NCBI GenBank assembly: GCA_025449115.1
Contig: JAHLKC010000100.1
Location: forward strand, 1-64,000
Source of the DNA: Chytridium lagenaria
Taxonomy: Eukaryota; Chytridiomycota; Chytridiomycetes; Chytridiales; Chytridiaceae
Direction of reading: 5' to 3'
DNA: 64,000 bases
Shown: piece by piece, positions 1 through 64,000 of the stretch
Layout of the letters: each line of letters starts with the position of its first letter
Numbering within the stretch: position 1 is the stretch's first letter
Translations under genes and position numbers: made by a program
The notes under the pieces: model-generated
What the model saw: only the letters and a program-made list of their open reading frames with translations
Database searches by the model: none
Told to the model about the DNA's origin: nothing

Positions 1-1
1 T

Positions 2-339
2 TTTTGGTGGGGTTATTATCAATTTCAAGGTGCTTCAGAAATACACAAGGATGCCGACGATCTCCCGGAGGGTTGGTGCTTTGTTTTGGCCTTTGGTGAA
101 TGGACTGGTGGGGATTTAAAGCTCCAGGAACTAGGATTTCAGATTAAGTTTGGTTCGGGCACATTAATTGGATTTGTTCATCGCTTATATCCCATGGGAA
201 TACCCCAGTTGAGGGAATTAGGAATTCTCTTGTCTTCTTCACCTGCAAGAACCTATATAAGTGGTTACGTGAGGTGCGAGGACCCCACATGGGGTCTGCA
301 AAACTTAATCAAGTTGAAGAGCTAATAAATCTTATGTAA
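2..339 (+). CDS. 2OG-Fe(II) dioxygenase, TET/JBP-like, 3' part, frameshifted
   Basis: The 5' end lies outside the window. Seen: an HKD triplet (HxD iron ligand) near base 56, then FGEWTGGDL and LQELGF, the usual strand pattern between the iron ligands of double-stranded beta-helix oxygenases. In the starting frame the next motif is lost, but in the frame ending with TAA at 337-339 the protein continues as SLISHGNTPVEGIRNSL, giving the second iron-binding His and the 2-oxoglutarate-binding Arg, then FFTCKNLYKWLRE. One missing T around 172-174 (GGATTTGTTC) explains the break. All four expected ligands are therefore encoded, in two frames. Known: fungal TET/JBP-like enzymes oxidise 5-methylcytosine or related bases and often accompany KDZ transposons. 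Inference: the KDZ gene 3 kb downstream supports such a role. Another 2OG oxygenase family with the same fold cannot be excluded. Confidence 0.6.
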
Positions 340-394
340 GGCTCATAATCAGTCCTCTCGTACCGTGGCCTCGATTTATTTCTTACTAATTTTT

Positions 395-1376
395 GGCACA
401 ATAAATAAACATACCGCCGCATACCGGCGTACACGGCGGACAACGTCCAATGTTTTTGGCAATATAAATAAACATACCGCCGCATACCGGCGTACACGGC
501 GGACAACGTCCAATGCTTTTTGGCACACTAAATGAAGATACCGCCGCATACCGGCGTACACGGCGGACAACGTCCAATGTTTTTGGCAATATAAATAAAC
601 ATACCGCCGCCATACCGGCGTACACGGCGTAGCACAATAAATAAACATACCGCGGCGTACACGGCGGACAACGTCCAATATTTTTTGGCACAATAAATAA
701 ACATACCGCCGCATACCGGCGTACACGGCGGACAACGTCCAATGCTTTTTGGCACACTAAATGAACATACCGCCGCATACCGGCGTACACGGCGGACAAC
801 GTCCAATGTTTTTGGCAATATAAATAAACATACCGCCGCATACCGGCGTACACGGCGGACAACGTCCAATGCTTTTTGGCACACTAAATGAAGATACCGC
901 CGCATACCGGCGTACACGGCGGACAACGTCCAATGTTTTTGGCAATATAAATAAACATACCGCCGCATACCGGCGTACACGGCGGACAACGTCCAATGCT
1001 TTTTGGCACACTAAATGAAGATACCGCCGCATACCGGCGTACACGGCGGACAACGTCCAATGTTTTTGGCAATATAAATAAACATACCGCCGCATACCGG
1101 CGTACACGGCGGACAACGTCCAATGCTTTTTGGCACACTAAATGAAGATACCGCCGCATACCGGCGTACACGGCGGACAACGTCCAATGTTTTTGGCAAT
1201 ATAAATAAACATACCGCCGCATACCGGCGTACACGGCGTGGCACAATAAATAAACATACCGCGGCGTACACGGCGGACAACGTCCAATATTTTTTGGCAC
1301 AATAAATAAACATACCGCCGCATACCGGCGTACACGGCGGACAACGTCCAATGCTTTTTGGCACAATAAATAAACG
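395..1376. repeat. 62/65-bp satellite array with CpG-rich inverted-repeat core
   Basis: About 15 head-to-tail monomers alternate between a 62-bp type (spacer GGCAATATAAATAAAC) and a 65-bp type (spacer GGCACACTAAATGAAG), forming a roughly 127-bp dimer. Each carries the core CCGCCGCATACCGGCG followed by TACACGGCGGACAACGTC, whose CCGCCG and CGGCGG ends are inverted repeats. A shortened pair of monomers occurs at about 613-670 and again at about 1222-1280, so a block of about 610 bp was itself duplicated. Spacers are AT-rich and the core is GC- and CpG-rich. Long open frames on the minus strand are a by-product of the period and are not considered genes. Confidence 0.95.
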
Positions 1377-2604
1377 CATAACACTCAATCCATGCGGTTG
1401 AGCGCGAAAAGGATGCTGTTACAAAGCATACTTGTTGCTACACATCTCAGCTAGCTGTGGTATCATGCGCGGGTCATAGGAAAGTAAAATGGCATAATAC
1501 TGGGTATTCCGGTTCACTCCATAAATGTTCATACCGCCGCATACCGGCGTACACGGCGGACAACGTCGAATGTTTTTTGGTGACAATTTCATCAGCTCAT
1601 TTGATGCAGGGAACGTGGGCCAAGCATTGCGCATAACACTCAATCCATGCGGTTGAGCGCGAAAGAGATGCTGTTACAAAGCATACTTGTTGCTACACAT
1701 CTCAGCTAGCTGTGGTATCATGCGCGGGTCATAGGAAAGTAAAATGGCATAATACTGGGTATTCCGGTTCACTCCATAAATGTTCATACCGTCGCATACC
1801 GGCGTACACGGCGGACAACGTCGAATGTTTTTTGGTGACAATTTCATCAGCTCATTTGATGCAGGGTACGTGAGCCAAGCGTTGCGCATAACACTCAATC
1901 CATGCGGTTGAGCGCGAAAGAGATGCTGTTACAAAGCATACTTGTTGCTACACATCTCAGCTAGCTGTGGTATCATGCGCGGGTCATAGGAAAGTAAAAT
2001 GGCATAATACTGGGTATTCCGGTTAACTCCATAAATGTTCATACCGTCGCATACCGGCGTACACGGCGGACAACGTCGAATGTTTTTTGGTGACAATTTC
2101 ATCAGCTCATTTGATGCAGGGTACGTGAGCCAAGCGTTGCGCATAACACTCAATCCATGCGGTTGAGCGCGAAAGAGATGCTGTTACAAAGCATACTTGT
2201 TGCTACACATCTCAGCTAGCTGTGGTATCATGCGCGGGTCATAGGAAAGTAAAATGGCATAATACTGGGTATTCCGGTTCACTCCATAAATGTTCATACC
2301 GCCGCATACCGGCGTACACGGCGGACAACGTCGAATGTTTTTTGGTGACAATTTCATCAGCTCATTTGATGCAGGGAACGTGGGCCAAGCATTGCGCATA
2401 ACACTCAATCCATGCGGTTGAGCGCGAAAGGGATGCTGTTACAAAGCATACTTGTTGCTACACATCTCAGCTAGCTGTGGTATCATGCGCGGGTCATAGG
2501 AAAGTAAAATGGCATAATACTGGGTATTCCGGTTCACTCCATAAATGTTCATACCGTCGCATACCGGCGTACACGGCGGACAACGTCCAATGTTTTTTGG
2601 TGAC
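1376..2604. repeat. 255-bp satellite array, about five units
   Basis: Units begin near 1375, 1630, 1885, 2140 and 2395 (GCATAACACTCAATCCATGC), spaced exactly 255 bp and almost identical; the last is cut at about 2604. Each unit contains one copy of the CpG-rich core of the neighbouring 62-bp satellite plus about 190 bp of different sequence, so it looks like a later composite amplification of a core inserted in another sequence. Two of the units (near 1780 and 2035), and the truncated fifth, carry GTCGCATACC where the others have GCCGCATACC, a possible C-to-T transition at a CpG. A 74-residue minus-strand frame recurs in each of the first four units and may be a relic of coding sequence, but nothing in it is recognisable. 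Confidence 0.95.
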
Positions 2605-3316
2605 GGACGTATACGCCGGTATGCCGTCCATTTGGCTACTACATTTTTGATACAATAGCCTTTTTTATTTAAATATTGTATAAATTACGCTGGTATATTG
2701 TTTTTCATGTTTTTTTTACAACCCGCAAAGAATGGAGAATAACGTCGGTTTGTATACCGGCGGGTACTGGTGTAAATTTTTAATTGGAAAGGATATTGCA
2801 TTTTACATCGAATTGTGTACGACCGTAGCTAAGCGCATCCTACCGTCTTAGGAAAAAATCGTCGAAATTTTATTACTTGTCGTCGTTTTTGACCTCGGTA
2901 TTTATCCCGAGACGAGGGTCCAGAGAACGGGCCGGAGACGGAATGCGAGGAGGACGTTGCGAAGACGGTCGTCGATGTCCCCGTCTTTGTTGTACGGTTA
3001 GTAACCAAATTAATTAGATAATAGAGTGTGTGTGAAATTTCGTGGAAGAGAAGGGAAAGGAGGCGAAGGGTTTTGTCTCTAATAAAATAAAGAGGGTGGG
3101 TGTGTATCTTCATGATTTGCCGTGTAAGCCATACAACCATTAACACAACATGGTGTCTTTTCATATTCAATATTTGTAGACCTCAACATAAGCTTGGGGA
3201 GCTGATAGATAGAAATTGCTGGCCTGTCGACTTACCATAGTGTTAATCCAACTAAAAAAAAGTTGAGTACCCAACACCGTATTTTGTAAATCCATGAAGG
3301 CGGTATCAGTTATCTT
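2605..3316. other. Satellite edge and AT-rich region before the KDZ gene
   Basis: At 2612-2626 TATACGCCGGTATGC is the inverted copy of the last satellite core (2569 onward), forming a large imperfect inverted repeat at the array edge. A further related fragment (GTATACCGGCGGGTAC) lies near 2753. From about 2866 a stretch ending GGTATTTATCCC matches one at 7877-7927, downstream of the KDZ gene. No convincing gene is seen between 2640 and 3316. Confidence 0.5.
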
Positions 3317-6300
3317 ATGTCTGTTTTTTGTTTGCAGAATTATTTTATTTGCCGTGACCTTGTCAAAATCCACGTTGAAAACGTGATTGTCCGTGATTTT
3401 AACGGAAGTACCATGTATTCTGCAAACTTGGGGACCTTGAGAGATAGGCCCTATACCAAATGGGAAAAATACATGCAAAAGAGGTTAGCCTTGAAGGGCC
3501 TAGTTTATACACGCGGGAATTTAGGTATTCCTTTATGGCTTGCCGTTTGCTGATGATCTTAAGATGCATACGTCGAAAAGGAGCTTTCTTGGACTGTACT
3601 TGACTCTGGTTCCGACACATCCCAAAACACAAGTACTCCTTTGCATGGGGCCACCTTTCAGGATGCTTCTAGTTTACAAGCAGCAATAACGGAATACACT
3701 TTGATGGATCCATATGGTGATGTTACAATTCAGGATGGTGAAGGAATGGACAGGGATATACCGGCAGATATCAATATATCTGGATCAGACCGAATTGGAT
3801 ACGGTCCAAATGAGTATGATAACCAATTCTAGTATGTCATCTAATGTATTGCACCATAGCACTGAAGAATACCGACGAAAAGTGTTGATTGATTACAAAG
3901 AAAGTATTCTAAATCAAGAAACCACTGCAGCTCCTCGTCCCAACAACGTATTCATTCTTCAAGACTATAGCGCCAATCCTAAAGTGAATCAGGTATCGAC
4001 GTCATGATCTAACAGCTACTGATATTTGGAAGAAAACTAAATTCGTTTCGCTTCAAATATACAATATGGGGATGGAATTGGAGCGAACCGAATGCAACTG
4101 CACTCGTAGAATATCGACTTGTATACATAAAGACGTTATCCCCTTTGTTAAAGATCACATTAAATATCCGCAAGGTGAGCTTAGTTTTTTCTCGGACGAC
4201 AAAGTTGTCCACAACAGCGGTATCAGACAAGTTGTACGCTTACCGCTAATTACGAACGTTTACTAGCGTTGTTACACGCATAAAGCCGCATTTGTTTGGT
4301 TGTTTCCATAACTGCACGCATACTGTTTTCAGCTTACCGCACCTTTATTAGTGTATAGCTGATCGCATGCATTTTTTTTTTTTTATCTTCCACACAGATA
4401 CAGACCCGTTTATAAGTCTTCACTTTGACAAGAGATTTAAGATATTCGCGGTTCTTGATGAAAGAATTACTACTGGATCGCAGTGGCTTATACTTCGCAT
4501 GTTCATCAACAAAAGCAACAAGGTGGCTTTCCACTGCGAAGGTATCCATTGCAGAAATGGGAAAGTCAACGTCAGCCCATGTTATCACATTGATGTCCTA
4601 CGAAAAGCTGATCCAAGTACATTAAGCTTCAGTCAACAAGTCGTATCTCCTGAAGAGGACGAAAAAAATGGTTCGGTGTCTTGGAAGCCAATACCCCCAC
4701 CGCATTATTCACTTCTTGAACGTGAGGCTAGTTTTTGGCCTCCAAGAATCTTCAGGGCTGGAGAAGATGCGATTCTGAACCCTGGCACTGTCTTCTACCT
4801 TGAAGGTGACTCTCAATGCGTCTGCGGATTAAAGATACAAAATTGCGATTCTGAAAAAAGATTTCGGTGGTGTATGCTATACACAGAACAGGGTGCCGTT
4901 CGCTGCTTTATTGAAACAGCAAAATGCTCTCGTTGCCCTCCAAGGTATAACAGATTTATTGGGCCTGACCTTGGAGATCGGGGAATATTCAATAAGAACA
5001 ATTTCTGTCTTATAACGCACTTTTTCCTGGACAAGATAACGGAACTGATTACCTCAACAACATTCTCCTTTCACGCTTACTCAAAGCACTTACAGTCAAA
5101 CTATAATGAGTTTAGTCGGGGAAGGTGCCTGTACAAGCCTCCTTCTAGTAAAGTCATATCTGCGGTAAGTCATCACTTGTCATAAATTCTTTTCCGTTCC
5201 ATTCCTGCAAGCTGGCCAGGTACTGCTTGACCATCTGGATCAATGATCCAAATGCCCGCATACTAACGTTAACGGCGGTAATACACCACAAATAAACGTA
5301 TTTTAGCGTTTGCGGCCGTCTGTTTAAGTGTATAGCCGTTAACGGCCGTATGCGTTAATTTTGTACCTACTTCCGGGAATCCCTAACTTTTTTTTTAGGC
5401 TTGGTTTTCCTTTCGTAAGACACAAGATTTAACCATGGGCATGGATATACAATGCCCATTCTGTAAGGAAACTGGCTACGATATGGTTGCTTGTGACGGT
5501 ATCAGCATTGGTTATCAAGAAGACAAAAAGACAAGCAACCTCATCCCACCAACATTCATCGATTCATACAGCAGTGAGAACAACACTGTGAACTACTTAG
5601 CGTCAAAACAGGTGAGAAATTCTTTTGCAGTGAATATTCTAATATGGCATAGTTTGTGCCTAGCAGAAATGTTAGACAGGCAGGACGAGAGTTCTGCGAT
5701 ATATTCAAGCATGTGCATAACGGTGTTACGCGTCAAATGAAAGCAGCTGGAAAAGAGTTGGGATTGCTTTTAAACGTATACTGGGACAATGCACCGCGTT
5801 TCATGGCATTCATACTTAGAGATGAGACATGGACCCCAGCTGAAATAGCGGCGCTTAGAACTTTGCTTAAAGTAGTGAGTATATTTCATTGTGCCGTATT
5901 ACTCTTTGACCTATCGTAACATCTATAAAGATATTCTGTGAACAGTCAGTTGTTACAATCATATTGCCTGTCGGTGATAAATGTCTTCAGGAATTAGAAC
6001 GCTGGGAGCAGCTAGATGTGCAGGAGAAGTTGACTTTGATTGATGATCTTCGTCAAAACGTACCTTCAGTCGGCAATTTGTTATTTGAGGTCATTGTTGT
6101 TGGAAACAACACATATTTACCGGAAGAATTCATCAAACTTGCTCAATGGTTAAGAAAGAGAAGGAATGTTGTTGAGAGCCAACATAGCCGCCATCCTGTA
6201 GCGGATCCAAAGACAACCGAACATGGAGATTATGTGAACAAAAACTGGCAAAAAGTAAGTACAGAAACCGTACAAAACCCCATGTAACCGTATACAACCG

Positions 6301-7087
6301 TATACTGCTATGTACCTTTGTATACTGCCGTTTACGTTTGTGTGCGCCCGTCTCTGGACTACGCTTTCAAAAGACAGGTTCCTTTTACTTTTTACCTGAA
6401 ATACGGCAACGTCCACGATATCTCAACCTTGGACCTGCAGACAATCTACCTACAGCAGCTAAAAAGGGGACAACGGAAGCTGACGTTTGTCCTAAATATT
6501 ACGACAGGCAGAGGAAGGCTAAATCAATGACGGCTGGAGCAATGGTTTTTTTATGTCGTCATCGATTTTATATTGGATTTCACCTTTTTCCTAAAGCTGA
6601 AAGCATCAATGATGTTTTCGCAACTCTATACACAAGGTACCATACCATTTAACAATTTAACTCTAAATCTTGCAGGTTTGAACAGTGCCCATCCATTTGT
6701 GTTGGTGATAATAACTGCCATGCTGCAGACTACTGCACTTTGCGGAGTACGAATTCTTCAAAGATTGTCGATTTGTTATAGACGATTTTCACTCAAATGC
6801 TCACAGGGGCTGTTCTGCTGCTTCTCACGCAAAACACTACAGAAAGCATATTAAAATTGGAGATCTTAATACGAGCTACACCGAATCGGCCAACCACAAC
6901 ATGGGAGTCTTGCGTCAAATGGTTTCATATATGACTGAAGGACATGCTATTATGACTATATTCACCTACATTTGTATGGCAAATAGGACGGTTTGGAAGG
7001 AACTGTCAGTGAAGGGTAGCGAATTGTTTTTAAAAAAGTTTGCATGTCGACGATGAAGAATATATAGTGTCTTATTACAAAAGTTAG
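3317..7087 (+). pseudogene. KDZ-type DNA transposase with SWIM and CxC clusters, disrupted
   Basis: Reads as a multi-exon gene. In order: early exons at about 3340-4007; an exon at about 4020-4266 with a SWIM finger (CNC..., CIH; pattern CxCx6CxH); a long exon 4390-5164 with a cysteine cluster (CVCG, CSRCP) and the FSFHAYSKHL stretch; an exon from 5398 with DIQCPFC and ACDGISIGY (likely first catalytic Asp); further exons to 6254; and a C-terminal part with GFHLFPKAES, CVGDNNCHAADY (second Asp), DDFHSNAHRGCS and NTSYTESANHNMGVLRQM (likely Glu). This order matches KDZ transposases with CxC5/6-like clusters and the related vertebrate HMGXB3. An intron at about 6637-6675 splices cleanly (AG|GT...GCAG|G). 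A one-base shift near 6737 separates the last two catalytic blocks, and the junction near 5664 is out of phase, so the copy is broken or mis-sequenced. The start codon is uncertain. Confidence 0.65.
5230..5375. repeat. GC-rich palindromic repeats inside a KDZ intron
   Basis: Between the exons ending near 5164 and starting near 5398 there are several TAACGGCGG, TGCGGCCGTC, TAACGGCCGTAT blocks that fold back on each other. Similar TACxxCCGTATAC blocks occupy the gaps near 4263-4345 and 6283-6350. They share the CGGCCG/TACG vocabulary of the palindromes downstream at 7150-8100. Confidence 0.6.
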
Positions 7088-7149
7088 TTTACAATGACTA
7101 CGTTGAAATGGAACCGTAAAATTCAAATGAGTGCAAAAGTAACTTTCAA

Positions 7150-7510
7150 ATAACCATCTGATGCCCGTAAACGGCCGTTACCAATTTCTTTTACATTAGA
7201 CAAACCGCCGATCACGCCGGTTTACGGCTACACGTCATTTTTTATGGCCGTTAGTTTTATGAATGAATATGATATAATTTATATTAAAATCGCTGACTTT
7301 AGAAACGAATGGCATAACCCTCCAAACATAACGCTTCTATATGTTTGGAGTGATTAGGTAGCATCCTGAACCATTTAATGCATTCGAGCGCAAAAGTAGA
7401 TTCATGCCGATAGCAGAAGGAACAGTATACAACCGTAGACGGCCGAATGCGGTTATGATAGGATTTCCGTCTATAGCCGTCTACGGCCGTTTGCGGCCTT
7501 TAGTTTCTGT
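7150..7510. repeat. Dispersed CGGCCG-containing repeats and first copy of a direct repeat
   Basis: GTAAACGGCCGTTACC (7167 onward), CACGCCGGTTTACGGC (7212 onward) and ACGGCCGTTTGCGG (near 7480) are related short palindromic blocks. Bases 7346-7441 (TGATTAGGTAGCATCCTGAA onward) are about 80% like 7631-7735 (TGATTCGGTGGCAGCCTGAA onward), sharing CCATTTAATGCATTCGAGCG. No gene is recognised. Confidence 0.7.
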
Positions 7511-7630
7511 CTAACTTTTAAAACAGGATTTGCTTGCTGGTCCGTGTTGACCGGTGGCTGTCAGTTGAAAGATACAAGGTTCATCTTTTGCTATGCTGCT
7601 GAAGATTAGAAGAGCTATGCCATGGCAAAG

Positions 7631-7735
7631 ATTGGCGTGATTCGGTGGCAGCCTGAACCATTTAATGCATTCGAGCGCAGAAATAGTTTCATGCTGAAAA
7701 CAGAGCAAACAGTATACAGCCGCAAATGGCGGTGT
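7631..7735. repeat. Second copy of the roughly 100-bp direct repeat
   Basis: Imperfect copy of 7346-7441 about 290 bp downstream. Both contain CCATTTAATGCATTCGAGCG and CAGTATAC followed by an ACxGCCG block. It is probably a tandem duplication within the decayed element. Confidence 0.75.
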
Positions 7736-7942
7736 ACGATTAAATTTTGTGCAACAAAAAATTTACTAATGCTTCCGGCTAATTACTGCCGTTTTTGTCA
7801 AAGCATTGATGAAACTAGATTGGTAATGTATTTTGGTAACCGTACATAACCGTATGTTTACGATACTGTCATGAAAATCGACGAAGTTTTTTTAGTTGTC
7901 GTCGGTTTTGACCTTGGTATTTATCCCCCGGATTTAGTAGCC

Positions 7943-8150
7943 ATTTTAGTGCTGGTAAAGGTCAAAACCGTACACGGCCGTTGCGGCCGTGTACGCTTTG
8001 ACTTAAACCAGCTAGGTACGGCCGTTCACGGCCCAAACTTAGTATACATTTTAGTGCCGGTAAAAATCAACCCGTACACGGCCGGAACGTCCGTGTACGG
8101 CCTAACCCGGATTAAAACCAGTACTTTGGTAACATATGTCAACCGGTTTT
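7943..8150. repeat. 105-bp tandem repeat with perfect hairpins
   Basis: Two units start ATTTTAGTGCTGG (7943) and ATTTTAGTGCCGG (8048), period 105 bp. The first contains a perfect 12-bp inverted repeat CGTACACGGCCG (7969-7980) and CGGCCGTGTACG (7984-7995) around a 3-base loop; the second contains CCGTACACGG (8072-8081) and CCGTGTACGG (8091-8100). These are the strongest hairpins seen in the window. Confidence 0.85.
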
Positions 8151-8566
8151 AACATAGGTGATATGACTCTTAAAGTCTCCTTGCCTTCTTGCTATGGCAA
8201 CTTGTGGAATGTGACTCTCTCGTTGCCTCACGAGCTGGCACAGGGTAACCTCACTCATCATCTGCCAATAGCGTCAATCTTCTGCTTGGGGATCATCAGA
8301 AAAAAGGTGAAATGTAGCCGACCAAGCATAAGCTAAATGACACTGACAATGAGGAGGACCCTTAGGCTCCAACGGCAGCCTTCTGCTTCAAACGGTGATT
8401 ATGGTTTCACCAGGTGGTGGGTAGAGGGTTGGCTGCCATCCAAGAAGTAGTGAAGGGAAATCACTGCGACGCACTGGTATGAGATTGAGGATGGTGGATT
8501 GAGGTTAATGAAACGGTTGGAAATGGGTGGCAGATAAATTAACTCGTCGCCGCATATGAAAGGATT
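8151..8566. other. Intergenic, nothing recognised
   Basis: There is no conserved frame. This is the 3' flank of the minus-strand F-box gene. Confidence 0.5.
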
Positions 8567-9985
8567 TTATTTCTTTTTAATGGATACCGCAGTTATTACA
8601 ATGTGCTCCTCCCAATGAGGCACTGTCGACCCTCCCACATCGTCCTCAAACACCACAACAAAAGGTTCTCCATCAAGATGCCGATAATCCTGATCCCACT
8701 TGTAGGCACTCACACGTCCCCTCAGCGGATCAAACATGACAAAAAGTGTCGCCGCCTTCATACAGCGTGCGAAAGTACATCATCCTCGCAGGTTGCAGCG
8801 GAAGAGGGCTGTACATAAAACTATAATCAAGAAAGTCATGTGCCTCCTTCGAGATCTTCTGATGGTATGTCTCTAAGGAGGAAGCCAAGTTGTGTTTGGA
8901 CGGTGTCGTAATCATAACTACCTCGATCAAAGCGGATGAACGCGATCCCCACAAGGCATTGCTACGTCATCTGTTTCGATTCCCTCCCAATGCATCCACC
9001 CCGTCTCATTGGTATTAGTTTCGAATATGTTGGCAGCAAAGAAATGCTCATTTCCATCATCATTTTCGTAGGTCAGAACAGATGTTCCTAAAAGCGTTGT
9101 CCAGCAGATATCTTGATCGGAGTTGGAAATATCGCGAGGACCGTAACTCTCTATGCCTTCATCTCTCCAGTGGCAGCCGTTGCTGAAGGTCAGGCCGCTG
9201 CCGTCATGGTTTAGGCGATACTGGAGGAAAGTTGGGGAATCTTCGCCACCGAATCCAGTGAGAACTACCCCCCAGCTGCTGGTAATGGCTCTTGGCGTGC
9301 CGGTGAAGATACCGACTGCGTTTCTAAACACATCGGTCGTATCCCCGACCATATTAAAGTCTTTATGATTCTCATCCCAGATATAAAGCCCAATGTGATC
9401 TTGATCGCTGACGATGACGACCAGATTTGTCCCAGGTATGGACCGCACTGTACCCTGCGGAAGAGATGGGGAGAGTGTAATCTTCTCGTTGTTCAGGAAA
9501 TCGTGAAACACCATCTCTTCCACTTTCTGATCAAAATTCGGCTTCTTGGGCTCTATGAACATGACAAGAACGCCTGTTCGATTAGCCAGGTAAAGCGCAT
9601 CCATTCGAACATTACAAAATGGACCATAGTCTTCTTGCCCGTTAAAAATGGCAAGGATCCGTCGACGTCTTGCAGAGCCAGGTCGGTGTGGGTCTGGAAG
9701 GTGCTTGGGCATCTCAGGGACTGACTGAATGATCTTGAACTCAGATTCCAACTGTATATCTGGCGTCACAAGTAGATCCGAGTGGTATATGGCTGCATCG
9801 CAGCGGTCCTGAGGCAAGATGTTGTGAACTAATCCAGGAGGAAGGCGGTGTTTCCAGATGTTGGCGTCTTGAGAAAGAATTCGCACGCAGGAGCTGACGG
9901 CCCTCAATCTCACCAGGGTCTTGAGATCGCAGAAACGGAATATTCGAATCATCACATCGGCGTGTAATGTGTCGTGGGCCCACAT
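8567..9985 (-). CDS. F-box protein, frameshifted at the 3' end
   Basis: The main frame (9985 to 8927, 352 aa) begins MWAHDTLHADVMIRIFRFCD, an F-box (residues about 5-48: LHADVMIRIFRFCDLKTLVRL, then VSSCVR and IWK). F-box proteins bind Skp1 and recruit substrates to SCF ubiquitin ligases. The rest is a long beta-rich region without clear WD40 or Kelch repeats (IGLYIWDENHKDF), probably the substrate-binding part. The stop at 8927 looks artificial: a second frame (ALIEVVMITTPSKHNL) and then a third (TLFVMFDPLRGRVSAYKW, VFEDDVGG) continue without a gap to 8567. The second break, near 8746-8750, coincides with a T5 run, and the first is near a G4 run at about 8946. The likely full product is about 470 aa. 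No intron is needed. Confidence 0.65.
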
Positions 9986-10594
9986 GATTGTCCTCCGTCG
10001 GAAGTCGGGTTAGGGTTAGAACCGGCACGAGTCGCACGACGGGAGCGATCGAGGAGGATGAACAGGAAAGTCGTGCTCAGCTCTATTAAAATGTTGTGGT
10101 CAGTCAGGTTTACTTCACAAATTACCTAGACCTTGTGTTCATGTATTGTGTAATAATGTCAGAATACACTGTGTTCTCAGAGACGCACTCCTTCTCAGAG
10201 ACGCACTCCTTCCATATATTTACCTTGAAGGCATCCGTCTTCACACCCTATTTAAGTATGCGCTTTGCCATGAAAAATAAATATAAAATAAAATTTGGGT
10301 TCATTACATGCAGATACGCAGAAGGGAGTCATGGAAGTCTTGTGGACTTAATGGTGACGCGTTGATAAGGTTATCCCAAAACCAGCTAGGACGGCAAAAC
10401 AGAACCAAAAAAAAAAACAACCAGTTCATTCATACATCAAATAGATAATACCACATAAAAAAATAATACTTGTTAATAATGAAAAAACAGATAAACAGAT
10501 ATGGATATACACAGACATACTACAACACTGCCAGGGCAAGAACACAAAAACTCCAAAAACTCTCCTTACGTGAGCACAACAAATCACCGATAAC

Positions 10595-12849
10595 TCACAA
10601 CCATCTCCCTCCTCTTCTTCTTCCCCCTAAAATCCCCAACCTAAACCCAGGATACCTATGCACCTCCTCACAAAACACACTCCCCCTCAAATCTCCCTCC
10701 CTCAGCGCCGGCCATTCCCCACTCGCCCCCTTCACCCCACCGTCCTTCTGCACCAACCCTAAAAACGGGTGTCTCCACAGCGCATCCCAAGCCGTGATGC
10801 GTTTCCCAATATCCCCCTCTAATAGCCTCGCCAACAAGTCTGCCGCATGTCGAACAGCAAGGTCTTTAACAACTTCACACTCCTCATCGGTGACGACCAC
10901 AGCGTCCTCACAGTGGGTGAGGCTTGGAACACGTTGAGGGGGTGGGCGGTGGAAGAAGCCAAAGGTTGGGGCGGATGCCGCAAACGTGGGTAACGCTGGT
11001 GGCGTGACGCAAGGGGGTCGATACCCGCACAATGCATCGCGACGTTCAACGCAAGCTCTCAAGCGTTTGGATGCAAAAGTAGTGGTGGTGGGTCGGACAA
11101 GTCGACTGCCGAGGTACTGCAAGGACATGCCCGGGAGATAGGGTTCAAGAAGTTGACCGAGGATGATGCCAGCGCTGTACATGTCGGCTTGTGTGCAGGA
11201 ACCTGTGCCGTCGAGGATTTCGGGGGCTATGTAGCCGCAGGTACCGCGGCCTTGCGGATGAGGGGTGGAGGTGCAGCGACGCGAAAGACCATAGTCAATG
11301 AGTACGAGGTTGTGGGAGGGGGAGGAGATGGAGGGGTCTCGCATAAGGTTGGCGGGGGTAACATCGAGGTGGGCAATGTTAAGTCTGTGAAGACCTTGTA
11401 GTGCCTGTTGTATGAAGTAGGGTTAAGAGCTAAAATACGGTGGGTAAAGAATGAAAAAGGGGATAAATGTTGTAGACTCACCTTGAACAACTGACGGGCG
11501 ACCAACGCGATATCACAAAGATCTAAATTCTTTGTCGAGAATTTCTCCAACGCCGGCATCACCAAAATCGGTCGACTCTCACCCATTGCCACATCGCCGA
11601 CCACAGCAGGCATCATCCATCCCTCAACCGCCAAATCCACATCCTCCATCTCAATGACCTCAATGACCCTCAGTGTATGCGGAACGTTATTCGTTTCCAA
11701 AAGTTTCATAAATTCCACCTCCTGTTTCGCTAGCACCGGATCGTGTATGTACTTGAGGACGACATTGGTATTGCATGGAGTTGTCGCGAAGTAGATGGTA
11801 GACATATCGGTTGTGATCGTGCGGGGTTGGGAGGTGACGGGGTCAATCGTGAGGGTGTATCGAGGACGTGATGGGTCCATATGTAGAGGATTGAAGGTGG
11901 AGGTGGAGGTTAGGGAGAGGTCGAGGTGATCGTCAGAGAGCAGGAGGGAGGATGAGGAGGAGCAGGAGGTCAAAGAGGAGGAGGCGAAGGAAGCGTTTAA
12001 ATGGGTGTTGGGGCGGTTAGGGATGGGGATGGGAGCTGTAGTTTCGCGAAGAACAGTCATGGTGGGAAGATGGCGCGCTTGAGATGAAAGTGCAAAGGAG
12101 AGTGAGGAGAGTGTTGATGATGCCGCTGTTGGTGTCAAAGACGATGAAAACGGCTCAGGGTTGGTAGGTTCCAAAAGAGAACCCTCGCCGAGAGAGGAGA
12201 GCGATAGGTTGGCGCAACGAGCTTTCGGTGATCCAGAAGGGTTTGAGCGAGAGATGGCGATAGGAATGAGGGGTACTGGACACGGAACGGGACCTGGTGC
12301 AGTGTTGTGGCAAATGTGGTTTGGACGGGCTTTCGAGCCTTCGTCAATTGGGAGGGAAGCCGCTGTTGTTGTTGCTGCTGCAGTTGTAGCCTTGGATGGT
12401 AATGACGATGATGAAGAAGATGCTGATAAGCATAAAGGCGGAGCAGTGACAGCGCCGTTATCATTCGTGCAGATGACGGGGGAGACGGGTGCTTTTGCAT
12501 GCAAGGCAAGCATGGGAAGATGTACACCAGAATCCACTGGCGCAGAGACTGTTCCAGAGCGAGACTCTGCCATGTCGTCTAATATGTCCAAAGGTGATGA
12601 AAAGGGCGGTGTGGGAGGAAGTGGTATAGAGATGGGATTTGAAGCACCTTGCTTCAATAGATCGTGGTGATGCTCCAAGTTGCTGATGGCAGGAGGCGAT
12701 GAAGGAGCACCGCTAGAATATCCGCAATCAGAGTCTGTAGGAGAGTTGGGAATACTGATGGCAGCAGCAGCAGAAGTCGAGGCCTTTTCAGTGATGCAGA
12801 ATTTAGCGGGTGTAGTAGAGATGCTCATGATGCGGCTGGGAGAGTCCAT
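10595..12849 (-). CDS. Atypical Ser/Thr protein kinase, CDC7-like
   Basis: Two exons, 12849-11482 and 11404-10595, join in phase through a 77-bp GTGAGT...ACAG intron and give 725 aa without frame breaks. The first 330 residues are Ser/Pro-rich and probably disordered. The kinase domain starts at about residue 335: a VVLKY Lys, hinge ILVMPALEKF, catalytic loop HLDVTPANL, LIDYGLS, then GTCGYIAPEIL and DMYSAGI, and the late RITAWDALWRHPFL motif. A long insert (about 100 residues) lies between the Gly-rich part of the C-lobe and the last motif, as in CDC7-type kinases. Unusual residues are HLD for HRD, Thr for the catalytic-loop Lys, and DYG for DFG; the glycine loop is not obvious. It may have low activity or act as a scaffold. 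The family assignment is tentative; kinase fold is near certain. Confidence 0.8.
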
Positions 12850-13528
12850 TGGCTGGGTAGGAATTAGCCTTTTACCGGCCCTTTATCCTTCTCTCGATGT
12901 TATGTAGTGAAATGATGGGCTAATGGTGCGAATGGAGCAAGAGAAAGTAGTTTCGGGGGGTGAAGTCGAATGTGTCGTGCTCAACTCTTTCTTTTTTTAT
13001 AAGCAGCCCCCAGACGAAAGTAGACCTTTTGAGTGAGAGATTCGAAAGAAGGATGGCGACTCGTTGGAGTTTGCTTGTTGATGGGTATAAATAATTGGAA
13101 TTGGTTACAGAGTATGGCTGTTGAATGAATGACGGTCGACGACAGGGTCAAGTAAAAAAGATGGAACGACGACGGAAGGAAGGAATGATGGTGGGCGCAA
13201 CCAATTCGACTCCAGAATTAAATTTTAAATAAATAAATATGTGAAATAAAATGAATTGGACAAAAGTGGAAAGAAGAAGTAGAAAAAGAAGTAGAAAGTT
13301 TACTGATTAATTACAATTATTTTTAAATTTCTAACTTCTATGATTACACTACCAGTGATGCATGGTATAAATGCCGTGTACAACTCTCTCACAAAAGCAT
13401 TAACCAACGTCATTGCCTCATTACCCAATGAATAATTAATTAAATAAAATCATAAATAGAAAAGTATGTGTAACATTTCTTATCGCAACCAATTAAACAA
13501 GAGGAGATAAAAGCAATATAGATTTGGG
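12850..13528. other. AT-rich intergenic region upstream of the kinase gene
   Basis: Contains a TTTTTTATAAGCAG box near 12990 that could serve as a TATA element for the minus-strand kinase gene only if inverted, and long A/T-rich stretches at 13215-13510. No gene is recognised. Confidence 0.4.
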
Positions 13529-14437
13529 TCAGATGATTTGCATGTTATTGAGGTTGGTTGTCAGGTTGGGGGCTGTTAAACTCATATCTACCAAATCAAC
13601 TCTTGGTCTTTCAACTGTAGTAACTTTTATATTCAATTTGATTTTTTGGAGATTCATGCTGTGGCTGTCGAAAAGAGTGAAGTAAGAAACGGTGGCGGAC
13701 AAAGTGGATTCCCCCATTGCTTCATAAGCGTCCAGAGCAAGGTTGTGAGGGAGGGAGTCATGCAGCAACCAATGACGAAAATGAGAACGTTCAAAATCGC
13801 AATAGATCCACGCCACACTTAAACAGGACGCATCCAGCACGTCGCAGAATTAGCGCAGCGTCGCAAAAATGATGAAAGGCTTTGGCGGGGAGGAGGTAAG
13901 GCATCATAAGCAGCACGATAAAGAGGGGCACGGGTGCAAGCAGACGCCAAATAGGGTAAAAATTTCATGCTGGGAAGGGAGAGAGAATCGTGCACAAACA
14001 AGGGGGTGAAGAATCAAGACGGTCTACATAAAAAAGAAAATGCAACCGCGACTCAAGAGTACCCCATGCTGATAAAGAAAAACCAAAGTGAAAGAGAAAG
14101 AGAAAGGAGAAAACGCCGAATGCGCAGGCCAGCATACAGAGATCCTAAGGGTTGTAAATCCTTGGGATGGTTTGTAGATTTCGTGTTTACGATGCAGACA
14201 ACGCCATACTCCAGAAGGGGTTGAAAAAAGGGTGGAGAATGATGAGACGGGCAGACGGGGGCCATTGAGTACCTGAGAGCTTGAGGGAAGACAAGAAGGA
14301 ATGAGCTCGCGAGACAATGTAAGGACATGGGCTTGTGGATTACCAACAGCGGTTGTTTCCAATAGCACGAAGGAAGCGGTGCGGGAACCCAAGCTAGTAG
14401 TAAGAGAGGTAGCGAGGGCCGGGATGGAATCTAGCAT
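13529..14437 (-). CDS. Possible hypothetical gene, unassigned
   Basis: Three minus-strand open frames lie end to end: 14437-14024 (begins MLDSIPALATSLTTSLGSR), 14001-13819 and 13840-13529. They could be exons of one gene; GTAATCC...CTCTCAG (about 14340-14270) and GTACTCAATGG (14270) are candidate splice sites. I recognise no domain. The C-terminal frame has an alternating polar and hydrophobic pattern (VSYFTLFDSHSMNLQ, IKLNIKVTTVERPRVDLV) that would fit a beta-sandwich, and this is the best argument that it is coding. Confidence 0.25.
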
Positions 14438-15337
14438 AAAATTAGTTTATAAAAAATGGAATAACTTAGAAGCACATTAACATGACACTAATGCCTTTAT
14501 TTGAGCTCTTGGTTTCATTTTCATTACAGTTCAGCGATGGAACGGATGTAACCTGTTGCTTTTAAACTGATGCGATGCTTAAGGTGGAGAAGGAAAACGT
14601 TGACGTTCTTCTTTCCGCGAAGACCGTAGATGGCCGGCGCCGAGAAAAAAAAACATTTAAATTTAATCAGACGTGTAAAGCTGTAGAACGTGCACCTCTA
14701 CGTAGTCTCACATAGAAGTATTTCGACGTTGGAAAAAACACCAACAGCATTCTCTACTGAATAAGAATTAATCCTTTTTACTTTAAGCCATTCTCGTAGT
14801 TTTTAAAACCACGTCGTAAGTGAGCATCACAAAAATAATATGCAGCAATGAAATGCATTACCATAATTTCCTCAATGTGCTCAGAATTATATTTGCGCAT
14901 GCTCAAAACCTCCCCAAATTTTGTCGATTATGCCTTTACCTGGTTCGTACAGTCTGATTTGTTCTCTGCTTCAGGTTTACTCACGCCTCTGTCTTTGTCC
15001 GCAGCAGTGCCTTCATAATTTATTTAGTTAATTTGATATCAACAAATTACCTCTATGACCGTCTCTCTATCTTAATACTGCTTATGAGAGCATCCAGAGT
15101 CATCAATGTCATTTTAGCGGTTGCCGATGTTGTCTTTATGGCAAGTCAAAAGTGTATTTTTTCCAAAGTCCTTGTAACATTTAGGGAAGATGGTTTGCCA
15201 CGCAGGTATAGCCTCTGGGTTTGGGTATGAGCTATATGAGCCTATATAGGTTGCTCAGCAAATATCAAAAAAAATACTTGGGTCTTCAAATGAGCCAGCC
15301 TAGGTTGATGGTAAAGAGAGGAGCAGATGTGGGACTC
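14438..15337. other. Intergenic, nothing recognised
   Basis: There is no conserved frame up to the solo LTR. A degraded remnant of mobile DNA is possible but not supported. Confidence 0.4.
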
Positions 15338-15342
15338 TGCGG

Positions 15343-15633
15343 TGTTGAGATTCATACTCAGAGACCTTGGACGTTAGGCGTTACGCGTCCTAAAACCAAA
15401 GTTACTTTGCTCCAATTGTACTACAGGAGATTCTGTAGCAGTGGTTATAAGAGGCGAGCTTACGGGGATTTACGTGCGGAACGCGTGTGGACGCGCCAGT
15501 CTCTGGACATCCCATCAGCCCATACATCACTTACATTGTACGACGCTAAATACCTCGTCCTCTCTCCTCTCACTGACATACACATACAATAAACATATAG
15601 GTCTCCTCTGCGACCATCACTCTTTATTGCACA
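15343..15633 (+). mobile_element. Solo LTR, Copia-related, with 5-bp target-site duplication
   Basis: The 291-bp sequence starts TGTTGAGATTCAT and ends CTTTATTGCACA (TG...CA ends) and is flanked on both sides by TGCGG (15338-15342 and 15634-15638), a perfect 5-bp target-site duplication. It aligns over its length with the LTR following the Copia pol remnant at 30587-30880: both have GTTGAGATTCAT, then a CGGAC/TGGAC block, ACGCGT, a TAGCAGT block, GGGATTTA, ACATCAC, an AATAAAC polyadenylation-like motif and TTCTTTATT or CTCTTTATT at the end. No internal element remains, so this is a product of LTR-LTR recombination. Confidence 0.85.
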
Positions 15634-15638
15634 TGCGG

Positions 15639-16184
15639 TGCCATGGTGGAGATCCTTAAGTTTTTTAAGCGTCTTCATCTTGTCTCCCTCATCTCCTTTC
15701 CTCCGTCCTCCGCTACCGGCATCTTCGCTCCGCAACGATGCATAGTGTCGATTATAACGCGTAGGCCATACAGTATCAATGATACGTCGCGTCAACGTGG
15801 TGAATATGATGCGCTTTTTGAAAGACGGAATGTAAACATTATTTCAGCTGTGAGGGCAATAGGGGGTCTTGTTCCATGAACTCTTCTGTGGTTTTTCAAA
15901 GACTTGGCTTTTCAAATATGGAAATTGGTGGTTACACTTTGATGTTGTACAGACAGGCCACAAGGTTTAATTCTAATTAAAAATATGCACTGCCTTTTAT
16001 TCGCCCTTTACACACATTTTCTCAAATGGTCATAAAACCCCCAGTAGTCGTTGTTGTCTCTCCACTTCCTCCATCTTATTAAAGACCTCATTCTTTCATT
16101 TACTCTCAACCTCCCTTCCGTTGGGAGCTAAAACGAAACAGGAGTGTGTTGTCCGTTGTCCATCTCTAACGTCGTCGTCATAAG
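15639..16184. promoter_or_regulatory. Upstream region of the WSC-like gene
   Basis: There is no gene. The last 160 bp are pyrimidine-rich (CTCTCCACTTCCTCCATC, CTCAACCTCCCTTCCG), a common feature just upstream of fungal start sites. An in-frame TAA lies shortly before the ATG at 16185. Confidence 0.35.
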
Positions 16185-17483
16185 ATGAGCGGATCTTGCA
16201 GGGTCATTCGCGCCGACTACCCCGCATCCATCCCTTACACCTCCAACTTTGAAACCTGTCGTCGTCACTGCGGCACCCAAACTGACCCTCTCTACACCTA
16301 CCACGCCTTTGTCTCCCCCACCTCCTCCACAAACCCTACACTCGCATGCTTCTGCATCACACTCGATCTTCGCTCCGTCTTTCTCCTAGCAGGTGATGGT
16401 CAATGCCAGCCATGCCCTTCAGATCCAGGGTACCTGTGCGGGACAAACATGGGCGTCGTGGACGGGAGGGAAGCTAAAAGCGCCATGCTGTATTTGGGTT
16501 TAAAGGATGGGGAAACAGTCCCACCCATCCCGTCTCAAACCGTGCAACCGCCTCCATCATCTTCTCCACCGCCTTCTCCACCGCTTCCTCCACCTGGAAG
16601 CACGCAAACGATTGGTGCCTTCTCTTCCGCATCGTCAGAAGGCGCATCATCAGTGCAAGGAACCGTCACCGGCAACGCACTCACTACAATCTCTCCAGAA
16701 CAGCTGGGTAGCGTGACTGTCCGTCCAGCAGGCATAAACACTCTCGGAGCTCAAGCCGTCACCTCCATTATAGGACCAGGTGGTACCCTCATCCCTGCTC
16801 CCGGTCCAAACGGTTCCGGAAACGATACCTCATCATCGTCATCCTCTCAAGGACTCAGCACACCCATCATAGCAGCCTCCATCGTCGCAGGACTCGTCGC
16901 AGTGGCAGCTATAATGGCCATCATGGTTGTCCGCAGAAAACGGCAACGCGCTCAAGATCCCGCCAAATTCTACACCGAAACCTCACCCAACGATGGTTCC
17001 AGCGTTTTCGGTCTTGTCGCAAACGGCGAAACGTTTCAACCAAGCGGTATGCAACCCTCATCCGTTCGCATGATGCCCGGAAACGATGTCAAGGTTTACC
17101 CTTCAACTTCTTCAAATGATGGTGAACCACAGCTGTTCCCAACGTTACCGACTCCATCGTCTTCATCGCGAGTCAACGAAAAGGCACTGCTTCAAGTACA
17201 GCCGAATGTGGTGAACGAGAAAGCGATGCTACCGCTCAAGTCACCACCATCGGACAATGAGAAAGCATTGCTCGCGCTTCAACAAGAGACGCTCAATGAA
17301 AAGGCTGAGATCGAGTTACGCGCGTCAACGTCGCAGCGTGTTCCTGTTCCTCGTGTTCAGTCGTTGTTGGGAGTGCCTCCTGCGTTGGGAGTTCAGGGGA
17401 GGACGGGATCGGTGGCGGGATCTGTGGGATATGAGGAATCTTTGCCAATGTATTCGGAGGGTGTGGGGAGTAAGGAGAATTAG
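16185..17483 (+). CDS. WSC-like single-pass surface protein (copy 1)
   Basis: 432 aa, single exon as read. Residues 4-100 hold about nine cysteines in WSC-like order (CRVIRADYP, FETCRRHC, LACFC, GQCQPCPSDPGYLCG). A Pro/Ser-rich linker (residues 110-225; PPPSSSPPPSPPLPPP) follows, then one transmembrane helix (about 227-248, TPIIAASIVAGLVAVAAIM) with a basic stop-transfer (RRKRQR) and a 180-residue cytoplasmic tail containing four NEKA repeats and a C-terminal EESLPMYS. Known: WSC proteins sense cell-wall stress in fungi; function here is inferred. No signal peptide is visible at this ATG, so a small upstream exon may be missing. A paralog lies tail-to-tail 259 bp downstream. Confidence 0.75.
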   Translation: MSGSCRVIRADYPASIPYTSNFETCRRHCGTQTDPLYTYHAFVSPTSSTNPTLACFCITLDLRSVFLLAGDGQCQPCPSDPGYLCGTNMGVVDGREAKSAMLYLGLKDGETVPPIPSQTVQPPPSSSPPPSPPLPPPGSTQTIGAFSSASSEGASSVQGTVTGNALTTISPEQLGSVTVRPAGINTLGAQAVTSIIGPGGTLIPAPGPNGSGNDTSSSSSSQGLSTPIIAASIVAGLVAVAAIMAIMVVRRKRQRAQDPAKFYTETSPNDGSSVFGLVANGETFQPSGMQPSSVRMMPGNDVKVYPSTSSNDGEPQLFPTLPTPSSSSRVNEKALLQVQPNVVNEKAMLPLKSPPSDNEKALLALQQETLNEKAEIELRASTSQRVPVPRVQSLLGVPPALGVQGRTGSVAGSVGYEESLPMYSEGVGSKEN

Positions 17484-17742
17484 TGGTACAATGAATGAGC
17501 TTGGGTTTATCACAAGATGTATTGATTTGATGTGGGAAAAGAAATGATAATAATGTAGAGTATTTATGTGCTGATTGCGCACAGTGCTTATTAAAACGAC
17601 ATTAGAACATTATAACAAAAAATAAGAAATAAGTAGTGGTGGTAATCTAAAAAAAAATTAAGAGGCTTTTCTTTCTTTCCCTAACACCTCAACGATCCAA
17701 ACGAAGACGACAAAAAAACAAAAAAAAGAAAGAAAAGGTCCC

Positions 17743-19155
17743 TTATTCCCGCACATTCACCGAATACATTGGCGGCGCTTCTTCCACCATACTCCCCGTT
17801 CCCGTCATCACAGTATCCCCCCTCATAGCACCCCTTTGCGAATGCACTCTAGGTGGTGCCATAAGCGCCTCCTTCTTGCTCCAACTCAACCCCCCCACTT
17901 CCGCCTCCTTTGCATGCTTTTCATTCGGGAACAAAGACGTTGATAATCCTTCCGTCAAATAAATGTCGTGTTTCAATGAACCGCGTTTGGTGGAATTCAT
18001 GGGAGGCGATGTAGAGAATAAACCATGTTTGGGTTTTTGGTCATTGTTGGGGATGTAAGTGACAGCGATTGGGGTGACAAGAGGTGCGGAATCCGCGGGA
18101 GAAGAGGCTATCGCGGGAGAAGAAGCCATCGCATGTGAAGCTGTAGTCACGTTCGTATCGCTGTGTTCGGCTCCAGATGGAGCAGCAGTTTGGTTCGTGG
18201 TATCATCAGAGGGGGGAGCATCACCACGTGGTGTAGCTGCAACGGCAGAATTCTTGATAAGAGTAGCATCAATATCCATTTTCCTTCTCGTGCTTCTTCG
18301 AAAAAAGAACAGCGCCGCAGCTCCCACCACCACTACCAAGGCCGCACAAACCCCTCCGACGATGACGGCAGTATTACTCGATGACGACGATCCAGAGGCA
18401 CCGTCCATCGCAGAAGTTGGTAAAACACTGGCAGTTGTTTCCGCCATTACACCAGATGTAGTGGGACGTCCTATGACAGCATTGACGGTAGCCAGCGTTT
18501 GAGGACGAGCTGTAATGATACCGTCAGTACCTGTGACAAAGGTTGTCAGGGTGATGCGTTGGGTTGCTGATGATGGGTTTTCGGGCGATGGATTGGCGTC
18601 GTTGGGTTGAGTGGTAATTGGTGGTTGTTGTATGGGAGAATCAGGGGATTGGGATGGGGATGGTGATGGGGGTTGGGGTTGAGGTGGGGGTGGAGATGAA
18701 GATGGGCTTGGTGGAGGGGCTTCAAAGATAGCGTCGTGGAGGTATACACTTTTGGAATCTACTGGGGGGCGTTGTTGAGCGGGATTTTCTACTATGTTTC
18801 CGACATAGCTTCCGCAGTTGTAGTTGGGGTCAGACCTGCAAGGTAGGCATCCTTCACCACCTATTTTGTTAATCAAATATGAAATGTTGTTAATTAAAGT
18901 AAAGCGTCGATGCTATAGATGGCTGGGTTTGATATGCTCATAAACACTTGAAAACAAAAACTTACCAGTTGTGATAAAGGGATCATCTGTGCGAGAGAAA
19001 CAGAAACAGCCGGGATTAGTGTTGGTGGCTGAGATGGGTGAGATTCCAGCTTGGTATCTTGTTGAGGAAACGGTGCCGCAGTAGACGAGGCATGCACGGA
19101 CGCTTGTAAAGGCCGTGGATGGGGGTAGACTTGCCTCAATGTAGCGACAGGACAT
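17743..19155 (-). CDS. WSC-like single-pass surface protein (copy 2)
   Basis: Two exons, 19155-18966 and 18860-17743, joined by a 105-bp GTAAGT...AATAG intron, give 435 aa with no frame break. The layout matches the neighbour at 16185-17483: Cys-rich head (MSCRYIEAS, CLVYCG, GCFCFSR, GCLPCRSDPNYNCG), Pro-rich linker (PPPPQPQPPSPSPSQ), one helix at about residues 227-250 (NTAVIVGGVCAALVVVVGAA), basic RRSTRRK, and a C-terminal EEAPPMYS. The shared pieces include the SDPxYxCG motif, an xARP/xVRP motif in the stalk and the terminal PMYS. Outside these blocks the sequences have diverged strongly, and only this copy has an intron. No signal peptide is visible at the chosen start; an upstream exon ending in CCAG (before CAGAACACACAATG) is possible. 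Confidence 0.75.
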
Positions 19156-20961
19156 TGTGTGTTCTGCTGGATGAGGTTTTCACGGGTAGTAACAGGACAA
19201 ATAAGATGATGGATGATGGCTATAAGATGGATGAAAGATGATGGATGATGGCTCTAAGATGAATGATGGATGATAGGTGATGGATGATGGATGACGGATG
19301 ACGGCTCTATGATGGATGGCTGGTGTTAGAGATGAAAAGAGGAGAGACTGAGAGTAACAGAGTTGGTAACTACCGTCTTACTATTAGTAACGGTTGATAT
19401 TGAGGTGCAACCTTAACAAATTAATTAAATTATTTATAATTCTGGGTGGCTGGGCATATACTCGTTCATGACATAATTTATGAGCCTAGTAGGTATATAC
19501 CAAGAAATACACAGGTAGAAATTGTCAATGACCTTGAGGCTAACCCTCCATCACCCTTTTGTTAATTAAATATTCAAAGCTTTACATAAATATTACTAAA
19601 CGACTGAAAAAGCAGCTTTCAGTGAGACAAGCTTAGATTTAACAGTCCACACAAAGGCTCTAAAGTTATTCTCCACGCAGGACGCGTATGCCTCGTAAAA
19701 TGGATGATATCAGCTGCTACGGTGGCAAAATTAACTCCAGTCATCCGCAAAACTCGCCTTCACATCTCGGATTATTATTTCGCTTATTGTAGACATAACG
19801 CCGTTCCGTCAACTGCACCACGATCGAAACTGAGCAACGCTTTGAACGAGTTGGTGGGGAAATTCTTATACGTGTTTGGGTGGTGGTGTTGTGTAGGCGA
19901 GTGCACGAATGTATTATCTTCTCTAAAGATTTAGTGGGACTTTGTCCCTTTTCATGTTTGACGTTTTTAGATTAGCCAGTATTATTAATGATTCTGTGCA
20001 GAGAATGGGGACGCTGCATGAGTCCTGACTTATCTCGCTTACTTTCCCTACTTTAGGTATAAGCATAGTACTCAGACATCCGTGCATTCAGATCATCACG
20101 TGCAATAAAATATAAAGGCCAGTCATATGAATACCTTTATATTGGAAGATGAAAAAACACTTAGCAGCTGATCGAGCGATCAATAAGATTTAGATTTCCA
20201 CTGCACTGCGTCTTCCACGTTTCGAGGCGGCCCATCATATTGAAAACGCGATTTACCGCGGTGCCGGTTTGCAAGAATCTTATACTTTTTTAGTTCCTCA
20301 ACTCAATTTTCGGTTAATGTTTATAGTCCGTCCATTTTAAAAATTATCAAAGATGAGATTTCCGTACACACTGCCAAGGTTGCTTAGCTTCAGGATAATA
20401 GTTAATGGGACTGATTTGGTCTGTAAATCTCGCTGAGATGCGTCTAGCCGTGGAGCCAGAGACCAGTCTCTGAATACAGGCTGACGGAAACCAGCTGCAG
20501 GTCGTTGTCGGTATAACCACACATATCTTGTAAGTGTATGGTTGTAATGTCGACGTGCTAGCTGAGCAGTTTCCACACACGTAGGATCGCATTGTTGTTA
20601 CTAAGGCTCTCTTCTCATCTCATAACGATACATATAGGTTTAAATGTGAATCCGGTAAGAGCCGACCGGCTCCTCAACCTCCGCGTCACAAACTTTCAAA
20701 AGATTACCTCGTAATCCGCATAGACACCGCAAGTCCTTGCCCATTCACCGATCTCCAGACATTTAAGCTTTGAGGATATCAAAGTTGCAGATGACAAGTA
20801 CTGGACAAGAGATCTCCGAAACTCCTTCTTCTTAATTTGTATTAAAAGTAAGCATATACTGGACTATTGGCATGATAAACCCTGAAGCGCAGCCCCGAGA
20901 CCTAGAGCTTTTATCCCTTTTTTTCACAATTAACGAATTGAAGTTGAGACAGCCCATCAAT
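19156..20961. other. Intergenic with ATGG-type simple repeat
   Basis: Bases 19198-19325 consist of variants of GATGATGGATGATGGCTCTA, a degenerate short tandem repeat just upstream of the copy-2 WSC-like gene. The remainder to 20961 has no frame I can support. Confidence 0.5.
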
Positions 20962-22904
20962 ATGGCAGACCAAGATATTAGCAGCCTCGCAGCTGAGAAT
21001 AAAGGTTCCAGAGCTGGACGGGACAAGGCATTCAAAGTCGCAATCCCTATTTGGGTGAGCATTCCTGCTTTCAGTCTTACCCAACATTTCATGCATATTG
21101 TTACTAAAAGCGCATTAGATCGTTCTCATTATCCTCATGACGGGGGCCATCGTAGCCATCGTCGCACCCATGGGTACCATATTCGTAGGCACATCCCGCC
21201 ATTCCGTCAACGACCTCAGCACCATCACGATCCAAGTCGCGGTCGCCCAAGCAGCGCAAGGGATAGAAACCGCCATCTCCAACACTGCCCGAGTGCTCGA
21301 TCAAGCCTTTGCGCAACCATACTTTCCGAATGATTTTTTTGGAAACCAAGGGAACGTGTATGGAAGCGCCACACTTGTTTCGAGCATGTTGAAAAACCTA
21401 CGTTCCTTTGATTACATCTCGGCTATGATCTGTGCAACGGGTGGACCCGTCAGCGTTGGACCGTTTGGGCCGTTCACTAATAACACCAGCGTGCAGGCGC
21501 TGTATACCCCTGTCATGTCGCCGGTACCTGGTAAAAAGCATACAATGGTGATTTACGCGGGTGAGTGCGACTTTGTAGCCGTGTGCAAGTGTACATGCTT
21601 AATGGAATGCAGATTGGTCAACTGCTGGTACCAACCAGCTACGTGTCTATGGGCCAGACGAGTCGACGATCGTATCTTCAATGATGGCGGGTCCCAAGAC
21701 CATTGCAGGCAAAAATGATTTCCTTTATAGTAATTTGATGGATCCCAATCCACCTCAAAACCCGTATTTTGGTAAGTAAAGTATCTCTTTGACCATTTTT
21801 TATTTCACGTTTTGAATTAACGCTAATTAAAATGTTTGATACAGCCATGTCCTTTTTCAATGGCTCAGGCGTATCTTTTTGGCGTGAGTATATCACCAAA
21901 CTTGAAGGAATTTCTTGAGCAACTCAATACCCGTCCTTACAACATACATACTTATATTCATTTAGAAATGTCATGCTACCGCCTCTATTACCCCACCAAT
22001 TCATCACGACCAACAATAGGATGCAGCATCGGCTACGTCATAGATGAATCCCTCGTCCCTTTCCTAAACTCAGTTCGCGTCACCAACAACACCATCGTCC
22101 TCCTCCTCGAAAAAGCCACCGGTCTTCTCGTCTGTAAGTCCACATTATAACCTCACAACCTAAATCCTCATAGCCACAAATCGTCGCGACTCCATCGCTT
22201 TCAACAACACCATCCGCGTCACACCCAATCTCTCACTCAACAAGGACGTTTCTATCCTTGGACGCGGTCTCCTCGCTCATTTCGGAAACTTTAGTTTGAT
22301 CCCAAACGACACGGCTGGGAACGGTGCCGTGTGGCAACGTAAAATGGAGGATGGACAGGAATGGTTTTTGAGTACGGCTATCATCAATGTTCGGGGTACG
22401 GAATTTGTCTTGGCGATCGGTTTCCCGAGAAGCGATATGTTCTCCAAGATTGATTCCGGTGGGATATGCTCCCCCCCCCCTTTTTTTTTTTTGCAATATC
22501 TCATACTATGACAAAATATAAGCCGAACGTCAAGGTCTCATCATAGCTATCAGCGTTGCTGTCGCCGGTCTCCTCCTAACCGGTAGTCTCACCTTCCTCG
22601 CCCTCCGACCCCTCCACAAAATGGCCATAGCCATGAAACAGGTTAGAACACCTATTTCATTATATCTCATGAATGTTTAACCAAAATTCCTCTCTAGCTC
22701 ACTAAATTTGATTTCTCGTCGCTCGAGAACGGTGCGCTTGAGAAAAGATCACTCATGTCCGAGATCCGTGAAGTGGAGTCGGTGTTTGATACGATGGTGG
22801 TGGCGTTCGCGTCTGCGATAAAGAGGAATAAACAGCTTGTAGGAAACACGGCTGTTTCAAGCACTGGCCAAAAATCGTCCATGATGAACTCAACCTCAAA
22901 ATAA
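20962..22904 (+). CDS. Two-TM Cache/HAMP-like sensor protein (copy A)
   Basis: Eight exons (20962-21054, 21119-21560, 21613-21771, 21845-21883, 21966-22133, 22174-22458, 22523-22641, 22698-22904) splice with GT-AG ends and consistent phases into an unbroken 503-aa protein. It has a short cytosolic N-terminus, TM1 (about residues 27-52), a 350-residue extracellular region with the layout of a double Cache sensor (DGQEWFLSTAIINVRG, FVLAIGFPRSDMFSKID near its end), TM2 (GLIIAISVAVAGLLLTGSLT) and a HAMP-like segment (RPLHKMAIAMKQLTKFDF, SEIREVESVFDTMVVAFASA). It ends about 30 residues later without kinase, cyclase or methyl-accepting domain. Known: in chytrids such modules precede class III cyclases; here the output domain is absent. 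Ligand unknown. Two paralogs lie at 31.8-38.1 kb. Confidence 0.75.
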
Positions 22905-25488
22905 TGGTACTTATCCCTACACCGAAACCCTTTCTTATTTTGTGTAAAGATAATGATAGAAAAAAACCCAGTATACGATAATCCGCGAATCTTTTACTTC
23001 TTTGATCCAACTTATTTTTTGAGCTGTATACCTTTTTTTGGGGGGGATAGTTTGAAGGTAGCCATAATCGTTCTTATCACCAAAAAGATCAAGGTAAAAA
23101 CCATGTTTCGTTTCATATTCACGAAAGAGAAGATGGCGATGCGTACTGTCTGTTTTTTCCAAACGTTGTACCTTACTGTGACGTCCATGGTAAAAGTCAA
23201 CAGAGCCACAAAAGCATATGATGATGCAATACTCACAAAAGTCCTTCAAGTACCTATCATAATTGATATGAAAAAAATAATATATAGATAACCGCTCAAT
23301 ATTGACGCGACAAAGAAAGGTTGATCACGACTCAAAAAAACGCAAACCTCAACAAAAAACAAAACAAAGTATAGCATAAATGATATATTTGAACAAAAAA
23401 ACAAACAAGAAAAAACAGGCAACGACAAATGATTTGAAAAACCACCAACAAAACCAATAACCCTCCTCCTCACCAACACACACTCTTTCAAAAATCCCAT
23501 ACTCTGTAAAAGGGAAAACGACCAGAAAAAAAACCCATTCTGCAAAGGGGGGAAACGAAAATATCCGAAATAGCAAAATACACTATGTGAATATTTAGAA
23601 AAAAATAAAAAGAAAAAGAAAAAGATAAAGGCGGATGCAAAAAAAAGGACGATTCAAAACAACGTTGAAAAATATCAAAAAAAAAAAAAAAAAAGAAGCA
23701 GATTTTACATAGGTGAGATGCGAAAACATGCTCTCAAACAATTGAAATCCATTGACAAAGTGAACAAAAATACAACAAGGCGAACGCAAAAAAAAGACCG
23801 TGTCAAAACAACACACCAACAAACAAAAAACAGTACGAATCATCCAATCATGGAAAAAAAAACAATGTGGATACGAAAAGATGCTCGAAAAACAGGTAAT
23901 ATCGAAAAGGAAGGGATGTGTAGGAAATGTTCTTTTACGGATTGACGGAACGGGTGTGGAATGGGATGTGTGTTATGATGATACATGATGAAGGAACGGT
24001 TGCGGAACAGGATGGATGTGCGTGTGTGTGTGTGATCATCCATGCTGAAGGAACGGTTGCGGAACGGGATGGGTGTGGAATGGGTGTGATGATACATGAT
24101 GACGGAACGGTTGCGGAAGAGAATGGATGTGCGTGTGTGTGTGATCATCCATGCTGAAGGAACGGTTGCGGAACGAGATGGGTGTGGAATGGGTGTGATG
24201 ATACATGATGACGGAACGGTTGCGGAACAGAATGGATGTGCGTGTGCGTGTGTAAGATCATCGATCATGACGGAACGGTTGCGAAACGGTTGCGGAACGG
24301 TTGCGGAACGGGATGGATGTGCGTGTATGTGATGATCATCGATCATGACGGACCGATTGCAGAACGGGATGGATGTATGTGTATGTGATGATCATCCATG
24401 ATGACGGACCGATTGCAGAACGGGATGGATGCATGTGTGTGATGACACCTGATGACGAAACGATTGCAGAACAGGATATACATATATATGCGCTGATCAT
24501 CCACGACAGAACAGGTTCAAACGAAAACGGATCACACACCGCAACAGTTACCCCAACACCCACACAACGCCACACTCAAACATCCAAAACCACCCCATAT
24601 CCATCCATCTCAAGAAAACGTTGGTATGATCACCCTACCCGCTCCCAACCCCCCCCCCCCCCCCCCGCTCCACCCCCAACGTCATATCAACGTTGGGATC
24701 TCCGACACGGTCAAATGAAAAGTAGGTCCAGACGGGTACGCCTTGACCACGCTCACAACCACCGCAAAACCAACCACAACGCCAACAACATTCATCCTTC
24801 AGAAAACAAGAAAACACCGACAAACAGAAAAAAATGAAACGCCATGCTTTTCGCTTTATGGTTGACAGGTGGCTACAATGACCAGGGGGTGAGACATACA
24901 AAAGCCAAAAAGACAAGCCTCTCAAAAGTCCGGACTCTGGATATGACGTAGGTGAGGGAAACATGGGCACCGAAAAAAAAAACTCTCAAGTTCTCAACCA
25001 ACACCACCGCAACATACCCCTCCGTCTTTGACTCTCTCCTTTCCCAAAGGACGGACACGCATAAAAAAACACCCTTCAACAACGGTTGACTCAAACTATC
25101 CACACAAAAAAAGACATATTTACATGCACGCAAAAAAGAACAAAAGAATATATATTTATACGTATTTTAAAAATATCCCTAATCAATGACGACCGCTAGA
25201 GAACTATGCAACGCAAAAAACGCACGAAAACAAAGAATACGGATGAAAACCCCCCCCAAAACAAAAACCAACCACCCACAACACAACCCCAAAATCAAAA
25301 AAAAACAAACAAATAACATCCACAAAGGAAAACATAAACAAAGCAGGAAAACCTTGCATTTGTCATTTTTTTTAGGAAGGGGGGGGGGGTCACTCTTCCA
25401 CCTCCACCACAACCCTCTCCACCCCCCTCCTCCATCTCCACACTCCCACTCTTCCCCCCGCCTTCCCCCTTCACATCCGCCAAAGTTT
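22905..25488. other. Gene-free, low-complexity stretch
   Basis: Bases 23300-23830 are A-rich with short runs, 24649-24666 is an uninterrupted C18 tract, and 24840-25380 is A/C-rich. It includes the minisatellite listed separately. Long frames here come from base composition. The 3' end of the zinc-finger gene lies just beyond its right edge. Confidence 0.5.
23945..24480. repeat. Minisatellite, about 110-bp units built from 55-60-bp halves
   Basis: Repeats of the type GATGATACATGATGACGGAA, CGGTTGCGGAACGGGATGG and GATGTGCGTGTGTGTG. GATACATGATG recurs near 23980, 24090 and 24200, giving a period of about 110 bp; from 24250 the period falls to about 60 bp (CGGACCGATTGCAGAACGGG). Both strands have open frames across it, an expected effect of the repeat. 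Confidence 0.85.
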
Positions 25489-27896
25489 TCAATGGTGGCG
25501 GCGTCCCCGCCACGGTGGTGGTAGCCGTTGGGGCGGTGACGGACCCGCCGTTGAAGCGTGTGTCGACGGTGGACTCTGACGAAGCGGATGGTACGAGGAC
25601 GGTGACGTGTAGTGATGGGTGGTGCAGGGTTGTGTGGGGAGGGTGGAGGGTAGTAAGGAGGGTAGGTTGGGTGCTGTGATGCGGGGGGTAAGGGTGGTGG
25701 TACGGGTAAGGGGTGTGGTGTGGGGGGGGTGGTGGAGCGGGGTACGAGTAGTGTGAGGATGGGGGTGGAGGGTAGTGAGGGTGATGCGGGGTGGATGGAG
25801 GACGGCTTGATGGTGGAGGGGGGCGGGAAGCAGGGTCAGAGGGATGCGGGTAGGTGTAATGGCTTGGGGAGGGTGGTGGAGCGTGGTGGTAAGGGTAAGA
25901 TGGGGATGGGTGGAGGGGTGGGGGTGGAGGGGTGTGATGCGGGTGTGTAGGAGGGTAAGAGTAGGATGGGTAGGACGGGTGAGGTGGGGGTGGTTGTGGA
26001 TGGTGCGCGTAAGATGGGTGGTGGGGTGGATGAGATGATGGCGGTGGGGCGATGGAAGAGTAGGTAGATGGAGATCGATAGTCCTCGTAGCTGGTTGCGG
26101 CTCCGTGTGGGGTGGGGGAGTGGGCGGATAAGACGGGTGTTCGAGGTACATGTGCGGGTGTTGAGACGGTGGAGGAGCAGAGTGATAAGGCGGTGGACCG
26201 GGATATGCAGACGGAGGATGGTGTGGCTATGAAATCAGTAGTAGGAAAAAAATGGCGGTTTGCTTTTAGCACATACACATGTACAGATTCGAAAAAGAAA
26301 ATGAGAGGAAAGGAAAAACAAAAAACAAAACAGCACAAATTTTAAATTTAAATTACCACAGATGAATATCCAGTTGGAGCAGCCGTGGCCACGACGCCTG
26401 AACTAATCATCCTCTCTAAATGATGTGCAGTCGAAGCCCTTTTCACAATCGGGTAAGGGTCAGCAACTGACCCCGGTCGCCCAGGAGTAGTAGAATGCTG
26501 CCGGATAGGCATGTGCGCTGCCTGAGCAGCGGCAGCAGATAAAGAACGAGACCGCTGCTTGTAGAGATCAGGAGACCCTGATGACGTTACAGAAGACGCT
26601 CTAGCCTTTGCAGACGCCGTGGATAATGACGACGATGCAATAGTATTTTGACGCTTCATTCCTGTTTCGTGACCGCTCTTGTCGCCATGCTTTTTCAAAT
26701 CGTGAGGCCTGTGATGTACATGATTAGAAAAGCAAAAAAGGATAAAGAAAGGTATCAAGTAATAAAATAGGCAATAACAGAACAAGAACAAGGAAAAAGG
26801 CAAGGAGTAAAGAATAGTAAGAATAGTAAGAATAGGAATAAAGATAATAATACTAATAATAATAGTAATAATAGTTATAATAATAGTAATAATAGTAATA
26901 ATAATAGTAATAAATACCATTTAAAAGACCTGGAGCATTGAGCACAGACGTTTGACCACAACTCGACATGCGACCTGCAATGCGAAATGATGTGATTCCT
27001 TTTGGTAAAAGCCTTTGGTCCATGGCGACAGCCCAACCACCGACAATACAAATCAGAGGCTGCCGGGTCGGTGGAAGGCACACCACTCGCAGCCCCACCC
27101 CTCTGACGCCGCCATACCTCTTTCTGACATGCACCGTCACAATGTGATCGTAGAGGTCATTGGCGTTGGTGAGGACTTCGCTGCAGACTACGATTTGAGA
27201 ACGACCGAGTTGGTTGACGTCTGCAAGAGTTGGAGCTGGGCCTGGGCCGGGAGGACTAACGATCCATGCGCATCGATGGACAGAGGAGGATGGAGGTGGG
27301 ATGGTGGAGGTGGTGGAGACGGAGGAGGTGGAGGATGAAAATGATGGAGTGGATGCATTGGTCAGTGAAGGAGGTGGAGGAAGATGATGGTGGTGGTGTT
27401 GTGGTGATGGTGGTGGTGGTGGTGCTAGTGGTGCTAATGGTTGAGGAGAAAGTGGGTGACGATGGTGCTGCTGCTGCTGCTGATGATGCTGATGATATTG
27501 ATGATGCGGATGATGATGATGATGATGATAATGTTGGGGTGGTTGAGGAGAATGATGATGACGATGATGCTGAGAGTAGGGAGGTATGGCGAGATGGGAT
27601 GGAGAAGCCTGCTCCAAAGGTGGAGGTGGAAGCAAATGGGAAGGAGGAGAAGGAGGTTGAGCGACGGGATGGTCCACGGCGTGCTCTGCAGCTGATGCAG
27701 CAGAAGCGGCGACAGAGACGAGGGCTGCAAAGGACAGGGAAGACGAGGGAGACTTGGCCGCAGTCGATGGAGAGGGAACAGTGCTTGGCCCTGCCACCAC
27801 CACCCTCACCACCTCACCACCACCACCACCACCCCCACCAGCACCATCCCCTCCACCACCTTCCTCTTGCTTTCCCACTTGGTTGCAGTCTGTCAT
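25489..27896 (-). CDS. Rim101/PacC-like C2H2 zinc-finger transcription factor
   Basis: Start ATG at 27896 (MTDCNQVGKQ); the 3' end is uncertain. A long His/Pro/Ser-rich N-terminus precedes three fingers in PacC order: finger 1 with CAW...ANDLYDHIVTVHV (27275-27120), finger 2 with LYCRWLGC, KRNHIISHCRSH, and finger 3 with CAQCSRSFKWPHDLKKH. The WxxC, KRxHxxSH and DLKKH signatures are diagnostic of Rim101/PacC. Introns at 26917-26709 (with an ATT/TTA microsatellite) and 26356-26227 keep the frame; between them lie PDLYKQRSRSLS and the linker to the Pro/His/Tyr-rich C-terminus (SQHPHMYLEHP). Frame breaks occur between fingers 1 and 2 and in the C-terminus. Known: the family controls the ambient pH response by binding GCCARG-type sites; here this is inferred. 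Finger 1 has extra residues between its cysteines. Confidence 0.75.
26709..26917 (-). repeat. ATT/TTA microsatellite inside an intron
   Basis: Bases about 26815-26915 are nearly pure AAT/AGT triplets on the plus strand (AATAATAGTAATAATAG). They lie in the intron that separates zinc finger 3 of the PacC-like gene from its DLKKH exon. Confidence 0.8.
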
Positions 27897-29129
27897 TTCT
27901 CTCTCTGTCTCTCTGTATGTATGTGTATGAGTGTTGTGTGCCTCTCTCTCCTCTCTGTGATGGTTCTTTGCAGTATGTATTGTATGCAGTTGGGACTGGA
28001 CGTTGGTTTGCGTATAAGCTTTTTTTTTCAAAATTAATTGTAATATTTTACATAAAATAATAATAGGGAGGTGCAGGGGTGCATGTAATAATGATAATTT
28101 AATTATTTAAAAGTAAATAATAAATGAATATGTTGTACAAAAAAAGGAAAGAAAGACGGAAATATATTTATAATTACCTAATATTATTAGTATACAAATT
28201 ATCATTTGCTTATTAATTAAATGAATGAATGAATGAATGAATGATAATCCTTCCTTCCTTCCTTCCCTTTGGGATTGGATTATTATTGGATCATTTGGTA
28301 TAAATACTACCTATTAGAGTATAGGAATGCCAAGAAACTAATAATAAATAATAATAATAATAATAAATATTAAATAAATAAATAAATACAGCTTGTAACA
28401 GGGTCAAACTTGGTTTCCTGCCTGCCTGCCTGGCTGGCTGGCTGGCTGGTCAGTTGTCTCAGTCTGTTTCTCAGTCAGTTAAATAAATAAATAAAATAAT
28501 CTATCCGCTTCCGCTGTTTTCCTATTCGCTCTCATTCTAATAAATAAATAATAAGAATATGAAGAATAACCTTCCCTTATTCATACCCAGGAAAGAAGAC
28601 TGACGCCCCTCATCCATTATTAGTTTTTTATTTATTGTTATAATTAATGTAAAAAAGACAGGACTTGGGGGGGGAGGGGCGGGGGACCAGGGGGCAGGCA
28701 AACTTGGTAAACATATAAATAAAAACATAAATAAATAAATAATAAATCTTAACCCTATTATTATGTAAAATATCCTGGTCCATTAGAATTAAGACACATC
28801 TTTTAAATATTAAATAATAATAATACATGAGTAAAAGCCCTTTCAACTAATTAATTAATTATTAATTATTATTATTTACAATTTGGGCTTTTCCTTTTGT
28901 TGATTTCCAGTGGCTAATCAACTCTAATTAGTAATAACTCTAATTATAAGAAGGTGCAGGCTTTATTCTTAATAAACATATATTATTATTAGACATCAAA
29001 ACCTGATCGAAAGGGTGTTTGTTGTACGTGCCAATTTCCTTATATGGCTATATTTATTCTTGAATTGTTTATTAATTTCTTAATCTATGGGGTTCGGAGG
29101 AATATTATAAAAAACTACAAAATGGGTAC
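27897..29129. other. Intergenic, cluster of microsatellites
   Basis: Within 500 bp there are (ATGA)n at 28218-28243, (CTTC)n at 28248-28265, (AAT)n at 28338-28370, (AAAT)n at 28370-28390, (CCTG)n then (CTGG)n at 28418-28450, and (AAAT)n again at 28478-28500 and 28720-28745. No gene is recognised. A CT-rich block (TCTCTCTCTGTCTCTCTG) at 27896-27916 is the 5' flank of the zinc-finger gene. Confidence 0.7.
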
Positions 29130-29465
29130 CGAGGACGCCAAAAACAACACTGAGAATACCCACTCAGGAGACCCGGCAATATCAACGTAGTCAAAGCTAA
29201 ATGGGTGTTTAGAATGAAATGTAACCCAGCAGGATCCTGCCGCTACAAGGCCTGACTTGTCGCAAAGGGATTTAAAGCAGCAACATCATTTGCTCCAGTA
29301 ATTCGAGCCGAGACACTGCGTTGGCTCTTCAGCTTTGCGGTCAGCTGTGGGCTAGAAATACACATGGCTGACGTTGTCACCGCATACCTGTACGGCGACA
29401 TCCATTATGCGGTATACATGATCCAACCGCCAGGCTTGGAGGATGGAAGCTGTTGGAAACCAGTG

Positions 29466-29862
29466 AGGTTCCGTTGCCGCCTTTAAGGCCGACGGACTCC
29501 TGGGATACCAACATTAGAGACAAAACAAATAAGAATCAAGTTTCACAAGTACTTAAGTTTAATGAGTTATAAACTAGTTACACTAAACGATTTGACTTGA
29601 TCCCTTTCAACTCACCCCCTTCATTCGTCTACTCAGAAATGCCAAAGTGGCGGTACGCTTCCCTTGAAGCAGCCCGCAGCAACCTTGAAGGGAACAGCGC
29701 TGGCGTATAAAAGGAGCACTCGCCTCCCACACCTCACCTTTTGCACACGCAAGCGCTACCCTACTAGTTGACACACTCCAATTATTTCACTCAACTTATT
29801 TAATAAACCACTCCTTATTTACACGTTGGTGCAAACTTCCTTTCCGCAGTGTATTTCCACAG
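29466..29862 (+). mobile_element. LTR-like insertion within the Copia reverse transcriptase
   Basis: About 400 bp without coding potential split the reverse transcriptase at conserved positions. It contains a TATA-like GGCGTATAAAAGGAGC at 29702-29717, followed 80-90 bp later by an AATAAACC polyadenylation-like motif (29801 onward), the arrangement of an LTR promoter and terminator. Ends are uncertain; I could not find a clear target-site duplication. It differs from the LTR family at 15.3 and 30.6 kb. Confidence 0.4.
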
Positions 29863-30586
29863 AAGCGGCAGAATTTGCCTCATCACAAAGTCACATTACA
29901 GTACAAAGCAGAGGGCGGCAATGGAACAAGTGCCTAATTGATCACCTGATCGAAATAGGCTTCATTGCAAGCGACGCAGACCCATGCCTCTACATCGTTG
30001 TCCAAAAGAAAATCCAGATCCTCGTAGTAATCTACATCAATGACTTGATTTTCTTTGGATCCAGAGCGGCCATAGACACCGCCATATCCTGGTTGGAGCA
30101 CCACTTTGAAATCAAGAGATTCGGTTCAGCGTCATTTGGCTTGAGAGTTGAATTCACGCGAGATGGAACTGGCGACATGCTCATTCATCAGCACAAACAC
30201 GTCAACAATCTTAAGAAAAAAGTTTCTTCCCAAAGTCAAGCCTTTTCAGAGTTAGCGCGTGAGGTCATTTGGATCTTCAAAATGACTCAAGAACTCGGCA
30301 TTCCTCAAGACCCGGTCATAATTCGAGAAAACAATAACTCAGCTATACGTCTTGCCAACAATCCCAATTTCCATGAGCAATCCAAGCACATCCTCCACTC
30401 GGTTCACTTCATCCGCGAGGCAATCGCAGACAACCACGTGACAATACAACACGTCAGTACCCACGACAGCATTGAAGACACACTCACCAAGGCTCTCCCC
30501 CGCGTTGTGTTTGAGAAGCATCGATACTCTCTCGGAATGCGACGCGCCGCGGAACTTCACATTTAAGCTTTGGCTTTTTTGTTTGA

Positions 30587-30880
30587 GGTTGAGATTCATT
30601 TTCATAAGCCTCGGACTCGAGGTATCACGCGTCTCTAACTAAAGTGCCGGTACTCCAAGTGCTACACATATGGAGAGTCCGTAGCAGTTGTTAAGAAGAG
30701 GAGGGTTGATGGGATTTATGGGGTGGAACGCGTTGAGACGCCTCTGTACATTCCACCAGCCCAGACATCACCTATAACCTGCACAAAGGCACATTGCCTT
30801 CCTTCTTCTTCCTGTATTAACTGACACATTCTATCAATAAACCCATAATTCTCCACTAAGACCGTTATTCTTTATTAATA
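30587..30880 (+). mobile_element. 3' LTR of the Copia remnant
   Basis: Aligns with the solo LTR at 15343-15633: GGTTGAGATTCAT at the start, CGGACTCGAGG, CACGCGTCTC, TCCGTAGCAGT, GGGATTTATGGGG, GACATCACC, CAATAAACCC and TTCTTTATT at the end. Its position 20 bp after the pol stop is that of a 3' LTR. The 5' LTR is not in the window. Confidence 0.75.
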
Positions 30881-31846
30881 TCAAAAGAGATTTATTTCTT
30901 TCACTTGTATTTATTCCAGGGATGTGAACATACCGTTCCCTTTTCTTGCTACACCCAGTATCTAGAGACTGGACATGAACCATTTATCAAACTGCATGCA
31001 AATACCAACAAATCACCACCAATTTCCGCATGTCCTTCGTGTTGCCTGTCCCCTTTGTATGGCATGGATGTTGTTGGTATGGGTAGGTCAGACCCTTCAC
31101 AAGGACCCTGCTCCAAGTTGGACTCTGTCCGAAATAATCCAAGCCCGCCTTTCGCCAAAAGTTCTTCACCAATGGTTTTCTTCAATGATTCCGTCAACGT
31201 CCACGCCAACAACGCATTTCCGTCGGGTCTCTTTGCCACTTTAACGTTGATATAATTCAATGTGATAAGGCGTAACCAGAGAAACCTCCAAATGTTTTGT
31301 GTATCTTCGAAGGTGGTCATTTCTGCTCATATTTATCAATTTTATTTTCTTGGTTTTTTCCTATGGCCGGTTATTTACGTTCTTTACGTACTGGTTGATT
31401 AAAACTATCTTTTTATTTTACATCTTTACTTGCTCAGTCTACCGTTTCCTTTTGATAACCCATCGTTTCTTTCCTCCTATAGCTGGTTGAAGTTGACAAC
31501 ATTCAATCATCAATGATCGGAGGCATTCCAAGTCCCTAGCAATGCGATCAACGTTGCTAAAAGTGATAGAAGAGTACATTTGTTTTTTTCCCGTGCAAAA
31601 ACCAAGGAAAACATCAAAGATGAATGTGTGTATTTCAGATGAATGCGTGTATATCCGTTCAACAAAAAGGTAAATGCTGACCAAAACAGACAAACCAAAA
31701 TTGGAATGACAAAAAAACCAAGGGTGGAAGCGTCTGATGATGTGGAACGATCAATGAAAAGAAACTAAACAAATGAGGAGGATGTTTATCACTGTCCGAA
31801 AGGGAGGGGAAACAAGGTGTTCATGTTTGCTCTCCACGGAAGCAGC
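30881..31846. other. Intergenic, one unsupported frame on each strand
   Basis: A 116-aa plus-strand frame (30905-31255) and a 123-aa minus-strand frame (31320-30949) overlap antiparallel. The minus frame (ALLAWTLTESLKKTIGEE) looks more protein-like, but neither has a recognised domain. Confidence 0.3.
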
Positions 31847-34360
31847 CTAAGAGGCAATGTTGTGCGCCGAGTTATTGCTCGGAGGATTGAGAGAGGACTT
31901 GACGGTGGTTCCTCCAACGAGTGCCTTGTTCTTTCGGATACCTGAAGCGAATGCCTTACACATACTAAAAAAATGGGGGTCAGAAGAGGATTTGTCTTGC
32001 AGAAAGAAAAAAAAATGGGGGCACTTACACTGCAAAGGTAGTCTATGACGTGGTGTAAATGTGTTGTTGATAAAAAAAAGGTTGGTGAGGCGTTAGATTT
32101 TCAAGCAATGCGGCATCTTGGAGTAAACAATGTTTTACCTGAAGACGTCTCACTTCCGTCACTCCACTTCGTTCATTCAAAATATTACCTATTAAAAGAA
32201 AACACATAAGTCTTTTTATCCCAAAACCACACTCAACCAAGAAAAAGACATAAAACGCAACGCAACACCTGCTAAAAAAAAGAGATATTCACCTTCCAAC
32301 GCAGAAAAATCCAACTTTGTCAACGACTCCATGGCCTTTGCAAGCTTTCCAAGAGGCTGTAACGCAAAGAACGAAATAAGCGCGACGAATCCAATACCAA
32401 TCACAGCGATCGATATGCAAATCGCAAGAACACGACGAGTAGCGGCGTCAATCTCTCCGAAAAAGTCAGACCTGAGCGAGCAGTAAGAATCAAAACTTGA
32501 AAAAAAATAGAGATGGGAAAACGGAGGGTTTTCCGTACCGTGGAATAGCGACGACGAGGAGCCAGTCGTTGGGTTCAGTGAGGTAGCGCTGTGGAATGTT
32601 AGGGTATGAAGAAGAGCTTGACATGAACTTACAGTACTGATGAGCCATTGCTGTCCATCAACGTCAGTCTGCAGGGTGGTGGTTTGGTTCCTGTTGGGAA
32701 TTTTTGTAAAGTTGCCATAAATGCTTCTAATCTTGGTTCCAATCGACTTTAACGTAGTGTCGTTCGTGGTGGAGACGGTAAACTGGGTAACGGTCTTTAG
32801 CGGGTCTGTGTAGTTGACAGAGTAAAGCGTGTATGGAACATTGTTGGCGAGCTATAGTGTGGGGGGTGTCGTTAATAAAGGTATTTTAACAAGAAAGGCT
32901 TACCAGAGATTCCGACACACTGTCCAGAAGAAAGAGTTTGGTGTTGCGCGTGACTTCAAGCCTTTTGAAAAGTTCACCCATGGCACCTTCTGTCTCGAAA
33001 CCAAAGGAACAGGAGTAGACGGGTCCGTCAGCCTTGACCGATCGAATAAACTTCATTTGACTGACGGATGCAATGGCGACTCCCTGTGTTTTTGTTGTCA
33101 GCATAAATATGATGCTTTGTGAATTGAGCTAAACTTACAAAGTTGTAAGTCCATGAGTACCAAGGAGTCGTGAGGTTGGCTGTTTGTAACATGGGGCAAA
33201 TAAAATAAATGTATAAGTAAGTGAGGTAATGTAATGAGATATTTAAAATCTTTTGCAGAGCCATGCATCCGAGACTTACGATTTGTCATCATGTATTGGT
33301 AGACTGTATAAAAAAAAATGAATAGGCATTTTAGCATTTGTCACTGAAAACAAACAAAATCCAAACCCACATGCAGCATTCAACAGTACAACATTCCAAG
33401 GGAAATCATACGATCGCTTAATAGCAAGGTCATATCTCTTTGTGGCTAAGAAAGTAACACGAGTTAGATGACGATCGTGTTTTAACAGAGAAACATCAAT
33501 CTACCCGAAAACGCAAACGTACCAGGATTGTAAGGTGATTGCACAAGGAATCCGTTTGTAGACCAATCTGCCCATAAAGCAATATTGGCACCCCCTCCAG
33601 CCTGTAACCTGACACGAATGTAGTGTTGGGTCCAAAGATACCGGGAGGACTGCGACCAAATAAGTTGGGGTATGTGACCTAATTTGAAGAACAATTTAGG
33701 CCGGGGGAGTCGTCACGATGTGAAAAAGAGGTACTCACGCAAGAGACGCCGCTGAGGAAAGGTGAACTCATGATCATGTTGTACATAAGGAAGTATAGTT
33801 GGGTTTCATTGACAAGGTTGTTGAAGTTGGTGAGCATGGCATTTTCGAGCGTCTTGTCCTCCATCAGCACGCCGAGCATTCTAGTTTAAAAAAATGAGGG
33901 GTAAGGCATTAGCAGAGTTCCTGGTAAAAGAAAACCCTCAAGTTCAGGTGAAAATAATATCCAATATGTATTCTGAGACTTTCCGCGGCTCTCCTTTCCT
34001 TCAGCGATCCTCCACGGTTATCCCCATCGATCGTTCGATCAAAGCGCTATATCCATGGGTGACAACCCAAACAAAAAGGTAAATGACAACTCACCTCTTT
34101 GGTTGATAGATACTCTCCTGCACCTGCACAAAGACCAAGTCCACAGCCTGCGACAACACGCTGCTACTCAAAGAATCAACCGAAGTCTGCGATGACGTTC
34201 CAAGAATGGCACCAAGAGGCGCCGCAACAGCTCCTAGTGCAATCACTACAATCGCGGTGATGAGCACTGCAATGGGGACAGGTGGGAGAACATGCTTCTG
34301 CTCCTCCTTCTTGGCCTCAGCGGCAAGCTGGTCGATGGGGATGGCTGTTGAGTCAGACAT
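31847..34360 (-). CDS. Two-TM Cache/HAMP-like sensor protein (copy B)
   Basis: Starts MSDSTAIPIDQLAAEAKKEE. Exon 1 (34360-34095, 266 bp) holds TM1 (VPIAVLITAIVVIALGAVAA); exon 2 is 33880-33739 (142 bp); exon 3 starts at 33678 (VTYPNLFGRSPPGIFGP, TTFVSGYRLEG). Later exons carry PNLTTPWYSWTYNF, RYLTEPNDWLLVVAIPR, FFGEIDAATRRVLAICIS (TM2), the HAMP-like ALQPLGKLAKAMESLTKL, NERSGVTEVRRLQ and finally AFASGIRKNKALVG, then stop. As in copies A and C, no catalytic output domain follows. A missing G in the G5 run near 33592 breaks exon 3 (SGYRLEGG continues as ALWADWSTNG in the next frame). Exons 1 and 2 have exactly the lengths of copy C, so B and C are a recent tandem duplication. Confidence 0.75.
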
Positions 34361-35774
34361 GGTACGTTGCTGCAAGCGAACAGAAAAGTCTGTGACAGCT
34401 ACAACCAAAACAATCTTCTGTTTGTTTGGCAAAAGATATTCAGCCGCGGGATAATGTACGGTAGAGAATGTTTTAATAAGAAAAGGGTAAAAGTAACAGA
34501 TGATTTACACAGCAAAAACCGCAAGCAACCAAAGAGCAGAGATCACCGGTTTTGTTTATTTAAAAAAAAAAAAAAAATGAGCAATACCCTTTGGAGCTTC
34601 AAATTCATTAAAACACTGCTGTCTCGGGAGACCAGCTCTCGTGCAAGGCCTTACAATGGAAGCAGCGAGAGGCAATTGGAATATGTCAAGAGTTGGGAAT
34701 CGTGTGAATAGTTTTGCTTTGTCCATTCTTGCCGTGCTCACAAGGATTTGAAGGTGTCAAGAGGCTCTAAAGAAATGTCACAGGCTGGTACCTTCGGGAT
34801 ATAGTCTCTTCTAGGACAAAATTGTAAATCTGCAGCATAGACGCCCAGCTGCTCCAAAACCACCTTACCATTGCCCTCGGGTAATCCCCGATAAAACTCT
34901 ACCCCATTTCGGCGGGACTTTTTTGATCAACAGGTACATCCAAACAAGAAAAAGTCTCTACAACTTTACCTTACAGAACGAATGAAACCGGAGCCGTAAG
35001 GTTATTCAGCTTTATTCAGCTTGGGTTCATTTCAATTTGATGAGCATGTAAAGCGTAGACCAGTCCAATATGTGTATTCAACGGCAAAAGTAAATTGCGC
35101 CTTTGAATGGAGGTCGAGACCGCAGCGGTCGGATGTTTGCCGGATTATTTTATTCTTGAAAGATCGACGCTAACGAACCTTACGAAATGAGCGACTGTAT
35201 ATGATCTTCGGCAAGTCACGAGCCGTGTTATGATTAGTATTTTTATAGAACGAGTTATCCGTAAGCCCTGCTTTTGCAGGAGCATACAAAATCATCGACT
35301 AAAAGCAAAATTTGGCCCCTTACACTTGCTTATGGTGGCAATCGATAGCGGGACAATTTTGGCTCGGCCGCGATAAAAGGTAACCGATTTTTTGGTATTG
35401 CTCATCAATCTGCATTTTCAAGCTCGACTTTTTTGCCCAAGGGACACGTCACTGATGCATTCAACTTTTAAAAGAATAAAAAACATAACATCTATTCTAC
35501 AAAGTACGGGCTCAAGAAATAAGATTTTAGATGAGTGCCATGAAAGTGCCATGAGAGAAAAATGCACGTTATTTATGGGTTCGATGTTAGCCATTACTTT
35601 CAAGAATGCCTCCTACTCAATAGTAAAAAAAATGTGTACAAGACAAATAACAAAAATATAAAACAAGAATTGAGATGGTTCAGTTGCAGGCAACGATCGT
35701 TTTCAGGCCTTGCAAAATAACACTCTGCGCTAAATCGATAAGAAATCGGGACGGAATACGTCTATTCGTTATTT
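34361..35774. other. Intergenic between tandem sensor genes
   Basis: Contains an A-rich tract at 34561-34577 and no recognised gene. It separates copy B (transcribed leftwards) from the 3' end of copy C. Confidence 0.4.
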
Positions 35775-38112
35775 CTATGCGTTGTGTGAAGAATTCGTGC
35801 TGGGAGGGTTGAGCGTTGACTTCATTCCCGTATTTGCACCACCAGAAACGAGAGCCTTGTTCTTTCGAATACCAGAGGCAAAGGCTTTGCACATGCTGCG
35901 CGTACAAAGTTATTCAATATTGCGTTTTCTTCCTGTAAAAGAAGGTAACCAAGAAAACTTACATGGAGAAAGTGGTCTGAAACCGATTTAATCGAAACGT
36001 TAACCAACGCGTTCATAAGCCCAAAAAAAAATATTCATTCTCACCTGAAGACGCCGGACTTCCGTCACTCCACTGCGCTCGTTCAAGATGTTGCCTGTGG
36101 AGTCGTGAAAAGATTCAGCAACCTGCGGCGTCAGTTAAAACTTTGAAGAACTCACCCTCGAGAGCCGAAAAATCCAATTTGGTCAATGACTCCATTGCCT
36201 TTGCAAGTTTTCCAAGGGGTTGTAGCGCAAAGAACGAAATGAGTGCGACGAATCCAATACCGATAACAGCAATGGAGATGCAAATAGCAAGAACACGACG
36301 TGTAGCAGCATCAATCTCTCCGAAAAAGTCGGATCTGAAAGAGGTATAAAGTTGGTTAAATAATTGTAAAAATTATGGATTAGGGTATGATTTTCAGAAA
36401 AAAGGCTTGTTCCTTACCTTGGGATAGCAACAATAAGAAGCCAGTCATTCGGTTCAGTAAGGTAGCGCTATTTGACAAGTTAATTTAATGAGCAGCAAAG
36501 CAAAATTCGACTCAAAATGTGGGGTACGAGCTTACGGTGCTGATCAACCATTGCTGACCATTTACGTCGGTTTGAAGGGTAGTAGCGCGGTTCCGGTTAG
36601 GAATTTTCGTAAAGTTGCCATAAATAGATCTAAGCTTGCTCCCAACGGCCCTCACAATGGTATCGTTGGTGGTGGCGACGGTGAATTGAGTGACGCTCTT
36701 GTAAGGATCAGTATAGTTCACAGAGTAAAGAGTGTAGGGAACATTGTTAGCAAGCTGGTTGGAAGAGTATACGGTCAGTCAATGGATTTATCTATTTGGT
36801 TTACCATAGACTCGGAAACACTGTCAATCATGAAGAGTTTGGCGTTTGGCGTGATTTGTAGACTTGTGAATAGCTGACCCATGGCGCCTTCAGTTTCAAA
36901 TCCGAAGGAACATGAGTAAACGGCCCGTCAGACTTGACGGTTCGAATAAATTTCATTTGACTAATAGAGGCGACGCAGACACCCTATTCTCTCATTAAGT
37001 TTCACTGAAAAAAAAAACATATAAAAAAAAAAACCAAATTATCTTACAAAGTTGTATGTCCAAGAGTACCAAGGGCGAGGTAAGATTGGCTATTTTAAAA
37101 GTGAGAGCGCAAAACGATAAGCAATTGTAAATTTACGAAGCGTCAGAGGATACTCACGGTTTGTAAACATGTACTGGTAACTTTATGCGATAACAGTGAA
37201 TAGATGTTAAAATAAACTCACTCGTAACATCAAATCAGGTCAGACTCACACGCCGTGTTCAGAAGGACAACATTCCAAGGGAATTCATAGTTTGGCCTAA
37301 CACCCAAATCGTACTTGTTCGTTCCTAACAAAAATTAAATTACAATGAGCCTGAGAGTAAGTTGAATATAAGCTTACTGTCGTTGTAATTTGCACGGTAG
37401 AGAAATCCATTTGTTGTCCAGTCAGTCCATAACGCAATATTCGCACCGCCATCGAGCCTGTACCCGGACACGAAGGTCGTGTTGGTCCAAACACGCCTGG
37501 AGGGCTGCGACCAAATAAGTTGGGGTATGTAACCTTTTGTACGTCAGCCCACAGAGCGTAAGTATCATTACACAGCGAAAAGGAGAGGAAGAATTCAGAT
37601 AAAGAGATAACTTACGCAAGAAACACCGCTGAGGAAGGGAGAACTCATGATCATGTTGTACATGAGGAAGTAGAGTGAGGTTTCGTTGGCAAGGTTGTTA
37701 AAGTTATTGAGCATGGCATTCTCTAGCGTTTTGTCGTCCAGAAGGACATTAAGCATTCTGGAGAGAAATGGTCAGAGGCTCACCATCCAAACAACATTGA
37801 CAGATACGCTGATGTGTTTCAAGCTTAGAAATATAAAAGCACTGACCTTTTCGGCTGATAAAGACTTTCTTGAACCTGCACAAACACCAAATCCACGGCC
37901 TGAGATAAGACGCTGCTACTCAAGGAATCAATCGAGGTCTGTGACGAAGTCCCCAGAATTGCTCCAAGGGGTGCCGCGACAGCACCCAAAGCCAAGATCA
38001 CGATCGCGGTGATGAGCACAGCGATAGGAACAGGCGGCAAGATATGCTTCTGCTCATCCTTCTTCGCCTCAGCGGCAAGTTGGTCAATGGGGATGGCTGT
38101 CGAGTCAGCCAT
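35775..38112 (-). CDS. Two-TM Cache/HAMP-like sensor protein (copy C)
   Basis: Starts MADSTAIPIDQLAAEAKKDE. Exons seen: 38112-37847, 37757-37616, 37533-37378, 37324-37252, 37180-37158, then further exons to the stop at 35775 (FASGIRKNKALV, NPPSTNSSHNA). The N-terminal helix (VPIAVLITAIVILALGAVAA) and sensor blocks (RLDGGANIALWTDWTTNG, EFPWNVVLLNTA) are close to copy B. Two single-base breaks are visible: a missing base in GGACCAACAC near 37475 and an extra one in a C-run near 37073-37075, where PNLTS(P)WYSWTYNF is split between frames. The C-terminus is HAMP-like with no output domain. Membrane position: N-in, sensor domain outside. Confidence 0.7.
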
Positions 38113-39072
38113 GTGGTGATTTAATTATGAATAACGCGCAGTGAATCAAAAAATAGAGACCCCGTTATATTCTGTTTAATCTGATTATAAGTCCGACGAA
38201 GAAATGAGAATCCCTTCAAATTCCAATTTGAGATTTACGCTGGCTCTTTCTTATGGAGATTCATTTCAGGGAAAAGTGCGGCGAAATCCTCCGGGAATCT
38301 TCTCATATTCATAGAGAACCTCGTCACAATGGTCAACGTTGGTCTCCTTGTATTTATTGAAGATGAGGTCTCGACCGTGCAGCCGCGGGGGACATGATTT
38401 ACATGATTAGCGCTATGGATTGATGCAATACCTTTTCAAGACAATATAGCATATATGCAACAAAAATTATAAGATATTAGTAAATGAACGTACTTACAGT
38501 GAGTGTGGATATGCGACTTAACCGCTATCCATTTTCACGTAGTACTCCACAAACCTTGATCTTCCATGATCTACTTAGTTGGTAAAACCTTGAACATCTT
38601 CGCGCGATCTATGAATGAAAAACATTCCGTTTTTAGGAATGGTACTCTCTCGTCCGATCTCTATAAATGACACAGGAGGTATTTACATCGGAACATGACT
38701 GAAGCAACGATCTTGAGAATATGGAATAGTACAATTGAGTGATTTCGTATTTTATTTTTCTTTCCCAAACCTTAAAGCAAGAAGCCAGTGTAATGAGTTA
38801 GGGCAGGGAAAGCCAAAGACTGATCACTCGTCTCCAATAATTTGAACGAAGTAGAAAGAGATGAAATGCCCGCAGTCTGAACCGTGCTTTCGACCTAAAA
38901 CGACAACGCGGTCTTCCTCCTTATTCGAAAGAGATATCGATAAGGAAATATTAATCCGTCTTCCCTCGTACTAGACCTGCTTGACCATCTGATGCGGCAC
39001 TAGTTAAAGAGCAACAGTTTATCTGGCACATCTCCAAAAGTTCAGACGAAAAATGCATGAGCTTTGACGTCT
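38113..39072. other. Intergenic, nothing recognised
   Basis: Upstream of copy C. There is no conserved frame. The region is moderately AT-rich. Confidence 0.4.
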
Positions 39073-39675
39073 TTAATTGAGTGAAAGGTCGTAATTATTT
39101 GTGAGCCATGACACGTGATATTGAGAAGAGGCGGCTATTCCCTTAAACTTTATGATCAGGCATCCTACTCCTACAGATAGACCTGCCAGCATAGCCATGT
39201 TTTGCTGCTTATAATCTGATCCTCTGGATTCCGCATTAAACGCAAATGAGCAGACAAGATCAAAGTAATAATATATATAGAAGAAAGGGATAAAAATTTT
39301 AAAAAAGGCTTTTGGCATTCCTCCTGGGCTAAAGGTTACGAGTATATCCAATTTTGTTAACTGAATGTACACATGTCCTCGTAAAGTCATTCGCATGTAA
39401 GGGGTGTCTTCTCTCACCGCTACCGTCAATCCAACTTTCGAAACCCACAATAATGTGTTCTTTGGGGCACCTTCAACTTTTACCTCGCCCGATTTATATA
39501 CTGCAGAAAGAGAGGACACGCTTTGCAAAAACAAACAAAAACAAATCAATCGACAAACGAAGCTACGCAATAACACAAGAAGAAAGATGGAAAACAACAA
39601 AAACACGATGGGAGAAAAGATAATGTAGAAAAATGGTAAGAGCTCAAGACGGTAGGAAAAAAACCAGGTAAGCAT
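39073..39675 (-). CDS. Hypothetical membrane-like protein
   Basis: A 200-aa frame. The first 55 residues are very hydrophobic (FFYIIFSPIVFLLFSIFLLV), but this follows T-rich DNA and may be untranslated. A middle part (VKVEGAPKNTLLWVSKVGLT, YMRMTLRGHVYIQLTKLD) and a Gly-rich helix near the end (MLAGLSVGVGCLIIKFKGIA) look more like real protein. CTTTCTGCAG before the middle part could be a splice acceptor, so the gene may be spliced differently. I do not recognise the family. Confidence 0.25.
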   Translation of the reverse strand: MLTWFFSYRLELLPFFYIIFSPIVFLLFSIFLLVLLRSFVCRLICFCLFLQSVSSLSAVYKSGEVKVEGAPKNTLLWVSKVGLTVAVREDTPYMRMTLRGHVYIQLTKLDILVTFSPGGMPKAFFKIFIPFFYIYYYFDLVCSFAFNAESRGSDYKQQNMAMLAGLSVGVGCLIIKFKGIAASSQYHVSWLTNNYDLSLN

Positions 39676-39810
39676 AACACATTGAAGATGGAAAGCGACA
39701 AGTAAAAATTGGGGAACGTAAAGGATAAAACAATAGCGATGGCAAGTAAAACAAAATTAAAAAACTATGGCTACGCTACATATCAGAAAGAGGGACGTGT
39801 AAACCAGGGC

Positions 39811-40334
39811 TTATAAATCATCCCAGGGCGAGTCTCCTCGTGGCGGCATAGGATAGCCTTGTCCTCCGTACCCATACGGTTGATGTGCAGGGTGCGGTGG
39901 CTGCTGGTATCCACCATTTCCAAACAAACCCCCACCACCCATCCCGCCACCCATACCTCCACCTCCCATTCCTCCACCATATCCGAAACCCTCCCCAACC
40001 ATCCCTGCCTGCTGGCCCCTCCCACCCTCCATAACGACATGCAAGTTTCGACATCCATCCCCCAAATTTACATTCCCCTTTCTGGAAGAACCTACACACC
40101 CTCGGTGAATCCCCACCAGGTGTCGAGAACCCTCCTCGGTCCGCCGAAAACCCTCCTCGCTCAGCTCCACGTCCGGCGTCCTCGCATTGGAGTTTGGTAA
40201 CCCCCGCCGCGTCCAAACGACGGTGCAGGCGAGGACGGGAATGGCGCGACGGATGGGATGTAGGAGGGTATAGGCGCATTTGAAGATTGAGCGTAGCCAT
40301 AGTTGTTAACAAGTACTTGAGAGGCAGGGAACAT
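39811..40334 (-). CDS. CCCH zinc-finger, glycine-rich protein
   Basis: Begins MFPASQVLVNNYGYAQSS. A Pro/Ser/Gly-rich start leads to a CCCH finger: CRFFQKGEC, then KFGDGCRNLH (spacing C-x7-C-x5-C-x3-H). A Gly/Met-rich tail (GYGGGMGGGGMGGGMGGGG) follows, with GYPMPPRGDSPWDDL at the end. CCCH fingers of this kind usually bind RNA; the FG/GG-rich context also recalls Nup42-like proteins, which I cannot decide. The finger is split: an extra base in the G5 run near 40057-40061 moves the frame inside it, and another shift occurs before GRGAERGG. Upstream of the ATG, TTTTTTAGCA could be a splice acceptor, so an additional first exon may exist. Confidence 0.6.
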
Positions 40335-41006
40335 TGCTAAAAAATCAGGGTTAGATACGAATGACGTGAAAGAAAGAAAAGCAAAAACAGAGTAACAATC
40401 AACAACAAACGAGTTTAAGATGTGTTGGAGTTCAACGCGCACACACCTCCATATAAAAAAGGGGGATGAAGATATAACAAGCGACGTCAAGAAAAGAAAG
40501 CAAACAGACTACAATCCATATTTCCACCCCAGAAAGCGAATGGGGAACCTCCTCTTTATTACAGGGCAATCGAAGAAAAAAAAAAGAAGTAGGATGCGGG
40601 GAGCGGGGCGGGAATGAGGGAACGAGGGAACGGCAATAGACATGAGGACTCGCAAAAGAAAATCTCCAAAACCCTGAAGTCATCAAGAAAGGAACCAAAA
40701 AGCTATAAAAAAAAAAAGAAAAGAAAAAGGGGTGGCAGAAAAGTGTGTGCGTGGCTAAACAACAAACAACAAGAGCAGATCGAAACAGGACGGAAACGGA
40801 AAACTTGAGAAGGGGGAAAAAAGGTTTCGTTCAGGGTATGCACGAAAACAAAAACAGGGGGATAAACGAAATTTAAACAAACAAAAGCTATTTCCAAGTA
40901 ACATTTTTAGGGTGTAGGGGACCAGGTAAGGAAAGTAATAGAAAGGAGAATAAGGGTTCGTAAAAATCACTTAAAGGAATCAAACATAAACAACATAGAG
41001 GATGAA
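40335..41006. other. Intergenic, purine-rich
   Basis: A/G-rich tracts at 40570-40730 and 40800-40960 generate long frames of no evident function. These lie between two minus-strand genes. Confidence 0.4.
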
Positions 41007-42277
41007 TCACAAAAACAAACCCAAATCCCAAGCCTTGATCGTCCCATCCCCACTCCCCGTAAACAGCACATGCCTGACCTCTCCAGCCTCCTCCTCGGTC
41101 TCTCCATTCCCATCCTCCCCAAAAGCAGCAACAGGTCTCGTCCCACTCACACTCGCAAGTTCAAGCGCATTCACGCTCTTATCATGCGCGGCAACGGCAC
41201 AAACACTCGCTCCATTTCCATCCCAAACCCTCACGGTTCCATCCCAGCTCCCAGAAAACAACCTGGGTCCACCAGGAGGGAAACGGGGGTCGGAACCTAA
41301 AGTGCCGACAAGGGAGGAGACGTAACCAGAATGACCGCGGAGAACACGGGTTTCAGTGAAGGTGGTGGGGGCGTTTGGGGAGGAGAAGGAGGAGAGATCC
41401 CATTCATGGATGGCCTTGTCGTTACCGGCTGCGTAGAGTTTTGAACCAACACATGTGATCGACGTGATTTCATGGGTAGAGGCAGCAAGCGACTCAAGAC
41501 AATGCCCCGTTGACAAATCCCACAGACACACAGACCCATCCGACGCACCCGACACCAAAAACCCTCCAGCGTCCATCTTCACAATTGCTAAACTAGAGAT
41601 GGACCCAGACCCGTACCCTGCCCAGGTGTCAACGGTTTCACCTGTGGTGAGGTCGTACACGGCGATAGTACGGTCATCGGATCCAGAGTAAAGACGTTGG
41701 AGTTCTTCGTCTACGACGACAGCATTGATGCCGAGATCGTGGGCACCTTCAAACACGCGGACGCATTCACCAGATTCGAGGTCCCATTCGCGGACGGTGT
41801 CGTCCCAAGAGCCGGTGAAGAGGCGGCCGGCGCCGGGACAGATGGCACGAACCCAGCGAGTGTGCCCGACAAAGGTGCGAAGACATTCGCCAGTGTGGAG
41901 ATCCCATTCCTGTAATGAAAAGTCATTTTAATGGTTTGATTTATACCGCAAAGGGGGCATTTCAACCAATTTGAAGTTTCAGGGGTAGTAATCTGCGAAG
42001 GGCCACCCTTTTTTTCCACACACAACGCGCATTCCCACTAGTTATCGTCTATGAGACGACCATCACAGTCAAATCGATACATTTACAAAGAGAGGGATGG
42101 ATGTAAGAGGAGAGTACTCTTATTTACCTTTACTGTGAAATCCTTGCTTGCTGAATAGAGCCTTCCGCCCGTAACGCAAAGAGCAGATACTGCATTCGTG
42201 TGCCCTTGCATTACTCTTGTAGGGTCCAGTTGAAGAGGTTGTGTTGATCCACCCTGGGTTGCTGTTGGTGCGGTCAT
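41007..42277 (-). CDS. WD40 beta-propeller protein
   Basis: Two exons, 42277-42128 and 41909-41007, with a 218-bp intron (GTAAAT...TACAG); the 350-aa protein has no frame break. About seven WD repeats are visible, with their terminal dipeptides: KDFTVKEWD, DTVREWDLESGEC, DRTIAVYDLTTGE, DGSVCLWDLSTGH, KAIHEWDLSS, DGTVRVWDGNG and DGTIKAWDLGLFL, with GH at blade starts (VMQGHTNAVSAL, LRGHSGYVSSL). One propeller covers the entire protein, and there is no F-box or RING. The repeat style resembles FBW7/TRAF7/Pfs2-type propellers, which act as protein-interaction platforms; the partner is unknown. It is divergent from the dehydratase gene at 43274, about 1 kb away. Confidence 0.9.
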
Positions 42278-43273
42278 GGTGTTTGTTGGATATTAGGTTG
42301 TTTGGAGAGGGTGGAGAGGTTGGTTCTAGAGCGTGATGGTGTATGCGGTAAGGATGGATGAGTGATATGGTATGGATGGATGGTGGCCAATGACTATGGA
42401 TAATGTCTAGATCAACAGGAGGTTGAGTAGAGATGAGTGATCAGCAGAGACGTCGTTCGTTCAGTCGTCAATCGTTCGCTTTGCTTTCTTTCCTTCCCAA
42501 AGGAAATTTTATTAAATTTTGTGCTTCAAAGGTTTAGTTTGGTCCATAAGCACGGAAGGTTAAGAAACGGTAGAAACTGTTTGTATGTGATGTTCCATCA
42601 GGCTACACGTAAACGAGTCTTACAGCATCCAACCTCACACAGGAACAACATGTGTATAAGTCTTTTGAGGATTATCTAGGGCGTGACATGGTGTTTAGCG
42701 CGAAACTAGGCGGGGTGTAACTTTGACGGGTTAGGGAGTTGCGTTGACATTCTTACCAAAAAACTGAGGTGCATCGAGCCAGAAGGAAATGTTAAAAAAC
42801 ATCTATAGTGGCCAAAAATAAAGTGATTCTCACGATATATTTAACCTCGCACCCGTCAAGATGTCATCTGCATCTCTCGCAGTCACTATAACGATAACAG
42901 CACTCACCTCAAACTATTCTATCATGGGCTCATCGCAGTCAGACTTCAACATTCGCACCACAACTCCTTGATTCCGGTCGTTCATTCGACATCTCCCCAT
43001 GCGCATACTCCAGGGTCATCTAATGTTAGATTATCCAATTATTCAGCTCCCAACTGCAACACAACTCCAACCACCAGCGCTACGACACTTGCACCCATAT
43101 TTCATCAACCTCCCGAGATCCACTCACATCAACATCACCTTTCCTCAAGCAAAGTAACCCCCCAAAAAGGCCGGATAAACCGCGCGCACTTGAAATTTCC
43201 CTGTCCAAAAAACGAAAAGCCAAAAAAAAACAAAAAAGAAAAAGCAACATTTCAAATTCCCATCAAAGCCGTC
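42278..43273. promoter_or_regulatory. Divergent intergenic region
   Basis: Shared upstream region of the WD40 gene (-) and the dehydratase gene (+). A TTAAAATAAAG-like AT-rich block near 42800 and a pyrimidine/A-rich leader at 43200-43270 are seen, but no defined element. Confidence 0.35.
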
Positions 43274-44222
43274 ATGGCCAAGCCCAACAACGATGCCGTC
43301 CAGAAGACCAAGAAGAAGGGTAAACCTCATTTTTCTATGTCCACATCCCACGCATGATCTTAAACCAAAACAAAAGGAAACCCGGTGGTGTCTGGCTACC
43401 TGATTCTCTACAACACCGTCTCCGCATTGGCTTGGTGGTGGTGTACCTTTCGCGTTGTGCAGAACGCAGCATCGGTTGAGACGACTTTTGCAGAGATTGG
43501 AGAGGTCGTTAAGTGGGTTCAAACTATGGCTGCTCTAGAGGTAAACATTTGCTTCTTTTCGCCTTGCATGTATGCCTTCTTGTCTCATCTTTATTTCGTT
43601 GCATGGATTAACGCTTGGACGTAATGATTCTAGATCCTCCATTCCCTTCTTGGATTCGTCAAGTCCCCACTTCTTACAACCATCATTCAAGTCAGCTCCC
43701 GTCTCACCCTCGTTTGGCTTGTCTGCGACTTATTTCCTGTTGCTTCCCATCTCTACTACACGACAATGGTGGTTGCATGGGGTATCACTGAAGTCATCCG
43801 ATACGGTTACTATGCGTTAAACTTGTTAAACCTCACCGGTGATCATTTCTGGTTCTTGGTATGGTGCAGGTATGGACATTACCGTAGATCAATTGGTTGA
43901 TGGTGATTTAGGTATCACTTTTTCTACGTTCTTTACCCTATTGGAGCTGGATCAGAGCTGTTGTTGTTGAACCGTTGCGATTCCGTTTGCAAAAAAGATG
44001 GAGCAGCCTTATCTTTATTATCTGTTGACCGCGATCAGTTAACCTACCCTCCAGGTAAAACCTCTCCGCCGTTCATTTAATTTGGATTAATATACTTTTT
44101 GGGCAGGGTTTTACATGATGTACACGCACATGATGAAACAGAGAGCAAAGTTTATCAAATCGGGAGCTTTGGAGGCAAAGGAGAAGGCTGAAGCTGCGGC
44201 TGCGAAAAAGAAGGCAAAGTAG
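43274..44222 (+). CDS. PHS1: 3-hydroxyacyl-CoA dehydratase (PHS1/HACD family)
   Basis: Five exons (43274-43319, 43377-43540, 43634-43869, 43912-44054, 44107-44222) join cleanly to 234 aa. The enzyme removes water from 3-hydroxyacyl-CoA in the third step of very-long-chain fatty acid elongation, in the ER membrane. Family marks seen: GYLILYNTVSALAWW, LEILHSLLGFVKSPLLTT, VWLVCDLFPVASHLYYTTMV, WGITEVIRYGYYALNL (catalytic Tyr of the YxxxE pair region), FWFLVWCRYHFFYVLYPIG and GSELLLL, then YPPGFYMMYTHMMKQR and a lysine-rich KAEAAAAKKKAK tail, a likely ER retention signal. Multiple hydrophobic segments fit the six-TM fold. The length is close to the yeast protein (217 aa). Confidence 0.95.
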
Positions 44223-44621
44223 ATAATGGTGTTGGTCTATGCTTTTTTTGGGAGAAGGGGGGGGAGGGGGAAGGATCGGTAATTGGTAATTTTGTATGTG
44301 AGGTTTGCTGGTTACGTTAGTGCTATAAGTATTTAGAATGGGGACAGATTAAAATACGTTTTTTTCTTTCTCATTCTTACTGTTTAGATGGTGCTGTTTA
44401 TTTTATGTACTCTTTCCATGGCGTAATATTTTTACATATGTATTTACTATGTGGAATTGACAAAAAACATCTCAAAGCCCTCAAAAACACTTGACTCGTG
44501 TCCCATCAAGGTCTGAACCACATCACATCGAACCATCCCTTCCACGCGTAAACATTGGAAGTGTATTTTTCTCAAAAAAAAAAAAAAAAATCAACTGGAA
44601 CACCAAAACATAATTTAAGAC

Positions 44622-45971
44622 ATGACGACAGGCGATAAAGACTCGGTGGCCACGTTCAAGCTGTTGCTTATTGGAGATTCGGGGACGGGGAAGAGTTCAT
44701 TGCTGTTGAGGTTTACCGATGATACATGGTTTGCAGCCGGATGAGGTTTCTGCGACGATTGGTGGGTGTTATAGTCTTGGATTTGGGTGGTGAAGAACGG
44801 AGGGTGGAGAGTTTAGGGAGGAGGATTGAGGGATAAGAGGGGTAGATTTTGAAGAGGGGTATAGGGATGGAAGAGTATATGCGTGGAGGGTGGATGGATG
44901 GATGGGGAATGGAGGGACGGAGGTATGGTTGAGGAGATGGATGGTGATGTGTGGGAGTTTGGGTCCGTGCGTGGCCGCTGGTTGGATTGCAGAAAAGTTG
45001 AATAGTGAAAGGCAATGGATGGCATGTATAAAACGAGACGAAGGACTAATAATCAATTGATGAGATCGGTTCAGACCACACGATGGAGGATAGAAATTTG
45101 GACGACAGGGATACTGTGTTCTGCTAAGAGATGCTCTACTCGCCTCTCCTTTTTTTACAAAAAGCGGCCGTTTCTCTCCAAAGCGTGTTTATATCCATAT
45201 ACTTACGCTTCCTTCTTGCTTTTGTGTAGGGGTTGACTTTAAAGTCAAGACTATCGACGTTGATGCTAAAAAATATAAGTTGACGATTTGGGTGGGTAGT
45301 TTAATAAAGAAGGGAGGATGTTTACTAATATTGGATTTGTTTAGGATACAGCAGGTCAAGAACGGTTTCGCACATTGACATCAAGTTATTATAGGGGTGC
45401 TCAAGGTGTAATTTTAGGTAATTATTAATTTTATTCCTGATGTTTTGGGTTGACCCAAAAAAAAGAGAACCGTTGCAAATATGGCCGCTTATCTTTACGT
45501 TATACCAACTTTTAATATCTGATTGTTCTTTCAACTAGTTTACGACGTCTCCAACCGCCAAACATTCGACCATCTCCAGCTCTGGTTCACGGAACTCGAA
45601 ACATACAGCTCAACAAGAGACGTGATTAAGATGATTGTTGGAAACAAGAGCGATAAAGATGCATCAGGCGTACGAGAAGTCACTCGGAAGGAGGGAGAAA
45701 GCGTTTGCGAGAAGATGGGACATTGTTATTGAGACAAGTGCGAAAACGAAGAGCGGAGTTAAGGATGCATTTGTGGAGGTGTGAGAAAGGTGAGATGAAT
45801 GAATACTCATACTGGGTGGAAATAGTGTACTAACGTATGGGTATTTTTTTGGTAAGATCATTGAGACACCTGATCTTTGGCAAAAGTCACAAGTGACGCG
45901 ACCCGGAGGAAATGTGACGTTGACAGTTGGCCAACAGGAGGAAGGAAATCAGGATGCGTGCTCTTGTTTGA
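44622..45971 (+). CDS. RAB18: Rab18-like small GTPase, frameshifted
   Basis: Exons 44622-44761, 45230-45291, 45345-45417, from 45539 to about 45790, and from 45857. All G motifs are present: GDSGTGKSS (P-loop), [10 protein letters not shown] (switch I), WDTAGQERF (switch II), NKSDKD and ETSAK; RYRGAQG-type [15 protein letters not shown] follows. Sequence around FTDDT and IIETPDLW is Rab18-like (lipid droplet/ER traffic). Breaks: an extra T in TGGTTTGCAG near 44730; a shift near 45705 (EGE | AFARRW); a missing G near 45778 (EV | VRKIIETP); and an extra T at about 45968 that hides a terminal CSC prenylation motif. Without these the protein would be about 200 aa with a CxC end. Introns range from 53 to about 470 bp. 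Confidence 0.85.
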
Positions 45972-46670
45972 TATCTAAACCCTTTGCCATTCTTTATTGT
46001 TATTTGTGAGGTTCCTGTTATTCCTCTTCCCTGTGACTTTTTTTGTATCTGGCGTTTGTGCATTTTGGAGAAGACGCTAGATGTGGTTGAAAACGTTGGT
46101 GGTTAATGACGGGGCTTTTTTTGTTCTTCCGCCCTTTTATTTGTTTGGTCAAGGTCTTGTTTTTCCGTTAAGAACCCCCATATCACTTCATGTCATCCCA
46201 TTTCCGACTTACAGGACCATTTTGATTATTTTTGTTTTAGTATGTTTCTTGCATTGAGGCGTTCTTTTTCGTGTCCTGTGTTGCCCAAACTCCACCCTTC
46301 CCTCCCTCGTCTCTCCTCGTGTCGTGTCATATCGTGTCCTGTCGTGCCGTGCCGTGTCGTGTCGTCTCGTCTCTTTCTTTCATGTTTTTATCATATCTCT
46401 TTCATTTTTCTTCTTGTTTTTGCATTAAAATATAAATACTGTTAGTGTGGTTTGCCGTAGTAAATATTTGGCTTGAATTTTTACAATAATAATTAATAAA
46501 AAGATGGAATATATTCTACTATTTTATTAGTGATGACGTAAATACTTTGTTGGGCTGGCATTTTCCATCATCCTTGTGCAACATCCAAAAATATCCATTA
46601 GAGAAAATGAAAATTCACTTTTTCACACCTCGTGAGAAGTTTTGCAATCTTTATCTAATACGAGCAGAAA
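45972..46670. other. Intergenic with CGTGT simple repeat
   Basis: Bases 46316-46375 are a run of GTGTCGTGTC-type pentamers. This is the 3' flank of the Rab18-like gene and promoter of the acyl-CoA dehydrogenase gene. Confidence 0.5.
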
Positions 46671-48721
46671 ATGATCTTTCGATCCCTCTCCGTCATCCGT
46701 CAGGCCTCATCCGCATCGGCCGTCCTTCAGCGTAGGCACAATGTGTTGAGCGCTGCTGCTCCTGTGAGTATTATCATCAACATCATCATCCTAATATGAT
46801 GGCTCGGTACCCATATGCGTGTGTGTTGGTCATTCATGGGATAGTCATTTGGATGAGTCTGTTGTTGATTAAAGAAGACGGACCTCTGGATCGAGATGGA
46901 TTCTCTGCTTTGCATAGCCATCGGAGATATAGCTCTTCGTGGTTTACCTGATGTCGCTATGGCTGTTTTTTGAGGACATGATCATGCATGGCCATCTTCT
47001 TTGGATTTACTTTTCTGCTTTCTTGCTTTTCACCATCCCACGGACTTCTGAAAGGTCGTGTTGGCGTATGGATAATCAACACTTTTAGACATTCGACTCC
47101 CATCCCTTCGATCACCCTTCACCCTCTTTCAATTCCTTCGATCCAAATGTTCCTCTTCATCCCTCGCGTTGCATGCAACCATTTTTTTATTTTTTTTGGA
47201 ACATGAAACACGTACCCGTCCCAATCACACAATGCTTCTTCACGTACCCTATTTTAGTACCTAACATATCGCGTCTTTACTAAACTTCCTCTTTTTCTAT
47301 CAGTCCCTCCTCCGCGTCGCTCAACGCTCCTTTGCCTCCGAATCTGGAGCACACGCTGGAATCGGTTTCAGTCTCAACGCTGACCAGCAGGAGCTCCAAG
47401 ACCTCGCCAGATCTTTCACCGCCAAGGAAATTATCCCCAACGCCGCCCACCATGACCGTACAGGAGAATATCCCACTGAGATCCTTAAGAAGGTAGATTT
47501 TATAACATTCTTTGGAACGTTGCTGATCAATATTTAAAAGGCGTGGGAGGTCGGACTTTTGAACACCCACGTGCCTGCTGAGTATGGTGGTCTTGGTCTT
47601 GGTGTGCTTGACTGCGCCATTATCTCTGAGGAACTTGCGTATGGATGTACTGGTATCCAGACTGCCGCCGAGGCTAACGGTCTTGCCGTGAGTTCTATCT
47701 TTACATGCCTCTATTTGCCGATTTAATGACGTGCTAAACGCATCACAAATTTAATAGGAAGCCCCCGTCATCATCGGTGGTAACGACGCCCAAAAGAAGA
47801 AGTACCTTGGCCGTATGACCGAAGAACCCCTCATGTGTGCCTACTGCGTTACCGAGCCCGTTGCCGGATCCGACGTTGCCGGCATCCAAACCCGTGCCAC
47901 CAAGAAGGGTAACGAGTGGGTGATTAACGGATCCAAGATGTGGATCACCAACGGAGGAAAAGCCAACTGGTACTTTGTTCTTGCCAAGACCGACCCAGCT
48001 GCCAACGCCGGAAAGGCGTTCACTGGATTCATTGTTGATGGAGACTCTGCGGGTATCAGCATTGGAAAGAAGGAGATTAACATGGGACAAAGGTGCAGTG
48101 ACACCAGGGGTATTACGTTTGAGGATGTGGTTGTCAGCGACGAGAACCGGTTGGGAGATGTTGGCAAGGGATTCTCTTTGGCAATGGGGGCTTTTGACAC
48201 CACTAGGCCGCTTGTTGCTGCCGCTGCTGTTGGCTTGGCAAGGAGAGCTTACGAGGAGGCTTTGAAGTACTCTCTTGGTAAGCATGCATTTTCATTTCAT
48301 ACCCCACGTCCATTATTTCGTTCCTCATGATTGTTTTTTTCCCTGACATTCTGTTCACAGAGCGCAAGACTATGGGAAACCCATCGCCGAACACCAAGCC
48401 ATCTCTTTCATGCTCGCCGATATGGCCATTGGAGTTGAAGCTTCCCGATCCCTTGTCTGGAAATCCTCATGGCTCCGTGACGCTGGTCAACGTAACACTC
48501 TTTACGCGTCCATGGCCAAGGCCTTTGCATCAGAGGTTGCCAACAAGAACGCCGCAGACGCTGTTCAGATTTTCGGTGGAAACGGGTTCAACTCTGAGTA
48601 CCCTGTTGAGAAGTTGATGAGAGATGCAAAGATTTTCATGATTTATGAGGGGACCAGTCAGATTCAGAGGTTGATTATCTCGAGGATGGTGTTGGATGGA
48701 GCCAAGAAGGGCATCATGTAA
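46671..48721 (+). CDS. ACADM: Mitochondrial medium-chain acyl-CoA dehydrogenase
   Basis: Exons 46671-46763, 47304-47492, 47541-47687, 47758-48277 and 48361-48721. The product (about 436 aa) oxidises acyl-CoA to trans-2-enoyl-CoA with FAD, passing electrons to ETF. The N-terminus ([29 protein letters not shown]) is Arg/Ser-rich, a typical presequence, and exon 1 is mostly presequence. MCAD signatures: [92 protein letters not shown] and [11 protein letters not shown], whose Glu is the catalytic base. One base is missing at about 48378-48382 (GGGAAACCC), which shifts ERKTMG away from KPIAEHQ. The presence of MCAD argues against Saccharomycotina. Tail-to-tail with the E1 gene. Confidence 0.95.
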
Positions 48722-49449
48722 ACGGGGTCGCCCATTATTAACCTCTTTTTTTTTATTGAATCCCATCGGCTCTTTGGGGAATCTACCTTTTTGTATGAGA
48801 TTGGGACGTTGTCACCTTTCTCATTTACATTTATGATGGCTTCACCTTTTTTCCTTTTTTCTGTTTCTCACGAAAACAACGACTGATCCTCTTTTTCTAT
48901 TTCGCATAAAAAAAAAACAACCTATGGAAACGCCTCTTTGATATGCTGACTTTTTTTTCTACGTGTTGGAGCGTGACCCGTAATCTTATATCAACGTTTC
49001 AAACGTCTTTTCCAATATCGTCATGTCCCTTTGAAATACAAGGGACAAAGTGTTAACAACGGACTCGACTGGATCTTTTCTTCCCTTAAACAAAACATTA
49101 CATCAACACAAAGTGAATATGTGAGGCAAATAAGTGAGGATGTCATAAGCGATTCCCCATTGCATACACGACCCATGTTCACGCACGGTTTTTGTGTCTG
49201 CCTTGCATCGTCCTGTTTGTGTCCACCCACAAATGTAGCGCAGCTCAGTATGAAAACCATTCCTCTTCTACCACCGTATTGTTGTTTTTATTAAAGAATA
49301 ATAGAGAGTTAAAACGTAGACCGTCCCAAGGAACAAAGCTCCAAATTTTAAAAAACCAGCGGCACAAACTTCACCGTGTATGAGAACAAAAGCAAAAAAA
49401 ACACAAAATCAAAAAAACCATCATCCACCCCTCTCTACCCAACAATCAT
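48722..49449. other. Convergent intergenic region
   Basis: Shared 3' region of the acyl-CoA dehydrogenase (+) and dehydrogenase E1 (-) genes. It contains T- and A-rich tracts and no supported gene. Confidence 0.45.
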
Positions 49450-52400
49450 CTAAGCAAACAAATCCGTCAACAACTTCGCCTGCTCCTTCTTATACTCTGT
49501 CGAGATCCCAGTAGCACACGCGGCAAGCGGTTTCCTCCCAATGTACTTCAATCTGAGTCCCTCAGGAAGGAGCTGCTCAATCCTAGGCGCCACAAAAGTG
49601 TAACATCCTTGGTTCTGGGGCTCCTCTTGAAGCCAGATGAATTCTGCAAGAGAAAAAAATCAATTAAAAACAATTAAACAAAAAAATAAATGCGCCATCA
49701 AAGCAAAGCAAAGACAAGATAAAAAGGTAAACCCCACCTTTTGCATTTCCAAACCCTTCCACAACCTCCTTCACATCCTCCCACGGGAACGGCGCAACCT
49801 CCTCCAACCTCACCACAGCCATCGAAGTGATCCCCTTTGCAACCCGTTCCTTCTCAACATCATAAAACAGTTTCCCACTCACAAACACCACCTTGGTGAC
49901 ATCCGCCGCTCCTTGGGTGTGTCGACAAAACAGGTTGGAAGCCGGTTCCGGGCGTCATATCAGCGAGGGATGAGACGGCAGAAGGATGACGAAGAAGGGT
50001 TTTCGGACCAACGACGATGAGGGGTTTACGGAAGTTACGGTGCATCTGGGAGAGACGGGGGCGTTAGTTAAAAAGAAAGAGTTGGGTGATGGTACCTGAC
50101 GACGGAGGACGTGGAAGTATTGCGCGGGATAGTGGGGTTCACGACGTGCATGTTGGGGTTGTCCGGTGTAGGATCCGAGTAGTCAAACTTGGTGTCGCAG
50201 AGCTGGATATCATAACAATTAGAACACATATCCACCAAAAGACGACTTAGAGAAACAATAGTAGACAAAAAAAAATAGTACATAAATACATAAAGTATAA
50301 AAGTGTCCACTCGAAGTTTAACATTAAAAAAAACGAAACCGAAAGACCAAGGACGAAAGAATAGACATAATATGCTTTTTAGGGAGACCATCTCACCTGC
50401 AAGAACCTTTCAACCTGCAACTACTATGCTCAGGCCCAGCCCCATCATACCCATGCGGCAACAACAGCACAAGTCCACTCTGTCGCAACCATTTCGCCTC
50501 CCCACATCCCAAAACGTATCAATGATAATCTGTGCTCCATTAAAGAAATCCCCAAACTGCGCTTCCCAGATATACAATCGATCAGGTGTTCCCAACTCAT
50601 GCCAAGCTCAAAACCCATAACGCGAATTCACTAAGCGAGGAGTTGCGATCTCGAGATGAGCAGGTTGCTGGTCGCGGAGACGGTTCAAAGGCAGGATGGT
50701 GCGTTCGGTGGTTTGGTCGACGAGCATCACGTGGCGTTGGGAGAAGGTACCGCGGCCAACGTCTTGGCCGGAAATACGGACAGGGAAACCTATACGAAAA
50801 AAGATTGCATTTAGAACTCGTCCAAAGACTTTGGAAAAGCCCCTGGAGTACAGAGCGACATGAAAATACAAAAAAGCTTACCCTCAAGCAACAAAGTTCC
50901 AAATGCCAACGTCTCACAAGTTGCCCAATCCCAAATTATTTCCACTCTTAATCTTATTCTTCCGGTTCTCCACATGGAATTTCGCGAGTCTGTTGTGAAT
51001 GGTCTAACGAAAAGCATTTAGGTATGGAGTGGTGTATAGGCATAACTTACAATGCCATGCGCTTCAACAGATTTAAGGCCAACTTCAGTCAATGTCTCGG
51101 CGTTGACGCCTAGGTTATTAGAAGGGGTAGGTGGAGTCGGAACAAATACCTGTATCAAGCTTGGAGACGGCGACAGTGGGGAGAATCATTTTCGACCATT
51201 TGCCTTTCATAGTATCCGCCTAAATAAAACCGTTGAGTCAATAATTTCTATCAATCTCGATAAAACATCAAGCTTACAAAATAGAAAAAGAAGCTAGCAA
51301 ACAAAACAAAGTTCCCACGAAATTAAATAAGGGGGCGACAATGTAAGAAACACACCTCTGGCTCAAATCCGTAGCAATCCTCAAGGTGTTTCTCGAGTTT
51401 CGCGAAGTAATTGGTGCGCAATTCATCAATCTCTTGCTTTGTTACCACATTTTCGGCCATCAGACGTTCTTCGAAAAGGACCGGCACGGACCGACGACTG
51501 CGAATGGTTTTGTACATGAGGGGTTGGGTGAAAGCTGAAGAAAAAGTTTAAGTATGACTTTAAACAAATTGATGGGAAAACCACTCACAGGGTTCATCCA
51601 ACTCATTATGTCCCATTCTCCTGTATGCAATCAAATCAATTACCACATCCTTCCTAAACCTCATCCGGTACGCCGTTGCAACCCTAACCGCATACTCCAC
51701 ATCCTCAGGATAATCCGCATTAACATGAATCACCGGCGCATTGATCATTTTTGCAATATCAGAGGTATACACGGTGGACCGCGCATTCATCGCAGGCGTC
51801 GTATATCCAATCTGATTGTTAACAATAAGGTGTAGTGATCCACCAGCAGTGAAATGGGGGAGCGCGGATAAGCCAAGGGTTTCCGTGACAACTCCTTGAC
51901 CAGTAAAAGCCGAGTCACCGTGGATCTGGACACACCATAACACGGTCGCCAATGAAACAACCGGCAGTGTCAGGTGAGTTTTCGTACATATGCATCTGAC
52001 GAGCGCGTGCTTTTCCGACGGCAACAGGATTAATGGCTTCCAAGTGGGAAGGGTTGTGGAGGAGGGAGACATGGATGGGGTGTTTAGATTCGGGGTGGTG
52101 GAGGTCGACGGAGGTGGCTAGATGGGAGAGAACATCACCGGAACCGGGGAGGGTGGCGTTGGGGAATTCGGGGTTGCCTTTGACTTTGTGGAAGAGGGCG
52201 GTGGGGTTGTATTGAAGGAGGTCGGTTAGGAGGTTGAGACGGCCACGGTGGGGCATGCCGAGGACAATGTCACGGATGCCGGCTGGTAAAGCGACGATCA
52301 AATAATAAACGAAAAAAGAAAGGGAAAGACAAAAGCTTAGTATAAAAGAATCTTACAACTTCATTTCCTCAAACACTTTTAAAAGAAACCAAAACAGTAT

Positions 52401-53437
52401 AGTACTCACAACCACTTGCGCTCCTAAACACCGCATCAAGCGCCACCATCATCCCTTCAGCTCCCTCAAGCCCATATCTCTTGACCTGCGGAAACTTTTT
52501 CGCCATAAAATGATCAAACACCTCGGATTTCGTGAGAAGACTCATCATGCGTTTGAGTTCGGCAGGTGTTTGTGAGGTCTGATCGCGGGATTCAACGAGC
52601 TTGTTGAGAAACCGACGTTCGGTGAGGTTCTAAAATAGTTGATTTAGTAAAACTTTGATTGATGTGGTTGGTGGTCTGGGGGGGCACATGGAGAATTGTG
52701 AGTTTCTGGCATATTGAGAGAAACCCTTCTACGAAACAGACTCTCCATAAAGATAAAGATCATTCTAAATAATCATTTACAGGCAAGTGTCTACATCAGC
52801 ATGATCATCGAATGCCGCATCCGGGGGCCGATTGTATAAGATTGCGCGTCTCCAGCTAACACACACCCTCCCAAACCAACACACAAAACGTTCCACAATA
52901 ATTAATCAAACCTTCACACTCAACTTACCGGCATATGACTGAACTCAAACCCAATCCTTCCCGTATACGTGCCCTTCAGATGATCCACAACCTCTTTTAC
53001 CGTCGCCTCTTCCTTCCCCCCCATCGTCAAAATTCCATCCAGCTTGAACGTATCCCCTTCGGAAAGCCTGTACCGCTCAATCTCTAATTCAGGGGCACTT
53101 CCGGGCGTGCCGGTTGGTGTGAGGTTGAGGGGATCAAGAGAGGCGAGACGGTGACCGTATAAGCGGTAGGAATTGACGAGACGGACGAGGTTGGACCCGA
53201 CGGCGCGGTTGTTGAGTTGGGTTGGGGTGACTGGTTTTTTGAGGATAGGTTAGAATATAAGAAAACGGGATGGAGGGAGGGAGAATGATTATCAAAAGTT
53301 TGAATGAATTTACAGTCTACGACGGGGAACTCTTGAGGTGTGCGGTAGCCATAGACGTCACTGTCATAGTGGTATGTTCGTACGAAGAGAGGGAGTTTGC
53401 GCGCCACGCGAGGTGGACGGGTGAAGGCGCGGAGCAT
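49450..53437 (-). CDS. DHTKD1: DHTKD1-like 2-oxoadipate dehydrogenase E1, frameshifted
   Basis: Thiamine-diphosphate E1 of the 2-oxoglutarate dehydrogenase family. It starts [20 protein letters not shown] (mitochondrial presequence) and [10 protein letters not shown], then [14 protein letters not shown]. Core motifs: [159 protein letters not shown] and [12 protein letters not shown]. The short N-terminus before YGYR and the [15 protein letters not shown] region resemble DHTKD1 (lysine/tryptophan degradation, glutaryl-CoA formation) more than OGDH, which has a longer N-terminal arm. At least four frame breaks are seen (near 51931, 50530, 50410 and 49925). About ten introns. Assignment to DHTKD1 over OGDH is probable, not certain. 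Confidence 0.85.
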
Positions 53438-54252
53438 TGCTGGGAAGATTAAAAAGCGTTAGTAGAGGATTACATGGCAAGTCAATACGGTTTCTTGTCC
53501 ACATCACTTTGTCGGTAACAGGTAGTTGAGACCAACAAGCCCGATGATGCACAACTTGGTAGAAACTATTACTCACCGACTGTTCTTTAACGCAACGATT
53601 TAACACAAAAAAGATGGATGTTCTTGGATTGCACACTTGCAGAGGGTAGAAATGATGAACAGACGGACGCAACAAGCAACGAGAGGGTTTCTTCAGCAAA
53701 AACGATCCTCTTGTGGGATGGGATGGTATGAAATGACAATTGTCAATCAATTTATCTATTAGGGCACGCTGCATCCGACAGTTTTACGGGAGGGCTGATG
53801 CTCATCAACTCCTGGCTTTAACCCTAACAACGGCGTTTACTAATAAAAAAATACGTGATGAAGGGGTGGTCCGATGAAAGCATATGCTGTGGGGAGGTGG
53901 GGGCAATGAGGGGAGGCTATCTATCTGGGATTGACGGTGAAACGACGTCAGAAACAAACATGACGACAAGAGGTGTCAACGAGTGACCTTCATTGGAAAG
54001 TTGAGGGTTCGTGTTCATATATCGGACGGTTGAGGATGAAACAGGTATAGAGGCATCGCAGGTCAGATTGTTTTGATGCTCGCGTTAAACCTCCATCAGC
54101 AAAAGCTATTTAGCTCAGTGCTTATACCAAAGAATAAACTCTGGTGGAATCTATCACATCCACAGCCTCCGTCCAAACCTTTCATATAAAAGATGTAAAA
54201 AATTGGTACGCCTTCCGCCGTACATAACGATTTAATTCTAGTAAGTACCAAA
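53438..54252. other. Intergenic, nothing recognised
   Basis: 5' flank of the E1 gene and 3' flank of the PP2-like F-box gene. An open 136-aa minus-strand frame (53774-53364) overlaps the E1 start and lacks any recognised motif. Confidence 0.4.
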
Positions 54253-55248
54253 TTACAAACCAGTCCACGACTTCAAAACCCCCCCAATTGTTCCCAGTAA
54301 CCCATCGCTTTTAGACTCTGACGACGCCGGCCTCGAGGGGAATCCTAAACCAATGTGTCCTTCCTCAGGCCATCTCCTTGCCGGTTCCAACCCCACCGCA
54401 TCCAAATACAACGGCCCCATTTTCCAATTTACTCCGTGATCCACTATCGAAATCTGGACACAGGTAAACTCATTCTTGGATTCTGGGACTGTTATCATGG
54501 GAAGTGGGAATAACAACCATGAGGATTTTGATGGCTTTAGCGATAAAAAGTCATCAAATGAACGGGTTGCAAGGACCTAAATTTTGTATGTTAGAGGGGA
54601 AGGTGAGAAGGGGTGCTTACGGTATTGTTGAGAGTACATGTGACGAGAACGTCGTTGAGGGAGGAGCTATCGTTGAGACGGAGACGAAGGTAGGGGATAT
54701 AGAGGCCTGAGGGTACTGCGCGGAGAGTTGCTGAGACGTCTAACCAGCATACACTGTTAAGGACGGCTGTCTTAGGTGAGATGCTGGTGATGTCAATATA
54801 TACATTGAGTTTTCAAGATGTTATACCTTTGTTCCACGCTTTCTTCTAGGGACCAGTGTTCGTTGTCGAGCCATGCGATGGAGAGTTCAGAGGCGGTGAC
54901 GTAAAGACGTGCTAAGAGGTTAGCGGGGTGGTTTAAAACGCTGAGCTTTACAAAGTTCTTGGAATTTAAGTTTAAGCGTCGAAACATCTGCCGTTGATGG
55001 CGGTAGGCACTCCTAAGTATGTTACGATCAAAATGCTGTAGAATGGTATGTGGCCTTTACCTGCCCGAATCGGTTGACAGCATCAATGTCCACAGATGTA
55101 CATCATTGATGACGTACTTGAATCGGCTTGATGCGACCGAGATTGACAAAACATGTGCCGGTCTAAGGTACTTGAGAATATTGGTGAGGACTTCCGTTGG
55201 GATCGTTGAGAGGGATGAGAATGGTAGTGGTGATGGTGAGAGGTCCAT
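54253..55248 (-). CDS. F-box protein with PP2-like C-terminus
   Basis: Exon 1 from 55248 (MDLSPSPLPFSSLSTIPTEV) has an F-box: LSTIPTEVLTNILKYLRPAH, LSISVASSRFKYVINDVHLW. Later exons carry QRQMFRRLNLNSKN, LYVTASELSIAWLDNEHWSL, CWLDVSATLRAVPSGLYIPY and LRLRLNDSSSLN, followed by SKNEFTCVQISIVDHGVNWK, MGPLYLDAVGLEPARR. The pattern of strands with conserved Trp and Leu-Arg resembles phloem-protein-2 domains attached to F-boxes, which bind glycans in plants; this is a weak match. Introns follow GT-AG. The gene is transcribed divergently from the large F-box/ankyrin gene, with 474 bp between the ATGs. Confidence 0.65.
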
Positions 55249-55722
55249 GATTTCCGTCTGTATCAGTTATTTTTTTTAAAAGTGGCTGCCTTTCTTAAAA
55301 AAAAAGAGGAGACGGAAGCATTGGCATTCAACACCAAGCGCGTCATCGACGGCATGCATGCATGCAATCACAGTAATTTCCGTCAACAGCTATACGATAG
55401 AGTATCAAAAGTGTATTCAATAAAAAAGAAAAAATGATATGAAATGTGATGAAGTCAACGTAACTCTACTCCAGCATTATCTGAACGCCGATATGCGCAG
55501 GTGAAGGTTTAAACTTCAAACCCCATCTCCAACGGTACCTTAGTCGTGTCCATCATTCCCTAATACCTCCATTGCCTGTCTCTATCGACGTTCTTTGTAT
55601 TCTCGAATCGCAAACTTGTGTTCAACTTTTTTGACCCAATCTGAGCCACTAAACTTGAACGAGCGGGCGGTCCTTCCGGCGACACTCCCTCTACACACAA
55701 CACCCACATCCACCTTTCAACC
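55249..55722. promoter_or_regulatory. 474-bp divergent promoter between two F-box genes
   Basis: Start codons at 55248 (-) and 55723 (+) face away from each other. The region has a T-rich tract (55268-55306), a GCATGCATGCATGC palindrome at 55351-55366 (GGCATGCATGCATGC), and ATTCAATAAAAAAGAAAA near 55416. Confidence 0.5.
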
Positions 55723-58700
55723 ATGAGACAGATTATAATTCCGTTGGCCACAGTTGGCTCTACTCCGTCGCCCTCGTCTTCAACAGCAGCAATCGCAACT
55801 GGAACTGGAAAGATCCCTGCACTCCCTGTCCCTCCATCAGCTGCAGACTCACCACTTCTGGACCGCGCACACACACGCCGTAAACAGAATGGCTCAAACA
55901 GCACAACCAACATCAACAATATCAGCAGCAACTTCACCCCTTCCACCTCCACTGCTGCTTCGTATGCCGCTTCCGCCGCTGCTCCCACTTCCTCGACAAC
56001 AACATCACCCGCAAACGTTCTCTCTCCAACCTCCGCAACACTGTCTTCACCCCACGTGTCGTCACCACTCAAACCGTCACATTCAAAGTCACCTTCTACG
56101 TCATCGCCCATATCACCAAAGAACCTTAGCAGTATCACAAACGATTCTACACTTTCGCCTTTTGATGGTCGGTCACCTAAATCACCGGCACCTACCACAT
56201 CTGCCGTACTATCGTCACCAGACTCTGCTCTGCCTTCTCGAGAAGCGTCGATAAAAATTGGAACGGTTGCATCGACGCCGTCTATTGGGATATCGCCGAA
56301 TTCTACACGCTTCCACCCTCGGGATGTGAGTGGAAAGTCGGTTGCCGCTAAGTTTGAGAACCAACCTACGTTAACTTCGATTATGAGCTCGCCGTTTTCC
56401 GATATAGGATCATCTGTTTATGGTGAGGATTTCCGCAACTCGCTAGAACTCGCTAGTTTTACTTATACCTTTATGCAGAGAACATGGAGGACCTCGATGA
56501 AGACCTTCAGGCTCAGATCAAGGCATGGGTCCATGTGGGGCGCTCACTATTAAAGAGAGTTCAAGTACAAAGGTTTGGTGTAAAGTCACGGGGTGATGTT
56601 AAGCAATTTTCCTAGACACCCATCTTCGACATCTAGCGTTCAAGATGACCCAACCGTAAGAGTTTTTGCTCACATGGTCAAGCTTTTTGAGGCTGAAGTC
56701 AAAGAAGAACTACATGCAGAGGATTATGCCGCAGATGATTCTCTACTACTGAAAAAGGACACCGTAGTTGTTCCCAGAACTACTCCCTTGAGCACAGTTT
56801 CAGATGCTATTATTGTTGGAGAGACCCGGGAATCATTTTCTGCTGAAATTATCGACACTGAAGCTGCTTCGTCATCTATTCCAGGTGAAAATACTTATAA
56901 TTCTTATTTGTGGTTTTACGGAATTCTTTTCAATCTAATACTCTGTCAACAATATAGCCTCCTCTCATCCTGATCCTATCGCACTCTTATGCGACGCACT
57001 ACGATCCCCCTCCAATTCAGACGACACAAGAAAAAACATTGATCAGTGTCTATCCCAATTCAAAGAGTCACAATTCGCTCAGATACCCTCTGACCTTTTT
57101 GTTCCTTCTGTGACTTGCAACCACCTCCATCTTTTCACCCTTATCCTCACCCACTCCCATCCCTCTCCATCCCACGACGACCTCCGCTCCGCTCTCCTCA
57201 TATCGTCAACCTCTGGCTTCACAGACATCGTCTCCGCTATTCTATCTAAAATAACCATCGCAACCGAGCCTATGGTGAACAGTGCCATTTCGAACCGGAG
57301 TGGAAAACTCCCTGCCATCGTCACCTCACCACAAACTATTGATGCACAACATGCAGCTATGGCGTTGTGGTGTGCGTTTCGAAACGGTCATTTAGCGGCT
57401 GCGAGGGCGGTGTTTAACGCTATGCCGACAAAACTTGCGAATGGGGTCGTCGGGATGGAACATATTGCATACGCCTCATACAGAGGTGATGGTGAATTGC
57501 TCGATTGGGCGTTACTCAAAAAACGGAAAGGATATGCCGGGAGATATTGATGCCGTGTTGACTATTGCGCGACAGGGCGGATGTGAGTGCGGTTTTAGCG
57601 AAACGGGGGAGGAGGAGACCGTTGCGACGCTTCTGAAACTGTCAGGCTCGGATTGGAGCGCTGTGGCGTTGGTACTGGCAGTGGGTGGAGGCTATAAGGA
57701 TTGTGTGCAGAGTTTGATACAGGCTGGTGTAAACACTAAATGGAGGAAGAGTTTTGTGATGGGTGTTGCGGAACGGGAAGGGAAGGCGGAGATTTTTGAG
57801 GATGTTGGCGCAGACGAATAAGGAGCAATCAGCTTTTGCTTGGACAAAGAAGAAGAGTGGGTCGTTTGGGGAGGAGACCGTGGGAGCAGGTAGCGGGGTT
57901 GCAGGACCGCCATCTTCGTCCCAGAGTTGGATTGATAGATGGTTGGGAGGTAAAAAAACAAAGTCGAAAACGGATGTGGAGGCCGCCGCCGCCGCCGCCG
58001 CCGCAACTGCGACGGCTATTGCAATGCCAGAGGCTGCTTCCTCTTCTTCTCCTCGAGGTGAAAATTGAATCTGCAACTTAATTTTTTATAACTTTCTCTT
58101 CCTTATAAGCTGACAATACTTTAGGTTCACGACGCCTTCTCTTAAAAGCCGCATCATTCCACGGAAAATGGGGCTCTAAAAAGGATATCCACATTGATAC
58201 GGATTTCAGGGCGTCTTCGCACTCCGTTACCACTGAAATACCAGGCACGCCCATCAAAAAACACTCGAGCACTTCGAATTCCGCGGCCGAATTTATGTCC
58301 TCCAGAGAACGTTGTATTTGTGTCCGCATCGTCCTTAGCTGTTCGGCGAGACAAGGACGCCGACGAGATCAGCGTGACACGTGTGGATGAGGTGCCGAAG
58401 TCTGTAGAAACTATTCCGGAAAGGGTTGAAAAGGAGATGACAGTAGATGTAATGCAGCGGGACTCTGCGTCAAGGAAGGAGGAAACTGTTGTAGCGGAAC
58501 GTTCACGTATTGAAACCGAGACCTTTAAAGTCGATGAGCTCGTTCAGAGTAATGCTCATGACCTTCCCGGCTCTATCCCGTCTGTAACAGTGACTCCGCA
58601 ATTGACCCGCAAAGACAAACCAGCTGAAGTTCTATTGCAGAAAGTCATTGTGGAGGTGAAGACAAGTTTTGATCCTGTTGAAGAACAGAATCATAAAGCT

Positions 58701-60833
58701 CATAGTCTTCCGACTCCACCTCTTGAGGTTCCCAGTGATGAGACGAGTCCGGTGGGGGTGAATGTTCCTGTGGCGCCACCGCCGCCGCCACCGGGAGCGG
58801 TTAAAATTAGGGTGGAGGATGTGGGAACGTCTAATGAGAATTTAGGGAGGAAGTCGGTGGAGGCTATCACCGCGTGTCGAGCCAAGGTTAGCGATTTCCA
58901 TATTTTTTCTGTTTATCTGACATTGTTTCATTTTTAAATTGTGGTAGGCGGAAAGATTGCCTGCTACGCTCATCGCCCTTCCCATCTCCGTTCAAGCGAG
59001 AATCGCTGACCACCTCGACATCCTCTCCATCTTCCATCTTACCGCCACCCACCGCTCTCTTCACCTACACCGCTCCCTCCACCATGCCCGTCACCTCGTC
59101 CGCTCCTCAACAGACGGTATTCCCGGATCTATCCGTGCACTCCTCACCTCCCCCTCCCCTCTCCACATTCACGACGGTCCTTCTCATGCTGAGAAAATAC
59201 TCATGCACATTCTCAAGATCTTGAACCCTTGCATCGAGGATGAGATCGCCAAGGGTCCAAATGTGGGGACTGCAGGGTTTAGATCTGCGCGGGCAGGGTT
59301 TATTGGAAACCCTGGACGTAGGCTTGGACCGAGGGCATTAGATCCGTTATTGGAGTTCGCGATTGCGGAAGGGTTTAGCTGGGCAGTGAGCAAGTTGCTT
59401 TATGCGGGATCCACATCCAAATCATCTTTGAATCGATTCCTTGGACGTTGTGCAGAGTCTGGGGATACGGTTGCAGCGGTCGCGTTTTTGGGTGCTGGTG
59501 CAGACCCAAACGCTTCCATTAATTTCCCGGTGATTGAATTCCATGGAGGTGGGTTTGGGAATGTGGATGGGAGTTGTTTGGCGGTTGCAGCTGCGATGGG
59601 GAACGAGGGAGTTGTTGCGGCGCTGTTGGAAGCTGGGGCAGATGCATCGCTTTTCGAGTCGTTGGCGTTACGAGCTTGCGCGGCATCAACGTTGGGGACG
59701 GGTGAGATTGCTGCGAGGTTGATCCTGGGGGGGGCGGATCCTGCGTCCCATGCGCATGAGGCGATACGGAGGGCAGCATTGAGGGGAAGCCCTGGTGTGT
59801 TGAGGGTGTTGGTTGGAGTAATAGCCGGAACGGTGAAGGTGAAATGGGAGGTCCGGTCTGTGATTAGAGTTGCGTATGAATCTGCGGCTAAAGCTGGACA
59901 TGCCGAGGCTGTAAGGGAGATGTTGAAGGAACGACAGACGTGGATGTGGGGAAGTGGACTTGAGGGACCGGGAAGTGTTTTAAGGACGGCGGTCTTAGCG
60001 GCGATTGGGGGTGGATGGGTGGAGGTTGTGAGGGCATTTGCAGAGAGTGAGGCTTGGGGGGATGTGGTGGCCGGGGAGGACGGAAAAGGTGTCGTAGAGC
60101 TGCATTAGGAGGTTTAGGGGAGGAGGATGGGGATGTGCCAGTTGCGAAGACGAAGGCGCTAGTTAGGAGCTTGGCGGGAGTAGAGTGAGTCTTGAAGGGG
60201 ATGCGCGGAAGTCGTTGGAGCAGTTGAATAGGGGGGAGCTGGGGGATGGTGTTAGGGAGGCTTTGGTGGCCGTTGACGACTCCTATGACGAGTCAAATCC
60301 GTGGCGATTCTTGCGGCAGAAATGCTGGAAGCTATTCTGCCGGAGCTGCTAAGGTGGGGAGAGCGCGGTACCCGACAGCGTTTTATGGGGGTACCGAGAG
60401 CGCGTCAGCTCGTACGAAGATTGACGCTTGGGAATTGCTACGGTGTTCTGATAGACTTCGAAGGCTCCGAAAACTCTTGCTCCTCCAAGCCGCTTCGTTA
60501 GGCCACGAAACCGTTGTCGATGCTGTCCTTTCCACCCTTCAACCTGATATTCTTTCCCCTTCAAAAACTTCATCCAAATCGCTTGGGCAACGGGCTTTAT
60601 GCGCGGCGGTTGAGACTGGGAATGCGAAGATGGTTGCACGGCTTATTTCGGCTGGAGTTGAGTTTGAGTTTGAAGATGGGATGTTATTCACCATCGCTAA
60701 GGAGAAAGGTTTCGAGGAAGTGTTGAAGTTTTTGTTTTTAAGTAAGGAGGTGCATGGGAAGAGAAGGGAGAGGGAGAGAGAGAGGGATTTGAAAAAGATG
60801 AGGAAAGAGCATAGGGTGGAGCCGCCTCTGTGA
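55723..60833 (+). CDS. Large protein with ankyrin repeats and internal F-box, frameshifted
   Basis: Probably a single gene of about 1,600 aa. Part 1 (55723-56430): a Ser/Thr/Pro-rich disordered N-terminus, intron to 56479 (GTGAGG...ATGCAG). Part 2 (56640-57800): ankyrin-like repeats (LFVPSVTCNHLHLFTLILTH, DDLRSALLISSTSGFTDIV, AAMALWCAFRNGHLAAARAV, VALVLAVGGGYKDCVQSLIQ). Part 3 (57830-58890): a low-complexity linker with SWIDRWLGGKKTK, A9 and PPPPPPG. Part 4 (58948-60110): LPATLIALPISVQARIADHL is an F-box, then ankyrins with GADPNASINFP and GADASLFESLALRA. Part 5 to 60833: repeats (LLLLQAASLGHETVVDAVLS, RALCAAVETGNAKMVARLIS) and a charged tail. Frame breaks, each at a homopolymer: A6 near 57522, T5 near 57794, and near 60095-60105. 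If it is two genes, the split would be near 58070. Confidence 0.6.
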
Positions 60834-61366
60834 TCGGCAGTCGACGAAACGTTGCAAGCCTTCTCGCTATGTTTAGTTAATTTTTATTTTTTATAATCTC
60901 TTGGTGGGATTCATATGTGTTCTTAAGTCTGTTTATGTCTTTATGTCGGACTAACTTGCTATTATTTCCACGTTCCGCATTATTTACACCTCTCTTCCCC
61001 TTCGCGGCTTTTTTTTTATTTTATTCTTCTTGTACATACAAATATGTTTTGGGGAGTGTGTTCCGGTGAATTAATATAATCTTGTTTGCTTCGAATTACA
61101 AAATATGTATTAGCGTTAGATGTATGTGAGTGTCGTTATAACGGGAAATATTTAAATGCACTTTTGTGATTCTACCTCTACACTTCCGAACACGACTCGG
61201 GAGATTTTAAGTCCCCGTCTCCGTGTACATCTAAGGTGCTTTTTAAGATATTGTATACGATTTATTAGAATGCGCTTGAGTCGAACTGCAAAGTACAAAG
61301 TATAAACTACAGAATATGTGCAATAACGTGAATAAATGATAAAAGTGCGTAATTTTGGTAGATGTT
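60834..61366. other. Convergent intergenic region
   Basis: 3' flanks of the ankyrin/F-box gene (+) and the RasGEF gene (-). It contains T-rich tracts and a TTTTTTTTTATTTTATTC block near 61010, with no supported gene. Confidence 0.45.
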
Positions 61367-64000
61367 TCAAAGAAGACCGGCTCTTTGGAGTTCCTGCATC
61401 TTTTCGTCGAGCTCTCGGCGGGCAGCTGCTTCCTCGTTTTCCCGGGGCTCGAGACGGAGACTAAGTTCATAGAGGGATTGAGCTGTGGGTTGGTTGGGTG
61501 ATTTCACTTTTGCGAGAATCCAGTGCATGATTTCGGGTACTTCAAAGAGAGCATATCTGATTTACGATAAGTATGAATTTTAGCAAATAAAGTCAAGAAA
61601 TATGAATTCTAAAGTATAACTTACGGCATTTGAAATCTCTGAAGATCCGTTATGATTCGATAAGCTTTCACGTGCTTATCAAAGTTGATAAGCTTTTGTG
61701 TTCTCATGTTGGGGTTGCCGTCTGCTACAAATGTGAGATCGGTCAAGTAGAGACCGAGAAAGGGAAGGAAGGGAGGTGAGCCGTTGCGAAGACGTTGCCG
61801 GTATTCGGAATGGTTGCGATTGCTATCCATGAGCCTTCGAAGAGTTTCGAGAACAGATGTGGATTTGTTTGAGAGAGCCTAAAAGCATCGACGTTGAGTT
61901 TAACTTACGCAAACTACACGCAGATTGAAGTCTGTAGAATACTTACATCCCACGTTCGCCGTAATCGAGAAATGGCGGAGGAGTTGATGGCGGATAAAAA
62001 AAGCCATAAGGAGCTCATAGTTATTCAGTAGTAAGCAGCACTAATACGAGATAAATGTTAGTGTGATTCATATAGCCAAGACCAAAAGGCTTACATCAGC
62101 TGTCTTAATAAAATGTTTGAGTGTTGCCGCCCTTTTCCTCACATCACCATCCGCAAGAATACTTGCAACAGCCCAATTTGTAATCTGCAAATTTACACAA
62201 TATTTTTAAAACTAAATATAAAATGAGTTAGAGGTTTTATAACTCACCCTATTCGAAACCTCCGTCAACATCCTCACATTTGGCGCCTTCGCCACGTTCT
62301 TCGACCAAGTTTTATCAATCAACTCCGTCGGATGGATAACATTGAAGATTCTCGACTGCGCGATAGTTAACTGTCTCACAATCTCAAGCGGATCAATGTC
62401 TTCCAACGTTAATCTTGATACAGGTACTCTAGGAATGATCGCAGGGGGAGGATCGACGGACATGTTGGGTGGGAGGGTTGCTGGTGTATATGTGGCGTTT
62501 CCTGGTGGAGCGTTGAGTTTGATTAGGGCGAGGCCCTCAAGACGTTTCGCGATCCCCGGTTGGGCTGAGGCCATCGGGCCGTTAGCGAGGTCCATGATGA
62601 GTGTGAGAGCTGGGTAGTCTTCAACTTCAATCCAGTAGTTATCAAGCCATAACTTCAAAGCATTAAATACTCTACAGAGTTATAAATATTAGTGGCCAGC
62701 ACGAAAAATGAAAAATGAGAAGAGCAGAAAAACCAACCTTAGCCGAATCGGCGTCTGCTTTTTCTCTACCCATGTCTTGTAATCCTCCTGCCGTAAGTTT
62801 TCCGGTGGGGGCATGTTGTAACGATGAATAAAATGATTCATCAGCTCCACAGAGTTCGTAAAGCACCGGAACATCATCAGGAAGGTTGAAGCAAAGACCG
62901 CGTCTATTAAAAAAAAGTTAAACCCCGATGATTTAGCTGCTGGATATACTCACCAACAGTTTGATCGTGAAGAGTCAGCCTTTGAACTAAGGCCTCTAGC
63001 GTTCCTCCATTCACACTGCCCTCACCATTAAAGCTAATAGTACCCGCTGCACTATCAGGCATTAGATACCACGGCCGCATCTGCAGACTATTGCTATTGG
63101 CAGACCCCTACAACAATTAGTGTCCATCCACGTATGAAGTTATTGTTACCTCCACATTTACCACACGTCGTTCAGGGACATCCTCTCCAAAGAACTTATT
63201 TAGTTTTGTTTTTTGAGATGTTGTAGAATCTCGCCCCTCAAACTCATCCTGCTTTGAATTCGGCAATGGAGGAGGGGATGGTGATGGTGCCCCGTTACGT
63301 GAAGAGAATCCTTCGACTGAAGCTGCCCTCGAAATGTTCCCCATAGCTCTTGGTGCATCATATGCATTAGCTGGGCGATTAACTCCACGTCCAAGCTCGT
63401 CCATCAACCCCACTCCACTCGGACGTCTTCCTTGATTGAACCCGTCAGGGGGCCCGAAACTATCGTTTGATGAGTAGTTTCCGGCTTACTGAGTACCGGG
63501 TTGGAGTTTACTCTGGAGCCAAGATTATTTGGGTCATGGCGTCGAGGAGGTCCAGGAATAGTCATGTCTGGAGCATAGTTATCCAAGTGCGGGACATCGC
63601 GGCTAAGCTGACTGGTTGCACGTGGCTGACCGCGAGGTTTTTCTTCAGCACTCGTGGTAGCAAGGGTCAAACTCATAGCCCTCCTTTGAAGAAGAACTAG
63701 CTCTGAATCTCTCTTTGACCCATCCTCAAATCTTGCCGCCTCCTTCTGAATGTTTCTTTGGCTCCGAAGATCCTCTTGGTCGATGATAAGTTTTGAAGTG
63801 AGGACAAGCTCGTCAACACTGCTGAGTATGACTGAGGCCCTGTCCAGCAAGATTGCCATTGCGTTTGGGGGTGCAAATTCATCCATGGTGCTTCTTGCTG
63901 CGGTAATAAGGTCATTAACGGCAGTGTACATGGATTCTTTTGCTGTGTTAAAATCGTAAGTAGCTTTCAATGTCTGAGCGTCCATCTCTTGGTCCGGACT
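61367..64000 (-). CDS. Ras guanine-nucleotide exchange factor, 5' partial
   Basis: The 5' end lies beyond the window; the read-through frame continues upstream of the ATG at 63985. From the N-terminus: a helical region (MDAQTLKATYDFNTAKESMY), a Ser/Pro-rich linker, a RasGEF_N/REM domain (GTLEALVQRLTLHD, FASTFLMMFRCFTNSVELMN), then the catalytic RasGEF domain: SRLTLEDIDPLEIVRQLTIA, FNVIHPTELIDKTW, ITNWAVASILADGDVRKRAA, PFLPFLGLYLTDLTFVADGN and LINFDKHVKAYRIITDLQRF. The stop is at 61367-61369 after ELQRAGLL. Known: such proteins (CDC25, STE6, BUD5 type) activate Ras/Rap by catalysing GDP release. The exact fungal subfamily is not clear. A missing C in the C5 run near 63449-63453 shifts the frame (VSGPP|DGFNQGRRPSGVGL). 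Several 60-70 bp introns. Confidence 0.85.

Follow-up and report, generated by a model that had tools for sequence, protein, structure and literature searches.

A KDZ-type transposon family of Chytridium lagenaria with a subfamily carrying a predicted TET/JBP dioxygenase gene

Introduction

TET-type enzymes are of the kind able to erase DNA methylation marks, and a TET-like gene lying close to a transposase gene raises the question of whether the two travel together. The question arises at the start of the stretch of DNA analyzed here (the window: positions 1 to 64,000, forward strand, of contig JAHLKC010000100.1, C100, Chytridium lagenaria assembly GCA_025449115.1). There the initial annotation had described a 2OG-oxygenase gene, a CpG-rich satellite and a KDZ-type gene, and had proposed that they might form one compound element.

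Results

Two elements lie side by side at the start of the window

The window contains two distinct KDZ-type elements, one TET-carrying (1-2908) and one TET-less (3319-7927), separated by a gap of 410 bp. Both 3' ends read GGTATTTATCCC, at 2908 and at 7927, a sequence with 2 matches in the window against a mean of 0.00 over 100 shuffles. The first element (1..2908, forward strand) is the 3' part of a TET-carrying transposon that aligns by blastn at 95-98% to positions 14597-17908 of the element at C114; the contig start falls inside it, so that its other half lies off the contig. It comprises a damaged C-terminal fragment of a Tet_JBP gene with the HKD motif (2..325, forward strand), a 63/127-bp CpG-rich tandem array 3' of this gene (390..1375), a 255-bp tandem array of 4.8 copies at 98% (1375..2604; both arrays by TRF) and a 3' terminal inverted repeat ending in GGTATTTATCCC (2855..2908, forward strand; by terminus comparison and the shuffle test). 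The first array is also found in the C114 element and the second in the C114, C170 and C351 copies. The CpG-rich satellite reported earlier is thus real as tandem arrays (390-2604), and as an independent repeat between the two genes it is rejected, since it sits inside the TET-carrying element in C114, C170 and C351 and forms part of that element's own tail.

The element is followed by GAGACGAG (2909..2916, forward strand), presumed to be the 3' copy of an 8-bp target duplication whose 5' copy would be off the contig; this sequence occurs once at the matching C71 site. The inter-element DNA as a whole (2909..3318) matches neither element, and its first 192 bp are 97% identical to C71:179415-179603, a site that lacks the TET-carrying element. 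The second element (3319..7927, forward strand) corresponds at 95-98% to positions 8270-13162 of the 13,162-bp copy at C39, relative to which it is short of 8.27 kb at the 5' side; neither a 5' terminus nor a second CCGGATTT was found for it in the window. Its KDZ-type gene (~3.3-7.05 kb) runs in the same direction as the TET fragment and includes an exon with a CxC4 cysteine cluster (4352..5185), an exon containing CDGISIGY (5399..5740, an open reading frame with no Pfam match by itself) and an exon with the stretches IDDFHS..H and NTS..E.AN (6715..7056), all on the forward strand. Downstream lie a remnant of the 286-bp repeat found in the 3' region of this element's subfamily (7345..7730, by repeat comparison) and the 3' terminal inverted repeat (7874..7927, forward strand, by terminus comparison). 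An Rfam search of the window gave no match at the gathering threshold.

The location of the two genes on the same strand, ~3 kb apart with the satellite between them, is what a single compound element would give, with TET upstream, satellite in the middle and KDZ gene downstream inside one set of termini. That reading of the window is scarcely tenable, however, and is rejected by the exact 3' terminus at 2908, internal to the supposed unit, together with the C71 site, free of this element, that matches the first 192 bp of the 410 bp of other DNA beyond it. Further against it, the downstream KDZ element is closer to the TET-less copy at C39 (95-98%) than to the TET-carrying one at C114 (only 69-79% where alignable), and in both C114 and C170 the two genes come in the opposite order (KDZ, then TET). 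The adjacency of the TET-carrying tail and the truncated TET-less element is incidental. Both genes are damaged, which departs from the initial description: the TET gene is cut by the contig start and frame-shifted, and the KDZ element is 5'-truncated.

Transposase and element termini

The window's CxC4 exon matches PF18717 at 88.1 bits (5.7e-25; cut-off 26.9), while the 6715-7056 exon matches PF18758 at 14.6 bits (E 0.027), under the cut-off of 26.6. Scores below this cut-off are also seen for the same subfamily at C39 (16.0 bits) and in the nearest relative, P0001 (22.0 bits). PF18758 is detected at E up to 0.1 in five of six same-species relatives of this exon (best 1e-5), P0002 has a precomputed PF18758 annotation, and 17 matches above the cut-off lie at other loci of the genome. 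The letters of IDDFHS..H and NTS..E.AN, to which we assign by assumption a catalytic role in the KDZ transposase, are invariant in a 6-member family alignment, and CDGISIGY presumably holds a candidate for the first catalytic Asp. The CxC4 exon has 71 genome matches, a number that includes single places split into several matches, and four other places match it at 99% over nearly its full extent. By these profiles the gene is predicted to belong to the KDZ DNA transposon superfamily, with PF18717 over and PF18758 under the cut-off in the window's subfamily. The KDZ-type gene with a CxC cluster, downstream and in the same direction, is confirmed; the SWIM domain attributed to it is not, with no Pfam match to one in any of the 10 frames searched.

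The termini of the family, GGGTTATATCC...GGTATTTATCCC, are imperfect inverted repeats with GGG..CCC ends. Aligned to each other, the C114 termini reach a score of 42, where 1000 random interior pairs reach no more than 25; for the TET-less C39 element the termini score 66 and random pairs no more than 38. C114 is flanked on either side by AGATGATG, and its TET-less relatives at C39, C221 and C155 by duplications of ACCCATCC, CAACATTT and GGTCTTCA. Four of five elements whose two ends were both read have a clean 8-bp target duplication. C229, the remaining one, is flanked by identical 8-mers, and its 5' terminus is preceded by 4 additional bases; a sixth, C349, was read at its 5' flank only. 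Terminal inverted repeats combined with 8-bp target duplications point to the Zisupton/Dileera side of the superfamily, 8 bp being the length stated for Zisupton and for the Dileera-lineage Zisupton-1_PGr in PMC12730594.

Complete and partial TET-carrying insertions

The proposal of a compound element, which fails in the window, holds elsewhere in the genome with the gene order KDZ then TET. The insertion at C114:1028-18935 is a complete TET-carrying copy of 17,908 bp, the sole one read end to end, in which imperfect terminal inverted repeats and a perfect 8-bp target duplication enclose KDZ exons followed by Tet_JBP with the same orientation; CpG-dense tandem arrays lie close to each end. A second insertion, C170, also carries KDZ then TET (98.5-99.5% identity). 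These linked copies leave the idea of a compound element unrefuted by the outcome set against it, namely that no other copy would link the genes. The TET gene, this tail and this 3' end recur in five insertions (the window's, C114, C351, C73 and C170) with five different 3' flanks; the transposase is seen in both of those with enough contig, C114 and C170. No terminal-repeat match was found between KDZ and TET in C114, so that TET does not form a nested unit bounded on its own by termini of this type.

TET could instead be a passenger, brought in by rearrangement in one recent lineage, without a role in the life cycle of the element and now decaying. Such a history would agree with the frame shifts in the catalytic exon of three TET copies (the window's, C73 and C170) out of the five carried by elements and with the abundance of TET-less ends, the 7850-7927 sequence being present at 16 genome places (95-100%, the window's own included) against 8 for the TET-type 2610-2908 sequence (96-100%, likewise counted). 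It would also agree with the absence of TET or of KDZ at several TET-type ends. TET accompanies five of the seven TET-type 3' ends open to assessment (C35 being the eighth), and the other two, C182 and C206, with contig room present, gave no TET match; among the eight TET-type 5' ends, C244 and C61, the only ones besides C114 with room for a transposase, matched neither the CxC4 nor the KDZ exon of the window. None of the seven 5' flanks other than that of C114 could be paired with a 3' flank by target duplication. Against a passenger stand the tail and 3' terminus common to five insertions with different flanks, the lack of internal termini in C114, the open frame kept in C114 and C351, and the catalytic residues invariant across divergent paralogues, and on this balance we regard it as rather unlikely.

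Three divergent TET-like places (C46, C79 and C42) were not seen within such an element, C46 and C42 being read over only ~3 kb. That the C79 TET belongs to the KDZ element on the same contig was considered and rejected, the TET exons lying 9 kb away on the opposite strand; upstream of 164,401 on C79 nothing but the TET exons matches the two reference elements.

The oxygenase as a predicted TET/JBP enzyme

The 2OG-oxygenase frame with HxD annotated at the window start is present at 2-325, with HKD, and taken alone its only Pfam match is PF12851 Tet_JBP (E 0.004, 16.8 bits, cut-off 34.9). The fragment is 81% identical to C73 and 85% and 88% identical to parts of C114 and C170, and by alignment its frame shifts between HxD and the distal histidine. 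The question of whether the protein falls in TET/JBP is better put to the open copies: Tet_JBP exceeds the cut-off in C114 and C351 (37.6-37.8 bits each, no other Pfam family), and the C114 exon as protein gives 1.6e-9. The paralogues at C46 and C79 score below the cut-off. H78, D80, H128 and R137, the last of which we take to be the 2OG-binding Arg, are invariant in all four aligned TET sequences, two of which are 94% identical. Profile and HxD...H/Arg pattern together point to membership of the TET/JBP dioxygenases.

The oxygenase might alternatively belong to another 2OG family (AlkB-like, for example) that does not act on 5-methyl bases, as the low score of the window fragment would allow. 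Comparison with CcTET of Coprinopsis cinerea (PDB 7vpn, 7w5p, 8jkk) bears on this in both directions. Among solved structures, nothing but the two CcTET sequences matched up to E 10, and the match is weak (E 0.3); in that alignment the HxD and distal His align, whereas the residues at the Gly331 and Asp337 positions differ, being Asp and Cys here. These two CcTET residues matter for 5mC/6mA according to section 3.4 of PMC12730594, where AG-type transposon TETs are given Asp at 337 and Gly/Ser at 331, and PE-type ones HxE instead of HxD (Kojima, PMC12730594). All four sequences aligned here have HKD, and thus differ from the PE type. With Tet_JBP the sole Pfam family for C114 and C351, and above its cut-off, another 2OG family is very unlikely. 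A profile of the four TETs gave no matches to solved structures, and two AlphaFold models (mean pLDDT 34.6 and 45.0) were too poor for use. Protein searches with TET, by a method that needs shared 5-residue words, returned only C. lagenaria proteins (1/1 and 3/3).

CpG-dense arrays and traces of methylation

The window arrays (390-2604) have a CpG observed/expected ratio of 1.47 against 0.88 in 8151-64000. In 1-kb bins across the TET-carrying element, CpG per 100 bp peaks at 8.3 in one array region and 8.1 in the other, and stays at 2.9-4.8 throughout the 13 bins that separate them. The elements are not CpG-depleted (observed/expected 1.07 with and 1.04 without TET). Of nine aligned stretches, three, each comparing TET-less copies, have a mild excess of CpG transitions, as methylation would give (12/37, 8/15 and 5/11; one-sided p 0.041, 0.003 and 0.050, not independent), and pairs of TET-carrying copies have no significant excess (0/4, 5/12 and 6/26). 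The genome has matches to C5-methyltransferase (PF00145) and to the MT-A70 family, which makes substrates for a TET enzyme plausible at the level of gene content.

The arrays near both ends, up to ~2x the interior density, might be methylation-sensitive docking sites that the TET enzyme encoded by the element oxidizes, an oxidation that would license transposase binding or expression. If true, chytrids would be a fourth fungal group in which a transposon has captured TET, and one said to rely mainly on 6mA with very little 5mC. The 5' and 3' arrays share 4 8-mers, not above the mean of 3.24 in shuffled units, and we consider a docking role a long shot.

Discussion

We favor, with a probability of roughly 0.7, the explanation that C. 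lagenaria harbors a KDZ transposon family with a TET-bearing subfamily, moved by its transposase and using TET to counter silencing, and that the adjacency in the window is incidental. The KDZ transposase would move the element by cut and paste, and TET may oxidize a methylated base on the element's DNA (5mC, or possibly 6mA), probably in the CpG-dense arrays, which would allow the element to evade silencing. As to the initial annotation, its observation is confirmed in part and its interpretation supported in part; terminal inverted repeats and a target duplication do surround both genes, in C114.

TET-carrying KDZ transposons are already known from Dikarya. Dileera/Zisupton transposons with a KDZ transposase and a TET/JBP gene between their termini are described in fungi (Kojima 2025, PMC12730594), and the C. 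lagenaria element resembles them in gene content and in the length of its duplications, while differing in its Chytridiomycota host and its large internal CpG-dense arrays; the words 'satellite' and 'tandem repeat' are absent from the main text of that paper by word search. The three groups it names as having TET/JBP-carrying transposons are all Dikarya (Pucciniomycetes, Agaricomycetes and Pezizomycetes; PMC12730594). The hosts of the partnership there are mushrooms, rusts and truffles. TET-carrying Kyakuja, from Laccaria and other Agaricomycetes (PMC12730594), likewise combines the KDZ superfamily with a TET gene, but the two Kyakuja families described there lack inverted repeats, end in CA..TG and make duplications of 7 bp (PMC12730594), in contrast to the 8 bp, GGG..CCC ends and imperfect inverted repeats found here.

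Our literature searches found no report of a TET-carrying KDZ transposon in chytrids, and the C. lagenaria case therefore lies in a phylum for which none was found. In early-diverging fungi 5mC is described as near-undetectable and 6mA as abundant (review PMC13297926), with Phycomyces given among the exceptions to the low-5mC pattern (PMC11258239). Against this background a chytrid TET element raises the question of the base on which such enzymes act, and opens it to testing. Its presence suggests that the partnership of KDZ and TET either predates Dikarya or arose again independently.

A complete element with transposase and TET genes

The transposase and the Tet_JBP dioxygenase (TET) gene are parts of one mobile unit, as shown by contig C114 of the same assembly, where an element of 17,908 bp extends from a 5' terminus at 1028 to a 3' terminus at 18935 and carries both genes between duplicated copies of AGATGATG (1020-1027 and 18936-18943). 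From the 5' terminus it consists of a 91/182-bp array, an antisense accessory gene, a 117-bp repeat, the KDZ exons, a 302-bp array, the Tet_JBP exons, and 63- and 255-bp arrays that lead to the 3' terminus. A second co-linear copy on C170, again with KDZ first and TET following, keeps this order from inside the CxC4 exon onward (98.5-99.5% identity in the two longest aligned blocks) and has a 3' flank that differs from that of C114. C351 and C73 retain TET, arrays and 3' end, and these contigs stop short of the expected transposase position. The complete anatomy is that of C114, partially supported by C170, C351, C73 and the window.

The reference TET-less element, on C39, spans 63795-76956 (13,162 bp) with ACCCATCC on either side. 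The accessory gene near the 5' terminus is common to TET-bearing and TET-less elements (locus L064:2769-3483 and positions 929-1655 of the C39 element, both on the minus strand; 45.5% over 101 residues, E 3.5e-22), and its C114 copy matches no Pfam family above that family's cut-off. In both C114 and C39 the paired termini match each other better than all 1000 random interior pairs. The flanks of the C221 element share CAACATTT and those of the C155 element GGTCTTCA, while the C229 element has the 8-mer GAAAACAC on both sides and, at L067 (C229:1361-1480), 4 extra bases (ACCC) before its 5' terminus, perhaps the result of imprecise insertion.

Two neighbouring elements in the window

The window covers the beginning of contig C100 in an assembly of 41.9 Mb and 356 contigs. 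The initial annotation recognized a 2OG oxygenase and a KDZ-type gene here and took them for a possible compound element. Both identifications stand. Frame 2-325 matches Tet_JBP as its sole Pfam family, weakly when searched alone (E 0.004), and its genomic relatives (at least 13 matches on C100, C73, C351, C114, C170, C46, C42 and C79) include two that pass the Tet_JBP cut-off. The KDZ gene, with exons spread over ~3.3 to 7.05 kb, matches CxC4 strongly and KDZ weakly, and the six relatives of its protein in the database all carry the name Chytridium lagenaria (BC829DRAFT). Its CxC4 exon belongs to a large family (at least 71 genome matches, a number in which one place can appear as several fragments), with four other copies 99% identical to it.

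The linkage of the two genes holds on C114 and C170, but not for the pair in the window, where a C114-type tail is followed by a truncated C39-type copy. Window positions 1-2908 correspond to 14597-17908 of the C114 element, lacking the transposase half because the contig begins within the TET exon, and positions 3319-7927 correspond to 8270-13162 of the C39 element. The latter is a truncated copy, since neither its 5' terminus nor a second copy of its flanking 8-mer is found in the window. In copy comparisons homology to C351 and C114 ends at 2908-2912 and homology to C39 at 7927; both borders terminate in GGTATTTATCCC with unrelated DNA beyond, and a diverged reverse complement of such ends lies upstream of complete KDZ copies. 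The CpG-rich satellite described between the genes is real, comprising tandem arrays with units of 63/127 bp (390-1375) and 255 bp (1375-2604), but it is part of the TET element, as the 63- and 255-bp arrays lie inside the C114 copy.

The 3' end of the TET element is directly adjoined by GAGACGAG, and the first 192 bp after 2908 match C71:179415-179603 at 97%. C71 continues across this position with one GAGACGAG and is absent from the listed TET-type 3' and 5' ends of the genome; it therefore resembles a paralogous, element-free site, in support of the border at 2908. Short CpG-rich repeats (7934-7995 and 8039-8099, within 7934-8150) extend beyond the end of the second element at 7927 and lie outside it. 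Likely host genes occupy 8927-12882 on the minus strand: one encodes a protein kinase (10595-11422; PF00069, 2.4e-18), the other an F-box-like protein (8927-10009; 19.5 bits against a cut-off of 20.5).

Element ends across the genome

On C156, C98, C255, C103, C141, C353, C73, C351 and C100 no more than a few kb separate the KDZ/TET copies from a contig end; long repeats of this kind thus seem to interrupt the assembly, and genome counts are minimum values. TET-type 3' ends occur in at least eight places, five of them with TET; C182 and C206 show no TET match despite contig room, and C35 is too near its contig start for TET to be assessed. Two of the five TET-bearing ends have room for a transposase, and both have one. 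TET-type 5' ends likewise occur in at least eight places (97-100% identity), and the seven other than that of C114 all have <14 kb of contig left in the element direction, none of their flanks (0/7) matching any 3' flank. Two of the seven, C244 and C61, are long enough to include the transposase but match neither the CxC4 nor the KDZ exon, which shows that some derivatives are deleted or hold other DNA.

As far as sequence was read, TET-like places on C46, C79 and C42 lie outside KDZ elements, with a terminal-repeat match ~6 kb from the TET of C46. The divergent paralogues L018 (C46:77739-80885) and L021 (C79:153556-156699), 45% and 42% identical to the window TET piece, keep the catalytic residues, and neither was seen within a KDZ element. 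L020 (C42:265398-268514) is a TET-like fragment (E 1.3e-4, two stops) ~1 kb from a Plant_tran/DDE_Tnp_4 transposase frame on the same strand (PF04827, 5.5e-34), which we take to be Harbinger-like; the arrangement is possibly a TET capture by another transposon superfamily.

The TET enzyme

With 37.7 bits, the C114 TET exon exceeds the Tet_JBP cut-off of 34.9. Among solved structures, up to E 10, it matched only two sequences of Coprinopsis cinerea TET (CcTET; E 0.3), in an alignment spanning HxD and the distal His. In this weak alignment Gly331 and Asp337 of CcTET are replaced by Asp and Cys. The iron triad and Arg are invariant in four C. lagenaria TET sequences, two of them near-identical, and, judged by its HxD motif, the enzyme is not of the PE transposon type. 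C114 and C351 preserve an open reading frame across the catalytic exon, whereas the copies in the window, C73 and C170 carry frame-shifts in it. Searches of 5.8 billion proteins with the TET, which depend on shared 5-residue words, returned only C. lagenaria proteins.

Relation to known elements and possible function

Our literature search found no chytrid TET-bearing transposon; one may be mentioned in Iyer et al. 2014, reportedly the founding paper on the subject. The C. lagenaria element is of a kind already known, in a phylum, Chytridiomycota, for which that search found no report, and its array architecture is unusual. TET-bearing transposons are reported from three fungal groups by Kojima (PMC12730594), whose main text does not contain the words chytrid, satellite or tandem repeat. 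The same text describes 8-bp duplications, the length found here, for Zisupton and for a TET-bearing Dileera-lineage element; two Kyakuja families have, by its account, 7-bp duplications and lack inverted repeats. Passages of a 2026 review (PMC13297926) attribute little 5mC and much 6mA to early-diverging fungi, and the transposon TETs that they name are all from Basidiomycota or Pezizomycetes.

C5-methyltransferase and MT-A70 family matches are present in the genome. Neither TET-bearing nor TET-less elements are depleted in CpG, and the copies compared show no RIP-like hypermutation. CpG transitions, counted in small numbers and in pairs that share copies, are in mild excess between some TET-less copies (12/37, 8/15, 5/11), with no excess in another TET-less pair (5/21), zero transitions in two further TET-less stretches, and no significant excess in three TET-bearing pairs (0/4, 5/12, 6/26). 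The TET-less comparisons set the C39 element beside copies in the window, C221 and C349. The pattern is a possible trace of light CpG methylation of TET-less elements in this chytrid.

In C114 the densest 1-kb bins of the arrays reach 8.3 and 8.1 CpG per 100 bp, with 6.2-6.8 in the remaining 3' array region and 2.9-4.8 between arrays; rises in the TET-less C39 element are smaller (6.0 in the first kilobase, 5.6 at 7-8 kb, 4.8 in the 12-13 kb bin). The arrays near both ends have no motif in common above chance. The KDZ transposase would cut and paste the element, while TET would oxidise methylated bases on element DNA and so keep it from being silenced, for which the CpG-dense arrays may serve as natural target sites.
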